Below are positions 1 to 64,000 of a stretch of 64,000 nucleotides of DNA, piece by piece (within the stretch, counting starts at the first letter, position 1; every line of letters begins with the position of its first letter). The stretch is from Burkholderiales bacterium (GTDB lineage: Bacteria > Pseudomonadota > Gammaproteobacteria > Burkholderiales > SG8-41), in the NCBI GenBank assembly GCA_030833315.1, contig JAURHM010000001.1, positions 114,233-178,232 on the forward strand. Direction: 5' to 3'. The notes beneath the pieces are model-generated. The model did no database searches. It had not been told where the DNA came from and saw nothing but the letters and a program-made list of their open reading frames with translations. Made by a program: the position numbers and the translations under genes.

Positions 1-1
1 G

Positions 2-349
2 CTGCGCTGGCATGACCGTCTGACCGGTTATGACCGGCTGCGCGTCGTGGTTAATGCAATGACCCGGCTGCGGCTGTGCACGCCCGACGGCACGATGGAT
101 TTTTCGCACAAGACTGGTCTGCACGGCATGCCACCCGGCTACATCCCGTGGTTTGATGTGCCAAATCGGGCAAGCAGAGACACGCCGCTGATTTTCGGCC
201 ATTGGGCCGCGCTCGGTCTGCTGCTGCGTCCCGATCTGCTGGGGATCGACTCCGGATGCGTCTGGGGACGCCAGCTCACGGCGGTCCGGCTGGAAGACCG
301 GCAGGTTTTTCAGTGCGAGTGCACCGGCCTCAACGGCTCAGGCGACTAG
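2..349 (+). CDS. apaH: Symmetrical bis(5'-nucleosyl)-tetraphosphatase, C-terminal part (5' end outside window)
   Basis: Open from window start; FGHWAALGLLLRPDLLGIDSGCVWGRQLTAVRLED is the typical ApaH C-terminus. Confidence 0.9.
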   Translation: MRWHDRLTGYDRLRVVVNAMTRLRLCTPDGTMDFSHKTGLHGMPPGYIPWFDVPNRASRDTPLIFGHWAALGLLLRPDLLGIDSGCVWGRQLTAVRLEDRQVFQCECTGLNGSGD

Positions 350-1118
350 CAATCGCAGCGTGCGCGGCATCCGCCAGGGCACGGCGATGCGGCACATCAC
401 CCGACAGCAGCGGCAGGAAATGCAACTGCGCACCGATTCTACGCTGGGCGAGAATCTGCAGCAGGGATTGCCATAGTGTCTTGTCGCCGTCAAAAGCAGC
501 TTCGGTACACAACGATCCGTCGCCGCGGGTGAAGCGCAGAGCCACCGGTTGCACTACGGCGCCAGCGATCAGCGCTGGCTGCAGCAGGGAACTGTGAAAA
601 CGCAGAATCTGTGCGCCGTCGCTGGTGGTACCTTCGGGGAACACCGCGACAACATCCCCTTCCAGCATGGCTTCCGCAATCAGCCGGTTGACGCGCGCGG
701 TGTCGCTTCGCCGTCCGCGCTCGATGAACAGCGTGCCGGTTTTTGCGCTCAGCCAGCCGATGAACGGCCAACGGCGAATTTCGGATTTGGCGACAAAGCG
801 CATCGGAATGGCCGAGTTCAACGCAAAAATGTCCAGCCAGGAAACGTGGTTGGACACCAGCATCAGCGGTCGCGCCCGCACCGGCGCATCGTGCACATGC
901 ACCTTAACACCGAGAACATGCATCAGCGCAGCCGACCATTTGCGGATTTCCAGCCGGCAACGCGCCCTTGAAAAAAACGGAAACAGCAGCGCGACAATCA
1001 GCAGCCCCTGCAGCAAATGCGCAAAAACCCGCGCGAAACGCAGACCACGCGTTACCACCGATGTTGTTTCATGACCGCTCATGGCAGTCATTATAGGGTC
1101 GAGCAGCGCGCCGGCCAT
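330..1118 (-). CDS. 1-acyl-sn-glycerol-3-phosphate acyltransferase (PlsC/OlsA-like)
   Basis: NHVSWLDIF (HX4D-type) and FPEGTTSDG motifs; adjacent to an OlsB-like gene. Confidence 0.85.
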   Translation of the reverse strand: MAGALLDPIMTAMSGHETTSVVTRGLRFARVFAHLLQGLLIVALLFPFFSRARCRLEIRKWSAALMHVLGVKVHVHDAPVRARPLMLVSNHVSWLDIFALNSAIPMRFVAKSEIRRWPFIGWLSAKTGTLFIERGRRSDTARVNRLIAEAMLEGDVVAVFPEGTTSDGAQILRFHSSLLQPALIAGAVVQPVALRFTRGDGSLCTEAAFDGDKTLWQSLLQILAQRRIGAQLHFLPLLSGDVPHRRALADAAHAAIASRLSR

Positions 1119-1807
1119 CAGGTGCGCAGGAAATACCGGGCGTAACGCGCGCTCATGCGCGACGGTGGCGGCAGCATCAGCAGATCAGCGGTATTGAAAT
1201 CAGGATCCCTGGCCGGCGCGCCGCAGATATAGGCACCGGCGCGAAGATAGCCCTTGACCAGAGCCGGCGGCTGCGTATCGACATCGCGGCGCAATGCAGC
1301 CAGCGGCAGTTCGCAGCGCGGGATCACGCGATATTCCGCGGACGAAAGGTGATTGCGGACCAGTCGGCGATAAATACTCGCCGCCGCACAGCCGCCATCG
1401 GCCATGCTCAATGAAGCGCAGTCGATCAGAAAACGGTAATCATGGCGTTCGGCAAACGCCGCGAGTCCCTACCAGAGCAGTGCGATCGTGGTGCCTGTGC
1501 GGTAATCGGGATGCACGCAGGAGCGGCCGATCTCGCGCTCTTTCTGTCCCTGCAACAGCCGGTATGTGCAGACCACTTCACCGCTACCGGTATCGCGCAC
1601 CAGCAGGTGCTGACAATGAGCATCATACAAATCGCAGTCGGTGCCGAGTGCAACGCCGGGTATGCGGGCACCCATTTCTTCGGCAAACAAGCGGCAACGC
1701 AGCCGCTGGGCTTCCAACACTTCTGCAGAACTGCGCGCAAAAGACACCGCCAGTGCAGCACCGGCACTGACACGGTCTTCCGCGGCTTCAATGGTTTGGT
1801 CAAGCAT
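1118..1807 (-). pseudogene. OlsB-like GNAT/hemolysin-type N-acyltransferase interrupted by an in-frame TAG
   Basis: ORFs 1469..1807 and 1118..1411 are in the same frame, separated by TAG at 1471-1469; GRSCVHPDYRTGTTIALLW*GLAAFAERHDYRFLIDCASL reads through as one family. Confidence 0.75.
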
Positions 1808-1922
1808 CGGGCCTCTCCGTCGTTTTATTGGACGGATTCGAGGCTAATGCCTAAGAATGACAGTGCCGTTAAGAACCGGCTAACAATCGGTTACAGCGGG
1901 AACAGCACAGCTTACGGAATCC

Positions 1923-2378
1923 TCAGTGCGTAACGCGGGACGTGCGACCATCGGAAAGAATGCGCACACGTTCACCGGCCTTGAATGCCTCGTACGCTTC
2001 CTGAACAATTGCGACCAGCGCGCCGCTGTCGAGTTTGATCGTGATCTCGACACCGTTGCGCCGCGTCGCGCCCTGTTCGATCGCCTGGCCGGCGATGCCG
2101 CCAGCAACCGCACCGAGCACGGCCGCGATATCCGATCCGCGGCCGCCGCCAACCGAACTGCCGGCGATACCGCCGACCACAGCACCGGCCGCCGGACCGA
2201 CGATCGTGCGGGTGCCTTCAATCTGCACCGGACGCACGCTTTCGACTACGCCCATGCGTACATTCTGTTCGCGCCGGATCTCGTCGCGGGTGTACGAACC
2301 GCCACCCAGATTTTCCGCACAACCGGCCACCACTGCCGCCGCCAGCATTGTCGCTGCAATCTGAATCCGCTTGTCCAT
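1923..2378 (-). CDS. Glycine-zipper outer-membrane lipoprotein (SlyB/PcP-like)
   Basis: Lipobox-like VVAGCAEN; glycine zipper GPAAGAVVGGIAGSSVGGG; C-terminal SlyB-type domain. Confidence 0.8.
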   Translation of the reverse strand: MDKRIQIAATMLAAAVVAGCAENLGGGSYTRDEIRREQNVRMGVVESVRPVQIEGTRTIVGPAAGAVVGGIAGSSVGGGRGSDIAAVLGAVAGGIAGQAIEQGATRRNGVEITIKLDSGALVAIVQEAYEAFKAGERVRILSDGRTSRVTH

Positions 2379-2392
2379 GTTCAATTCTCCTG

Positions 2393-3328
2393 TCACCACA
2401 CTTTCATGTTGAATGCCCGGTGGAAGCGGTCGGCAACCTCGTCACGGCCGATACGGTGGTTCTGGCCGCCGCGATAGGCGATTTTCAGAGACCCCATCAG
2501 CGACGCCAGCCGCCCCGTCAGTTCCCAGTCCACGCCGTTGGCCAGGCCGTAAAGCAGGCCTGCCCGGAACGCGTCACCGCAGCCGGTGGGATCGAGAACC
2601 GCATCCGGAGTAACGCTCGGAATCTCGATTTGTTTACCGCCGGCATGCACTACAGAGCCCTTTGCACCCAGTGTGACCACAATCGCCTTGACGAGTTTCG
2701 CCAGGGCGTCGAGTTTTTTGCCAGTACGTTCCTGCAGCATCTGCGCTTCATAGTCATTGACCGTGACATAGTCGGCAAGACGCACGAATTCCTCAAGCTC
2801 CTGGCCGCCGAACATCGGCAGTCCCTGGCCCGGGTCGAAAATGAACGGGATGCCCGCCTCGTGAAACTCGCGTGCATGCTGGATCATGCCGTCGCGCCCG
2901 TCGGGGGCGACGATGCCCAGTTTGACGCCCTTGGCATCCGCGACATGGTTCTGGTCGGCGTAATTCATCGCCCCCGGATGGAAGGCGGTGATCTGATTGT
3001 CGTCGAGATCGGTCGTAATAAAAGCCTGGGCGGTGAAACTTCCCGGCACTGCGCGGATATGGTCCTGCGACAGCCCCAGCCGCTGCAACCGGTCATCATA
3101 AGGCGCGAAGTCATCACCGACAGTAGCCATGATGCGGGCATCGCCGCCGAGCATCTGCAGCGTGTAGGCGATATTGCCGGCACAACCGCCGAACTCGCGG
3201 CGCATGTCGGGCACGAGAAAAGCCACATTGAGAATGTGCAGCTGGTCGGGAAGGATGTGGTTCTTGAAACGGTCGTGGAACACCATGATGGTGTCATAAG
3301 CCATCGAACCGCAGATCAGGGTGGACAT
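2393..3328 (-). CDS. PfkB-family carbohydrate/adenosine kinase
   Basis: Terminal PfkB signature DPTGCGDAFRAGLLYGL. Confidence 0.9.
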   Translation of the reverse strand: MSTLICGSMAYDTIMVFHDRFKNHILPDQLHILNVAFLVPDMRREFGGCAGNIAYTLQMLGGDARIMATVGDDFAPYDDRLQRLGLSQDHIRAVPGSFTAQAFITTDLDDNQITAFHPGAMNYADQNHVADAKGVKLGIVAPDGRDGMIQHAREFHEAGIPFIFDPGQGLPMFGGQELEEFVRLADYVTVNDYEAQMLQERTGKKLDALAKLVKAIVVTLGAKGSVVHAGGKQIEIPSVTPDAVLDPTGCGDAFRAGLLYGLANGVDWELTGRLASLMGSLKIAYRGGQNHRIGRDEVADRFHRAFNMKVW

Positions 3329-3505
3329 CGGCAGAAACCTTGGGGTGTGAAATGATTCCGGATTATAACAACCCCCTGCGCCGTCACTTGGTAACCGTCA
3401 CCCTGTGACGACACCTTGGAATTCCCGCTCTGCCAGTCGCATAATCCGTTGAACCGGGAAACCGCAACGTCCCGGCACACAACAACTTCAGCGAGGAACA
3501 GTCCG

Positions 3506-3931
3506 ATGCTCCAAGAATTCAAACAATTCGCAATGCGTGGCAATGTCGTCGATATGGCCGTCGGCATCATCATCGGCGCGGCCTTCGGCAAAATCGTCGA
3601 GTCGCTGGTCAAGGATCTGATCATGCCGCCAATCGGCATGCTGCTGGGCAAAGTCGACTTTTCAAATCTGTTTGTCGTGCTGCGCGAGGGCAGCAACCCC
3701 GGCCCTTACCTCAGCGTCGACGCGGCGCAAAAAGCCGGTGCGGTGACTTTCAACTATGGCTTGTTCATCAACACCTGCATCAGCTTCATCATCGTCGCTT
3801 TTGCGGTGTTCATGCTGATTCGCGCCATCAACCGGCTGAAGCAGAAAGAGGCCGAAGCACCTGCCGCTCCCGCGCCGACGCCAGAAGACGTGCTGCTGCT
3901 GCGTGAAATCCGCGATTCGCTGAAGAAATAA
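3506..3931 (+). CDS. mscL: Large-conductance mechanosensitive channel
   Basis: [31 protein letters not shown] is the MscL N-terminus. Confidence 0.97.
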
Positions 3932-4030
3932 GCGGCGGGATTATCCGGTGTCACCGTCGGCGACATCGCGATGGTTTTATAAGTTATTGATTTAATTTAA
4001 TAATTTCAGGGCTTCAGGGTCACTGCCGCC

Positions 4031-4441
4031 TCAGCCTAACAGCACCAGCGCCCACACCACCGGCACGCCGATCAGTGCCAGCAATACGGCAGCGCTGCCG
4101 ATATCCTTGGCGCGTTTGGCCAAAGCATGATTTTCCAGCGAAATGCGGTCGACTGCGGCCTCCACCGCGGAGTTCAGCAGCTCCACAATCAGTACCAGCA
4201 GCACTGAAAAAATCATCAATGCTTTGCCACCCCCGCTCGCCGGCGTAAAAAACGCCCCGGGAATCAGCAGCGCCGCCAGAAACACTTCCTGGCGAAAAGC
4301 ATCTTCATGGCGGAAGGCCGCGCGCAAACCTTCCATCGAATAAAAAAGCGCATTGCAAACCCGCCTAATGCCGGTCTTGCCTTTGTGCGGACTTTCCGCA
4401 GGCGGTGTTGTGTCGTCAGGCATGACCGGTATCCGCGGCAA
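4031..4441 (-). CDS. dgkA: Diacylglycerol kinase
   Basis: AFRHEDAFRQEV, VELLNSAVEAAVDR motifs. Confidence 0.93.
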   Translation of the reverse strand: MPRIPVMPDDTTPPAESPHKGKTGIRRVCNALFYSMEGLRAAFRHEDAFRQEVFLAALLIPGAFFTPASGGGKALMIFSVLLVLIVELLNSAVEAAVDRISLENHALAKRAKDIGSAAVLLALIGVPVVWALVLLG

Positions 4442-4458
4442 TGTCAGGAACGGTGACC

Positions 4459-4845
4459 TCAGGCTTCAGCATCGGCAATTTTCTGATAAGCCGCCGCATC
4501 CAGCAGCCCCTGCATTTCCGCCGCAGCATCAGGCTTGAGGCGGAACATCCATGCGGCATAAGGCTCTTCATTGATCTTCTCCGGCGTGTCGGACAACAGT
4601 TCGTTGACAGCAACCACTTCTCCGGACACCGGCGAAAAAATATCGGAAGCCGCTTTAACCGACTCCACCACGCCGCAGGCTTCGCCCTGCTTCAGTTTGC
4701 GCCCGATGGCAGGCGGATCAACAAAAACAACATCACCCAGCTGCGCCTGCGCGTGATCGGTGATGCCGACGGAAACCAGTCCGTCGCTTTCGCTGTGCGC
4801 CCACTGATGCGTGGCGCTGTATTTCAGATGCTCCGGTGTACTCAT
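4459..4845 (-). CDS. gcvH: Glycine cleavage system H protein
   Basis: Lipoyl-lysine motif GVVESVKAASDIFSPVSGEV; start MSTPEHLKYS. Confidence 0.95.
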   Translation of the reverse strand: MSTPEHLKYSATHQWAHSESDGLVSVGITDHAQAQLGDVVFVDPPAIGRKLKQGEACGVVESVKAASDIFSPVSGEVVAVNELLSDTPEKINEEPYAAWMFRLKPDAAAEMQGLLDAAAYQKIADAEA

Positions 4846-4887
4846 TGCCACTCCATTCTCAGATTTACTCTGTTGCGCAGACGCCGC

Positions 4888-5850
4888 TCAACGCAGCGGT
4901 GCCGCCAGCACCGCCAGGCGAAAACCCGCCGCGGCGAGATTGCCCGTTTCCAGCGCAAGCCGGACCGTCATTTCCGCATTGGCCGCAATACCCGCACCGA
5001 TATCACGTCCGGCCCCGAGATATTCCACCGGCAGGAAAATCCGCCGTGCCAGTGTATGGTCGTTGACGTTGGTCAGCACCAGATCCAGTGCCGGATAAGC
5101 GACATCATGTCCGGCATGATTGCGCAGCGTGGCGGTCAGCTGGATGCGGTTGGGATTCGCGGGATCAATCACCTGCAGATCCGAAGCTTCGATCAGAATC
5201 GACTGCGGCCGCTGCGGCAAAGCCACAACGCAAGCCGCCTTCTCGCACAACCAACCCAGCCCCTTTTTGGCCAGCGGAAAGCGTGCTGCCACTTCACTGC
5301 GGTAAAAAAATGTCGCCTGCCCCGCCAGCATCAATACCAGCAACACGACTGCCGCCCGCAAACGACGCTGCGGCTGGCCGGCGCTCGCCGCCGGCGCATG
5401 GGTAAACGGATTGTCAGCATCCGGCGGCGTCGCCGATACCGTCAATTCAGGTGCAACTTCGGCGGGCCGGAACATCTCCACATCTGCCGCTGGTTGTTCG
5501 GCCGGCGCGGACTGTTCGGAGCGTGGATCAGCAAAAGGATTAAATCCCGGATCGTTGACGGGCCATGGTTCCGGAGACGCCAACGGCAATTCAGCAGCAG
5601 GTTCCGGTGCGGTCGAAACCGGATCGGCTACAGATGACGGCTCCATGGCCGCCGGCTGTTCATGCACCACAGCAGACGCAGTTTCATTCGGCGCCGGCGC
5701 GGGTTCCGGTGCCAGTGCCGCCAGCGCATCAAAAACCTGCATGCAACGGCCGCAACGCACCTGCCCGGCATGGGCCTGCAATTGCGCAGTCGTCACACGG
5801 AATACCGTCTGGCAGTGCGCGCAGCGTGTGGTCAGGGACGAAAAAGTCAT
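4888..5850 (-). CDS. Zinc-ribbon / DUF3426 domain membrane protein
   Basis: N-terminal TRCAHCQTVFRVTTAQLQAHAGQVRCGRCMQVFDAL, TM segment, DUF3426-like C-terminus. Confidence 0.88.
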   Translation of the reverse strand: MTFSSLTTRCAHCQTVFRVTTAQLQAHAGQVRCGRCMQVFDALAALAPEPAPAPNETASAVVHEQPAAMEPSSVADPVSTAPEPAAELPLASPEPWPVNDPGFNPFADPRSEQSAPAEQPAADVEMFRPAEVAPELTVSATPPDADNPFTHAPAASAGQPQRRLRAAVVLLVLMLAGQATFFYRSEVAARFPLAKKGLGWLCEKAACVVALPQRPQSILIEASDLQVIDPANPNRIQLTATLRNHAGHDVAYPALDLVLTNVNDHTLARRIFLPVEYLGAGRDIGAGIAANAEMTVRLALETGNLAAAGFRLAVLAAPLR

Positions 5851-5949
5851 CAGATTGAGATGGAGCGGAATCCGGCCGGCAGGGCTTGCATGCGCCCAAT
5901 GATACCCAAGGCAGCGCCGGTATAGACGCTGCGACGGCAAAAGTCACGA

Positions 5950-6840
5950 CTAACGGCGGCGGCCGGTCAGCAACACCCAGCCCTCATCAGTGGCGGCGCG
6001 CGTCATTTTGAATGCCGGCATATAGGCCTCCAGCACCGCATCCGCCTGTTCGACGAGAATCCCGGAGAGGGCAATCTGGCCGCCGGGTCTGGTCAGTCGC
6101 GCCAGCAGCGGTGCCAGTACCGTCAGCGGATTGGCCAGAATATTGGCAACAACAATCTGCGCCGGGCCGGCCACATCCTCCTCTGCCGTAGCCCAGGTGA
6201 TTTCAACGCTGTTCTGTTGCGCGTTCTGCTGCGCCGCCTGTACTGCCTGCGGATCGATGTCGATGCCGCACGCTCGCTGCGCGCCGAGTTTCATCGCGGC
6301 AATCGCCAGAATGCCGGAGCCGCAGCCGTAATCCAGCACGTCGGCATCGGTTGTGACGGTTTCGGTGAGCCAGCGCAGGCACAGTCGCGTGGTCGGATGC
6401 GCACCGGTACCGAAAGCCACCCCCGGATCCAGCGCGATGTTGATGGCTTCGGGATCCGGTGGGGTATGCCAGCTCGGCACGATCCACAGCCGCGGAGTAA
6501 TCGGAATCGGATTGAACTGGCTCTGCGTCAGCCGTACCCAGTCGGCATCTTCAACGCGTTCAATGCGGAAGGCCTCTGTCGCGGCAAGTCCGGCAGCAGC
6601 CAGCGCTTCGGGTACCAGTTCATAAAGATCGGCATCAATCGCAAACAGCGCACCCACTCGATTGCTGCGCCAACAGGTCGCTGGTGCCTCGCCGGGTTCG
6701 GCGAAGATGGGCCGCTCATCGGCGGTTCCGGCAGCGGCATCCTGCACATCCACCGCCAGCGCACCGACCTCCATCAGCGCATCGCTGAGAATTTCGACCG
6801 ATTCCTCGGTCGTTTCGATGATCGCGCAAAGCCAGGGCAT
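5950..6840 (-). CDS. prmA: Ribosomal protein L11 methyltransferase
   Basis: VLDYGCGSGILAIAAMKLGA and IVVANILANPL motifs; upstream accC. Confidence 0.95.
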   Translation of the reverse strand: MPWLCAIIETTEESVEILSDALMEVGALAVDVQDAAAGTADERPIFAEPGEAPATCWRSNRVGALFAIDADLYELVPEALAAAGLAATEAFRIERVEDADWVRLTQSQFNPIPITPRLWIVPSWHTPPDPEAINIALDPGVAFGTGAHPTTRLCLRWLTETVTTDADVLDYGCGSGILAIAAMKLGAQRACGIDIDPQAVQAAQQNAQQNSVEITWATAEEDVAGPAQIVVANILANPLTVLAPLLARLTRPGGQIALSGILVEQADAVLEAYMPAFKMTRAATDEGWVLLTGRRR

Positions 6841-6864
6841 TGTTGCTCCGTTACGGTCCCGTCG

Positions 6865-8220
6865 CTATTCGGCGCGGGTCAACTTGGCGAGGCGTTCTTC
6901 GAGATAATGGATGCTGGTGCCGCCGCGACGGAATGCGGTGTCGCTCATCAGTTCCTGGTGCAGCGGCAGATTGGTCTTGATGCCCTCGATGACGGTTTCC
7001 GACAGGGCGATATGCATCTTCGCAATCGCCTGTTCGCGCGTGTCGCCGTAAGTGATGATCTTGCCGAGCAGCGAATCGTAATTCGGCGGCACGAAATAAC
7101 CGCTGTAGGCGTGCGAATCGACACGCACACCGGGGCCGCCGGGCATGTGCAGCGAGGTGATGCGCCCCGGCGAGGGTGTAAATTTGTGCGGGTCTTCGGC
7201 ATTGATGCGGCATTCAATGGCGTGGCCTTTGATGACCACATCCTTCTGCCGGATCAGCATTTTTTCACCAGCGGCAATGCGGATCTGCATCTGCACCAGA
7301 TCCAGCCCGGTCACGCATTCGGTCACCGGATGCTCCACCTGCAGCCGGGTATTCATTTCGATGAAATAAAACTCGCCGCCCTCATACAAAAACTCGAAAG
7401 TGCCGGCGCCCTGATAACCGATCTTGCGGCAGGCCTCGGCGCAACGTTCGCCAACCTTGGCACGCGCCCGCGCATCGAGCAGCGGTGCCGGCGCTTCTTC
7501 GATGATTTTCTGGTGCCGCCGCTGCATCGAGCAGTCGCGATCACCGAGGTAAATTGCATTCTTGTGTTTGTCGGCAAGCACCTGGATCTCGATATGCCGC
7601 GGCTTCTCCAGGTATTTCTCCATGTAAACCGACGGATTGCCGAAGGCCGCCTGCGCCTCGGATCGCGTAGTGTTGACCGCGTGAATCAGCGCCGCTTCGG
7701 TATGCACGACACGCATGCCGCGTCCGCCGCCGCCGCCTGCCGCCTTGATGATCACCGGATAACGGATTTGCCGCGCAATCTTGACGATTTCCTTGGGGTC
7801 TTCCGGCAGCGCGCCGTCCATGCCGGGCACCACCGGCACACCGGCTTTTTTCATTGCGTTTTTCGCGCTGACCTTGTCGCCCATCAGGCGGATGGTTTCG
7901 GCCTTGGGTCCGATGAAGGTGAAGCCGCTTTGCTCGACCCGCTCGGCGAAGTCGGCGTTTTCCGAAAGAAAACCGTAACCGGGATGGATGGCCTGGGCGT
8001 CGGTGACTTCCGCGGCACTGATGATCGCCGGCACATTGAGGTAGCTGCCGCTGGACGCTGCGGGCCCGATGCACACCGATTCGTCGGCCAGACGCACGTA
8101 TTTCGCCTCGGCATCGGCTTCGGAATGCACGACCACGGTCTTGATGCCCATTTCGCGGCAGGCGCGTTGGATGCGCAGAGCGATTTCACCGCGATTGGCT
8201 ATGAGAATTTTGTCGAACAT
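6865..8220 (-). CDS. accC: Acetyl-CoA carboxylase biotin carboxylase subunit
   Basis: [42 protein letters not shown]. Confidence 0.98.
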
Positions 8221-8307
8221 GGATTCAGTTTATCCCAGGCGCCGCAATCGTCCGGAAGTTCCCCGCGACTGGCGGTTCCGCACGATCTGAGACAGGTATT
8301 TAAAGGT

Positions 8308-8766
8308 TCAGCCGATGGTGAACAGCGGCTGACCGTATTCGACCGGCTGGCCGTTTTCGACCAGAATGGCCTTGATCACGCCATCCGCGTCCGCCTCGAT
8401 TTCATTGAGCAGTTTCATCGCTTCGATGATGCACACGGTTTCGCCGGACTTGATCGGCGAACCGACTTCGACAAAGGGCTTCGAGCCCGGCGCCGACGAG
8501 CGGTAGAAGGTGCCGACCATCGGCGACTTCACGATATGTCCATCGGGTTCCGCTGGCGACGCTTCCGCAGCCGGCGGCGCCGCTTCCGGAGTGTCCGTTG
8601 CGGGCATCTGCATCATCGGTTGCGGCGCATGCGCCATCATCACAGGCGCTGAGGCGCCGCCAAAACGGCTGATGCGCACTTTTTCTTCGCCTTCGGTGAT
8701 TTCCAGCTCGGCGATGTCCGATTGCTGCACCAGATCAATCAGTGTTTTCAGTTTTCTCAAATCCAT
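8308..8766 (-). CDS. accB: Biotin carboxyl carrier protein
   Basis: Biotinylation motif [12 protein letters not shown]; operonic with accC. Confidence 0.97.
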
Positions 8767-8768
8767 GA

Positions 8769-9224
8769 CTAACCCTTATTTTTCGTATGGCGCAAAGCGT
8801 AATCCAGCGCCAGTTCATAGCCGGCCGGGCCGAGGCCGCTGATCACGCCGACCGCGATATCCGAAAAATAGGATTCGCGGCGGAACGATTCCCGCGCAAA
8901 CACATTGGACAAATGAATCTCGACAAAGGGAATGGCCACAGCCGCCAGCGCATCACGCAAGGCAACACTGGTATGGGTGAATGCGGCGGGATTGATCAGG
9001 ATGAAATCCGTGCCCTCTCGCCCGGCCTGCTGCACCCGCTCGACAAGGTCCGCCTCGGAATTGCTTTGGAAAGCAGCCAGACTGATCCCGGCGGCCTGGG
9101 CCCGCGCCTGCAAGCGACTTTCGATTTCAGCGAGGGTCGTTGCCCCGTAGATGCCGGGCTCGCGCGTGCCGAGCAGGTTCAGGTTCGGACCGTTGAGCAA
9201 CAATAATTGTTTGGGACTACTCAT
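8769..9224 (-). CDS. aroQ: Type II 3-dehydroquinate dehydratase
   Basis: [38 protein letters not shown]. Confidence 0.97.
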
Positions 9225-9360
9225 GGCCTTCCCGCTTGTAATGGTTGAACATCTCGCGGCGAGTCACCCCGCCAAGCCCGCTCCGGGCCGCAAAATCAGC
9301 TCAAATTCAAGTTAGCCGATTTTGCCAGAAGTTAGCAAAAATTGTCCATAAAAGTCTGTA

Positions 9361-9404
9361 AAATAAGTATTTTTAGAGGGTAGACCCCTCTAAATTGCTT
9401 ATTT
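9361..9404. promoter_or_regulatory. Composite inverted repeat/hairpin between tlpA 3' end and aroQ 5' end
   Basis: AAATAAG..TTTAGAGGG-TAGAC-CCCTCTAAA..CTTATTT. Confidence 0.5.
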
Positions 9405-9611
9405 TTGCGCCTTCCGGCATCTCGTTGAGAGCCTGATGACTCGAACCCATTTTACACAGGATCAGCAAGCATCCCTGAACATCTTCGATTTCGGGTAAAT
9501 ACCGGAAAATAGGCGAAGAAAAATAAAAAATAAGGCAATTTAGAATAAGAAAGCCCTTCGGTTCGATGCAAATCCCCGTCTTTTAAGCATTCCGGCCGGT
9601 CCGATAACCCG

Positions 9612-10151
9612 TTATTTCAGCAAGGGTTTCAGCGTAGTCCGCATACGCTCTTCAGAAATGCCGCCGACAAGATGGGTAACGATGCGATCCAAGGGATCCA
9701 TCACCAAGGTGTAGGGCAGCACACCAGCCTTGTTGCCCGCCTCGCGCGACAGATCCATCGCATCCATTCCGCCGATGACCAAGGGATAATCGACATTGAG
9801 CTCTTTGGCGAATTCACGAACTTTATCGATCTGATCGATGGAAATGCCGACAAATTGGACATTTTTAGCCGAATATTCACGCTGAAGACGGACAAACATC
9901 GGGATCTCTTCGCGGCAGGGCGCACACCAGGTTGCCCAGTAATTCACCACCAGGATGCGCCCACGGTATGCCGTCAACGATGTCGGAATACCATCCAGCC
10001 CGGTGACGCGGCTTTCCAGAATCTTCCGGCCCAATGCCGGTGAAGAGGCGCCCCCGAAACCGCCGATCCGGAACAGATGGGCAGCATAACCCGCGGCCGC
10101 AGCCAAACCGCCAACGCCGGCCAGCAGCAATGTCCTTCGCAGCTGGATCAC
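9612..10151 (-). CDS. TlpA-like thiol-disulfide oxidoreductase
   Basis: VVNYWATWCAPCREEIP redox motif, N-terminal membrane anchor. Confidence 0.9.
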   Translation of the reverse strand: MIQLRRTLLLAGVGGLAAAAGYAAHLFRIGGFGGASSPALGRKILESRVTGLDGIPTSLTAYRGRILVVNYWATWCAPCREEIPMFVRLQREYSAKNVQFVGISIDQIDKVREFAKELNVDYPLVIGGMDAMDLSREAGNKAGVLPYTLVMDPLDRIVTHLVGGISEERMRTTLKPLLK

Positions 10152-11920
10152 CGCTGACCCAGCGCCTGGTCCAGCACAGCTGAGAATTTGTCAGCGGACT
10201 GGAAACCGATCACCCTCAAGCCCTGGATTTCATTGCCCGCAGAGTCAAAAAAGATGATGCCGGGGGGGCCAAACAGGCGAAACCGTTTGAGCAGGGCCTG
10301 ATGTTCGACACTGCCGGTGGTTACATCGGCCTGCAACTTGACCATGCCCGCCAGTCGCGACTGCACCGCCGGATCGGTAAAGGTGTAACGCTCCATTTCC
10401 TTGCAGCTGACACACCAGTCGGCATAAAAATCGAGCATCACCGTTTTACCCTTGGCCGCCGCGACCGCCGCATCAAGTTCGGCCACGCTGCCGACCCGCT
10501 GAAATGCGACGGCCGGTGCGGCAGGGTTTCCCCCGGGGGAAACCCCGCGCAGTCCGGACAGCGGCTGCAGCACATCGCGGCTGCCTGACAGGGCGCCGAT
10601 GACATAGGCCATCCCCGCCACCAGCGCGATGATGCCGACGCCTTTACTGATGCGCGCAAAACCACGGGCGCCATGCGGCAGGGTATCAATGGCACGAAGA
10701 TAAATCCCGGTCAGGATCAGCAGCGCCGCCCACGCCATCATCTGCATTGCCATCGGAATCACCGGTGACACCAGATAGATGGCGACCGCCAGCAGCAGCA
10801 CGCCAAAAAATCGTTTGACGCTTTCCATCCACGGACCGGCCTTGGGTATTAGTGCACCGGCCGATGCGCCGACGGCGAGCAGAGGCACGCCCATACCCAG
10901 CGCCATCGCAAAAAGGGCTGTCCCGCCAAGCAATCCATCACCGCTTTGCGAGATATACAACAACGCGCCGGCCAGCGGCGCCGCCACACAGGGCCCAATT
11001 ATCAGCGCCGAAAGCATGCCCATGACAAACACGCCGAAAAAGTGTCCGCTGTGCATCTGTCCGCTGGCGCCGGCCAGTTTCGACTGCAAAGCGCTGGGTA
11101 GTTGCAATTCATAGAATCCGAACATCGACAGCGCCAGCACGACAAATACCATCGCGAATGCACCAAGCACCCAGGGATTCTGCAGGGCCGCGGACAGCAG
11201 CGCGCCCGACATGCCGGCGGCAACCCCGGCCATCGCGTAGGTAATCGCCATACCCAGCACATAGGCCGCCGACAGCAGCAGGCCGTGCATGCGCGTCATC
11301 TGGTGCCCGCGCCCGACGATGATTCCGGAGAGAATGGGCACCATGGGCAGGACGCAAGGCGTAAACGACAGCAGCAGACCGAATCCGAAGAAGCTCACGA
11401 TGAGCAGCCAGGCTTCGCCGTGAAACAGCTGGGCGATCAACGCGTCCTCACCCAGCCGGCCGGGCACACCGGCTGCCGGTGCGCCGCCGCCCTTGCCGTC
11501 AGGCAGGCGCAACTCCGCCTTCTGCTCCACCGGCACATAACAGACGCCGACGTCGGCGCAGCCTTGGGATACCGCGGTCAGTACGATCCGCCCGTCATGG
11601 CCGCCGGGCGCGACCGGTACCGTGATGCGCACCTCGTCACGGAACACCGCCACTTCACCGAAGAATTCGTCTTTCTTGATTTTTCCTGCGGGCAATCGGG
11701 GCTCTCCCTGCGAGGCCGAAGCCGGTTCCATCGTGAAACGGAACTTGTCGCGATACAGGTAATAACCCTTGGCGATGACATAACGCACTTCGACGGCGTC
11801 GGGTCCCAACACCCGGGCGCTGAACGCGAAGGCCTTTTCCGGCTCCAGCAGCTCGGGTTCGGCCGCCTGTGCAATCCCACCGAACATCAACAGCGCGACA
11901 AATAACCAGCGAAAAATCAT
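10148..11920 (-). CDS. dsbD: Thiol:disulfide interchange protein DsbD
   Basis: N-terminal DsbD-alpha domain, polytopic core with SFTPCVLPMVPILSG, C-terminal FYADWCVSCKEMERYTF. Confidence 0.95.
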   Translation of the reverse strand: MIFRWLFVALLMFGGIAQAAEPELLEPEKAFAFSARVLGPDAVEVRYVIAKGYYLYRDKFRFTMEPASASQGEPRLPAGKIKKDEFFGEVAVFRDEVRITVPVAPGGHDGRIVLTAVSQGCADVGVCYVPVEQKAELRLPDGKGGGAPAAGVPGRLGEDALIAQLFHGEAWLLIVSFFGFGLLLSFTPCVLPMVPILSGIIVGRGHQMTRMHGLLLSAAYVLGMAITYAMAGVAAGMSGALLSAALQNPWVLGAFAMVFVVLALSMFGFYELQLPSALQSKLAGASGQMHSGHFFGVFVMGMLSALIIGPCVAAPLAGALLYISQSGDGLLGGTALFAMALGMGVPLLAVGASAGALIPKAGPWMESVKRFFGVLLLAVAIYLVSPVIPMAMQMMAWAALLILTGIYLRAIDTLPHGARGFARISKGVGIIALVAGMAYVIGALSGSRDVLQPLSGLRGVSPGGNPAAPAVAFQRVGSVAELDAAVAAAKGKTVMLDFYADWCVSCKEMERYTFTDPAVQSRLAGMVKLQADVTTGSVEHQALLKRFRLFGPPGIIFFDSAGNEIQGLRVIGFQSADKFSAVLDQALGQR

Positions 11921-11953
11921 TGTGTAATCAGGGTCAGGTTTGCAGGATCGGGA

Positions 11954-12289
11954 TCAGGCAGCGCCGGTCGCGGCCGTTACCCAGTCCAGGTAAGCGGGAA
12001 AACCGTGCACCAGTGGGACCGCCACGATCTCCGGGAGTTCATAAGGGTGAACGTCGCGGATTGCGGCTTCCAGTGCAGGATAAGCCGCTGCCGTGGCCTT
12101 GATGATCACCGGCACTTCTCGTGCCTCTTCAACCACGCCGCGCCAGCGATAGGTGGAAACGCAGGGGGACAGCACATTCACGCAGGCGGCGAGTTTCTTC
12201 TCGACCAGATGACGCGCCAGTTTTTGCGCGGCAGCTTCGTCCGGCATAATCGAGAACACAAGCAGCACAGCGGCCGCTTCAGCGGACAT
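11954..12289 (-). CDS. cutA: Divalent cation tolerance protein CutA
   Basis: LAACVNVLSPCVSTYRWRGVVEEAREVPVIIKA; HPYELPEIVAVP. Confidence 0.95.
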   Translation of the reverse strand: MSAEAAAVLLVFSIMPDEAAAQKLARHLVEKKLAACVNVLSPCVSTYRWRGVVEEAREVPVIIKATAAAYPALEAAIRDVHPYELPEIVAVPLVHGFPAYLDWVTAATGAA

Positions 12290-13172
12290 GACGCTGCTCC
12301 TGCCGGGCAAGCGCCGCTGCAATGCCTTCATGCACCGTCGGATAACGCAGGCGCACGCGCAATTCCTGCTTGACGCGCGAGTTGGTCAGGCGGCGCGATT
12401 CGCTCATGAACGAATACAGCATTTCCGGCAGCACGGCGCGCGCCTCCGCGCGGGGCACGCGTGGGGGACGCGGCAGACTGAAGCGGTCGGCAACGAGGTC
12501 GAAATAATCACCCATCTTCTGTGGCGCATCATCGCTGGCGTTGTAACTGCGATTCGCCTGTCCGCGATGCAGGGCGGCAACAACCATGCGTGCCAGATCA
12601 TCGGCATGGACATGATTGACGTAGGAATCATCCTGCGGCAGTAACGCCGGTGTGCCGCGCTCGATGCGCGCCACCGGCAGCCGGTCCGCCGCGTAAATCC
12701 CCGGCACGCGCAGAATGCTGACGCACACGCCGGAACGCGTACCCCACTCCCGCAGCCGCTGTTCGGCATCCGCGCGGCGGCGTGCACGATCCGTCCCGGG
12801 CCGCAACGGACGTGTCTCGTGCGTCAGGTCGCCGCTGCAGTCGCCATAGACGCCGCTGGTGCTTATATAGACAAAGTGCTGTGGTAGACTGCGGCCCCGC
12901 CCGAGTACCGCAATCAGGTGCGCGGTCCGGGTGTCGGCAATTCCCGCGGCCGGCGGCGGTGCAAGATGGATGACGTCATGCGCCAGTCCTGCCAGTCCCG
13001 CAAGTGTTGCCGGCCGGTCGAGATCACCGGTCAATGGCGTCACACCGTGATCGCGCAACGCGGCGCAACGATCCGCATCGCGGACCAGCGCATAAATGCG
13101 GTGGCGCGGACGCAGCAGCATCGCGACGCGCAATCCGACGTCGCCGCAACCGATGATCAACAGGCGTTTCAT
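12279..13172 (-). CDS. NAD-dependent epimerase/dehydratase (YeeZ-like SDR)
   Basis: N-terminal Rossmann LLIIGCGDVGLRVAMLL; YISTSGVYGD. Confidence 0.85.
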   Translation of the reverse strand: MKRLLIIGCGDVGLRVAMLLRPRHRIYALVRDADRCAALRDHGVTPLTGDLDRPATLAGLAGLAHDVIHLAPPPAAGIADTRTAHLIAVLGRGRSLPQHFVYISTSGVYGDCSGDLTHETRPLRPGTDRARRRADAEQRLREWGTRSGVCVSILRVPGIYAADRLPVARIERGTPALLPQDDSYVNHVHADDLARMVVAALHRGQANRSYNASDDAPQKMGDYFDLVADRFSLPRPPRVPRAEARAVLPEMLYSFMSESRRLTNSRVKQELRVRLRYPTVHEGIAAALARQEQRHVR

Positions 13173-13225
13173 ATAGTGTCATATTCTAGCGTAGTCACTC
13201 CGCACTGAATTCCGGAAATCAAGTC

Positions 13226-14245
13226 ATGTCCAGGCAGATCACCATCCGTCCCAGCGGCCATGTTTTTCAGGCCCAGGAAGGCGAAACCGTGCTGGAAGCG
13301 GCAATGCGCGAAGGATTCATGCTGCCTTACGGCTGCCGCAACGGCGCCTGCGGTTCCTGCAAAGGCAAAGTCATTGAAGGCGCGGTGGATCACGGCAATT
13401 TCAGGGACAGCGTGTTGCCTGCAGCGGAGCGCGAGCGCGGTAACGCCCTCTTCTGCCAGGCGCGCCCGCAAAGCGATCTGCTGATCGAATGCCGTGAGAT
13501 CGGTGCAGTCAAGGACATCACTGTCAAAACCCTGCCCTGCCGCGTGCAGACGCTGGAACTGGTCGCGCCCGATGTGATGCGCATCCGCCTGAAGCTGCCT
13601 GCAGCCGAACGGCTGCAGTTTCTCGCCGGTCAATACATCGACATATTGCTGAAGGACGGTACGCGGCGCAGCCTGTCTCTGGCCAAACCGCCTCACGACG
13701 ACGCGCTGATCGAACTGCATCTGCGTAACTATGGCGGCCCGTTCAGCCGGCATGTTTTCACGCAGATGAAGGAAAAAGATATTCTGCGTTTCGAGGGGCC
13801 GCTCGGCAGTTTTTACCTGCGCGAGGACAGCAATAAACCGGTGGTATTGCTTGCGGGCGGCACCGGCTTCGCACCGATCAAGGCCATCATCGAACACGCC
13901 ATCCACAACAAGCTGAAGCGACGCATGATTCTTTACCGCGGTGCGCGCCGCCCTGCCGATCTTTATCTGGATGAACTGCCGCAGGGTTGGCAGCGCGACC
14001 ATGCGGTCAGCTATGTGCCGGTATTGTCCGATGTTGCAGACGGCGATGTCTGGAATGGCCGCCGCGGTCTCGTCCATCAGGCGGTGATGGAAGACCTGCC
14101 CGATCTCTCGGAATACGAGGTTTATGCCTGCGGCGCACCGGCGATGGTAGAAGCTGCGCGCCGGGATTTCACCGCGCGCTGCCGTTTACCCGAAGCCGCG
14201 TTTTACGCCGACGCCTTCACGCCGGCAGTGCCTGCAACCAACTGA
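13226..14245 (+). CDS. 2Fe-2S ferredoxin/FAD/NAD oxidoreductase (CDP-6-deoxy-delta-3,4-glucoseen reductase-like)
   Basis: LPYGCRNGACGSCKGKVIEG ferredoxin site; RRSLSLAKPP FAD; LLAGGTGFAPIKAI NAD. Confidence 0.88.
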   Translation: MSRQITIRPSGHVFQAQEGETVLEAAMREGFMLPYGCRNGACGSCKGKVIEGAVDHGNFRDSVLPAAERERGNALFCQARPQSDLLIECREIGAVKDITVKTLPCRVQTLELVAPDVMRIRLKLPAAERLQFLAGQYIDILLKDGTRRSLSLAKPPHDDALIELHLRNYGGPFSRHVFTQMKEKDILRFEGPLGSFYLREDSNKPVVLLAGGTGFAPIKAIIEHAIHNKLKRRMILYRGARRPADLYLDELPQGWQRDHAVSYVPVLSDVADGDVWNGRRGLVHQAVMEDLPDLSEYEVYACGAPAMVEAARRDFTARCRLPEAAFYADAFTPAVPATN

Positions 14246-14269
14246 TCTTCAGAGCAGTTGTCGGCGACG

Positions 14270-15457
14270 TCAGCCGCTTGCACGCTTGATCTGGCCGACC
14301 GCGAGCTCTAGGCTGGCGCGATAGTGTTTTCGTGCGTCATCGACGCGCTCCAGCCGGTCATGCAACTGCGCCAGCTCGAGATGAGCCGAGTAAGTCGGCT
14401 CTACCGCAACGCTTGCTTCGAGATAACTCTGTGCCTTGCCCCAAAGCTGCTGGCGCGCACAAAGCCGGCCCAAAGTCAGCAGCAGCGCGCCGTCCTTGCG
14501 GTGTTCGCGCAGCCAGCGTTCGGCACGCTCAATCTGGCGCAGGGCATTGGCCGATCCGCACTCGCCGTACAACGTCACCAGACCGCTTTCCCAATCAGCA
14601 TCCAGGCTGCTTTCAATGATCGCGACCGCCTCATCACCAAGCCCCAGAACATTAAATGCCGCGGCGGCGGCGGCCGCCACCGAAGTCTCGCGGCGGTAAC
14701 GCTCCGGCAGACGCTTCCACAGGTCTTTTAATCCGCCGGCATCACCGGAACGGCGCTCCAGCAATTGCCGCCAGGCATGACGACGTTCCGCCTCCGCCTG
14801 ATCGGCACTGAACACACCACGTTTTTCCAGCTGGTCGATCAGCGCCGGCGCCAGATCCCATTGTCCGATGCGCTGACGCCCGCGTAACTCCAGGCGCAGC
14901 GCCGCGGTGTGTTTGACCGGCAGCAGGGCCAGCGTCGCCAGCGCCTCTTCCGGCCGCCGGTCATCGAGCAGCATTTGCGCCTTGCTGACCACGGTCATCG
15001 CATCGGGGCGTCCGGCCTCGGCGCTCAGCCGCTCCAGATACCCGTCGCGCCGGCCGTGGGCGCGTAAGCCGTGCGCCGACTGGGCCGCCACCACGATGCC
15101 GATGTCGGCAGGAGCACCCTGCTCGACAGCGCGTGCCGCGGTTTTTTCAGCACGCGCATATCGTCCGGAAAAAAACTCGCGAAGTGCTTCAAGCATCGTG
15201 CCGTAAGCGGCTTCACGGCGGCGCGTTTCCCGGAATCGCGCCACGCGCGACGGCAGTTCAACAGCCGTAATCAGCAGACGCAGCAGCAAATAACCGGCAA
15301 CAAAGCCGGATACGGTCAGTACGATGGCAAAATTCAGCGACAGCTCGATGCGCTGCCCGGGCAGCGCGATCAGCACATAACCGGGGTTGAGGTCGGCGAG
15401 CAGGGTCAGGCCCGTCGCCAGCACGCACAGCCCGAGTATCCAGATCAGCCAGCGCAT
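14270..15457 (-). CDS. hemY: HemY-family TPR protein of heme biosynthesis cluster
   Basis: N-terminal two TM helices then TPR; linked to hemX-hemD-hemC. Confidence 0.9.
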   Translation of the reverse strand: MRWLIWILGLCVLATGLTLLADLNPGYVLIALPGQRIELSLNFAIVLTVSGFVAGYLLLRLLITAVELPSRVARFRETRRREAAYGTMLEALREFFSGRYARAEKTAARAVEQGAPADIGIVVAAQSAHGLRAHGRRDGYLERLSAEAGRPDAMTVVSKAQMLLDDRRPEEALATLALLPVKHTAALRLELRGRQRIGQWDLAPALIDQLEKRGVFSADQAEAERRHAWRQLLERRSGDAGGLKDLWKRLPERYRRETSVAAAAAAAFNVLGLGDEAVAIIESSLDADWESGLVTLYGECGSANALRQIERAERWLREHRKDGALLLTLGRLCARQQLWGKAQSYLEASVAVEPTYSAHLELAQLHDRLERVDDARKHYRASLELAVGQIKRASG

Positions 15458-15467
15458 CGCCGTCCGC

Positions 15468-16544
15468 TCAATTCGACGTCTTGGCGCGCGGCAAGCGCAG
15501 CTTGCGCAACGCTTCCAGCGTCTCTGCGAGATCGGGAATGTCGACCTGCACCTGCGCCGCCTGGAGCTTGCGCAGCGTACCGATCATCGCAGTAACCGCC
15601 GGATCGCCTTTCTCAAAATGCTTTTCCAGCAGTCCTTGCGCAGCACTCAGATCGACCTGATAACTCTTGGTATCGCGCGACAGCAGGGCCACACGGGCGC
15701 CGACCAGGCGCAGTTTGAGGTTCTCACGCAGGAAAAAGGCCTGATCGGGAGCAAGTAACGCAGCGTCCTGTACGCCGGTGCGCTGGATGCGCACCAGTTG
15801 CCGGAGTTCCTGCCACATCTCGCCGAGCACCCTTTCCCAGACCGGAGCGCCGGCAAGCGGCGCCGCAGCCGCGGACTTCTCCGGCTTGACATGGGCATCC
15901 ATCGCCAGCGGCAATTTATCCACGGCAGCAATGACTTCATCGAGCCTGGCGCTGGAACCGTAGATATCGACCAGCGGCAATCCTTTGAGCTTTTCAATAT
16001 TGCGGGCCAGAGCGCGGCGCAACGCGGCGTAGCGCGGCTGATCCATGCGCTGCAGACGCGCTTCCGCATTCTCCAGCCCGATCAGCGCCGCCCGCACATT
16101 CGCGGCAATCTGCAGCTGCTGGCTGGCCAGCAGTACCGACTGCTCAATATCGGCGAAAGCCCAGTCATCACGATTACGCGACAACTCCTGATACAGCGTT
16201 TCCAGCGCGACCTGCTGACTTTGTGACTCGGCCAGCTTGGCTTCGAGCACGCCCAGCTTGACCTCCGCCTCGCGCAGCGCCGTCGCGGCCTGTGTGGCGC
16301 GCGTACTGGCTTCCCTGTTCTGGGTTTCCATTTCGGCAAACCGGCGCGCGAGATCACGGCGCAGCGTGTCTTCGGCGCCGCGGTTCTGGTACCACTGGTA
16401 TGCCGAAAAAACGGCCGCCAGCACAGCAAGCGCCAGAGCCAGTGTCGCAAGATTGCCGCCGCGACGCCGTTCCGTAGCCGGATTTGCAGCGCCGGCTGCG
16501 TCCTTTAACTCAGTGTCTGCCGGAGGAATATCACGCTCATTCAT
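15468..16544 (-). CDS. HemX-like protein (uroporphyrinogen-III C-methyltransferase-related, membrane)
   Basis: N-terminal TM, coiled coil, location between hemY and hemD. Confidence 0.85.
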   Translation of the reverse strand: MNERDIPPADTELKDAAGAANPATERRRGGNLATLALALAVLAAVFSAYQWYQNRGAEDTLRRDLARRFAEMETQNREASTRATQAATALREAEVKLGVLEAKLAESQSQQVALETLYQELSRNRDDWAFADIEQSVLLASQQLQIAANVRAALIGLENAEARLQRMDQPRYAALRRALARNIEKLKGLPLVDIYGSSARLDEVIAAVDKLPLAMDAHVKPEKSAAAAPLAGAPVWERVLGEMWQELRQLVRIQRTGVQDAALLAPDQAFFLRENLKLRLVGARVALLSRDTKSYQVDLSAAQGLLEKHFEKGDPAVTAMIGTLRKLQAAQVQVDIPDLAETLEALRKLRLPRAKTSN

Positions 16545-16574
16545 GACGCGGAGGATAGCATGCGCGCTGCAGTG

Positions 16575-17354
16575 CTAAGCGCGGCCGAAGTGGCGCAACA
16601 ACGCATCCATCAGGCTGTCATCGCCGGGTGCGGTCTCGGTGACATTGCGGCAGCCCAGTTCGCGCGCGACCGCGGCGATCCGCGGGTGCGGCGCAAACAG
16701 CGGGGTCTGCTGCAGCAGCGGCTGGCCGGAAGGGCCGACCATCGTAAACAGGTTACGCATGCCTTCGCTGCTGGTGATGGTCACGGCATGCAAAACATTG
16801 CCGGCCCAGGCTTGCAGCAGCGGCGCCGCGTCGGCAGCGGGTCGGGCACGACGATAACATTCGACATAGTCCACCTGCGCACCACGCGCTGCGAGCGTAT
16901 CGCCCAACAATTCCCGCCCGCCATCGCCGCGGAAAATGACCACGCGCTGTCCGGCCACTTTCTGCAGTTCTGGCAATTCCAGCAGATGTTCGCTGTCGAA
17001 ATGGCGTTCCGGCGCAAGAACGCCGGTAACGCCAAACCGTTCGAGTTCACGGACACTGCCCTTGCCGATGGCGGCGACGCGCATCGCTTCCGGCCATTGA
17101 CGATGCGCCATGACCTGCTTCATCGCCCGTACTACCGCATTGGGGCTGATGAACACGGTGAGCTGATAGTCATCAAGTCTGGTGATGGCATCGAGCAGCG
17201 GTTGCAGATCCGGGGTATCGATAATCTCCAGCACCGGAAACAGGATGGCCCGACCACCGGCCGCATGAATGCGCCCGGCCAGCGGGCCGGACTGTTGCGC
17301 AGGACGGGTGACCACGATGCCGCGGCCGGCCAGCGGCGGAGCGACGGTCATCAC
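16575..17354 (-). CDS. hemD: Uroporphyrinogen-III synthase
   Basis: [17 protein letters not shown] start; [11 protein letters not shown]; overlaps hemC. Confidence 0.93.
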
Positions 17355-18301
17355 GGGTGCGACAGCGCAGCGAGAATGTCGGCAGCGCCCTGATTTTTCA
17401 GGTCGGCAGCCAGCGCGAGACCGACAGCCTCGGCGGTTTCCGGCACACCGGAAGCTTCTCCGCGGACAACCCGGGAACCATTCGGTTCGCCGACCAGCCC
17501 GCGCAGACGCAGCTGCCCGCCGGCGATTTCGGCAAAACCGGCGAGCGGCACATTACAGCTACCGGCCAGCGCGCGGGAAAACGCGCGCTCTGCCAATACG
17601 CACTGTCGGGTCGGCGGATGTACCAGCGGCGCCAGCAGTTCAAAGACGTCTTTGCGGTCTTCACGGCATTCAATGCCAAGCGCGCCCTGGCCTACCGCCG
17701 GAAGGCTTTCTTCCGGCGTCAGCAATGCAGCGATGCGATCGGCCAGACCCAGCCGCTTTAATCCAGCAGCGGCGAGAATGATCGCGCCATACTGACCTTC
17801 ATCGAGTTTACGCAGGCGGGTCTGCACGTTGCCTCGCAGCGGTTCAATCTGCAGCTGCGGAAAATTCGCGCGCAGCTGACATTCGCGGCGCAGGCTGGAC
17901 GTACCGACACGGGTCCCTGCAGGCAGTTCGGCAAGGCCGCGATAATCGTTGGAAACAAAGGCATCACGCGGATCGGCACGCTCCAGCGTCGCCGCCAGCG
18001 CAAAACCCGGCGGCAGATGCATTGGCACGTCCTTCATCGAATGCACCGCCAGATCGGCGCGGCCATCAGCCAGCGCCTCTTCGAGTTCCTTGACGAACAG
18101 GCCCTTGCCGCCGATCTTGGCCAGCGATGTGCCGAGATTACGATCGCCTTCGGTGGTCATGCCGAGAATCGAAACCGTGCGCTGCGGATATAATCGCTGC
18201 AGTTCCGCCTGCACATGCCGCGCCTGCCAAAGCGCCAAGGCGGATTCCCGCGTAGCGATGACGATTGCACCGGCTTCGCGTCCGAGATTGCTCTGTATCA
18301 T
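17351..18301 (-). CDS. hemC: Porphobilinogen deaminase (hydroxymethylbilane synthase)
   Basis: [68 protein letters not shown] dipyrromethane Cys motif. Confidence 0.96.
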
Positions 18302-18311
18302 ATTGATTATA

Positions 18312-18788
18312 TTGAATATTTTAAGCTGCTTCAGGTTCCTCATTGTAACATGCGCACTACTCGGTGCCGCACCGGCCATGGGCCAGTTGCAGCAGGCCGA
18401 CGATCTGGCACAGGCCGCGGCGGAATCACGCGCCAAACGCGTGCCCGTCATGGTCGCCTTCCTGCAGCAGTCCTGCCCTTACTGCGCCATCGCAAGACGT
18501 GATCATCTGCTGCCGCTGGAGGCAGACCCGAGATGGCGGGAGCGTGTGCTGATCCGTGTCGTGGAAACGGATCGCAGCACCGCGCTGCGTGATTTTTCGG
18601 GCAACCCGACGACGCATCAGGCATTCGCACGCAAACTTGATGTGCGCACGGTTCCGACGTTGATCGTGTTTGATGGTTCCGGCAATCCGGTCGGTTTGCC
18701 GCTGACCGGTCTGCTGACCCGGGACTTTTACCAGCTCTATATCGAACAAGCCATTGAGAACGGTCTGACCAAAATGCGCGGCCGCTGA
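18312..18788 (+). CDS. Thioredoxin-fold (SoxW/DsbE-like) secreted protein, probable TTG start
   Basis: CPYC motif [19 protein letters not shown]; signal-peptide-like [24 protein letters not shown] in frame with a TTG codon. Confidence 0.7.
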
Positions 18789-18794
18789 GCGCGC

Positions 18795-19553
18795 TCAGCG
18801 CGCCAGTTCACGCACCAGATGCTGCTGGCGGCGGCTGACCGGAATACGTTCCTCCAGCCCGGCCAGCAATACCTGCCAACCGCCTTCACCGGTCTCCGCG
18901 CCGATGCGTTCAAAACCGCGGATCGCCGCACGCGAGACCAGACAGTTGCGGTGCACGCGCACAAAACGTTCGGCGAATTCCTGTTCCAGCCGCGTCAGTG
19001 ACTCTTCGATCAGATGTTCTCGCTCCGCAGTGCGCACCGTCACGTATTTCAGTTCGGCGCGCAGATACAGGATGTCACCGACGGGGATCAGATGAACCCT
19101 GCCGCGCTCGGCGGCGCTGAGGCAGGTCCGGGGCGCCTGCTGCAACTCGCGCAGCACTCCGGCCTTGGGCGTTATCGTGTTCACCGCCCGCGTCAACGCT
19201 TCCTGCAGCCGTGCGGCGCGGATCGGCTTCAGCAGGTAATCCACCGCATGCAGTTCAAAGGCGCGGATCGCATACGCATCGTACGCCGTGGTGAAAATGA
19301 CTGCGGGCGGCCGCTCCAGCTGTTGCAGATGCCGGGCCACCTCGACGCCGTCCATCCCTGGCATGCACACATCTAGCAGTACCACGTCGATGCCGCCCGC
19401 CTCCGCTGCTTCCAGCGCCTCGCGACCCGTGGCGACCTCGGCCGCCACCGTTACCGGCAAGGCATCGCTGATATCAGCCAGCAGATCACGCATTCGGCTG
19501 CGCGCCGGCAACTCGTCATCGACAATCAGCACACTTAGCGGCGTTACGTTCAC
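18795..19553 (-). CDS. algR: LytTR-type response regulator (AlgR-like)
   Basis: REC domain VLIVDDELPARSRMRDLL, DVCMPGMDG; C-terminal LytTR RVHRNCLVSRAAIRGFE; beside hemC and algZ. Confidence 0.88.
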   Translation of the reverse strand: MNVTPLSVLIVDDELPARSRMRDLLADISDALPVTVAAEVATGREALEAAEAGGIDVVLLDVCMPGMDGVEVARHLQQLERPPAVIFTTAYDAYAIRAFELHAVDYLLKPIRAARLQEALTRAVNTITPKAGVLRELQQAPRTCLSAAERGRVHLIPVGDILYLRAELKYVTVRTAEREHLIEESLTRLEQEFAERFVRVHRNCLVSRAAIRGFERIGAETGEGGWQVLLAGLEERIPVSRRQQHLVRELAR

Positions 19554-20569
19554 GTACGCCCCGCCTTGACGTATGGCATGGCGATGCGCACCTCATAGAG
19601 ATTGTCGCCCACCCGCGTGGTCAATTCGGCAGCCACATCAAAGTGCAGCTGTAGCCTCTCGCGGATATTTCCCACCGCCATTTTGTTGCCGCCATGATGC
19701 CCTCCGGTGACGCGGTAGGGATTGCGCAACACGACATGCAGGCGGTCGCGTACCGCATAGATATTGATGCTGACCACACCGGGTGTCTCGCTCGGCTCGA
19801 TACCGTGGTACACGGCGTTCTCGAGCAACGGCTGCAGCGCCAGCGGCGGCACCAGCGCATCACCTGGCATCTTGTCGATATGCCACTCGACCTGCAGACG
19901 GTCACCGAGCCGCAGCTGCTCCAGATCCAGATACTGCCGGCACAGCTCGATTTCATCGGACAGGGGCGCGAGTTCGAGGTTGTCCGCCATCAGCGCCCGG
20001 AACAGACCGGCCATGTCTTCCAGTGCGGCTTCGGCGCGACGCGGCTCCTGGCGCACCAGCGACAACACGGCATTGATGCTGTTGAACAGGAAATGCGGCC
20101 GGATGCGCGCCTGCAGCGCCTGCAGCCGGGCTTCCGACAGCGCCGGCGACAGGGCGCGCCCGCGCAGGTCGAAATAGATCAGCAATACCAAGGTTACCAG
20201 CAGCACCACCACCAGCCAGCGCGTCAGCGATGCCGGATCGACGATCAGCAGCCAGTGACTGGCGTAGTGCAGGGCCGTCGTCAGGCCCGCTTCGACGGCA
20301 AGGACGGCTGCGGCGCCGGCCGCATAGGGCAGCCTCCGCAACGCAGGGCCAATTGCCGCAAGAACCAGCAGGCTAAGAATCAGCAACGGCTCCACCAGCG
20401 ACGCATTACCGGTGATCTGGCGCGGCCAGTCGCGCAGGGATTGAACCTGCAGCAGGGCGGTAAGCAGCACCGTGCCGTTCACGATGACAAGAATGCGCAA
20501 CAGGATTCCGAGGTTACGGAAGTCCGGCAGAGCACCGGTGTGGGCGTTATGATTTATACTCAGCGCCAT
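19550..20569 (-). CDS. algZ: AlgZ/FimS-like LytS-family sensor histidine kinase
   Basis: LQARIRPHFLFNSINAVLSLVRQEPRRAE His-kinase motif; overlaps algR. Confidence 0.88.
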   Translation of the reverse strand: MALSINHNAHTGALPDFRNLGILLRILVIVNGTVLLTALLQVQSLRDWPRQITGNASLVEPLLILSLLVLAAIGPALRRLPYAAGAAAVLAVEAGLTTALHYASHWLLIVDPASLTRWLVVVLLVTLVLLIYFDLRGRALSPALSEARLQALQARIRPHFLFNSINAVLSLVRQEPRRAEAALEDMAGLFRALMADNLELAPLSDEIELCRQYLDLEQLRLGDRLQVEWHIDKMPGDALVPPLALQPLLENAVYHGIEPSETPGVVSINIYAVRDRLHVVLRNPYRVTGGHHGGNKMAVGNIRERLQLHFDVAAELTTRVGDNLYEVRIAMPYVKAGRT

Positions 20570-20616
20570 AGCCGTTTCATTCTAGCAGGCCCCACGCACA
20601 GGCCGTTCGCAACACC

Positions 20617-22032
20617 ATGTCCGCAAAAGAAAAAACTCCCGCCAGCAGCAAACCCAGCGCAACCAAACCGTGGTCCGGCCGTTTCAGTGAACCCGTTGAT
20701 GACCTGGTCAAACGCTTCACTGCGTCCGTCGGTTTCGACCAGCGCCTCGCCGAATTCGATATCCAGGGCTCGATTGCCCACGCGCGCATGCTGCGCGCGG
20801 TCGGCATCCTCACCGCCGCTGACCTCGAGGCCATTGAAAAAGGCCTGGCTAGCATCGACACCGAAATCCGCAATGGCACTTTTCCGTGGTCGCTGGATCT
20901 GGAAGACGTACACCTGAACATTGAGCGTCGCCTCACCGACATGGTCGGCGACGCCGGCAAGCGCCTGCACACCGGGCGCTCACGCAACGACCAGGTCGCC
21001 ACCGACGTGCGGCTGTATCTGCGCGCCGCGATCGATCACGTGCTGACGCTGATCAAGGGCCTGCAGCGCGCATTGCTGGATTTGGCTGAACACCATACCG
21101 AGACGGTGATGCCGGGTTTCACCCACCTGCAAGTGGCGCAGCCGGTGTCGTTCGCGCACCACCTGATGGCCTATGTCGAAATGCTGTCGCGTGACGCTCA
21201 GCGCTTCGCAGACTGCCGCAAACGCGTCAACCGTCTGCCGCTGGGTGCCGCTGCGCTGGCCGGCACGTCCTTCCCGATCGACCGCCAGATGGTCGCCAAG
21301 GAACTCGGCTTCGACGGCGTATGCGAGAACTCGCTCGACGCCGTCTCCGACCGCGACTTCGCCATCGAATTCGTCGCTGCCGGCGCGCTGACCATGACCC
21401 ACCTGTCGCGTTTCAGCGAAGAGCTGATCCTGTGGATGAGCCCGCGCTTCGGTTTCATCGACATTGCCGACCGTTACTGCACCGGCTCGTCGATCATGCC
21501 CCAGAAGAAGAATCCCGATGTCGCCGAACTGGTGCGCGGCAAGACAGGCCGCGTCAATGGCCACCTAGTGGCGCTGCTGACCCTGATGAAAGGCCAGCCG
21601 CTGGCGTACAACAAGGACAATCAGGAAGACAAGGAACCGCTGCTCGACACCGTCGACACGTTGATGATGAGCCTCGCGGTATTCGCCGGCATGGTCGGCG
21701 GCATTACGGTAAAGCCCGAAGCCATGCGCAAGGCGGCGCTGCAGGGTTATGCCACGGCAACCGATCTAGCCGACTATCTGGTCAAAAAAGGCCTGCCTTT
21801 CCGTGAAGCCCATGAAGCCGTGGCACTGGCCGTGCGCCAGGCGGAAACCCGCGGCTGCGATCTTTCGGAAATGTCGCTGGAAGACCTGCGGCAGTTCTCG
21901 CCGCTGGTCGGCCCCGATGTGTTTGAAGCGCTGACGCTGGAAGGCTCGATGAAAAGCCGCAGCCACATCGGCGGCACGGCGCCGGCACGCGTCAAGTCTG
22001 CCATTGCCAAGGCACGCAAAACGCTGGCCTAG
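20617..22032 (+). CDS. argH: Argininosuccinate lyase
   Basis: [23 protein letters not shown] signature. Confidence 0.98.
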
Positions 22033-22035
22033 CGT

Positions 22036-23064
22036 TTACTCCCTGACAGGCGCCCCGGCGCTTGCCCGGACAATCAATTCGGTCGGCAGTTTGTTGCGCA
22101 ATTCGACCGCCTGATCATCCAGTCGCGCCAGCAGATGGTTGGCTGCATATACACCCATTTCCGCCGTCGGGAAGCGAACGGTTGTCAGTGCCGGACTGAT
22201 CAATGACGCCATTTCCATGTCGTCAAAACCGGTAATCGAAATATCGTCCGGGACTTTGAGACCCTGCGCATGACATTCGGCGATGGCGCCGATCGCCAGC
22301 ACATCGTTGCCGCAGATCACCGCCGTCGGCGGCTCGTTACCCTTGAGCACTTCGCGTAAACCCTCGCGACCTCCACCATGGGTATACGGCTTTTCGATCA
22401 CCGCGCCGTTTGATAGTGCAATGCCGCGCGCAGACAGCGCCTCGCGCACACCGGCCAGGCGCTCCTGCGCGCGTTCGTTATGTGCGGTAATACCCGAGAT
22501 CATCGCGAAGCGGCGATGCCCGAGATCCAGCAAATGATTGGCGATACACATGCCGGCAGCGCGGTTGTCGAAACCGACGCAGGGATGGTTGCCGCTTTCA
22601 TCGAAGGCCCAGGTCAGCACGTACGGCAGGTTGTGCGGTTCGAGCATGCGATAGATGTCGGGGTGATGCGTGGTGCCCAGCAGCACCAGCCCGTCGACAC
22701 CGCGTTCGATCAGCGTGCGGGTGACGCGGGCCTCGATATCCGCATCAAAATCGTGACTGGCGAGCAGCAGCACATAACCGGCTGCATCCAGCGTGCGCTG
22801 CAGCGCCTGGATGGTGTTGGCGAAGATCGCGTTGTCGAGCGTCGGTACCACCGCTCCGATGGTGTGGGTGCGCCGCGAAGCCAGCGCGCGCGCGGCGCCG
22901 TGCGCGACATAACCCAGCGTGCAGGCCGCCTGCTGCACGCGCTCCAGCGTACGTGCCTTGACCTTGTGCGGCAGGGTCAGCGCACGCGACACCGTCGCCG
23001 TCGACACTTTGGCGAGTTTTGCCACGTCTTCGAGACGGGCCGCTTTGCTGGACCGGGTCTTCAT
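22036..23064 (-). CDS. LacI-family transcriptional regulator
   Basis: ARLEDVAKLAKVSTATVSRALTLPHKVKARTLERVQQAACTLGYV HTH; periplasmic-binding-like effector domain. Confidence 0.95.
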   Translation of the reverse strand: MKTRSSKAARLEDVAKLAKVSTATVSRALTLPHKVKARTLERVQQAACTLGYVAHGAARALASRRTHTIGAVVPTLDNAIFANTIQALQRTLDAAGYVLLLASHDFDADIEARVTRTLIERGVDGLVLLGTTHHPDIYRMLEPHNLPYVLTWAFDESGNHPCVGFDNRAAGMCIANHLLDLGHRRFAMISGITAHNERAQERLAGVREALSARGIALSNGAVIEKPYTHGGGREGLREVLKGNEPPTAVICGNDVLAIGAIAECHAQGLKVPDDISITGFDDMEMASLISPALTTVRFPTAEMGVYAANHLLARLDDQAVELRNKLPTELIVRASAGAPVRE

Positions 23065-23070
23065 CGGATG

Positions 23071-23097
23071 AAAAAGCCGGCACAGGCCGGCTTTTTT
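23071..23097. terminator. Bidirectional intrinsic terminator between xsc-like gene and lacI-type gene
   Basis: AAAAAGCCGGC-ACAG-GCCGGCTTTTTT. Confidence 0.85.
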
Positions 23098-23113
23098 ATG
23101 AGCGGCACGGCGA

Positions 23114-24883
23114 TCAGCGGTATTGCTTGGCGCTGAACTTGCGGTACTTCGCCAGCAAACGCTGCGGCTGCCGAAAGGCATCCCGACGGAACGGATCGCC
23201 CAGTTCCTGCGTCAGCATCATATTGATCACCGTCGGTTTGTTGGAACGCACCGCTGCGCGCAACGCGTCACCCACTTCATCAACATGCTCCACCGTCAGC
23301 CCCTGCGCACCCATGGATTCCGCAACGTCGGCGAAATTCGGATTCTGCAGATTGGTACCGAGGAAACGGTTTTCGAAATAGTCGATCTGGTTTTTCTTTT
23401 CCGCGCCCCACTGGCCGTTGTTGAACACCACGGCGATGGCCGGAATTTTTTCGCGTACGCAGGTCATGACCTCATTCAAGCTCATCCCCCAGGCGCCATC
23501 ACCGACATAGGCAATCGCCGGACGGTCCGGACGGCCGACCTTGGCACCCATCGCTGCCGGGAAAGCGTAACCGCAGTTGCCAAAACTCATCGCGGCGAGG
23601 AAGGAAGGCGCCTGCTCAAAATGCAGATAGCTGTTCGATACCGAGCAGACGTTGCCGATGTCGGTGGAGACCATCGCATTTTTCGGCATCGCGCGGGCCA
23701 GTGCGGCCAATGCCTGGCGCGGTCCGATGCGCGTCTTGGTGTTCGGCGACGGCCATTTGTCGAGTTCTTCGGCCCAGGCTTTTTTCTCTTTTTGCACTTC
23801 TGCCAGCCGCGCCTTGTTCGGCGTCATCTTGGCGATGGCCTTGATGCGGTCGAGCAGCGCAACCGCCGCATGTTTGGCGTCGCCGCAGATGCCGACGGTC
23901 GTTTTCTTGACCAGGCCCAGCATGCGCGAGTCGGCGTCGATCTGGATGATCTTGGCATTTTTCGGCCAGTAGTCGAGGCCGTGCTGCGGCAGCGTACCGA
24001 AGGGTCCGAGGCGCGAACCCAGCGCCAGCACCACATCGGCCTTGGCAATCAGTTTCATTGCGGCCTTCGAACCCTGATAACCCAGCGGACCGCAGCACAG
24101 CGGATGGCTGGCCGGGAAGGAATCGTTGTGTAGATAGGAGTTCACTACCGGTGCCGTCAGATACTCGGCCAGCGCCGCGCATTCCTTGATGCCGCCGGCC
24201 ATGATCACGCCGCCGCCGGACAGAATCACCGGAAACTTGGCCTTGGCCAGCATGCGTGCGGCCGCATCCAGCGACTCCGGACCGCCGGCGCCGCGTTCCA
24301 GCTTGTGCGGCTGCGGAATCTCGTATTCGCCTTCGCCGTAAAAATAGTCGCGCGGGATGTTGACCTGCACCGGGCCGCGTTCGGCCATCGCGATGTCAAA
24401 AGCACGGCCGGTCAGCTCGGCGATACGCAGCGGCGAATTGACGTGCACCTGCCATTTGGTGATTTTCGAGAAAATCGGCATCTGCTCGGTTTCCTGGAAG
24501 CCGCCGAGACCCATGCTCATGCTGCCGGATTCCGGCGTCACGCAGACCACGGGCGAATGCGCCCAATACGCAGCAGCAATGCCGGTGACGAAGTTGGTGA
24601 TGCCGGGACCGTTCTGCGCAATACACACGCCGTGTTTGCCGGTGACCCGCGAATAACCGTCGGCCATATGCGCGGCATTCTGTTCGTGCGCCACCGACAG
24701 GAAACGGATGCCGGCCAGCGGAAACAGATCGTGCGCATCCATATAGGCCGAGCCGACGATGCCGAAGGTGTCCTTGACACCCTGCGCCACCAGCGTTTCA
24801 ACAAACGCCTCGGAGGGGGTCATGCGAATCTTGCCACTGGCGCCGGCCTTGGCCGCATTTTTGTTGTCTGACATCATGCTCAT
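23114..24883 (-). CDS. xsc: Thiamine-diphosphate enzyme, sulfoacetaldehyde acetyltransferase (Xsc)-like
   Basis: Xsc-type C-terminus: GDGAWGMSLNEVMTCVREKIPAIAVVFNNGQWGAEKKNQIDYFENRF ... QELGDPFRRDAF; AHEQNAAHMADGYSR. Confidence 0.8.
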   Translation of the reverse strand: MSMMSDNKNAAKAGASGKIRMTPSEAFVETLVAQGVKDTFGIVGSAYMDAHDLFPLAGIRFLSVAHEQNAAHMADGYSRVTGKHGVCIAQNGPGITNFVTGIAAAYWAHSPVVCVTPESGSMSMGLGGFQETEQMPIFSKITKWQVHVNSPLRIAELTGRAFDIAMAERGPVQVNIPRDYFYGEGEYEIPQPHKLERGAGGPESLDAAARMLAKAKFPVILSGGGVIMAGGIKECAALAEYLTAPVVNSYLHNDSFPASHPLCCGPLGYQGSKAAMKLIAKADVVLALGSRLGPFGTLPQHGLDYWPKNAKIIQIDADSRMLGLVKKTTVGICGDAKHAAVALLDRIKAIAKMTPNKARLAEVQKEKKAWAEELDKWPSPNTKTRIGPRQALAALARAMPKNAMVSTDIGNVCSVSNSYLHFEQAPSFLAAMSFGNCGYAFPAAMGAKVGRPDRPAIAYVGDGAWGMSLNEVMTCVREKIPAIAVVFNNGQWGAEKKNQIDYFENRFLGTNLQNPNFADVAESMGAQGLTVEHVDEVGDALRAAVRSNKPTVINMMLTQELGDPFRRDAFRQPQRLLAKYRKFSAKQYR

Positions 24884-25013
24884 GGGAATTTCCTCCGGAT
24901 GTAGAAGCATGCCGTGCCCGTCTCCTTGGCGGACTGCGGCAACCTGAAAGACCTGTGTCCCCGGTCATGGGTCGCGCCGGGAGTCACGAATGATACGATG
25001 CACCGCCATTCCG

Positions 25014-25027
25014 TGTAAACGCTTGCA
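25014..25027. promoter_or_regulatory. Candidate LacI-family (cre-like) operator TGTAAACGCTTGCA
   Basis: Matches TGWAARCGYTWNCW at every position; in divergent promoter region near a LacI-type gene. Confidence 0.65.
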
Positions 25028-25195
25028 TGAAGAATAGTAACTTGTTGTTTTTAAATGGATTTTCTAGTTAGCGGCGAGCTTGCGCTTTGATGCCAAGCCA
25101 TTGTTTTTCCAGCAGTTTCATGCGGCCGAGCCGGTCAAGTTACAATCCCACGCTCGCTGCCCCGCGGCGCTCCCGCCGTTATCCCCGGAGTTACA

Positions 25196-28138
25196 TTGAA
25201 CGCCCCCGTTGAAGGTCATCGTCTGCCCGTTACGGCCGACACCGAAGCACTTGCCCGACAGTTAACCCAGCGAATTTCCGGCGAAGTCCGCTTCGATGCC
25301 GGCGCCCGCGCCACCTACTCGGCGGACGCCTCCAACTACCGCCAGATCCCCATCGGCGTGGTGATCCCGCGCAGCATCGAGGACATCGTCGCCACGCTCG
25401 ACATCTGCCGCGAACACGGCGTGCCCATCCTGCCGCGCGGCGGCGGCACCTCTCAGAACGGCCAGTGCGTCAATGTTGCCGTGGTCATCGACACCACCAA
25501 ATACCTCAATCAGGTGCTGTCCGTCGATCCGGTAAGCCGCACCGCGACAGTCCAGCCCGGCACCGTCTGCGATGCTCTGCGCGACGCTGCGGAAGAACAT
25601 GAACTGACTTTCGGACCCGACCCCGCAACGCACAGCCGCTGCACGCTCGGCGGCATGATCGGCAACAATTCCTGCGGTGCGCATTCGGTGATGGCCGGCA
25701 AAACCGTGGACAACATCGAGACGCTGGACATCATCACCTACGACGGCTTGCGCCTGACCGTCGGTCCCACCAGTGAAGACGAACTGGTGCGCATCATCCG
25801 CACCGGCGGCCGCCGCGGCGAAATCTACGCCCAGCTGCGCGACCTGCGCGACAAATATGCCGAACTGATCCGCAAACGTTTTCCGAAAATCAAACGCCGC
25901 GTATCCGGTTACAACCTCGATCAACTGCTTCCTGAAAACGGTTTCAACGTCGCACGCGCGCTGGTCGGCACCGAAGGCACCTGCGTGTTTACGCTGGGCG
26001 CAAAGACCCGTCTCGTTCACAGTCCGCAGTCGCGGGTCATTCTGGTGCTGGGCTTCCCCGACATCTACCTCGCCGGCGACGCCGTACCGCAAATCCTGCC
26101 GTTCAATCCGATCGCCACTGAAGGATTGGATGAACGCATTATCGGCGGCCTGCTGGAACGCGGGCTGCGCAAGGACGATATCGCACTTCTGCCGGCGGGC
26201 AAGGCGTGGATCATGATCGAGTTCGGCGCCGATACCGTCGACGGGGCCACCGCACAGGCCCAGGCGCTGGTGGATCACTATGCCGCCATGACCGACGACA
26301 AGGTCAAACCTTCCTCCTGGCTGATCACCGATCCGGCGATGTGCGAACGGGTGTGGACCATCCGCGAAACTGGCGCTTCGGCCACTGCGCTGACCATCCA
26401 CCCCAATGAACCGGATCCGGTTGTCGGCTGGGAAGATGCCGCCGTTGATCCGCTGCGCCTCGGCGATTACCTGCGCGAATTCCAGGCGCTGGTCGACCGC
26501 CATGGTTACCAGACCTCGCTGTATGGCCATTTCGGCGACGGCTGCATTCATGCGCGCATTACCTTCAACACCCGCACGGCCGAAGGCATTGAGGTCTGGC
26601 GCAGCTTCCTGCGAGCAGCCGCCGAACTGGTCGTGAAGTACGGCGGTTCGCTGTCCGGCGAACACGGCGACGGCCAGGCCAAGGCCGAGTTCCTGCCGAT
26701 CATGTACGGCGAAGAACTGATGCAGGCCTTCCGCGAATTCAAGGCGATCTGGGATCCGCTGAACCGGATGAATCCGGGCAAGGTCATCGATCCCTACCGC
26801 GCCGACGAGAATCTCAAATACGGACCGGACTACAAACCGGCACGGCCGGTCACGCAGTTCGCTTACGCCAGCCTCGAGGGCAAAGGCTTCAACCGCGCCA
26901 TCGAACGCTGCGTCGGCATGGGCAAATGCCGCGCCCATGAAAGCGGCGTGATGTGCCCGAGTTATCGCGCCACAAAGGAGGAACGTTTCTCCACGCGCGG
27001 CCGTGCCCGCCTGCTCGGTGAAATGCTGCGCGGTGAAATTATCCATGACGGCTGGCGCAATGAAGCCGTGCGCGAAGCCCTCGACCTTTGCCTCGCCTGC
27101 AAAGGCTGCAAGAACGACTGCCCGACGCATACCGACATGGCGACCTACAAGGCAGAGTTCCTGCATCACCATTACCTCGGCAGGCTGCGACCGGTGCAGG
27201 CTTACACCATGGGTTTCATCAACCGCTGGGCGAAACTGGCATCAATCGCCCCGCGCCTCGTCAACCTGCTCGCGGCGACACCGGGCCTGTCCGCGTTGAT
27301 CAAAGCCGCCGGCGGCGTGGCGCAGCAACGCCACATTCCCCGATTCGCCAGACGCACCTTCCGCAAATGGTTTTCGCGCCGGCGCGCGCCGGAAACAACC
27401 GGTCAGCGCGGCCGAGTCATCTTGTGGGCCGACACCTTCAACAACCATTTCGAGCCCGGCTCCGCCGCCGCTGCGGTCGAAGTGCTGGAAGCACTCGGTT
27501 ACACGGTCAGCATCCCGCAACAGCAGCTGTGCTGCGGCCGTCCGCTGTACGATTTCGGCATGCTCGACACTGCGCGTGCCTACCTGCGAGAAGTCATGGA
27601 TGCGCTCGCCAACGACATCAGCGCCGGCGTACCGGTGATCGGGCTTGAACCCGCCTGTCTGTCAGTATTTCGCGATGAACTGCCCAATCTATTCCCGGAC
27701 GATACGCGGGCAAGCAAACTTTCCAGACAATGCCATCTGTTCAGCGACTTCCTGATGCGCATCAGCGACTGGGAGGCCCCGCAACTCGGCGGTGAAGCGC
27801 TGGTGCACGGCCACTGCCACCAGAAAGCGGTGTTCGGCATGACCTCGGAAATGGCACTGCTCAAACGCCTCGGCATCCGCGCCACGGTGCCGGAATCCGG
27901 CTGCTGCGGCATGGCCGGCGCCTTCGGCTTTAATGCCAAACATTACGACGTCTCGATGAAAATCGGCGAAAGCGCATTGCTTCCCGCTGTTCGCGCCGCC
28001 GGTGAACACACCATGATCATCGCCAGCGGCTACAGCTGCCGGGAACAGATTTCGCAGGGTTCGGAACGTCAGGCGCTGCATATCGCCGAAGTGGTCGCGC
28101 TGGCGCTCAACCGCGCACGCGACAGCGCCGCGCACTGA
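25196..28138 (+). CDS. Fused FAD-linked oxidase / Fe-S (GlpC/CCG domain) dehydrogenase, D-lactate/2-hydroxyacid type; TTG start
   Basis: FAD_binding_4 GGGTSQNGQCVN; GHFGDGCIHARI; Fe-S CVGMGKC..., CLACKGCKNDCPTH; CCG motifs CCGRPLYDFG and CCGMAGAFG. Confidence 0.88.
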   Translation: MNAPVEGHRLPVTADTEALARQLTQRISGEVRFDAGARATYSADASNYRQIPIGVVIPRSIEDIVATLDICREHGVPILPRGGGTSQNGQCVNVAVVIDTTKYLNQVLSVDPVSRTATVQPGTVCDALRDAAEEHELTFGPDPATHSRCTLGGMIGNNSCGAHSVMAGKTVDNIETLDIITYDGLRLTVGPTSEDELVRIIRTGGRRGEIYAQLRDLRDKYAELIRKRFPKIKRRVSGYNLDQLLPENGFNVARALVGTEGTCVFTLGAKTRLVHSPQSRVILVLGFPDIYLAGDAVPQILPFNPIATEGLDERIIGGLLERGLRKDDIALLPAGKAWIMIEFGADTVDGATAQAQALVDHYAAMTDDKVKPSSWLITDPAMCERVWTIRETGASATALTIHPNEPDPVVGWEDAAVDPLRLGDYLREFQALVDRHGYQTSLYGHFGDGCIHARITFNTRTAEGIEVWRSFLRAAAELVVKYGGSLSGEHGDGQAKAEFLPIMYGEELMQAFREFKAIWDPLNRMNPGKVIDPYRADENLKYGPDYKPARPVTQFAYASLEGKGFNRAIERCVGMGKCRAHESGVMCPSYRATKEERFSTRGRARLLGEMLRGEIIHDGWRNEAVREALDLCLACKGCKNDCPTHTDMATYKAEFLHHHYLGRLRPVQAYTMGFINRWAKLASIAPRLVNLLAATPGLSALIKAAGGVAQQRHIPRFARRTFRKWFSRRRAPETTGQRGRVILWADTFNNHFEPGSAAAAVEVLEALGYTVSIPQQQLCCGRPLYDFGMLDTARAYLREVMDALANDISAGVPVIGLEPACLSVFRDELPNLFPDDTRASKLSRQCHLFSDFLMRISDWEAPQLGGEALVHGHCHQKAVFGMTSEMALLKRLGIRATVPESGCCGMAGAFGFNAKHYDVSMKIGESALLPAVRAAGEHTMIIASGYSCREQISQGSERQALHIAEVVALALNRARDSAAH

Positions 28139-28141
28139 TTC

Positions 28142-28918
28142 ATGACCGGACTGGAGAGCCTGTCACTCTGGGTGATTGCGTACGTCGCGATCGTCATCGC
28201 CGTAGCCGGCTGGATTCAGGGTGCACTCGGCCTGGGTTTCCCGATGATCGCCACGCCGCTGATCGCCGCGGCAACCAATATGCAGTTCGCCGTGGTCATG
28301 GTAGTGATCCCCTGCATTGCCACGGTCATCGTCAGCATCCTGCGCAGCCCCGGATCGGCCGGCGTGGTGAAGCGATTCTGGTGGATATCCATCGTGGCAC
28401 TACTTGGCGCCGCCGTCGGTGCGCGGCTGTTCGTCATGTTTCCGGGATTCCCTTACGCGCTGCTGCTGGCCGGCGTGATCCTGTTCTATCTCAACCTCGA
28501 CCGTCTCGGACTGTCAGAGTGGCCGATCATGAAGCGCAACGAGAAAAAGTTTGGACTGCTGTTCGGATTTCTCGGCGGGCTCAGTGAAACCACCGCCAAT
28601 ATCGCGGCGCCACCGCTGATCATCTATTACCTCGGCATCGGCCTGCCGCCGCTGATGCTGGTGCCGGCAATGAATATTTCCTTCTTTGTCGGAAAATCCA
28701 CGCAGCTCGCAACGCTGATGGCCAGCGGCATCGCCACACCGATGCACTGGCTGGTCACGCTGCCGCTGGCAGTGATCGCCACCATCGCCAGCCTCTACGG
28801 CTCGCGCGTGCGTAGCCGCATCGACGGCGAGACTTACCGCGTCTGGATGAAACGCCTGCTGCTGACCATGGCGATGATTCTTCTGGGGCAAGTCGCCTGG
28901 CGCCAGCTGCTGGCGTAA
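28142..28918 (+). CDS. TauE/SafE-family sulfite/anion permease
   Basis: Polytopic, GALGLGFPMIATPLIA and GFLGGLSETTANIAAPPLIIYYLG repeats typical of TauE/SafE. Confidence 0.85.
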   Translation: MTGLESLSLWVIAYVAIVIAVAGWIQGALGLGFPMIATPLIAAATNMQFAVVMVVIPCIATVIVSILRSPGSAGVVKRFWWISIVALLGAAVGARLFVMFPGFPYALLLAGVILFYLNLDRLGLSEWPIMKRNEKKFGLLFGFLGGLSETTANIAAPPLIIYYLGIGLPPLMLVPAMNISFFVGKSTQLATLMASGIATPMHWLVTLPLAVIATIASLYGSRVRSRIDGETYRVWMKRLLLTMAMILLGQVAWRQLLA

Positions 28919-28944
28919 AAAAGCCGGCGCGAGCCGGCTTTTTT
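28917..28944. terminator. Bidirectional intrinsic terminator between TauE gene and grxD
   Basis: AAAAAAGCCGGC-GCGA-GCCGGCTTTTTT. Confidence 0.88.
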
Positions 28945-28960
28945 ATCCAATCTGAAACGT

Positions 28961-29269
28961 TCAGCCCTGCAGCATCTTCTTCAGTTCACCGCTCTGATAC
29001 ATCTCGGTCATGATGTCGGAGCCCCCGACGAATTCACCGTTGATATAGAGCTGGGGAATGGTCGGCCAGCTGGCGTATTCCTTGATGCCCTGACGGATTT
29101 CCGGGTTCTCCAGCACGTTGACGGTAAACAGCTGATTGACGCCGCATTCGCGCAGGATGTTCACCGCGTTCGCTGAAAAACCGCACTGCGGAAAATCAGG
29201 GGAACCCTTCATGTACAAGACGACCTTGTTGCTGGTCACTTGTTTCTTGATTTCATCTAAAGCGGACAT
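28961..29269 (-). CDS. grxD: Monothiol glutaredoxin (Grx4)
   Basis: PQCGFSANAV (CGFS) and WPTIPQLYINGEFVGGSDI. Confidence 0.96.
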   Translation of the reverse strand: MSALDEIKKQVTSNKVVLYMKGSPDFPQCGFSANAVNILRECGVNQLFTVNVLENPEIRQGIKEYASWPTIPQLYINGEFVGGSDIMTEMYQSGELKKMLQG

Positions 29270-29363
29270 GGATGACTCCAAAATTATGCCTAAGCAAATA
29301 CTTGATTAAAATTATCAGGTATAAGTTTACCGATGCATGCCGAAACGGTCAAGCCGGCACCCT

Positions 29364-29987
29364 TCAATCCTTCGCTCTCAACGCCGCCAACACGGCCTGC
29401 GGCATCAGACTCGCACCGAACACTTCGAGCGCGGCGGATTCCATCAGCTCCGCTTCCCAGCTGAACCAGCGACCGACACTGTCCGGCTGCTGATGCGTGG
29501 TATCGCACAGCGCCGGATCCGTCACCACCAGTAATTTGCGGCAGACATCGGGACGGAATTCATACACCGTACACGAACCGTCCGCCCCCAGAAACACGCA
29601 GGCTCTGTCGGCCAGCCCTTGCTGACGCCAGTTTTCCACAGTGAATACGCTCTGGCGCTCAAGACGCGCACGGTCCAGTTCACGTCCGGCCTTATGCACG
29701 GCTTCAATCAACAATGCCGCTTCATGCGGCCAGATCGCGACCGACTCATGACAACAGTGACTGCAGCCCTTGCCGCAGCGGATGCCGGCGCTGGCGGGAT
29801 CTTTTAACTGATCCTGCCGGATGACCGCATCCATCGCGGCATGGGTTTCATGGGCGACGGCAATAGCGTTCTGTCCGGCCGTCGCGCGAAACCGTGCGAG
29901 GTTCCGGTCATAGATCGCGCGCAGATACGCTTCTTTTTTGTCGTGGCGCGCCTTGCGGTTCGCGACCATGCGCTCGTCATCGGTCAT
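29364..29987 (-). CDS. YkgJ-family cysteine cluster protein
   Basis: CGKGCSHCCHESVAIWPHEA; CVFLGADGSCTVYEFRPDVCR. Confidence 0.9.
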   Translation of the reverse strand: MTDDERMVANRKARHDKKEAYLRAIYDRNLARFRATAGQNAIAVAHETHAAMDAVIRQDQLKDPASAGIRCGKGCSHCCHESVAIWPHEAALLIEAVHKAGRELDRARLERQSVFTVENWRQQGLADRACVFLGADGSCTVYEFRPDVCRKLLVVTDPALCDTTHQQPDSVGRWFSWEAELMESAALEVFGASLMPQAVLAALRAKD

Positions 29988-30814
29988 GCGCTGGAACCCG
30001 GGGTCCAGCGCCCGCCGCTGACACGGCGGATGCCGGCCAGATCACGTGCTGAAAACACCTCGACAAATCCGGTCTGCTGCAACAACGCGGTACAGGTATC
30101 CGCCTGATCATGACCATGCTCGCACAACAGCCAGCCACCCGAAGCAAGATGCGACGGCGCTTCGGCAACGATACGCCGGATGTCGGCCAGGCCGTCCGCG
30201 CCGGCGGCCAGCGCCGCCTGCGGCTCGAAACGCAGATCGCCCTGCTGCAGATGCGCGTCACCTGCCGCGATATACGGCGGATTGGCAACAATCAGGTCGT
30301 ACTGTGCATCCGCCAGCGCGGCATACCAGTCACTGTGCAACAAGGTGGTATTGGCTGCAGCATAACGATAGGCATTTCCGCGGGCGACGTCGAGCGCTTC
30401 TGCCGAGGCATCCACCAATGTCACCCGGCACTGCGGTCTTTCGGCAGCAATGGTCACACCGATGCAGCCGCTGCCCGTACCGAGATCCAGTACCCGCCCG
30501 CCGTTCACCGGCAAGCGCTGCAGGGAGAGTTCGATCAGCAGTTCGGTATCCGGCCGCGGAATCAGCACTGCAGGCGTCACCGTAAATTCGCGTCCGTAGA
30601 ATTCGCGGCTGCCGGTGAGATAGGCGACCGGTTCGCCGGCGGCGCGACGCGCAATCAATCGTCCGAAGTCCGCGGACTGCTCTGCAGTCAGTTCGTCATC
30701 GCCGTGGGCAATCAGGAAGGCTTCTTCACAACTCAGCACATGGCGCAGCAGCACGCGCGCTTCCAGCCGGCCGATGACCTGCTGTGCTTCCGCCAGTGCC
30801 GCTGTAATGGTCAC
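29984..30814 (-). CDS. prmC: Peptide chain release factor N5-glutamine methyltransferase
   Basis: VLDLGTGSGCIGVTIA, DLIVANPPYIA; next to prfA. Confidence 0.96.
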   Translation of the reverse strand: MTITAALAEAQQVIGRLEARVLLRHVLSCEEAFLIAHGDDELTAEQSADFGRLIARRAAGEPVAYLTGSREFYGREFTVTPAVLIPRPDTELLIELSLQRLPVNGGRVLDLGTGSGCIGVTIAAERPQCRVTLVDASAEALDVARGNAYRYAAANTTLLHSDWYAALADAQYDLIVANPPYIAAGDAHLQQGDLRFEPQAALAAGADGLADIRRIVAEAPSHLASGGWLLCEHGHDQADTCTALLQQTGFVEVFSARDLAGIRRVSGGRWTPGSSA

Positions 30815-30849
30815 CGCAAAGCCTTTAAAATATCAATAAAAACAAAAAC

Positions 30850-31929
30850 TTAGTCAGTTGCCAGGTCGGCCAGCAATTCGGCCTGGTGCTCGGCGGCGAG
30901 AGCGTCGACCAGATCATCGAGATCGCCGTCAACCAGCTGCGCGATTTTGTACAGCGTCAGGTTGATGCGATGGTCGGTGACACGCCCCTGCGGAAAGTTA
31001 TAGGTGCGGATGCGTTCGGAACGGTCGCCGCTGCCGATCAGGGATTTGCGCGTCGCCGCTTCCTTTGATTGCTGCTCGCGCGTCTGTTTGTCCTTCAGGC
31101 GTGCCGCCAGCACCGCCAGCGCGCGCGCCTTGTTCTTGTGCTGGGAACGGTCGTCCTGGCATTCCACGACAAGGCCGGACGGCAGGTGCGTGATGCGGAT
31201 CGCCGAATCGGTCTTGTTGACGTGCTGGCCACCGGCGCCGGACGCGCGGAAAGTATCGATACGCAAATCCGACGGATTGATCACGATCTCGCCGACTTCA
31301 TCCGCTTCCGGCATTACCGCCACCGTGCACGCAGAGGTATGGATGCGCCCCTGCGTTTCTGTCACCGGCACGCGCTGCACGCGATGGCCACCGGATTCGA
31401 ATTTGAGTTTGGAGTAGGCGCCATTGCCGATGATGCGCGCAATGATCTCGCGGTATCCGCCGAGGTCGGACGGACTCTCCGAAATGATCTCGACCTGCCA
31501 GCGCTTGCGTTCAGCGTAACGCGCATACATGCGGAAGAGTTCCGCGGCAAACAGCGCGGACTCATCGCCGCCGGTGCCGGCGCGCACTTCAAGAAAGATA
31601 TTGCGTTCGTCGTTGGGGTCGCGCGGCAGCAGCAGTTTCTGCAGCTCCGCCTCGAAGCCTTCGATGCGCGCCTTGGTCTCCGTCACTTCTGCCTCAGCAA
31701 ATTCACGCATCGCCGGATCGGCTGCCATCTCCTGTGCGGTCTTCAGATCGCCGAGGCAGCCCTGATACTGGCGATACAGCGCCACCACCGGCTCCAGTTC
31801 GCTGTGCTCACGCGTCAGCTTGCGGTAGTTGTCCATGTCCACCGTGATGTTCTCGGTGGTCAGCAGGCGGCCGACCTCATCGAGGCGCATTGAAAGCTGG
31901 TCAAGTTTGGCGGCTATGCTGGGTTTCAT
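30850..31929 (-). CDS. prfA: Peptide chain release factor 1
   Basis: [25 protein letters not shown]. Confidence 0.98.
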
Positions 31930-31988
31930 CGGGAATCATCAAAAGAAAAATGGGCCGTGCACGCCGCAACGGCGGACGGCGGCGGCCG

Positions 31989-33242
31989 CTACTCGGGCCG
32001 CTGGATCTGGTACAGACGGGAGATCAGCGCCGACAGTTCGTCACGCTCGTCTTCCGCCGCGTGGTTCAGCGCATGCGAGGGCGGATGCATGAACTTGTTG
32101 GTCAGCGCCCGCGACAGCTCATCGATGACCTGCTGCGGATCAGCCCCTTTGGCCAGGCTGCGCTGTGCGCGCTCCAGTTCATGGCGTCGCGCACGCTCGG
32201 CGGTGTCGCGCAAAGCACGGATCGTCGGCACCAATTCACGATTGTCCAGCCAATGCAGGAAATCCGACACCTGGTTTTCGATGATCACTTCAGCCTGCGC
32301 CACGGCGTTCTGGCGTTGGTCCATACCTTCGCGGGCAATCTGCCCGAGATCATCGACGGTGTAGAGAAAGGCATCATCCAATGCAGTCACTTCGGTTTCG
32401 ATGTCTCGCGGCACCGCCAGATCGAACATCAGCATCGGCCGGTGCTTGCGCACTTTCAACGCGCTTTCCATCAGGCCCTTGCCGATGATCGGCAGCGGGC
32501 TCGCGGTGCAGCTGACGACGATGTCATACAGCGGCAGCTGGGCACCGATGTCGTTCAACGGAATCACATGTCCGAAAAAACGGTCGGCCAGCTGCTGTGC
32601 ACGCGCCTGTGTGCGGTTGGCGAAAGTCATCTTGCGCGGATGATGGGCTGCGAAATGCGTCGCTGCGAGCTCAATCATCTCGCCGGCGCCGACGAACAAC
32701 ATGCTCTGCTCGCCGATACTCGGGTAAATGCGTTCGGCCAACCGCACGGCCGCCGCAGCCATCGACACCGTGCTTGCGCCGATATCGGTCTCGCTGCGTA
32801 CGGTTTTGGCGACCGAGAAGGTGCGCTGGAACAGCTTGTTGAGCATCCAGCCCAGTGTGCCGGCCTCTTCGGCCGAGCGCACCGCGCCCTTGAACTGGCC
32901 GAGAATCTGCGGCTCGCCAAGCACCATTGAATCAAGACCGCTGGCGACACGGAAGGCATGTTTCACCGCACGCGCCTGCGGTAGTTCGTACAGATAGGGC
33001 TGGATCTGCGACGGCTTCATGCGGTGGTAATCCGCCAGCCAGTCGATGGCGGTCCGCGGCTCCGCGGTCGTGCAGTACACCTCGGTGCGGTTGCAGGTCG
33101 AGATGATCGCCGCTTCGCTGACCGGACGGCGGTCCACCAGATCACGCAGCGCCTGGGCCACCTGTTCGGCATGGAAAACCACCCGCTCACGCACATCGAG
33201 CGGCGCGGTCTGGTGGTTCAATCCGAAGGCAAATAGCGGCAT
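31989..33242 (-). CDS. hemA: Glutamyl-tRNA reductase
   Basis: [17 protein letters not shown]-type start, [22 protein letters not shown]. Confidence 0.97.
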
Positions 33243-33329
33243 GGGCGCAAACCGAAAAAGGCCTTGTATTTTAACCGCTTACAGACACTTTACGCCACCG
33301 GAAACGCACATCCCGCCGGCCACAAAAAA

Positions 33330-33500
33330 TCAGCCCGAAATCGCAATCATGTCGAAATCCGCCTTGGTCGCCCCGCAGTAGGGACATGTCCAGTCCGCCG
33401 GCACGTCTTCCCAGCGAGTGCCGGGCGGGATCCCTTCTTCCGGCAGGCCCGCCGCCTCGTCATAAATGAAGTTGCACAAGATGCACTGCCACTTCTTCAT
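33330..33500 (-). CDS. Rubredoxin
   Basis: [15 protein letters not shown]...[13 protein letters not shown]. Confidence 0.96.
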
Positions 33501-33520
33501 GGCTGTTGAGCCCTGTTCAC

Positions 33521-34513
33521 TCAACTTTGTTCATTTTCCATGCGCTGGCCTGCCGCATAGCGCTTGATGTTGTCGATGAAGATTTTTGCGGCGCGGATAT
33601 CGTTGCCGGAGGACGCCGAGGCGTTGTGCGGCGAGACGATGACGTTGGGAATGTCCCAAAGCGGCGAATCGGCCGGCAGCGGTTCTTTCTCGAATACATC
33701 AAGGTAAGCGCCGGCAATCTGTTTCGATTGCAGAGCGGCAATCAGTGCTTTTTCGTCGGCGCAGCCGCCACGCGCAACGTTGACCAGACAAGAATGCTTG
33801 GGCATCAACGCCAGGGTTTTGGCATTGACCAGCTGATGCGTCTCCTTGGTGTACGGGCAGGCCAGAACCAGCCAGTCGCACTTCGGCAACAGCACCGGCA
33901 GCTTGTCGAGCGTGTGCATTTCATCAACCGGATCACCGTCGCGCTTCGGGCTGCGGCGCAGGCCGATGACCTTCATCTCCAGCGCCTGGCACAGCTTCGC
34001 CACGGTCGCACCGATGGTGCCGAGGCCGACAACGATCACCGTCTGGCCGCGCAAATCGCGCGGCACCGCATCGCCGCGTGCCGGGTCCCATTTGCGTTCG
34101 CGCTGCGCGGCGATCCAGCGCGGAACATTGCGCGCCAGCATCAACAGGCCGCAGAACGCCGTATGGCCAACCGGTTCGCCGTTGGAACCGGCGGAAGTGG
34201 TCAGCCGCACCTTGCGCTCATGCAGTGCCGGCAGGAAGGGGTGCTGGTCGATGCCGGTGCTGACGAAGTTCGCCCACTTCAGATTGGTCGCCGCCTTGAC
34301 GGTATCTCCGTAACCTTCATACAGGCTCGAAAACCGGATATCGCGCGTCAGGTACGCCACTTCGATTTTCGCGATCACGTCCGCGGGCAGGCGCTGCGCG
34401 GGGTCGTCGGGCAGGTGAATGATTTCGGGCGTCACGCCGGCAGCCTTCACCGCCGCCTGCAACTCGGCGCCGAACTGCGCCACAAACCCTTTGGATACCA
34501 GAATGCCCTTCAT
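33521..34513 (-). CDS. D-2-hydroxyacid dehydrogenase
   Basis: [32 protein letters not shown]. Confidence 0.9.
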
Positions 34514-34543
34514 CGCCCCGCCCTCCCCATTGCAGATGGTTGA

Positions 34544-35449
34544 TCAGCTCTTGTCGCGCTTGAACAGCGCGTCGAGCTTTTGTTCGTAATCGTGATAATC
34601 GAGGTAGTCGTACAGGTCATCACGCGACTGCATCAGATCGACCACGTTTTTCTGGTGACCGTCCTTGCGGATGTGCTGGTAAACCTTCAGCGCTGCAGCA
34701 TTGGCGGCGCGCCATGCTGACAGCGGATACAGCGCCAAGCCGACATTCGCGCTGGCCAGTTCCTCAATCGTGAACAGCGGCGTCTTGCCGAACTCAGTGA
34801 TGTTCGCAAGGATCGGCACCTTCACCGCATCGGCGAATTTTTTGTACATCGGCAGATCGGTGATCGCTTCCGGGAAAATCATGTCGGCGCCGGCTTCGAC
34901 GCAGGCCACGGCGCGTTCAATCGCGGCGTCCAGCCCTTCGATCGCCAGCGAATCGGTGCGGGCGATGATGACAAAGTTGGAATCGGTCTTGGCATCGGCA
35001 GAAGCCTTGATGCGGTCAACCATCTCATCCTTGCTGACGATTTCCTTGTTGGGACGGTGGCCGCAGCGTTTCTGCATGACCTGGTCTTCGATGTGCATCG
35101 CCGCGGCCCCGAACTTGATCAGCGATTTGACGGTGCGGGCGATATTGAAAGCGCCACCGAAACCGGTGTCGACGTCGACCAGCAGCGGCAGATCGCAGAC
35201 ATCGGTGATGCGGCGAACGTCGGTCAGCACATCGTCCAGCGTGGAGATCGCCAGATCCGGCACGCCCAGCGAGCCCGCGGCGACACCGCCGCCGGACAGG
35301 TAGATGGCCTTGAAGCCGCTGCGCTTGGCAAGCCGCGCGTGATAGGCATTGATCGCACCGACGATCTGCAGCGGTTTTTCAGCGGCAAGGGCGGCACGGA
35401 AACGGGCGCCGGCCGAATCGGGGACGCTGGTTTTGGAACGATCGGTCAT
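34544..35449 (-). CDS. prpB: Methylisocitrate lyase / PEP mutase superfamily
   Basis: [65 protein letters not shown]. Confidence 0.88.
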
Positions 35450-35658
35450 GAACAAAGCTCCTGTAGAAATAAAGATGGCAGCCTGCGCTGCCGGAATGGA
35501 ATTTTGGGTATGCGGTGAATCGGTAAAGTAAAAAGTAAGTGACGGTCAGACTGTCCGATCAAATTCCGGAATGGTGGCAGGGATTTTAGCGGCTTCCGCC
35601 CGGCCGGCCGGGCTAGGGGCGGGCCATCCGGCACCTGTCCGGTATCTGGACGAATTGA

Positions 35659-35687
35659 TTTTAAAGGCCAAAAATATGCCCTTAAAA
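35659..35687. promoter_or_regulatory. 10-9-10 inverted repeat, candidate operator in prpB/iclR divergent region
   Basis: TTTTAAAGGC-N9-GCCCTTAAAA (one mismatch). Confidence 0.45.
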
Positions 35688-35769
35688 GATAACATAAGAT
35701 GGGCTATTCCGCTAGGACAGACACGGTGGCATAATCCCCGCTCCCAAGTCTCACGATTCGGACTAAGTT

Positions 35770-36579
35770 ATGGCCATAGTAAAAAATTCCGTCGACGATT
35801 CACAAGGTCGCCTCACCGGCACCCAAAGTATTGAGCGCGCGCTGCTGCTGCTCCGCGAGATCGCCGCACACAACCGCGCCGGCTCGCGCCTGCTGGATCT
35901 GGCGACGCGCACCAACCTGCAACGGCCCACCGTGCATCGCATGCTGAAATGCCTGGCGCATGAGGGCATGGTGCAGCAAGATTCGGAAACCCATCGTTAT
36001 TTCCTCGGCCCCATGGCTTTCGAACTGGGCCTGACCGCAGCGCCGCGCTTCAACCTGCGCGAAATCTGTCATCCGGCGATGACGCGTATTGCCGAAGCCA
36101 CCGGCGACACGGTGTTCCTGACCCAGCGCAGCGGACTCGACGCCGTTTGCATCGACCGTCACGAAGGCACCTTCCCGATCAAAACCTTCACTCTGGAAGT
36201 CGGCATGCGCCGGCCGCTGGGCGTCGGCACCGGCAGCCTCGCCATTCTCGCCGCGCTTCCGGAAGATGAATTCAAAGGCATCATCACCAGCAACGAACCG
36301 CGCCTGCAGGAGCATGGCCTCAACGGCCCGACGCTGATGTCGCAGGCACGCAAGGCGCAAAAACTGGGTTATGCCGTTCGTGAAACGCCGACGCTGGCGG
36401 GCGTACGCTCGATCGGTCAGGCGCTGCGCAACCAGAGCGGCGTGCCTTTCGCGTCGCTGTCGATTTCGGCGATTTCCAGCCGCATGGCCGACCGTCGCGT
36501 GCAGGAACTGGCGACCATCCTGCGCAATGAAGCCCGCCTGATTGAGCGCCAGATCGCCAACGGCATGGAAATCCGCTGA
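35770..36579 (+). CDS. IclR-family transcriptional regulator
   Basis: SIERALLLLREIAAHNRAGSRLLDLATRTNLQRPTVHRMLKCLAHEGMV wHTH; IclR effector domain. Confidence 0.94.
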   Translation: MAIVKNSVDDSQGRLTGTQSIERALLLLREIAAHNRAGSRLLDLATRTNLQRPTVHRMLKCLAHEGMVQQDSETHRYFLGPMAFELGLTAAPRFNLREICHPAMTRIAEATGDTVFLTQRSGLDAVCIDRHEGTFPIKTFTLEVGMRRPLGVGTGSLAILAALPEDEFKGIITSNEPRLQEHGLNGPTLMSQARKAQKLGYAVRETPTLAGVRSIGQALRNQSGVPFASLSISAISSRMADRRVQELATILRNEARLIERQIANGMEIR

Positions 36580-36636
36580 CGCTGCAGTCGTCCGGGTCTC
36601 CGGCGTTGCGGCCATAACAACAACGAGGAGAGATCA

Positions 36637-37602
36637 ATGAGAATCCTGCAGCGTACACTCGTCGCACTGCTGCTCGCCGTCTGTGCGGGCGGTGTTTCCG
36701 CCCAGGCCTGGCCTTCAAAACCGGTCCGCTTTGTTGTGCCCTATCCGCCCGGCGGCAGCAATGATGTGCTGACGCGGATCACCGCCCAGGCGATGGCCCC
36801 GGGCCTCGGTCAGCAGATCGTCATCGACAACCGGGGCGGTGCCGGCGGCATGATCGGCGCCGATCACGTTGCGAAGTCGGTTCCCGACGGCTACACCATT
36901 GTCAACGTTCAGGCTTCCTTCACTGCCAATGCCGCGTTACGCCAGAAAATGGCCTACGACCCGATGGGCGACTTCGCCTATATTGGTATGATGGCGCGCG
37001 GTCCGCTGCTCGCTGTCGTACACCCCTCGCTACCGGTGAAAAACATCCGTGAACTGATCGCGCTGGCCAAGGCCAAACCCGGCCAGATCAACTACGGCTC
37101 GACCGGCACCGGCGGCCACAATCACATGGCCACTGAACTGTTCAAGCGCATGGCAATTATCAATATCGTGCATGTGCCGTATAAAGGCGTTGCCCCTGCG
37201 TTGACCGATCTGATGGGCGGCCATACGCAATTGGTAATGACCAGCCTGCCTTCGGCGATGACCTCGGTACAGGCGGGCCGCCTCAAGGCGCTGGCGGTTG
37301 GCAGTGAAAAACGCTCCGGCTTCATGCCCGATCTGCCGACCATCGCCGAGTCCGGCGTTCCCGGTTACATGGCCGAATTCTGGTGGGGCCTCGCGGCACC
37401 GGCAAAAACGCCGAACGACATCATCAACAGGCTCGCAACGGAACTGACCAGAGCCCTGCAGTCTCCCGACCTGAAACAGAAGTTCGCCGGCGAAGGCTCC
37501 GAACCGAGCGTGATGTCGCGCGAACAGTTCACCAAATTCGTCAATAACGAGATCGTGCGCTGGCGCAAAGTCGCGCAGGACTCCAGCATCAAACCGGAAT
37601 AA
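36637..37602 (+). CDS. Bug/TctC-family tripartite tricarboxylate transporter receptor
   Basis: Signal peptide; WPSKPVRFVVPYPPGGSNDVLTR; DNRGGAGGMIGADHVAKS; PDLPTIAESGVPGY. Confidence 0.95.
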   Translation: MRILQRTLVALLLAVCAGGVSAQAWPSKPVRFVVPYPPGGSNDVLTRITAQAMAPGLGQQIVIDNRGGAGGMIGADHVAKSVPDGYTIVNVQASFTANAALRQKMAYDPMGDFAYIGMMARGPLLAVVHPSLPVKNIRELIALAKAKPGQINYGSTGTGGHNHMATELFKRMAIINIVHVPYKGVAPALTDLMGGHTQLVMTSLPSAMTSVQAGRLKALAVGSEKRSGFMPDLPTIAESGVPGYMAEFWWGLAAPAKTPNDIINRLATELTRALQSPDLKQKFAGEGSEPSVMSREQFTKFVNNEIVRWRKVAQDSSIKPE

Positions 37603-37675
37603 CCGATCGATGCGGTGTGGTCGCAGGCCGGCCCCGCAGCATACTTGCAGCAACCCTTTCCGCCCAAGAGAGTCC

Positions 37676-38662
37676 ATGACCCGCCGCATCGTTTTGCATT
37701 TCGCACTGTCCCTGCTGTCAGCCGCCATGCTGATCGCTGGCGGCAGGTCCGCTTCTGCGCAGCAGACTTATCCGTCGAAAGCCATCCGTTTCCTCGTCGG
37801 CGCGCCGCCTGGCGGCAGCAATGATCTTTTTGCACGCGCCATCGGCCAGCAGATGCAGCAGGCGATCGGGCAGCAGGTGATCGTCGACAACCGTCCCGGC
37901 GCCAATCAGATGATTGCTGCCGATATCATGGCCAAGTCGCCGCCGGACGGTCACACGATCTACATCACCTCGACTTCCTTCACCACCGGCGCTGCGCTGC
38001 AGCCGAAGCTGCCCTTTGATCCCGTCGCTGACGTCGCCGGCATCACCATGGTCGGCCAGGGACCGCTGGTCTATGTGATCCATCCCTCGCTGCCGGCGAA
38101 AAACATGAAAGAGCTGATCGCCATCGCCCGCGCCAAACCGGGCCAGCTCAATTTCACATCTTCAGGCATCGGCGGCATCAACCACCTCGGCACCGAAGTG
38201 CTGCTGTCACTGGCGAAAATCAATATGGTGCACGTGCCGCACAAGGGCATGTCGCCGGCACTGACGGACCTGATGAGCGGCCAGGTTCAGGTACTGCTGG
38301 TCAGCCTGCCTTCGGTGACCGGCCAAATGAAATCCGGAAAGTTGCGCGCGCTGGCTGTTAGCACCGCGAAGCGCACCGCCTTCATGCCGGATCTGCCGAC
38401 GGTCGCGGAATCGGGCGTCGCCGGTTATGACGTGTCGCTGTGGTGGGGCGTGTTTGCGCCGGCGAAAACACCGAAACCGGTGATGGATCGCCTCAATGCC
38501 GAGATCCACAAAGCCATGTCTTCAGATGTGATGAAAAGGCATTTCGCCGAATTCGGCGCCGAGGCCGCGCCGATGACGCCGGAAGCCTTCAGCGCCAAGG
38601 TCAAAATCGAAATCGGCAACTGGCGCAAGGTGATCCAGACCGCCAATATCAAGGCCGAGTGA
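37676..38662 (+). CDS. Bug/TctC-family receptor
   Basis: YPSKAIRFLVGAPPGGSNDLFAR; PDLPTVAESGVAGYDV. Confidence 0.95.
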   Translation: MTRRIVLHFALSLLSAAMLIAGGRSASAQQTYPSKAIRFLVGAPPGGSNDLFARAIGQQMQQAIGQQVIVDNRPGANQMIAADIMAKSPPDGHTIYITSTSFTTGAALQPKLPFDPVADVAGITMVGQGPLVYVIHPSLPAKNMKELIAIARAKPGQLNFTSSGIGGINHLGTEVLLSLAKINMVHVPHKGMSPALTDLMSGQVQVLLVSLPSVTGQMKSGKLRALAVSTAKRTAFMPDLPTVAESGVAGYDVSLWWGVFAPAKTPKPVMDRLNAEIHKAMSSDVMKRHFAEFGAEAAPMTPEAFSAKVKIEIGNWRKVIQTANIKAE

Positions 38663-39912
38663 TGGGCAAACTGCCGCGCAGAAACTACGAACCCGGCGCA
38701 ACCGGCACGCTCAACGGCCTGCGCGTGCTGGACCTGTCGCGACTGGTAGCCGGCAATATGCTGACGCAGTTCCTCGCCGACTTCGGTGCGGAAGTGATCA
38801 AGGTCGAGCCACCCGCAGGTGACACGCTGCGCGCCTGGAAAACCAAAGACGTTCAGATAAACTGGAAAATCTACGCCCGCAGCAAAAAAAGCCTCGGCCT
38901 TGAATTGCGCAAACCGGAAGCGCGGGAACTGTTAAGGAAACTCATCCCGTCGGCGCAGATTTTTATCGAGAGCTTCCGCCCCGGCACGCTGGAAAAAATG
39001 GGCCTCGGTCCGGATGAGCTGCTGAAGCTGAATCCGAAACTGGTGATCGTGCGTATCTCCGGCTGGGGCCAGGAAGGCCCATATAGCAAACGGCCCGGAT
39101 TCGGCACCCTGGTTGAAGGCATGTCGGGCTTCGCGTCCTTCAACGGTTTTGCAGATCGCGAGCCGGTGCTGCCGCCGATGTATCTCGCTGATACCGTCGC
39201 CGGTCTTTATGGCGCGGCAGCGGTGATGACCGCGCTGCGTGAAGTCGAGGTCAACAAGGGCAAGGGCCAGGTCATCGACCTGCCGCTGCTCGATCCGATG
39301 TTCGCCGTGCTCGGACCGCAAGCCGCCAACTTCCGCCTCACCGGCAAGGTCAAGCCGCGCACTGGCAGCCGCTCGACCAACGCCGGACCGCGCAATGCCT
39401 ACCAGTGCAAGGATGGCCTGTTTGTCTGCCTGTCGTCATCGACCCAGAAAATGGCCGAGCGCCTGTTCCGCTCGATCGGCCATCCCGAGTTCATCACCGA
39501 TCCGCGTTACGCCACCAATGCTGAACGCGTCAAACACGCTGAAGAACTCGACGCCGTGATCGGCGCCTTCATCGCGAAACGCACCCAGGCGGAGAACGTC
39601 GCGTTTTTTGAAGAGGCCGAAGTGACGATCGGGCCGATCTACGACATCCGGCAGATTGTTGACGATCCGCACTTCCTCGCCCGAGAACTGCTGGCTGACT
39701 ATCCTGACGCCGACATGGAAAGTTTTCCGATGCACCATGTCGTGCCCCGGATGTCCGGCACGCCGGCGTCGATACGCACGCCGGCACCGCAACTGGGCGA
39801 ACACAACCGCCAGCTGCTGCGTGAAGCCGGCGTTGATGACAACGCTTATGCCAAACTGCTGGCAGACGGTGTTGCCTGCGCCGGCGATGCCGCAAAAGCG
39901 GAAGAAGAATAA
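38662..39912 (+). CDS. CaiB/BaiF (type III) CoA-transferase
   Basis: LNGLRVLDLSRLVAGNMLTQFLADFGAEVIKVEPPAGD; catalytic-type Asp in MYLADTVAGLYG; start overlaps preceding stop. Confidence 0.93.
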   Translation: MGKLPRRNYEPGATGTLNGLRVLDLSRLVAGNMLTQFLADFGAEVIKVEPPAGDTLRAWKTKDVQINWKIYARSKKSLGLELRKPEARELLRKLIPSAQIFIESFRPGTLEKMGLGPDELLKLNPKLVIVRISGWGQEGPYSKRPGFGTLVEGMSGFASFNGFADREPVLPPMYLADTVAGLYGAAAVMTALREVEVNKGKGQVIDLPLLDPMFAVLGPQAANFRLTGKVKPRTGSRSTNAGPRNAYQCKDGLFVCLSSSTQKMAERLFRSIGHPEFITDPRYATNAERVKHAEELDAVIGAFIAKRTQAENVAFFEEAEVTIGPIYDIRQIVDDPHFLARELLADYPDADMESFPMHHVVPRMSGTPASIRTPAPQLGEHNRQLLREAGVDDNAYAKLLADGVACAGDAAKAEEE

Positions 39913-39982
39913 GCAAATCACAAAAGCGTGCAGCCCCGCTGCGTTTTCGATAATTTTCCCTGATCACTGCGAAGGATGTCCC

Positions 39983-40891
39983 ATGTATCGTGAACTCCCC
40001 GTCTGGCGCTCGTTGATGTATGTCCCGGTCAACGTTGAAAAATTCGTCGACAAGGCGCATACCCGCGGCGCCGACGTGATCCAGCTCGACGTCGAAGACA
40101 GCGTGCCGCCCGCTGAAAAAGCCAATGCGCGCAAGCTCGTTGAAAAAAATGCCGCCCGCGTCAAACGCGGTGGTGCCGATGTCGTGGTGCGCATCAACCA
40201 GCCGCTGTCGCTGGCGGTTCGCGACATCGAAGCGTCGATCTGCCCGGACGTCAACGGCATCGCCATCACCAAGGTGTCCGGCGTGTCGCATGTGCAGCTG
40301 CTCGACGAACTGGTCAGCGAACTCGAACAGAAGCGCGGCATGACTATCGGCCACACCAAGTTCATCGGCATGATTGAAACACCGGAAGCCTTTTTCAAGA
40401 TCCGCGACATCACTACCGCTTGCAGCCGCATGGTCGCCTGCAATATCGGCGGCGAGGACTTCGCGCTGAACTGCAATATGCAGCCCACCGGGGAAGCGCT
40501 GTTCTACCCCAAGCAGCATATGATCATCGCCGCCAATGCCGCGGGCATCATGCCGCTGGGTTTCATCGACAGCGTCGCCACCTTCGGCGACTGGGAAAAC
40601 TTCCGCATGATGGTGCGCCGTTCGCGTGACTTCGGTTTCATGGGCGCGGGCTGTATCCATCCCGGCCAGGTCACCATCGTCAACGAGGAATACAAACCGA
40701 GCGCCGCCGAAGTCGAATATGCGCGCAAGATCATCGCGCTGGACAAGGAAGCCGCCGCTGCGGGCCGCGGGTCGTTTGCGCTCGACGGCAAGATGATCGA
40801 CATCCCGATCATCGTCCGCGCCGAACGCCTGCTCAAGCGTTATGAAGCGATTACGGCACGCGAGGCGCTGACCCTCGCCGCGATGAAATAA
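39983..40891 (+). CDS. CitE/HpcH-HpaI-like CoA-ester lyase
   Basis: RSLMYVPVNVEKFVDKAHTRGADVIQLDVEDSVPPAEKANAR; GFMGAGCIHPGQV. Confidence 0.92.
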   Translation: MYRELPVWRSLMYVPVNVEKFVDKAHTRGADVIQLDVEDSVPPAEKANARKLVEKNAARVKRGGADVVVRINQPLSLAVRDIEASICPDVNGIAITKVSGVSHVQLLDELVSELEQKRGMTIGHTKFIGMIETPEAFFKIRDITTACSRMVACNIGGEDFALNCNMQPTGEALFYPKQHMIIAANAAGIMPLGFIDSVATFGDWENFRMMVRRSRDFGFMGAGCIHPGQVTIVNEEYKPSAAEVEYARKIIALDKEAAAAGRGSFALDGKMIDIPIIVRAERLLKRYEAITAREALTLAAMK

Positions 40892-41004
40892 GGTTTTGCC
40901 TTCACCGCGCAGGCAATACCCTGCGCGGCGATTTTCTTTCTTCGGCGTGTCGGATAGGATGGCGCGTCACGGCTGCGTCCCGCGGCCGTTCCGGGGGAAA
41001 GAAC

Positions 41005-41976
41005 ATGAAAATACACAGTAAAATCAATTACTTGATGTTTTTCCTGCTTGCCGCAGCAGGCATTGTGGCGGAGGCGCAGCCCGCAGCAAAATTCCCGACC
41101 AAGCCGGTACGCATCATTGTCGCCTTCCCGCCGGGCAGTTCCACCGACATCGTGGCCCGCGTGGTCGGTGAGCGGCTGACCGAGATCTGGGGCCAGAACG
41201 TCATCGTCGAGAATCGCCCCGGCGCCTCCGGCAATATCGGCACCCAGGTCGCGCTGCGCGCCAACCCGGACGGCCACACGCTGTTCATGAACAGCTCGGC
41301 GATCGCGGTCAACGTCAGCCTGTATGCCAAACCGGGTTACGCAATGAAAGACATCACGCCCATCCTGCAGGGGCCGACCACACCGAACCTGATCACCGTG
41401 CACCCGTCGGTGAAAGCGAAAACACTGCAGGAACTTATCGCGCTCGCGAAAACAACGCCACTGTCCTACGGCTCGTCAGGAACCGGCACCACGCCGCATC
41501 TCGACATGGAACTGCTGTTCAAATCGCTGGCCAAGGTTGATATCACTCATGTGCCGTACAACCCTGCCGCCGCAGCCACCGCCGTGGTCGCCAACCAGGT
41601 GCCGGTGGGCTCGACCTCGATGCCGCCCGCCGTGCCGCATGTCAAAAGCGGCCGGCTGCGCGCGATTGCCGTGACTTCGGCAAAACGTTCCGGCGTGCTG
41701 CCTGATGTGCCGACGGTTGCGGAGTCGGGTTTCCCGGGTTTTGATGACGGCACCTGGTTCTCGGTGTTTGCGCCGGTCGGCATTCCTGCCGTTGTGGTCA
41801 ATCAGGTCAATCGTGACTTCACCACGGCACTGCAGTCCCCAGCGGCAAAAGAACGCCTCGCCGCGCTGTCGCTGGAATTCACGCCGAACACTGCCGCTGA
41901 ATTTGCCGCCCGCCTGAAAACCGAAGTCGAAAAATACTCGCAGATCGTCAGGCAGTCCGGCGCGCGTGTTGACTGA
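41005..41976 (+). CDS. Bug/TctC-family receptor
   Basis: FPTKPVRIIVAFPPGSSTDIVAR; ENRPGASGNIGTQVALR. Confidence 0.95.
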   Translation: MKIHSKINYLMFFLLAAAGIVAEAQPAAKFPTKPVRIIVAFPPGSSTDIVARVVGERLTEIWGQNVIVENRPGASGNIGTQVALRANPDGHTLFMNSSAIAVNVSLYAKPGYAMKDITPILQGPTTPNLITVHPSVKAKTLQELIALAKTTPLSYGSSGTGTTPHLDMELLFKSLAKVDITHVPYNPAAAATAVVANQVPVGSTSMPPAVPHVKSGRLRAIAVTSAKRSGVLPDVPTVAESGFPGFDDGTWFSVFAPVGIPAVVVNQVNRDFTTALQSPAAKERLAALSLEFTPNTAAEFAARLKTEVEKYSQIVRQSGARVD

Positions 41977-41996
41977 CCGGCATCGGCTGAATTCTC

Positions 41997-42848
41997 ATGC
42001 GCAACGTCAGCGAATCCAGCATCACACAGGCGGTTGTCCATTCCTTCGACAGCGCCACCGATCCGCGATTCAAACAAATCATCGAAAGCCTGACCCGTCA
42101 TCTGCATGCCTTCGCGCGCGAGGTCGACCTGACGCCGCAGGAATGGAAAGCCGGCATTGATTTCCTCTACCGCGCCGGACAGCTCTCGGATGAAAAGCGC
42201 AATGAGTTCATCCTGACCTCCGACGTGCTCGGCCTGTCCTCGCTGGTCGACATGCTGCAGAGCGATCCCGGCGCCACCGAACGCAGCGCCTTGGGGCCCT
42301 TTCATTCCGGGGGCTCTCCGGCACTCGCGGTGGGCGGTGATCTGAAGCAGAAGAATGACGGCGAACCGCTGCTGGTTCACGGCCGCGTACTGGATGAAGA
42401 CGGCAAGCCGGTTGCCGGCGCACAGTTGGATTTCTGGCAGGCCGCCGTCAATGGCCAGTATTGGCAGCAGGACCCGGCGCAGGATCCGCACAATCTGCGT
42501 TTCCGCATGACGACCGGAGACGACGGTGTCTATGCCTTCACCACGGTGCAGCCTGCCCCGTACAGCGTGCCCTATGACGGCCCGGTCGGCGATCTGCTGC
42601 GCGCCGGCGGCCGCCACGCCTGGCGCCCGGCGCATTTTCATTTCATTGTCAGCGCAGCCGGTTTCCGCCCGCTGACCACCGAGGTGTTTTTTTCCGGCGA
42701 TCCCTATCTCGACAGCGACGCCATTTTCGGTGTTCGTGAGTCGCTGGTGGTCACGGTCACCCCCAACACGGACGCAGCGCTGGCCAAACGCTACAGGCTG
42801 GTGGCGCCTTTTCTCAATGTGGCCTTCGACTTCCGCCTGGGCCACTGA
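41997..42848 (+). CDS. Intradiol ring-cleavage dioxygenase (hydroxyquinol 1,2-dioxygenase-like)
   Basis: N-terminal dioxygenase helix domain; LGPFHSGGSP; LDFWQAAVNGQYWQQDP; WRPAHFHFIVSAAGFRPLTTEVFF. Confidence 0.9.
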   Translation: MRNVSESSITQAVVHSFDSATDPRFKQIIESLTRHLHAFAREVDLTPQEWKAGIDFLYRAGQLSDEKRNEFILTSDVLGLSSLVDMLQSDPGATERSALGPFHSGGSPALAVGGDLKQKNDGEPLLVHGRVLDEDGKPVAGAQLDFWQAAVNGQYWQQDPAQDPHNLRFRMTTGDDGVYAFTTVQPAPYSVPYDGPVGDLLRAGGRHAWRPAHFHFIVSAAGFRPLTTEVFFSGDPYLDSDAIFGVRESLVVTVTPNTDAALAKRYRLVAPFLNVAFDFRLGH

Positions 42849-42915
42849 ATCAGCACCGCGGGCGCGCGGTGCCGTAAAATTGCTAATTCTCCTGTAACAA
42901 CGAGGTTAGTAACGC

Positions 42916-43767
42916 ATGTCTGCAGAACTGGAATCCCTGAAGGAATGGATCGGCCGCACCGAAACCGCGATCGATTATGTGACCGTCCCCGCCGTCAACC
43001 GCCTTTCGGCAACACTGGACCGCGACGATGCCTTCCCGAAAATGGGCGATCCGCTGCCGGTCGGCTGGCATTCCACGCTGTTCCCGCGTGTGGTGCGCCA
43101 TTCGCAGATCGGCCCTGACGGCCATCCGGCCCGCGGCGACTTCCTGCCGCCGGTACCGCTGCCGCGTCGCATGTTCGCCGGCAAGCGCACGACCTTCATC
43201 GCGCCGCTGCACATCGGCGACGAAGTACATCGCCTTTCGACGATCCAGAACGTGACCATCAAGGACGGCCGCAGCGGCCGCATGGTCTTCGTCACCGTGA
43301 AAACCGACATCAAAAACGCCAAGGGTGTGGCGATCAGCGAAGAACAGGACATTGTCTATCGCGGCGAACCCGACAAAAACGCGCCTCCGCCCCCGCCCCA
43401 ACCTGCGCCGGGCAAAGCCGTGTGGAAGCATGAAGTCACGCCGGATCCGGTAATGCTTTTCCGTTACTCGGCGCTGACCTTCAACGGTCACCGAATTCAT
43501 TACGACCATCCTTATGTCACCGGCGTCGAGGGTTACCCCAATCTGGTGATGAACGGCGGACTGACCACACTGCTGGTTTACGAACTGGCGAGGGCCCATG
43601 CGTCGACACCGATCAAATTCATGTCCTCGCGCAATGTGCGCGCGCTGTTCGTCGGCCGCACAATCACGCTGTGCGGCGAACCGTCGGCCGACAACAAGAC
43701 CGCCAAGCTGTGGGCGCAGGACGATTCAGGCGCACTGGCGCTGACCGCCGAAGCGGAGTTTCAATGA
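42916..43767 (+). CDS. MaoC-like hotdog hydratase (itaconyl/mesaconyl-C4-CoA hydratase-like)
   Basis: MFAGKRTTFIAPLHIGDEVHR; RYSALTFNGHRIHYDHPYVTGVEGYPNLVMNGGL. Confidence 0.85.
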   Translation: MSAELESLKEWIGRTETAIDYVTVPAVNRLSATLDRDDAFPKMGDPLPVGWHSTLFPRVVRHSQIGPDGHPARGDFLPPVPLPRRMFAGKRTTFIAPLHIGDEVHRLSTIQNVTIKDGRSGRMVFVTVKTDIKNAKGVAISEEQDIVYRGEPDKNAPPPPPQPAPGKAVWKHEVTPDPVMLFRYSALTFNGHRIHYDHPYVTGVEGYPNLVMNGGLTTLLVYELARAHASTPIKFMSSRNVRALFVGRTITLCGEPSADNKTAKLWAQDDSGALALTAEAEFQ

Positions 43768-43825
43768 ACAAGAACGCTCAAATCAGTTGCAAACAGTCGT
43801 TCGACTTTTTGCAAGGAGATTGCTA

Positions 43826-45040
43826 ATGGCCGGGGGACCGCTTGAAGGCGTACGCATTATCGACCTGACCTCGGTCGTGGTCGGCCCGCTGGCGACACAA
43901 ATCCTCGCAGACCACGGCGCGGAAGTGATCAAGGTCGAAACCAAAAGCGGCGACCTGATCCGCAACATGAACGGCAAGTCTGTGACGCCGGGCATGGGTG
44001 CCAAGTTCCTGCACCTCAACCGCAACAAGCGCTCGCTGGTGCTTGACCTGAAGAATCCGGCCGGTCACGCCGCGCTGATGAAGCTCATAAAAAAAGCCGA
44101 TGTGATGGTGTGGAACGTGCGGCCGCCGGCGATGGCGCGACTCAAGCTGTCATATGAAGATGTGCGCAAGGTCAATCCCGGCATCATTTACTGCGGCATG
44201 TTCGGCTTCGGCCAGGATGGCCGTTACCGCGAGAAACCCGCCTACGACACCATCATCCAGGGTTCCGGCGGCATGGCGGCGCTGCATCACCGCGCGATGG
44301 GTGAACCGCGCTTCGTACCGATGGTGGTCGCCGACAAGACGGTCGGTCTGATTGCGGTGCAGATGATTGCGATGGCGCTGTACCGCAAGGCCAAGACCGG
44401 CGAAGGCTGCTCGATCGAAATCCCGATGTTCGAGAACCTGGTCAAGTTCGTGCTCGAAGAGCATATGTACCTGAAGACCTTCGACCCGCCGCTCGGTGAA
44501 ACCGGAGACCCGCGCCTTCTGGATCCGCTGGGAAAACCGATCCCGACCAAGGACAGTTATATCTGCATCTCGGCCAACACCAATGATCAGGCCTTCGGCT
44601 TTTTTGATGTCATTGGCCGGCCGGAACTGAAAACCGATCCGCGCTTCAGCAGCGTGCAGGCGCGTTTCGCCAATGTCGCCGCCTATTTCGAAGTACGCAT
44701 GGCCGCGCTGAAAAGCAAAACCACGGCGGAATGGCTGGAACTGTTTGATGCGGCCGACGTGCCGGCGATGCCCTATCACACGCTCGACAGCGTGCTGGAA
44801 GATCCGCATCTGCAGGACATCGGATTCTTCGAGATGAAGGACCATCCGACCGAAGGCCGCACACGCAATATGCGACTGCCGAACAAATGGTCCTGCGGTG
44901 TGCGCAAAGGCTGGAATCCGGCGCCGAAACTCGGTGAGCAGAGCGTTGAAATCCTGCGTGAAGCGGGGTTGTCCGACGCCGAAATCCAGGCGCTGCTCGA
45001 TACCGGGGCCACTACCGACGGACGCATTAAAAAGACCTAA
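43826..45040 (+). CDS. CaiB/BaiF (type III) CoA-transferase
   Basis: AGGPLEGVRIIDLTSVVVGPLATQILADHGAEVIKVETKSGD; RBS AAGGAG upstream; catalytic-type Asp in VVADKTVG. Confidence 0.93.
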   Translation: MAGGPLEGVRIIDLTSVVVGPLATQILADHGAEVIKVETKSGDLIRNMNGKSVTPGMGAKFLHLNRNKRSLVLDLKNPAGHAALMKLIKKADVMVWNVRPPAMARLKLSYEDVRKVNPGIIYCGMFGFGQDGRYREKPAYDTIIQGSGGMAALHHRAMGEPRFVPMVVADKTVGLIAVQMIAMALYRKAKTGEGCSIEIPMFENLVKFVLEEHMYLKTFDPPLGETGDPRLLDPLGKPIPTKDSYICISANTNDQAFGFFDVIGRPELKTDPRFSSVQARFANVAAYFEVRMAALKSKTTAEWLELFDAADVPAMPYHTLDSVLEDPHLQDIGFFEMKDHPTEGRTRNMRLPNKWSCGVRKGWNPAPKLGEQSVEILREAGLSDAEIQALLDTGATTDGRIKKT

Positions 45041-45067
45041 AAGCCCTGCGGGGCGAAGGACAAATAA

Positions 45068-46048
45068 TTGAATAATTTCAAGCATTTATCTTCTATCGTC
45101 CTGCTGGGTGTTTTGACAGTCGGAACGGCCCAGGCGCAGACCGCGGCCAACTTTCCGAACAAACCGGTGCGTTTCATCGCCCCCTTCCCGCCGGGCGGCA
45201 GCACCGACACGCTGGCGCGACTGGTCTCCTTGCGGCTTTCCGAAATGTGGGGTCAACAGGTCGTCGTTGAAAACCGCGGCGGCGCCGGCGGCACCATCGG
45301 CGTTGAACTGGCGGCGCGCGCCGCTCCCGACGGTTACACCATTGTCATGGGCCATGTCGGCACCTTCGGTTTCAATCCGACGCTGTATCCCAAACTGCCT
45401 TACGACGCGATCAAGGATTTCGCGCCGATCACCATCCTCGCGACAGTACCCAACGGCATGGCGGTGCATCCGTCGCTGCCGGTGAAAACCGCGCGCGACT
45501 TTGTCGCTCTAGCCAGAGCCAAACCGGGTGAACTGCTGTATGCGTCCGGCGGCAGCGGCAGCGCTTCACATCTGGCCGGTGAATATTTCCGCCTGCTCAC
45601 CAAGATCAACATGGTGCACGTACCTTACAAAGGCACCGGCCCGGCAATGATCAGTATGATTTCGGGGCAGACGACGATGACCATCACCGGCATGGTCGCC
45701 CTGATGCCCCATGTTAAATCGAACCGCCTCAAGCTGCTCGGGGTGGCAACGATGAAACGTCTCGCGATCCTGCAGGACGTGCCCACCATCAACGAAAGCG
45801 GCGTGCCGGGTTATGACGCCAACCAATGGTACGGCGTGCTGACGCAGGCAGCCGTGCCCCGCGACATCGTCGCCAAGCTGCATGCGGATATAGTCAAGGT
45901 GCTGGCGCGGCCGGACATCAAGGAACGCCTCGCCGCCGACGGCGCTGAACCCGTCGCCAATACTCCCGAACAATTCACTGCGCATATCAAATCGGAGATT
46001 GTGCGCTGGGCACCGGTGGTCAAGGCCTCGGGTGCAAAACCGGACTGA
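45068..46048 (+). CDS. Bug/TctC-family receptor
   Basis: FPNKPVRFIAPFPPGGSTDTLAR; VENRGGAGGTIGVELAARA. Confidence 0.95.
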   Translation: MNNFKHLSSIVLLGVLTVGTAQAQTAANFPNKPVRFIAPFPPGGSTDTLARLVSLRLSEMWGQQVVVENRGGAGGTIGVELAARAAPDGYTIVMGHVGTFGFNPTLYPKLPYDAIKDFAPITILATVPNGMAVHPSLPVKTARDFVALARAKPGELLYASGGSGSASHLAGEYFRLLTKINMVHVPYKGTGPAMISMISGQTTMTITGMVALMPHVKSNRLKLLGVATMKRLAILQDVPTINESGVPGYDANQWYGVLTQAAVPRDIVAKLHADIVKVLARPDIKERLAADGAEPVANTPEQFTAHIKSEIVRWAPVVKASGAKPD

Positions 46049-46109
46049 GTACTTCCGTTTTTATTTTCATTCGAACATCATCAAACGCTGCAAATCACTG
46101 GAGACCGTC

Positions 46110-46931
46110 ATGCCTTCATTCGTCCGTCACTCGCTATTGACTCTATCACTGGCAGCCCTGCTTCTTGCCCCGGCCCATGCGCAGAACACCGGTGCTGAAT
46201 TCAAGCCGCAGGTCGGCCAGGCTGGCAAGGATGTGATCTGGGTGCCGACGCCGAAGAGTCTTGTCGAAAAAATGCTCAAGATGGCTGACGTCAAACCCAC
46301 GGATGTCGTTTTTGACCTGGGTTCCGGCGACGGCATTACTGTGATCACCGCCGCCAAGCAGTTCGGCGTGCGCGCCACCGGCATCGAATACAACCCGGAC
46401 ATGGTCGAGCTGTCGAAGCGCAACGCGCAGAAGGAAGGTGTCTCGGAAAAAGCACAGTTCATCCGCGGCGACATTTTTGCCACCGACTTCAGTCAGGCCA
46501 CCGTGCTGACCATGTATCTGCTGCCCTACCTGAACATCAAACTGCGCCCGACCATCCTCAACATGAAGCCGGGTACGCGTGTGGTCTCGCATGCCTTCAC
46601 GATGGAAGACTGGACGCCGGACCAGACCGATTCCACCGAAGGCCGTACCGCCTATCTGTGGATCGTGCCGGCCAAGGTGGAAGGCAACTGGAAAATGGAT
46701 TCGGGTTCGATCGAGCTCAAACAGAAATTCCAGAATTTCGACGGCGTGTTCCGTAACGGCGACGGCATGAGCTGGCGCGTCACCAGCACCAATCTGCGTG
46801 GCGACCAGATCAGCTTCAACATCGGTACCGCGATCTACACCGGGCGCGTCAGCGGCCCGATCATGCAGGGCACGATGCGTCCGCGCCCCGACGCTCCGCC
46901 CACCTCGTGGAGCGCGTCCCTCGTCAAATAA
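46110..46931 (+). CDS. SAM-dependent methyltransferase domain with N-terminal signal peptide
   Basis: MPSFVRHSLLTLSLAALLLAPAHAQ signal; motif I VVFDLGSGDGITVITAAKQFG; extra C-terminal beta-rich domain. Confidence 0.85.
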   Translation: MPSFVRHSLLTLSLAALLLAPAHAQNTGAEFKPQVGQAGKDVIWVPTPKSLVEKMLKMADVKPTDVVFDLGSGDGITVITAAKQFGVRATGIEYNPDMVELSKRNAQKEGVSEKAQFIRGDIFATDFSQATVLTMYLLPYLNIKLRPTILNMKPGTRVVSHAFTMEDWTPDQTDSTEGRTAYLWIVPAKVEGNWKMDSGSIELKQKFQNFDGVFRNGDGMSWRVTSTNLRGDQISFNIGTAIYTGRVSGPIMQGTMRPRPDAPPTSWSASLVK

Positions 46932-46949
46932 CCGCGCGGTAAAGCGCCG

Positions 46950-48626
46950 TCACGGGTTCGGCTTGACGGCGCGCACATCGATTTCGACGGGACGCAATAC
47001 CCGGTAAACCGGAATTTCGCTGGGCGCCGCGATGGTCGCAGGAGAACCTTTCTTGTCGACGGGGATCATGCCGAAGGACACGAAACTGCTCGGCGATTCC
47101 GGTTCAAGCGCGACCGCGATCACGTTGGCATTGCACTGGGCCATCGGAAACACATAGCTGCCGGCCGGGAAACGGACCTTTTTCGGCGCGACTTCGGTGC
47201 TCACCTGATGGGTGATGCGCCCCTCGACAAACGTGCTGCTGGCGCGCCGGTCAGTCACCTGAAAACTCTCGACATCCAGTTCGACCGGTTTGGCCAGGCG
47301 CCGCACTTCGACGCCCGACACCATCAGCCGTTCAGCAATGTCATGGAACACCGGCGGCATCACATAGGCCCACGGCCGCTGCCGCGCAATGTCGGCCTCG
47401 ACTTTCAGCGAATCCGACCAGTCGACTTCGATGGTCCTGATGACGCCGCTGGCCGGATCAATCATGTCGAGCTTCTGCTTGATGGTCGGGCTTTTCAGAC
47501 GGACCGCAATATTGTCACCGGGCTGCGGATCACGGCCACGGCGAACGGTCTCGGCGCGCGCAGCGGTAACCGTATCCATCAGCTCCTTTGCGTTGTCCGC
47601 CGCGGTCTGCAGCAGGCTGCCGACCGAAACAATGTGGCTGTGCACCCGTCGTGCAAAACTTTCGCGGCCGATGCCGACGCCGCGGCTCTCGATCAGGAAT
47701 GACACGGCATGCTGCAGGCCGGCGAAATTGCGGCCGATGTCCGGCGTGGTGCCGCCCATTGATACCAGATAGTTTTTCAGGTTGTAGCTGGTGGTGTAGT
47801 ACCAGAAATGGGTGTAGCCGGCATTGGCGGTCGCCGTCTTGAAAGCACCGAGAAACTTGCCGTCAGCCAGTGCAGTCAGTGCAGGATGCACATTGGGATT
47901 GGTCGCGTACTGCACCATCAGGTCATAGGACTGCAGCACGCCGAATTTCTCAATCCAGCGCGTGGCGACGCTGAATTCATGGGCGTCGACAAAAACGTGC
48001 GGCTCGAATTCATTGACAATCCGGTGCAAGGCCCGCGTTTCCGGCAGGTCCACCTTCACGTGGTCGCGGTTGATGTCGACCGTGCTGTAAGGCGAGCGGC
48101 GGAAGTGATACGCCCCGTCGGGGTTGGAATGCGGCACGATGACCACGGTCAGCTTGTCGAGCAGCGGCCGCAGGCGGCCCGTGGCCAGTTCGTTGGCCAG
48201 CACCAGCATCGCTTCGCCGCCGGCCGGTTCGTTGCCGTGCTGCAATCCGGCCAGCACGACCACCGGCCGGCTGAGACGGCGCGCTTGGGCGCCGGTTTGA
48301 ATGCCTTCTCCCGACAGCACGATGGCCGGCATGGCGCGCCCTTCCTGCGACTCGCCGACGATGCGCACCCGTACTGTGTCGGATCGGCGGCGCAGGGCGT
48401 CAACATAGGCCAGCATTTCCTCGTGCGACGTGAAATCCCTGCGACCGGGCGCAAATCCCGGCGTGTCGTAAGCGACCTGAGGATCGGGATACTGCTGGCG
48501 GACCTCCGCGCTTTGCTTGTAGGCCCGTTCCGGGTCGAACTGTGCCTGCAGCAGGGGAGCATGCAGCGCTGCAAGCGCCAGCAGGACGGTCAGGACAGGG
48601 CGAAATGAACGGGAAAGAGAAAACAT
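46950..48626 (-). CDS. M14-family zinc carboxypeptidase, secreted
   Basis: Signal peptide; VVLAGLQHGNEPAGGEAMLVLA zinc motif; VDINRDHVK. Confidence 0.9.
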   Translation of the reverse strand: MFSLSRSFRPVLTVLLALAALHAPLLQAQFDPERAYKQSAEVRQQYPDPQVAYDTPGFAPGRRDFTSHEEMLAYVDALRRRSDTVRVRIVGESQEGRAMPAIVLSGEGIQTGAQARRLSRPVVVLAGLQHGNEPAGGEAMLVLANELATGRLRPLLDKLTVVIVPHSNPDGAYHFRRSPYSTVDINRDHVKVDLPETRALHRIVNEFEPHVFVDAHEFSVATRWIEKFGVLQSYDLMVQYATNPNVHPALTALADGKFLGAFKTATANAGYTHFWYYTTSYNLKNYLVSMGGTTPDIGRNFAGLQHAVSFLIESRGVGIGRESFARRVHSHIVSVGSLLQTAADNAKELMDTVTAARAETVRRGRDPQPGDNIAVRLKSPTIKQKLDMIDPASGVIRTIEVDWSDSLKVEADIARQRPWAYVMPPVFHDIAERLMVSGVEVRRLAKPVELDVESFQVTDRRASSTFVEGRITHQVSTEVAPKKVRFPAGSYVFPMAQCNANVIAVALEPESPSSFVSFGMIPVDKKGSPATIAAPSEIPVYRVLRPVEIDVRAVKPNP

Positions 48627-48756
48627 ATGTGCTCCGGGGAATGGGCTGCAGGCGAATTAAACCATTAGCCCGTCCGTCGGCACAAACCCTGCATGCGCGG
48701 GCGATATAATCAAAAAACACCAATAAACCTGCAGCAAAACCAATGAGGAACCTGAA

Positions 48757-49686
48757 ATGTCCGGCACCAACAAACATGCAGTAGTCATCGGCGGCGGCAT
48801 CATGGGTGGCGACATCGCCACCGTTTTTGCCGCGCACGGGTGGACCGTGCACGTGATGAGCCCTTCCGTCAAAACCCGCGATGCCCTGCCGGCGCGCCTT
48901 GCCGCCGGTCTCGGCAAGCTCGGCGCCCCGGCGGGACACGCTGCAGCGGTGACCTGTTATGCCGAACTGAAGGCCATTCCGTGGTCCAGCGTCAGCATCG
49001 TGGTCGAAGCGGCGACCGAGGACCTGCCGCTGAAGCAGAAGCTGTTTGCCGAAGTCGAGGCGCTGGCAAAACCGGACATCCCGTTGACCAGCAACACGTC
49101 GAATTTTCCGATCGGCGAAATCGCGAAGGGCCTGAAACACCCGAAACGGGTCGCCGGCCTGCACTTTTTCATGCCAGCACACCTGGTGCCGCTGGTTGAG
49201 GTCGTCAGCTCGCCGCTGACCGATGCCAAAGTTGCCGAAGGTCTGGTGAAGCTGCTGAAAGACCTTAACAAGGCGCCGATCTGGGTCAAGAAGGATGTGC
49301 CGGGTTTTGTTGGCAACCGCCTGCAGCACGCCATGATGCGTGAAGCGCTGTACCTGATCGACGACGGTGTCACCGATGCCGAAGGCATTGATACTGCCGT
49401 GCGTTACGGATTCGGATTCCGTTTCATCGCCTGCGGCCCGATGATGCAAAAGGAAATGTCGGGCTGGGACACCAACTATCTGGTCGGCGAGGCGCTTTAC
49501 CCGCATCTGCATACCGAACAGAAACCGCCGGCATCGCTGAAAGCCATGGTCGACAAGGGCCGCACCGGCATGAAAGCCAAAGCCGGCATGTGGGACTGGG
49601 ACGACGAAAAAATCAAAAAGGAAAAGGCGCGTATCGAAAAAGCCCTGCAATCCGGCTTCGCAATCCTGCGTGCCGACAATGACTGA
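48757..49686 (+). CDS. 3-hydroxyacyl-CoA dehydrogenase family protein
   Basis: AVVIGGGIMGGDIATVFAAHG; RVAGLHFFMPAHLVPLVEVVSS; KKDVPGFVGNRLQHAMMREAL. Confidence 0.92.
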   Translation: MSGTNKHAVVIGGGIMGGDIATVFAAHGWTVHVMSPSVKTRDALPARLAAGLGKLGAPAGHAAAVTCYAELKAIPWSSVSIVVEAATEDLPLKQKLFAEVEALAKPDIPLTSNTSNFPIGEIAKGLKHPKRVAGLHFFMPAHLVPLVEVVSSPLTDAKVAEGLVKLLKDLNKAPIWVKKDVPGFVGNRLQHAMMREALYLIDDGVTDAEGIDTAVRYGFGFRFIACGPMMQKEMSGWDTNYLVGEALYPHLHTEQKPPASLKAMVDKGRTGMKAKAGMWDWDDEKIKKEKARIEKALQSGFAILRADND

Positions 49687-49699
49687 TCCGGCTTAAACC

Positions 49700-52600
49700 A
49701 TGAACAAAACCGCCCCGCAGTTGCAGCGCCTGGGCAGCTTGGCCACATCGAAGCCCGCGTTGATCAGCGCGGCGGTTTTTCTGGTTTACTCACTGGCCGG
49801 CTTTTTAGGCGCGCCCTGGCTGGTACGCCAGCAGTTGCCGAAACTGGTAGAGCAGCACCTGAATGCGAAAGCGACGGTTGAAGACGTTAGCATCAATCCG
49901 CTGCTGTTAAGTGTCGAACTGCAAGGCCTGAGCATCACCGAACCTGACGGCATGCCGGCGCTGCAGATCAGCAGGCTGCGCGTTGACTTTGAAACCAGCA
50001 GCCTGCTGCGCCTGGCGCTGACCTTCAAGGAAATCCTCATCGAGAAACCGGTGATCAACGCCGATCTGGATGCCGGTGAAAACCTTAATCTGGCGCGCTT
50101 GCTGTCCCCCCGGGAAAAACAGGCGTCGGAAGACAAGAAATCCGACGGCAAGCTGCCGCGGCTGCTGGTACAAAAATTTGCCATTGTCGACGGCACTTTC
50201 AAATTCACCGACCACACCCTGAAGCCTGTGGCACGCACCCAGGTCAGTCCGGTCAATTTTGAAATTGTGGATGTCTCGACGCTGCCCGATCATCGCGGCG
50301 AACACCTGCTCAGCGCAAAGCTGCCCGACGGCGGACAGCTACAATGGCAGGGCAAGCTTTCCCTGTCGCCGATCCACTCCAGCGGCTCCATTTCACTCAA
50401 AGACGCGAAACTGGCCACACCCTGGCAGTTCGTACGCGACCACCTGATCATCGCCGAACCCAAAGGCAGCTTTCATTTCGGCATGCGTTATCAGTTCGGC
50501 TTGAGTGACGGCATAATGAAATTGGAAGCCGACGAGCTGGCCTTCGGCATCAAAGACCTGTTGATCGCCCAGGCAAAAGGCGGGGTAGTTCTGACCAGAC
50601 TGAGTAGCATTACCTTTGAGGGCGGCAGTTTCGATCTGGCAAAACGCAGCCTGTCGTTCAAGAACATCCGCGTCGCCGACGGCGCGCTGAATGTTGTTCT
50701 CGACGAAGACGGCGTGCCGGACTGGGCCAAGCTGGTGCACAGCAATCCGGTCCCGGGGAAAGACGCGGGCAAAGAAGCACCAGCGCCCAAGGCGACCGAA
50801 GGCGCGAAAGCCGCACCTTGGGAAATCGCCCTGCCCAAAGTCAGCGTCGGACCACTGGCCCTGTCACTGACCGATTACAGCCGCGCCAAGCCGCTGAATA
50901 TGTCCGCGGCCAATACCGAAATCACCATCGCCGCCACCGTATCGGCGGGTGATGCCTTGCAGGCGACCGTCGACAACGGCGATCTCAAGTTCAGCAACAT
51001 TCGCGTCACCCCGGTCGACGAAAAAAACATCCCGGTAACCCTGGAGTCGGCAAAGGTTACGGGTCTGATGGTAAACCTTCAGCAAAAAACCATCCGCGCC
51101 GGTTTGGCCAAACTGTCCGGCGGCCGCGTGACGGCCCGGCGTGATGCCGATGGCGATCTGCACTTGGTCACCATGTTCGCTCCACGCAAAGTCCAGGACA
51201 CCAAAGAACTGCGCAAGGAAGGCTTCAGCATTGCCGTGGATCGCGCGGAAATTGTCCGCTACGGCATGGCACTGATCGACCAGACTTTCCAGCCGGCCGT
51301 CAGCTACGACCTTGAGCAGATCAACGCCACTATCTCCAAAGTCGCCATACCGGCCAAAAACACCAATCCTTTTGACCTCTCGCTGCAGATCAAGCAGGGC
51401 GGCAGCGTCAAGGCCAAGGGCACGCTGGATCTTCTGCGTGAAAGCGTCGACATGAGATTCGACGCGGCGAATATCGCGCTGACGCCACTGGATCCTGTGC
51501 TCAAACGCGACACCACGCTGACCCTGGCTTCCGGCAAAGCGGGCGCCAGCGGACGCGTCATCGTTGACGGCAAAAAAACGCCGCCGGCTATACGTTACAC
51601 CGGCGCCGCGGCCATTGCCGATCTTGAAGTGCAGACCCCCGCGAAAGAAAAACTGGGCGGCCTGAAACGGCTGGCGTTAAACAATATTGTTGTGGATACG
51701 AGCGAAAAGAAGGTCGCGGTGGCCCAGATCGATGTGTCCCAGCCCTATGCGAAACTGGTCATCAACAAGGACAAAACAACCAACTTCGACGTGTTCAAAC
51801 GAACACCCGCCAAACCGGCCGCTGCGTCCCCGGCAAGTGCTGCGCCGGCAGAGCCGGCGGCGGCTCCAATGGCAATCACTGTGGAACGCGTCCGGGTTGA
51901 GAGCGGCGCCATGGATTTTGCCGACCTCGGTCTGGTCTTGCCCTTTGCGACCTTCATCAAAGACCTCCAGGGCTCGGCCAACGGTCTGTCGTCATCGCCG
52001 GATTCACGCGCCAGCCTGAAGTTCGATGGCGGTGTCGCTGACTACGGACTGGCACGCGCCGAAGGCAGCATCCAGCCGTTCGCGCCGAAAAAATTCACCG
52101 ATATCGCCGTCGCCTTCCGCAATATCGAACTGGTTCCGATGTCGGCGTATACGGCAACCTTTGCCGGACGCAAAATCGCCTCCGGTAAAGTCTCCCTCGA
52201 CTCGCAGTACAAAATCGAGAACAGCAAGCTGCTCGGCGACAACAAGATGGTGCTCGACAAGTTCACACTGGGCGAACGTGTCGAAAGCCCGACGGCGGTC
52301 AACCTGCCTCTGGATCTTGCCATCGCCCTGCTCACCGACAGCAGCGGCAAAATCGATCTGGCACTGCCGGTCGCCGGAGATATCGACAATCCCGAATTCA
52401 GCTACGGCCATGTCGTCTGGCAGGCCATCCGCACCGTGCTGACCCGTGTTGTCACCGCGCCCTTCCGTGCGCTGGGTGCGCTGTTCGGCAGCGGTTCGGA
52501 AACGCTGGGCGATATCGTGTTCGATCCCGGCAGCTCGAGGCTGTTGCCGACCGAGCAGGAAAAACTGCGCCGTGTCGCGGAAGGGCTGCAGAAACGGCAG

Positions 52601-53125
52601 CAACTCAAGCTGCAGATTCAGGGCACTTATCACAAGGACGTTGACGCCCTTGCGTTGCGGGCTCGGTCCGTGCGCAACGATCTCGCGGCGCGAGAAGGTA
52701 CCCGACTCGCACCGGGTGAGGATCCGGGCCCTGTCGCCTTCGACAATGCCAAGTCCCAGCGCGCACTGGAGAACATGCTGGAGGCGCGCGTCGGCGGCAA
52801 TGCTGTCGCACAATTCGCAGACGGCTACGCAAAGTCCTCTGGCCGCGAAGCCTCGCGCGTCAATGCCGCACTGGCTTTGGTCGGCCGCGGTGCAGGTGAT
52901 CGTGCACTGTACGTCGCCATGCACCAGCGACTGGTCGAGCTGCAACCCTTGCCGCCAACCGCGCTTAGCGATCTCGCCAAAGCCCGCGCCGACGCGATCA
53001 CGCTGGCGATGACCACCAGCCTCAAATTCGAAGCTGCGCGCATCTCGATGAAGCCGGCGAACGTTGTCGAAGAAGCCGATAAAAACGGCGTGCCGGCAAA
53101 GCTGTCGTTCGAGCCGATCAAATAA
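49700..53125 (+). CDS. DUF748/AsmA-like large membrane-anchored protein
   Basis: N-terminal TM then long AsmA-like beta repeats; C-terminal VFDPGSSRLLPTEQEKLRRVAEGL segment. Confidence 0.85.
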   Translation: MNKTAPQLQRLGSLATSKPALISAAVFLVYSLAGFLGAPWLVRQQLPKLVEQHLNAKATVEDVSINPLLLSVELQGLSITEPDGMPALQISRLRVDFETSSLLRLALTFKEILIEKPVINADLDAGENLNLARLLSPREKQASEDKKSDGKLPRLLVQKFAIVDGTFKFTDHTLKPVARTQVSPVNFEIVDVSTLPDHRGEHLLSAKLPDGGQLQWQGKLSLSPIHSSGSISLKDAKLATPWQFVRDHLIIAEPKGSFHFGMRYQFGLSDGIMKLEADELAFGIKDLLIAQAKGGVVLTRLSSITFEGGSFDLAKRSLSFKNIRVADGALNVVLDEDGVPDWAKLVHSNPVPGKDAGKEAPAPKATEGAKAAPWEIALPKVSVGPLALSLTDYSRAKPLNMSAANTEITIAATVSAGDALQATVDNGDLKFSNIRVTPVDEKNIPVTLESAKVTGLMVNLQQKTIRAGLAKLSGGRVTARRDADGDLHLVTMFAPRKVQDTKELRKEGFSIAVDRAEIVRYGMALIDQTFQPAVSYDLEQINATISKVAIPAKNTNPFDLSLQIKQGGSVKAKGTLDLLRESVDMRFDAANIALTPLDPVLKRDTTLTLASGKAGASGRVIVDGKKTPPAIRYTGAAAIADLEVQTPAKEKLGGLKRLALNNIVVDTSEKKVAVAQIDVSQPYAKLVINKDKTTNFDVFKRTPAKPAAASPASAAPAEPAAAPMAITVERVRVESGAMDFADLGLVLPFATFIKDLQGSANGLSSSPDSRASLKFDGGVADYGLARAEGSIQPFAPKKFTDIAVAFRNIELVPMSAYTATFAGRKIASGKVSLDSQYKIENSKLLGDNKMVLDKFTLGERVESPTAVNLPLDLAIALLTDSSGKIDLALPVAGDIDNPEFSYGHVVWQAIRTVLTRVVTAPFRALGALFGSGSETLGDIVFDPGSSRLLPTEQEKLRRVAEGLQKRQQLKLQIQGTYHKDVDALALRARSVRNDLAAREGTRLAPGEDPGPVAFDNAKSQRALENMLEARVGGNAVAQFADGYAKSSGREASRVNAALALVGRGAGDRALYVAMHQRLVELQPLPPTALSDLAKARADAITLAMTTSLKFEAARISMKPANVVEEADKNGVPAKLSFEPIK

Positions 53126-53201
53126 AACAGAAAGCAAACCGAATCACCGGGTTCGCGCCCAATCCGTGAATCCGGCCATTGACCAAAGTCCGGGGGAGAG
53201 C

Positions 53202-54194
53202 ATGAACATACGACTGTTTGCGCAGGCAGCGCCGGCCGCTGCATGGCTGATGCTTGCGGCAATGCCGCTGGCCGCACAATCAAATCCGGCAGACGGCTAC
53301 CCGTCGCGCCCGATCCGTCTGGTTGTGCCCTTCGCGCCGGGCGGCAGTTCCGACACCATCACCCGCGTTATTGGTCCGCATCTCGCCGAACAGATGGGAC
53401 AGCAGGTCGTGCTCGACAACCGCAGCGGCGGCAACGGCGCACTCGGCACACAGATCATCGCGCGAGCGATTCCCGACGGCTACACCATCGGGCTGGCGTA
53501 TATCGCCACGCTGGCGACCAATCCGGCGATCTCCGGTGATGTCGGTTACGACCCGCTGAAGGATTTTTCAGCGATCACCCAGCTGACTGCTTCGGCCAAT
53601 GTGCTTGCGATACATCCCTCGGTGGCTGCGTCATCGGTCAGGGAGCTGATTGCCCTGGCCAAATCAAAACCGGGCCAGCTGAATTATTCTTCCGGTGGTG
53701 TCGGCACCATCGGCCACCTCAGCGCCGAACTGCTGCAGCAGGCCGCAGGCATCAAGATCAATCACATCGCCTATAAGGGCAGCGGGCAGGCGGTCATTGA
53801 TCTCGTCGGCGGACATGTCGGCATCATGTTCGGCGGGATGTCTGCCTTAACCGGGCATGCCAAGGCCGGCAGGCTGAAATTGATTGCCGTCACGGGCAAG
53901 CAGCGCATGCCGATTGCACCAGAAATCCCGACGATCGCCGAATCCGGTTACCCGGACTTTGAAGCGGTCGGCTGGTTCGGACTGATTGCCCCGGCCAAAA
54001 CGCCAAAAGCCATCATCAGCCGGCTCAATGCGGAATCGGTGAAAGCGGCAAACGGTGCCGAGGTGAACAAGCGCCTGACCGCAATCGGGTTCGACATCGT
54101 GACCAGCACGCCGGACGCTTTCGCCCTCTACTCGCGAAACGAATTCATCAAGTGGCGGCAACTGGCGCAGAAACTGGGTCTGAAATCGGAATGA
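53202..54194 (+). CDS. Bug/TctC-family receptor
   Basis: YPSRPIRLVVPFAPGGSSDTITR; LDNRSGGNGALGTQIIARA. Confidence 0.95.
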   Translation: MNIRLFAQAAPAAAWLMLAAMPLAAQSNPADGYPSRPIRLVVPFAPGGSSDTITRVIGPHLAEQMGQQVVLDNRSGGNGALGTQIIARAIPDGYTIGLAYIATLATNPAISGDVGYDPLKDFSAITQLTASANVLAIHPSVAASSVRELIALAKSKPGQLNYSSGGVGTIGHLSAELLQQAAGIKINHIAYKGSGQAVIDLVGGHVGIMFGGMSALTGHAKAGRLKLIAVTGKQRMPIAPEIPTIAESGYPDFEAVGWFGLIAPAKTPKAIISRLNAESVKAANGAEVNKRLTAIGFDIVTSTPDAFALYSRNEFIKWRQLAQKLGLKSE

Positions 54195-54240
54195 ACCGCA
54201 CGCCTCATGCAGCACCTTCATTACATTTAGGAATACGAAA

Positions 54241-55593
54241 TTGGGACTGACTCAAGACATCTGCGAAATCATTCATGCAACGACTTATGAATCGCTGGGC
54301 GATGAATGCATTGATCGCGTCAAAGAGGCGATCAAGGACGGCATCGCTGTTGCCCTTGCAGGCAGCAAAGAAGCGCCCGTCACCATCCTGACCGAACACC
54401 TAGTGGCGCTCGGCGGACTGCCGCAGGCATCAATCTGGGGTTCCGGCCGCAAGGTATCGGTGGTGCAGGCGGCCTATGTCAACTCAGTGGCTACGCATGT
54501 GCAGGATTTCGAGCCGATGTGGAGCCCGCCGACACATTCGGTCTCCCCGACAGTGCCCGTCGCCTTTGCCCTCGCCGAATTGCACGGGTTCAGCGGCCGG
54601 CAGCTGATAACCGCCGTCGCCAAGGGCCTCGAAATCCAGGGCCGGCTGCAGTATGCCGGCGACCAGTACGTCCCCGAGGAACTGAAGTTTCATCCCCCGG
54701 GCTATGCCGGGGTCATCGGCAGTGCGGTGGTCGCCGCTGAACTGCTGCAACTGGATGTTCCGCAAATGCGCAATGCCATAGGACTCGCCGCATCACGTGC
54801 CGGCGCACTGCTGGCCAACGTCGGCTCGATGACCAAGGCCACGCACTGCGGCAATGCCGCGGCGTCGGGCCTGGATGCTGCAATGCTGGCGCAGCGCGGA
54901 TTCACCGCCAATCCCGACGTGTTTGAAGCACACAAGGGTTTTGTGAAAACCTTCTATCCCAATCACTTCGATGCCGAACGCCTGCTGGCGTTCGGAAAAC
55001 CATACCGCGTGGTTGATCCCGGTCTCGCTATCAAGCTGTTCCCGTCACAGTACGGCACGCATTACGGCATCACTGCAGGCATTGAAATGCATCGCAAGCT
55101 GGGTGGCCGCAAGGATATCCGGCGTGTACGCATGGTGTCGCCGGTCATGAAGTACGTGAACCGGCCGCAGCCGGCGACCGGTCTCGACGGCAAGTTCAGC
55201 CTGCAATACACCACCTCGGCCGCCCTGCTCGACGGAACCGTACGCATCGCCACCTTCACTGACGAACGCCGCTTCCGTACGGACATGGTCGCGCTGCTGG
55301 ACAAGTTCGAGCTGCGCCAGGACGAAGCGATCAAAGGCGACTTCCATTCGATGTATGTCGAAGTCGAGGTCGAATTGGAGGACGGTAGCCGCCACAAGAC
55401 CATCTGCAAGGCGCCGCGCGGGTCTTGGGGTGCGCCGATGGCTGATGGCGAGCATCAGGCCAAACTCGACGACTGCCTGCGCTACGCCCTTCCCGATGCA
55501 ACCGCGGCTAAGCTGCTTGCAGAACTCGACCGCCTGGAAACGCTCGATGCCCGCGGCATCTCTGCACTGATCAAGCTGATTGCTTCATCCTGA
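54241..55593 (+). CDS. MmgE/PrpD family protein (TTG start)
   Basis: NSVATHVQDFEPMWSPPTHSVSPTVPVAFALAE; GSMTKATHCGNAAASGLDAAMLAQRGFT. Confidence 0.9.
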   Translation: MGLTQDICEIIHATTYESLGDECIDRVKEAIKDGIAVALAGSKEAPVTILTEHLVALGGLPQASIWGSGRKVSVVQAAYVNSVATHVQDFEPMWSPPTHSVSPTVPVAFALAELHGFSGRQLITAVAKGLEIQGRLQYAGDQYVPEELKFHPPGYAGVIGSAVVAAELLQLDVPQMRNAIGLAASRAGALLANVGSMTKATHCGNAAASGLDAAMLAQRGFTANPDVFEAHKGFVKTFYPNHFDAERLLAFGKPYRVVDPGLAIKLFPSQYGTHYGITAGIEMHRKLGGRKDIRRVRMVSPVMKYVNRPQPATGLDGKFSLQYTTSAALLDGTVRIATFTDERRFRTDMVALLDKFELRQDEAIKGDFHSMYVEVEVELEDGSRHKTICKAPRGSWGAPMADGEHQAKLDDCLRYALPDATAAKLLAELDRLETLDARGISALIKLIASS

Positions 55594-55779
55594 ACGCAGC
55601 GCCTGCAGTTCCTGCAGCAGGTGCATTATGACGCCGATACAGCCACCCCGCTGCGACTGCCGGAACAGCCGGGCTGTCGGATACAACGGCGTATCGGTCC
55701 GCTCGAGCAACCAACGCCAGTCCGGAACTTCCGGCAACAGCATCCACAGCGGCTGTTCCACGCCAAGCCGGTGCGCAGC
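55585..55779 (-). pseudogene. C-terminal remnant of TPR/GT41-like glycosyltransferase
   Basis: Unlisted frame reads AHRLGVEQPLWMLLPEVPDWRWLLERTDTPLYPTARLFRQSQRGG...LLQELQALRSG*; no N-terminal part present. Confidence 0.65.
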
Positions 55780-55823
55780 TTATCCAGGTCCGCCAATGGC
55801 TGAATGCATGCCACTGCTCGTGA

Positions 55824-56825
55824 TTACTCCGGTTTGATGCCCGCAGCTTTCGCCACATCAGCCCATTTTTTAAGCTCGCTGCGAATCAACTTGGCATAGG
55901 CCGCCGGTGATTCGCTCGGCGAAGGATCGGCCCCGCCGCCTTGGAAACGCTGACGGATTTCAGGATCATTCAGCACCTGCACCACTGCGGTGTGGAGCTG
56001 ATTGACGATGGCAGGAGGCGTTTTTGCCGGAGCAACCAATCCGTACCATTGCACCGCCTCGTAACCGGGCAATCCGGCCTCGGCAATCGTCGGAATATCC
56101 GGCGCTGCCGAGGAACGTTCTGTACTACTGACGCCGTACGCGCGGAGACGGCCTGATTTCACATGGGGCAGCACCGTAAAAATATTGGCTGCAATCATCG
56201 GCACATGGCCTGCGATCACATCGCTGGTGGCAGGCCCCACGCCCTTGTACGGCACATGGATCATTTTCAGTTTGGCCATATAAACAAACAGTTCCATCGC
56301 GAAGTGCTGTATGGATCCGATCCCGCCCGACGCAAACTGTACCTGCCCCGGCTTGGTTTTCAGCAGCGCGATCAATTCTCGCGTGTCCTTTGCCGCTATC
56401 GAAGGGTGTGAAACCAGCAGGTTCGGCAGCGTGACGGTTCGGGAAATCGGCGCGAAATCCCGAGCCAGATCGAAAGGCACTGATCGCATCACTGCCGGAT
56501 TACTGGTGTGGGAAGCGATGATCGCCAGCAGCGTGTAACCGTCCGCGGGCGCCTGGGCCGCCATTTCCGCCCCGAGATTGCCGCTGGCACCGCCACGGTT
56601 GTCGATAATGATGTTCTGCCGGAGGATCTCACTCAGTTTCGGCGTGATCGCCCGGGTGGATGAATCGGTTCCGCCGCCCGCCGGAGACGGCACGATCAAA
56701 CGTATCGGCCGGTCAGGATAAGCAGCAAATGCCTGGGTAGCGAACACTCCCGACATTGACAGCAACAACATCCGGAGAAGGAACAACAGGCCACGCTCGG
56801 AAACAGCTCGATTCATATACGTCAT
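55824..56825 (-). CDS. Bug/TctC-family receptor
   Basis: YPDRPIRLIVPSPAGGGTDSSTR; DNRGGASGNLGAEMAAQ. Confidence 0.95.
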   Translation of the reverse strand: MTYMNRAVSERGLLFLLRMLLLSMSGVFATQAFAAYPDRPIRLIVPSPAGGGTDSSTRAITPKLSEILRQNIIIDNRGGASGNLGAEMAAQAPADGYTLLAIIASHTSNPAVMRSVPFDLARDFAPISRTVTLPNLLVSHPSIAAKDTRELIALLKTKPGQVQFASGGIGSIQHFAMELFVYMAKLKMIHVPYKGVGPATSDVIAGHVPMIAANIFTVLPHVKSGRLRAYGVSSTERSSAAPDIPTIAEAGLPGYEAVQWYGLVAPAKTPPAIVNQLHTAVVQVLNDPEIRQRFQGGGADPSPSESPAAYAKLIRSELKKWADVAKAAGIKPE

Positions 56826-56903
56826 GATCCCCTCCTAGGGCAATACGTTAGTGCATCCACCCTGACCAGCACAATCGGAAGGATTGATGCGAAGCGGGTT
56901 ATT

Positions 56904-57683
56904 TTAGTAAGCGGTCAGGCCGCCATCGATAACGATTGTATGGCCGGTGACGAATCCGCCACGGGGACCTGCCAGATACGCCACTGCTTCTGCAACATCC
57001 TCGGCTGTCGCCAGCCGGTGCAGGGGAATGCGGTCCAGCATGGCCTGCATGTATTTGGCATCGCCCGATTTGGCCGCGCGCGACGGCGATGCAGTATCCA
57101 GCCGTCCGGGCGCAACCGCGTTGACGCGAATGCCATGCGGCGCCCACTCAATGGCCAGCATGCGGGTCATCTGCAGCACCGCGCCCTTGGAAACGCCATA
57201 GGTCGACCGTTCGGCTGCGCCGACAATCCCATGTGTTGAAGAGACATTCACCACGCATCCGGGCTGCCCGGCCTTGATGCGTTGTCGCGCAAAAGCCTGG
57301 GTGATAAAAAAAGTGCCGGTGGTATTGGCTCGCAGTACGGCATCCCACTCTTCCGGCGTCACATCCAGCGCAGCTTTGCGCAGATTGACGGCGGCGTTGT
57401 TGACCAGCACGTCCAGACGTCCGCAAGCCCCGAGTACGGATGCGATCGCGGCCTCAATGCTCGATTGCGAACATAAATCGAGTTCGACGGTGGTGATACG
57501 GCATCCCGTCGCCTGCAACGCTTTTGCCGTTGCATCCAGATTGGACAGGCGGGTGGCGGAAATCGCGAGGTCAAAACCTTCGCGCGCCAATGAGAGGGCG
57601 GCGGCCGCACCGACGCCGTATGAAGCGCCGGTGACCAAGGCAACCGGTTTTGACAAATTCTCAGATCTGCCTGTCGACATCAC
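56904..57683 (-). CDS. Short-chain dehydrogenase/reductase
   Basis: ALVTGASYGVGAAAALSLAREG; NVSSTHGIVGAAERSTYGVSKGAV; GHTIVIDGG. Confidence 0.94.
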   Translation of the reverse strand: MMSTGRSENLSKPVALVTGASYGVGAAAALSLAREGFDLAISATRLSNLDATAKALQATGCRITTVELDLCSQSSIEAAIASVLGACGRLDVLVNNAAVNLRKAALDVTPEEWDAVLRANTTGTFFITQAFARQRIKAGQPGCVVNVSSTHGIVGAAERSTYGVSKGAVLQMTRMLAIEWAPHGIRVNAVAPGRLDTASPSRAAKSGDAKYMQAMLDRIPLHRLATAEDVAEAVAYLAGPRGGFVTGHTIVIDGGLTAY

Positions 57684-58615
57684 CAGCCCCGCGGCTCGTC
57701 TTTCAGGAAAGGCATGGCGGCGATCGCCTCCAATAAATCACCGCGCTCAATCTCACCAGCAGACCGCACCGGAGGCCGCGGCACGCCGCAATCCCGCCCC
57801 ATGCTGGCCAGCACCGTCTTCAGTCCGGCCAGTCCGTCACGCAACCCCGATGCGCCTGCGGCCTTGATCGCATGATTCAGCGCGCCGATGTTTTCCTGCG
57901 CCGAGCGGGCTTCGACGAATTGCCCCTTGCGGCAAAGTTCGAACAGCTCCCTGACCAGCTTGGGTGCAACCGATGACAGCGGTGAAAAGACGCCGGACCC
58001 GCCCAGCGCTCCCGCAGAAACCATGAAGTCGGCGCCGGCAATCAACTGCAGATCCGGCCGCAGTGGCCGGCCATTGCACATGATTTCTTCCATGAATACA
58101 AAATCCAGACCCGCATCGACTACGCCGACCAGATTAGGCAGCTTTTCAATCAGCTCGAGCACGATCTCCGTCGACAGCGTTGTTCCAACCGATTCGACCG
58201 GCGGATTGAAGATGAAAAACGGCAGCTTCACGGCATTGCCGATGCGTACCAGATGTTCCACCACCATCGACGGCTTGGGATGCCAGAAATAGGGCGGATG
58301 CGAAACAATCGCGGCAACACCCAGTGATTGCGCATACAGAGCGCGCTCGATCGCGATGCTGGTGCCGGCGTCGCTGACATGCGCAATCACCGGTACGCGG
58401 CCCTTGACCTGCTCCATCGCAAATTTCAGCAGGCTGCGCAGCTCGGGGTCGGTCAGGCTCATGTCTTCGCCTTCCGGCATCGGCAAGGCCAGCGCTTCAG
58501 CGCCGTTGCGGATATGGAACTCGAGCACCTTGGCATAGGTGTCGTAATCAATGCTGTGATCTTTTTTGAAAGGGGTTACCGGCGTGTGAACCAGTCCCGG
58601 GCTGAATGTCGGCAT
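57680..58615 (-). CDS. DapA/DHDPS-family protein with atypical active site (GVVDAG in place of GxKD)
   Basis: LVHTPVTPFKKDHSIDYDTYAKVLEFHIRNGAEALALPMPEGEDMSLT TIM-barrel N-terminus; aligned Lys is Val. Confidence 0.88.
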   Translation of the reverse strand: MPTFSPGLVHTPVTPFKKDHSIDYDTYAKVLEFHIRNGAEALALPMPEGEDMSLTDPELRSLLKFAMEQVKGRVPVIAHVSDAGTSIAIERALYAQSLGVAAIVSHPPYFWHPKPSMVVEHLVRIGNAVKLPFFIFNPPVESVGTTLSTEIVLELIEKLPNLVGVVDAGLDFVFMEEIMCNGRPLRPDLQLIAGADFMVSAGALGGSGVFSPLSSVAPKLVRELFELCRKGQFVEARSAQENIGALNHAIKAAGASGLRDGLAGLKTVLASMGRDCGVPRPPVRSAGEIERGDLLEAIAAMPFLKDEPRGW

Positions 58616-58644
58616 GAAGTCCTCTGCTCTGAATAGGTTGTGGA

Positions 58645-59592
58645 TTACCAGCCGTGCGGCTCGGTTTGGAGGATGTTGAGTTCCTCCAGCTGCTTGCGCA
58701 GAAACTCGATCCGCTCCTTGGTTGCGGTCGGCAACGGGGAACGGGTCGGCCCCACCGAGCGCCCCATCATGATCATCGCGCCCTTCAGCGATGATGGGTA
58801 CTGCTCCTTGAACAGGCGCCACAGGCGTGAAATCTTGAACTGACACTCCCTTGCGGTTTCCCAGTCGCGCGCAACCAGCGAAGCATAGAACTTATTGCAC
58901 AGATTCGGTGCAATGGCGCCGGAAGACGAAAACGAACCGCAGGCGCCCAGGGGGTAAGCCGCGAGCAGGTGCTCGACGCCCTGGATGATGGAAAACCCAG
59001 GGCGCATTTTCAGCGCAACACGGGAAATCTCGAGAAACTTCTCGCTGTGAAAGCTGGCGTCCTTCATGCCGATATAGTTCGGCAGACGGTCAATCAGCCG
59101 CTTGGTGAGCTCCGCAGTGAATTCAACGCCCTCGCCGTTGCGCCACGGCGAGTTGTAGGTCAGCACCGGCAGGTCGGTATGGGTGCCGATGCGCACGATG
59201 GAATCAAAAATCTCTTCCTGCGACGGGCGGCGGCAGTATGGCGAGATGGTCAGCAGCATGTCGGCGCCGATCTTCTGCGCATGACGCGCGATGTCGAGCG
59301 AATCCTCCTCCGACAGCGTCCCGGCAAAAATCGATACCGGCACGCGACCGGCAACCGTCTTGACGGCGATCTCCGCGCCGAGCTTGCGCTCGGCTATGGT
59401 CAGGTTCAGCGATTCAGCCTTGTGGTGCGGCCATGCGATGGCCGGTGCGCCGTGACGGACGTGGAAATCGACCATTTTTTCAAATCCCGACACATCAAAG
59501 CTGAAATCGTCCTTCAGCGGTGTGACGGGCGCTTGCATGACGCCGTGCAGATTAAAGTTTTTCACATGAACTCCCTGTTGATTCCTGTTCAA
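58645..59592 (-). CDS. DapA/DHDPS-family protein (Schiff-base Lys present)
   Basis: VMQAPVTPLKDDFSFDVSGFEKMVDFHVRHG; LTYNSPWRNG; YIGMKDASF. Confidence 0.9.
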   Translation of the reverse strand: MNRNQQGVHVKNFNLHGVMQAPVTPLKDDFSFDVSGFEKMVDFHVRHGAPAIAWPHHKAESLNLTIAERKLGAEIAVKTVAGRVPVSIFAGTLSEEDSLDIARHAQKIGADMLLTISPYCRRPSQEEIFDSIVRIGTHTDLPVLTYNSPWRNGEGVEFTAELTKRLIDRLPNYIGMKDASFHSEKFLEISRVALKMRPGFSIIQGVEHLLAAYPLGACGSFSSSGAIAPNLCNKFYASLVARDWETARECQFKISRLWRLFKEQYPSSLKGAMIMMGRSVGPTRSPLPTATKERIEFLRKQLEELNILQTEPHGW

Positions 59593-59614
59593 ACGCGTTT
59601 TGGTAATTAATCGG

Positions 59615-60628
59615 TTACTTGGGGACCAGCCCGAGATCCGTCATGACGCCCCTGGTGTCGTCGTACGCCTCAACGAGCCATTTACGGAAGGCTTCACCCG
59701 GGATGAATTCGGAAGACACGCTGTTCTGGTCAAGCTGCTGTTTCCATTCCGGGGTTACCACGACCTTTGCCAGAGCGTCGCTCCAGAAAGTCACTTGCGC
59801 CGGCGTGATTCCGGCTGACCCCAGAATCCCGCGCCAGTTCGGGATGCCGGTGGCATTCATGCCCTCTTCGCGCATCGTCGGCACCTGGGCGAGCTTACCG
59901 GGCTGGCGGCTCGGCGCAGCGATGCCCAGCATGCGCGTCGTGCCGGCCTCGACCTGTGGCAACGCGGCGCTGACGGAAGACACCACGGCCTGAATGTGTC
60001 CGCCGACGACGGCCGTCGAGGATTCGGCGTTGGTCTTGAACACGACCAGTTTCAGGGTTTTCGGATCAATGCCGGCCGCGCGCATCGCCTGGGCAATGGC
60101 CAGATGATTGGGGCCGCCGCGGCTGACCAGACCAAATGAAACCGCGGCAGGCTCAGCTTTCAGCCGCGCCACCAGGTCACGCATGCTTTTGATCGGGGAA
60201 TCATTCCTGACCGTCACCACGGTGTAATCGACCAGCAGCAATGCAACCGCGGAAAGCTCCGAGTATTTCTGCTTCGAAAGCCCGGCGATCTCGTTGGTGA
60301 AAATCGTCGCCGTCGAGTACAGCAGGTAGTGCGGGTCCGCCTTGTGCTGGTTGATATAGACCGGCGCGAGGTTCTGGTTGCCGCCGGCCTTGTTCTGGAC
60401 CAGCACGGGAACGCTAACCAGTTTTGCCGCCTGCAGCGTCTGCTGGATCAGGCGCGCCATCACATCATTGGTGCCGCCAGCTCCGGTCGGCACCACAATC
60501 TCCACGGCCTTTTCAGGACGCCAGCCGGCCTGCGCCTGCGTAGGTGATGAATACAGCGCCGGCAAACACAGGACTGCCGCCAGTCCCCGTTGGACTGCGC
60601 GCATGTAATTGACTGTTCCCTCGCGCAT
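59615..60628 (-). CDS. Bug/TctC-family receptor
   Basis: WRPEKAVEIVVPTGAGGTNDVMARLIQQ; VLVQNKAGGNQNLAPVYINQH. Confidence 0.92.
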   Translation of the reverse strand: MREGTVNYMRAVQRGLAAVLCLPALYSSPTQAQAGWRPEKAVEIVVPTGAGGTNDVMARLIQQTLQAAKLVSVPVLVQNKAGGNQNLAPVYINQHKADPHYLLYSTATIFTNEIAGLSKQKYSELSAVALLLVDYTVVTVRNDSPIKSMRDLVARLKAEPAAVSFGLVSRGGPNHLAIAQAMRAAGIDPKTLKLVVFKTNAESSTAVVGGHIQAVVSSVSAALPQVEAGTTRMLGIAAPSRQPGKLAQVPTMREEGMNATGIPNWRGILGSAGITPAQVTFWSDALAKVVVTPEWKQQLDQNSVSSEFIPGEAFRKWLVEAYDDTRGVMTDLGLVPK

Positions 60629-60653
60629 TGTTTCTCTGCCTCTGAATGACTGC

Positions 60654-61646
60654 TTACTTGCTCCGCCCACCGGGCTGCGCCCGCAGGCTGCCCATGCTGA
60701 CGCCCTTTTTTGCATCGCCTTTTTGTCCCAGCAGTTCGTAATAACGCGCTGCCAGCGCAAGATCCTGTAACGCGGTGCCCACGGATTTGAAGGTGACCAT
60801 TCCGGTATCCGGCACCTGCGCATCGCCCGTCACGATTTTCGCGAGCGTGGTCCATTTGTCGTCCGGCAAGGCTCCGGCCTTGATCGCTACGCAAAGATCG
60901 CCGGCCTCGTGCAGCGCATGCGACGAATCGACGATGACCCGCCCCGCGTCGGCAAAACAGCGGACGTCGACTTCGGCAAACTGTTTCCGCGTGTTACCCA
61001 CCGCGCACAACAAACGGCAACCGGCGAGATACTCGCCGCGCAGTATCGGCTCTGCCCCGCGGGCATTGCTGGCGGCAACCACCACATTGCAGCCCTGTAC
61101 CGCCGCCTCCACTGTGTCGGCAGCACTCACCGGTATGCCCAGTTGCGCGCCCATTTCAGCCGCGAAATGCTCGCGGTTTCCGCGGGTGGGACTGTATACG
61201 CGGGCAGACTGGATCTTGTAAACGGCAGCCAGACTTTCGAATTGTGTTCGCGCCTGGTTGCCCGAACCGATGATGCCCAAACGGACAGGTCCGTTGACCG
61301 TCACCCGGCGCGCGGCAACGCCGCTGGCCGCCCCGGTTCGGGTGTCGGTAATCAACTGTCCGTCCAGCAATGCCAGCAGTTCACCGTCGCTCAGCCGGTA
61401 CAGCGACACCACATAACGGGTGCCCACACCATCGATGGTGTGGTACGCCTTGGTCGCAAAATAACCGGCCTCATGGTCGGCAGCTACGAGAATGCGCATC
61501 GATGCCGTGCCGAGTTCAGTGACATATTTCGGGGACACCACGGTCCGGCCGTCAGCCTCATGGACCAGCGCCCGCTCCAGCAGGTCAATCGCCTCGCGCA
61601 TCGGCAATACGCCGCGCATGGCGTCCAGGTCGAGCATCATCGTCAT
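60654..61646 (-). CDS. Ornithine cyclodeaminase / mu-crystallin family
   Basis: ATKAYHTIDGVGTRYVVSLYRLSDGELLALLDGQLITDTRTGAASGVAAR; LGIIGSGNQARTQFESLAAV. Confidence 0.92.
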   Translation of the reverse strand: MTMMLDLDAMRGVLPMREAIDLLERALVHEADGRTVVSPKYVTELGTASMRILVAADHEAGYFATKAYHTIDGVGTRYVVSLYRLSDGELLALLDGQLITDTRTGAASGVAARRVTVNGPVRLGIIGSGNQARTQFESLAAVYKIQSARVYSPTRGNREHFAAEMGAQLGIPVSAADTVEAAVQGCNVVVAASNARGAEPILRGEYLAGCRLLCAVGNTRKQFAEVDVRCFADAGRVIVDSSHALHEAGDLCVAIKAGALPDDKWTTLAKIVTGDAQVPDTGMVTFKSVGTALQDLALAARYYELLGQKGDAKKGVSMGSLRAQPGGRSK

Positions 61647-61734
61647 TCGGGCAATCTCCTCCTGCAAATGCGCGGGATGTTTTATTTTGCGACGCATTTT
61701 TACTGCGGCATTGAGCTGATTTTATCGGCTCACT

Positions 61735-61751
61735 ATGGCCCGAACAGCCAT
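61735..61751. promoter_or_regulatory. Candidate LysR-type box (ATGGC-N7-GCCAT)
   Basis: Perfect inverted repeat in the divergent region between OCD gene and degenerate lysR. Confidence 0.4.
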
Positions 61752-61806
61752 GGAGGTCTAGAATGACTGTTAATCCTGAAGTTAACAATCCGGGCCTTAA
61801 TCCTTC

Positions 61807-62191
61807 CTGGAAAACCTGCACGGCATCATGGTGTTTCTGAATGTGGTCGACTCCGGCACCTTGAGCGGCGCGGCGCGGCGCGCAAGCTGGGCGTTTCGGC
61901 TGCTGCGGTCAGCGCCACGCTGGCCCGTCTCGAGAAAAAACTTGCGGTCCGGCTGCTCGACCACACCACCCGCCGTCGGGCGATGACCCCCGAAGGCACC
62001 GAGTTCTACGCCCGGTGCAAACAAATCGTCAGCGACCTCGACGACGCGGAGCGGGCCGTCAGCCAGACCGGCAAAGAACCCGGCGATTTGCTGCGTGTCG
62101 GCATGCCGCAAGGTCTCGGACGGATGTGGATCATTCCGCAGCTGCCGCGTTTTCTGCGCCAATATCCGGCGATCTCTCCGGAAGTGGTGTG
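61807..62191 (+). pseudogene. LysR-family regulator: frameshifted in (GGCGC)3 and 3'-truncated
   Basis: LENLHGIMVFLNVVDSGTLSGAARR in one frame, KLGVSAAAVSATLARLEKKLAVRLLDHTTRRRAMTPEGTEFYARCKQIV in another; homology ends near EVVC. Confidence 0.82.
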
Positions 62192-62353
62192 CCGGTCAGC
62201 GTTACAAGCTGCTCTTTTGGCCTTGGGGGTGGTGCGGTCTGGGCGGTGCTGGAGATTACCGTTAGCTTTGCCTTAGCCACGTTGGAACGGATGGCCGAAG
62301 GTCAAACAGTGTGCTGCTTTGCGTAGAAACGCAGTGGCTCCACTGTGATGGAG

Positions 62354-62398
62354 TGGTGGCCGGGGACGGAATTGAACCGCCGACACAAGGATTTTCAA
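62354..62398 (-). repeat. 3' half of tRNA-Phe(GAA) including CCA: candidate attachment-site scar
   Basis: Reverse complement TTGAAAATCCTTGTGTCGGCGGTTCAATTCCGTCCCCGGCCACCA; no 5' half adjacent. Confidence 0.75.
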
Positions 62399-62568
62399 GG
62401 CCGATGGCAGCCCTTTCACGCACTAAAACAATAGGTTACAAAGCCAGAGTGTGCGGTGTGCTACAGAGTGTGCTAAAGCAAAGCAAACCTTTTCACGCAC
62501 GCATCTGAGCTAGTGCAACAACTTAGTGCTGACATTGTCTTTGGCAAAGACATCGGCAGCATGGGCCG

Positions 62569-62775
62569 CTAACGGTGTCGTGCCCGCCACAGCTGCCACG
62601 CACGCTTGAGCAGTGCCAGCCTCCGCGCACTGGCCAGCGTGGGCGCGAACGCTGAGATAGACACACGCTGGGGTTCTGGTTGGTAGAGCCCGCGTTCCGC
62701 CGCTGCGTATGTGGGTGGTGCGGGCAAGCGGAACACGGAGTCTTGTTCGAGAGGAGAGAATTCACGGAGACGCAT
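62569..62775 (-). CDS. Hypothetical short ORF (68 aa)
   Basis: ORF only; MRLREFSPLEQDSVFRLPAPP...; no recognised family. Confidence 0.25.
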   Translation of the reverse strand: MRLREFSPLEQDSVFRLPAPPTYAAAERGLYQPEPQRVSISAFAPTLASARRLALLKRAWQLWRARHR

Positions 62776-62887
62776 GCTTTTACTTATGTCGACCGATGAA
62801 CTTTAGTATGTGTTTCCAATCTTCAAATGTCTGCCGTAACTTTACAATTCATCACCCCCCGCGATACGCTCACCACCAATATCCACA

Positions 62888-63178
62888 CTACTTCGCATAG
62901 CCGCGCACTATCTCAATTTGCCGATCTAGCATCTGAATACAACCCTGATAATTTCCTGAGTCTCTAAGTGATTCGCCTTCATTTAATGAGCGCTGTATTC
63001 CTAGGCTCAGTTGTGCAAGTGGTGGCATAGCTGGAATTTTACGAAGAATAACAATATAGATATTTCGTAATTCATTTATCCGATCTTGACACATTGCGAT
63101 AAGTGGCTGGGCGTGCAACTGAGTTGTACCGAAACTAGTGCATACAAATAATGCAGAAGCAAGGAGGCGTAATTTCAT
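62888..63178 (-). CDS. Small secreted hypothetical protein
   Basis: Signal peptide MKLRLLASALFVCTSFGTTQLHAQ; AT-rich context; conserved-looking Cys pair. Confidence 0.55.
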   Translation of the reverse strand: MKLRLLASALFVCTSFGTTQLHAQPLIAMCQDRINELRNIYIVILRKIPAMPPLAQLSLGIQRSLNEGESLRDSGNYQGCIQMLDRQIEIVRGYAK

Positions 63179-63213
63179 CTCTAGGCGATACCTAAGGCAA
63201 AGTCTGAATCGCC

Positions 63214-63999
63214 TCACCAAGGAGGTATCCAGTTACCATGTAGAAACATCTCTTTGCTGGGATTCGTTTTATAGATATCATTTTCCATATCATTAGCAAG
63301 TCTAGCGTCTTCAGGACAATTTCCCTCCATTTTGCTAGGGTATTCCGCAAAATAGCGCTCACCTTTATTTTTGTACTTTTGAAAAAGATAACAGTCGTTC
63401 CCTGCACCAGGGACTTGCACTTTTGTAACAATTTCTTTTCCATCCGCACTTACTGTGTAGAAAATTTTTCTATCGTACCTTTTTCTTTCTTGCCAGAGGC
63501 CTCGGGGGTCTTCAAAACCCCTTGGTTTCGGGCTGTATATGAAGAGACTCGCGCTATCTGTTTGAAAGTACCAGAAGATCGTCTGTACCGTTCTATCTGA
63601 GGAGCAGGCGTTATTTTTCTCTCCGACTTCATCCACAACACATTTTCCCAAAAGAAAATTTTTTGTCTCGGGTGCTGGGCTTACGTTTATTGCTGCCACA
63701 GAAGGAGCTGTTGGTGTGGCAGTGGTGGCCACCGGCGGAGCGCTCACTGGATTCGCTTCTCTAGATGATCTTTTACCGATGTAATCAACCAGCCCCCAGC
63801 CCACCAAAAACACCACGCCCGCAGCAGCAGCCCAGCCCATGAGATTGTTTTTGTCGCTGTTGGCTTGTTCAGATGCCGTTGCCCCCTGTTGTGACAATTG
63901 TGAGCTATCTGGCTCCACAACCTTGCCCGTACCTTGCTCAAGCGTGGGGGATGCGCTTGTGACGGCCGCTGGTTCAGCGTTGGCTTCGGAAACTTGAGC
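63214..63999 (-). CDS. Hypothetical single-pass membrane protein, 5' end beyond window
   Basis: Frame open to window edge (AQVSEANAEPAAVTSASPTLEQGTGKVVEPDSS...); TM segment LMGWAAAAGVVFLVGWGLVDYIG; Pro/Ala/Thr linker. Confidence 0.6.
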   Translation of the reverse strand, partial: AQVSEANAEPAAVTSASPTLEQGTGKVVEPDSSQLSQQGATASEQANSDKNNLMGWAAAAGVVFLVGWGLVDYIGKRSSREANPVSAPPVATTATPTAPSVAAINVSPAPETKNFLLGKCVVDEVGEKNNACSSDRTVQTIFWYFQTDSASLFIYSPKPRGFEDPRGLWQERKRYDRKIFYTVSADGKEIVTKVQVPGAGNDCYLFQKYKNKGERYFAEYPSKMEGNCPEDARLANDMENDIYKTNPSKEMFLHGNWIPPW

Positions 64000-64000
64000 G

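Follow-up and report, generated by a model that had tools for sequence, protein, structure and literature searches.

What is half of a tRNA gene doing near the right edge of a stretch of ordinary bacterial chromosome, and where is the rest of the DNA that put it there? The window, i.e., the whole stretch that we analyzed, comprises 64,000 nucleotides of a Burkholderiales bacterium (genome G000; C92:114233-178232). The sequence named in the initial annotation is present at exactly 62354-62398 and reads TTGAAAATCCTTGTGTCGGCGGTTCAATTCCGTCCCCGGCCACCA on the minus strand. It had been described as the part of tRNA-Phe that runs from the anticodon loop to the CCA end, and indeed it matches the 3' half of this genome's tRNA-Phe gene at 45 of 45 positions. 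ARAGORN found no tRNA over the window, so that the 5' half is missing at this place, as the annotation had also stated. A search of Rfam gave a single match, at chance level. Allowing up to three mismatches, the 45-mer occurs once in the window, for zero occurrences expected from shuffled sequences, and a 32-base part of it, searched with the same tolerance across the 3.1-Mb genome, was found at two sites only: this one and the intact tRNA-Phe gene. The second copy of the 45-mer (C105:2045-2089) is the 3' half of that intact gene. The GC content drops from about 0.61 to 0.47 to the right of the fragment. We are confident that the 45-bp fragment (62354-62398, minus strand) is the displaced 3' half of tRNA-Phe and constitutes the attL of a small integrative element, a genomic island inserted in the tRNA-Phe gene that adjoins groEL.

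The initial annotation had predicted that an intact tRNA-Phe gene sharing the 45-mer, as well as an integrase, would be found further to the right. Both exist, off the contig of the window. The tRNA-Phe gene (C105:2045-2120, minus strand) is the only one detected in the genome and adjoins groEL and groES. Directly beside it, on the element side and thus on the side predicted, is a gene for a tyrosine recombinase of 400 amino acids (C105:717-1919, minus strand), with a match to the family phrog_1 (E-value 2.6e-36) and to the SAM-like and catalytic domains of Pfam. Its residues R230, K261, and R345 are invariant among five relatives and we take them, from what is known of tyrosine recombinases, to be catalytic; the presumed catalytic tyrosine is Y377. 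The order of features along C105 is the end of an insertion sequence (IS; bases 1-140), an ORF of 198 codons, the integrase, around 125 bp of non-coding DNA, the tRNA-Phe gene, and groEL/groES. The last 16 codons of the 198-aa ORF derive from the IS, which means that this gene is broken.

The arrangement of the locus in related genomes links the two contigs. The window's chromosomal flank ends in a frameshifted pseudogene of a LysR-type regulator (61808-62186, plus strand) that is cut off at 62186. In the sister genome G012, the homologue of window positions 56338-62186 (89-91% identity), the intact LysR gene (300 aa), about 5.3 kb of DNA, the tRNA-Phe gene, and groEL follow each other on a single contig. 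In the genus-mates whose contigs show the site, the tRNA-Phe gene adjoins groEL, and on its other side is the backbone that fills the window. In one of them (G005), this backbone comes to within about 230 bp of the tRNA-Phe gene, leaving the site nearly unoccupied. Hence, the left flank of the fragment is the expected chromosomal neighbor of the tRNA-Phe gene and, as a consequence, inserted DNA separates 62398 from C105:2045. When the contigs are ordered according to the synteny with G012 and the co-occurrence of homologous parts in another genome (G254, see below), the orientation is the one that had been proposed, i.e., the fragment is at the left, the element extends to its right, and the intact tRNA-Phe gene is at the far end.

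Two native stretches of the element can be seen: 62399-64096, with 1698 bp (the final 96 of them past the window's edge), and C105:141-2044, with 1904 bp. Together they amount to around 3.6 kb, not counting the IS. They carry the integrase, the gene broken by the IS, a zinc-ribbon membrane protein, a protein of 110 amino acids, and non-coding arms. The left end (62399-62560) is non-coding and has three GTGTGC motifs within 25 bases (at 62449, 62456, and 62468); in the left end in G254:C70, TGTGC occupies the three corresponding positions. It is followed by a block (62593-62777, minus strand) that is 79% conserved in G254:C70 and may hold an ORF of 68 codons (62569-62775, minus strand), whose reading frame is not open in the G254:C70 homologue. 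The 110-aa ORF (62888-63220, minus strand) has a hydrophobic N-terminus and matched no family. The zinc-ribbon protein has 285 residues, including what looks like a membrane stretch; its gene is on the minus strand and covers the window from position 63214 to the last base, 64000, and the DNA beyond up to 64071 (L005:3214-4071). Its first 96 residues have a homologue in G254:C70 with 51% identity. On the integrase side, the spacer between the CCA end and the start of the integrase gene is conserved in G000 and at two related loci (L061 and L060), including the motifs AGTGTGC and GCACACT. The two 150-bp ends of the element have six GTGTGC for 0.13 expected, a contrast that overstates the significance because the motif was picked after looking. 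From general knowledge of tyrosine recombinases, these repeats are likely to be arm-type integrase sites. No protein of the element matched the defence library, and there were no phage structural, packaging, or lysis genes among the visible 3.6 kb.

No contig spans the element, since C92 stops inside an IS at 178446, which is 214 bases after the window's last base, and C105 starts inside the end of such an IS. This is why the link between the two ends was taken from relatives. Three further contigs also have the left end of the IS that terminates C92 close to their ends. C43, C40, and C98 were considered as bridging contigs and rejected, as they carry ordinary chromosomal genes, e.g., lipA/lipB and bioB. 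The two visible parts presumably belong to one element that is now interrupted by an IS. The IS ends on C92 and C105 have no matching target duplication (3-4 bp), and a single IS may thus not be what joins the two contigs. There is likely to be a small deletion or some extra sequence between them, as suggested by the homologue of the 198-aa protein in G066, which extends past the point of interruption. One multi-copy IS is found at many contig ends in G000 (C105, C98, C83, C81, C40, C43, C96, C57, C32, C92, C87, and C82) and interrupts genes, e.g., a comF-like gene on C40, as well as the related integrase in G254.

The relatives of the integrase that the scans revealed are beside tRNA genes. 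The one in G254 (OMIN01000141.1 and C70; Betaproteobacteria isolate AM_0616), a genome of the same family, is 81-82% identical to that of G000 (82% for L060, beside tRNA-Met) and its upstream region matches too. G254 carries the same IS as G000 (97%), inserted there within the integrase gene. On a second contig of G254 are homologues of the left end (62593-62777), where the alignment runs on to the boundary beside the core, and of the zinc-ribbon gene. The two contigs of G254 are probably joined. The genomes differ in that the integrase-side core of G254 is the 3' half of tRNA-Met and lacks an adjacent 5' half, and a search of the far end of its element revealed no tRNA fragment. The G254 element (L060/L100 at the end of C141; L099 on C70, about 2.1 kb) gives the impression of having moved to a site outside tRNA genes. 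Another close relative is on CAMBGJ010000123.1 (L061), from a metagenome-assembled genome labelled Bordetella parapertussis, which has the same tRNA-Phe gene, the groEL neighbor, and the arm motifs. Its integrase is 72% identical over the visible part, the only one compared as the contig stops inside the gene.

More distant relatives of the integrase are beside tRNA-Met (L072 and L073, 36-37% identity) and tRNA-Lys (L063 and L065, 48-49%). One genome (G273) has a complete element of 6.6 kb between perfect 46-bp repeats of the tRNA-Lys 3' half, and another (G092) a possible element of 8.9 kb with a diverged repeat. By inspection, these bounded relatives lack phage structural genes. The sole match of the integrase among plasmids was distant (34%). 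There was no match in 50,697 phage records, and a pattern scan of viral contigs found no relative. In two other genomes, distant relatives of the integrase (L082 in G410:C1 and L084 in G246:C1) follow 5' halves of tRNA-Lys and tRNA-Phe, respectively, that stop at the anticodon, and the intact tRNA genes come 8.3 and 13.3 kb later. In these islands the displaced fragment is the 5' one, a less common situation that accounts for 159 of the 3919 islands in Islander (PMC4383910).

Several lines of evidence support the reading of the 45-mer as attL: it is a perfect copy present at only two genomic sites, and a tyrosine recombinase stands directly beside the intact gene; its flanks are 5.3 kb apart in G012 and the site is nearly unoccupied in G005; G254 associates a homologous integrase with the window-side end and the zinc-ribbon gene; relatives of the integrase adjoin tRNA-Phe, tRNA-Lys, and tRNA-Met genes, including the 6.6-kb case; the integrase-side arm is conserved in three genomes, the repeats of the left end match, and the GC content drops. 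In the mechanism that we propose, the tyrosine recombinase would join an attP that itself contains the tRNA 3' half to the chromosomal tRNA-Phe gene, and the crossover would fall within the shared segment, at its anticodon-loop end. The copy brought by the element would restore the tRNA gene (C105:2045-2120), and the original 3' half would end up on the opposite side of the element, as the fragment seen in the window. The identity and the orientation of the two cores, the integrase at the restored tRNA gene, the end repeats, and the adjacency of the outer flanks in G012 are direct observations; the recombinase may be active and the element able to excise.

This corresponds to the islands described in Islander (PMC4383910), in which the tDNA is split upon integration and made whole again by the attP of the island, and the piece that was displaced indicates where the island ends on the far side. 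In that collection, 3760 of the 3919 islands have 3' fragments, and 2083 use the anticodon subsite. The element shares with the islands of this subsite the restored tRNA gene, the fragment in the same orientation on its 3' side and starting at the anticodon loop, and the adjacent tyrosine integrase. The intact gene and the terminal fragment are in the same genome, identical over the 45 bp, and both are on the minus strand when the contigs are placed by the synteny with G012. The integrase is between the two, a placement that is likewise drawn from synteny. Islander asks for both ends on one replicon, 2-200 kb apart; here the visible parts make 3.6 kb plus the IS, the two ends are on unjoined contigs, and the IS interrupts the element. 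The element is an ordinary genomic island of the anticodon-site type, whose displaced tDNA fragment is the 3' one; its class is common and well understood.

Three other explanations have to be weighed. Just outside the element, a stretch of 167 bp (62187-62353) separates attL from the broken LysR gene. Across 74 genomes of the family, its only match was one of 39 bp, which is not convincing. The stretch is absent from the sister genomes and begins where the LysR gene breaks, and we rank an older insertion followed by a deletion at the same tRNA gene above other causes for it. One could go further and place the fragment at a junction inside a tandem array, with the 167 bp as what is left of an older element of the same tRNA gene whose outer scar was deleted together with the end of LysR. 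Relatives do have tandem or repeated tRNA-Phe cores: three in G029, two in G018, and two further scars of 20-21 bp in G007. Yet the window has no second core or integrase remnant, and the 167 bp match no element found in this analysis, which makes us regard such an array as unlikely.

Less plausible still is that we see the two ends of a full-size prophage, with its interior hidden in the assembly gap. The interior is unseen and the integrase does match phage integrase families such as phrog_1, but neither the phage records nor the scanned viral contigs revealed a relative, no visible gene encodes a phage structural protein, and the relatives that can be bounded are small (6.6 kb and perhaps 8.9 kb) and devoid of such genes. 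Finally, as the fragment and the integrase are on different contigs, the former might be the bare scar of a long-lost element, unrelated to the integrase of C105. We give this very little credence, because the flanks neighbor each other in G012 and the sequence to the right of the fragment is homologous to the end of the G254 element, which has a closely related integrase.

The attL of a genomic island thus remains our preferred reading, and the site that it occupies is used by other elements as well. In G018 (L054, G018:C40:7900-27854), a segment of 1.94 kb (16605-18592) lies between two tRNA-Phe cores, one of which is in the intact tRNA gene. It has ORFs of 247 (TIGR04255 family), 168, and 127 amino acids and no integrase, and would therefore need an integrase in trans to move. 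In G029 (L057, G029:C2:1-20000), three tandem tRNA-Phe cores are found at 5983-10444: the first and second enclose an integrase remnant and a Fic protein, the second and third an AbiEi/AbiEii pair, and a type I restriction-like gene is found beyond. In G007 (L050, G007:C10), the two additional copies of the tRNA-Phe 3' end, of 20-21 bp (147-167 and 268-287), lie downstream of the intact tRNA gene, in a repeated unit whose copies are nearly identical. It is conceivable, though unlikely, that the element belongs to a small and apparently undescribed family of integrative elements whose hallmarks are an integrase with GTGTGC arm sites and a membrane protein with a zinc ribbon. Such a family would move from one kind of tRNA gene to another within this bacterial order, and the tRNA-Phe-groEL site would also host mini-islands that have no integrase and would have to be mobilized in trans.

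These results make one boundary of a mobile element exact and explain the adjacent contig break. The mechanism is the textbook one, and the modest added interest comes from the same tRNA-Phe site holding different cargo in relatives. The tRNA-Phe-groEL locus varies within the genus and beyond, and is therefore a good place to seek exchanged genes; in one relative it holds Fic, AbiE, and restriction genes.
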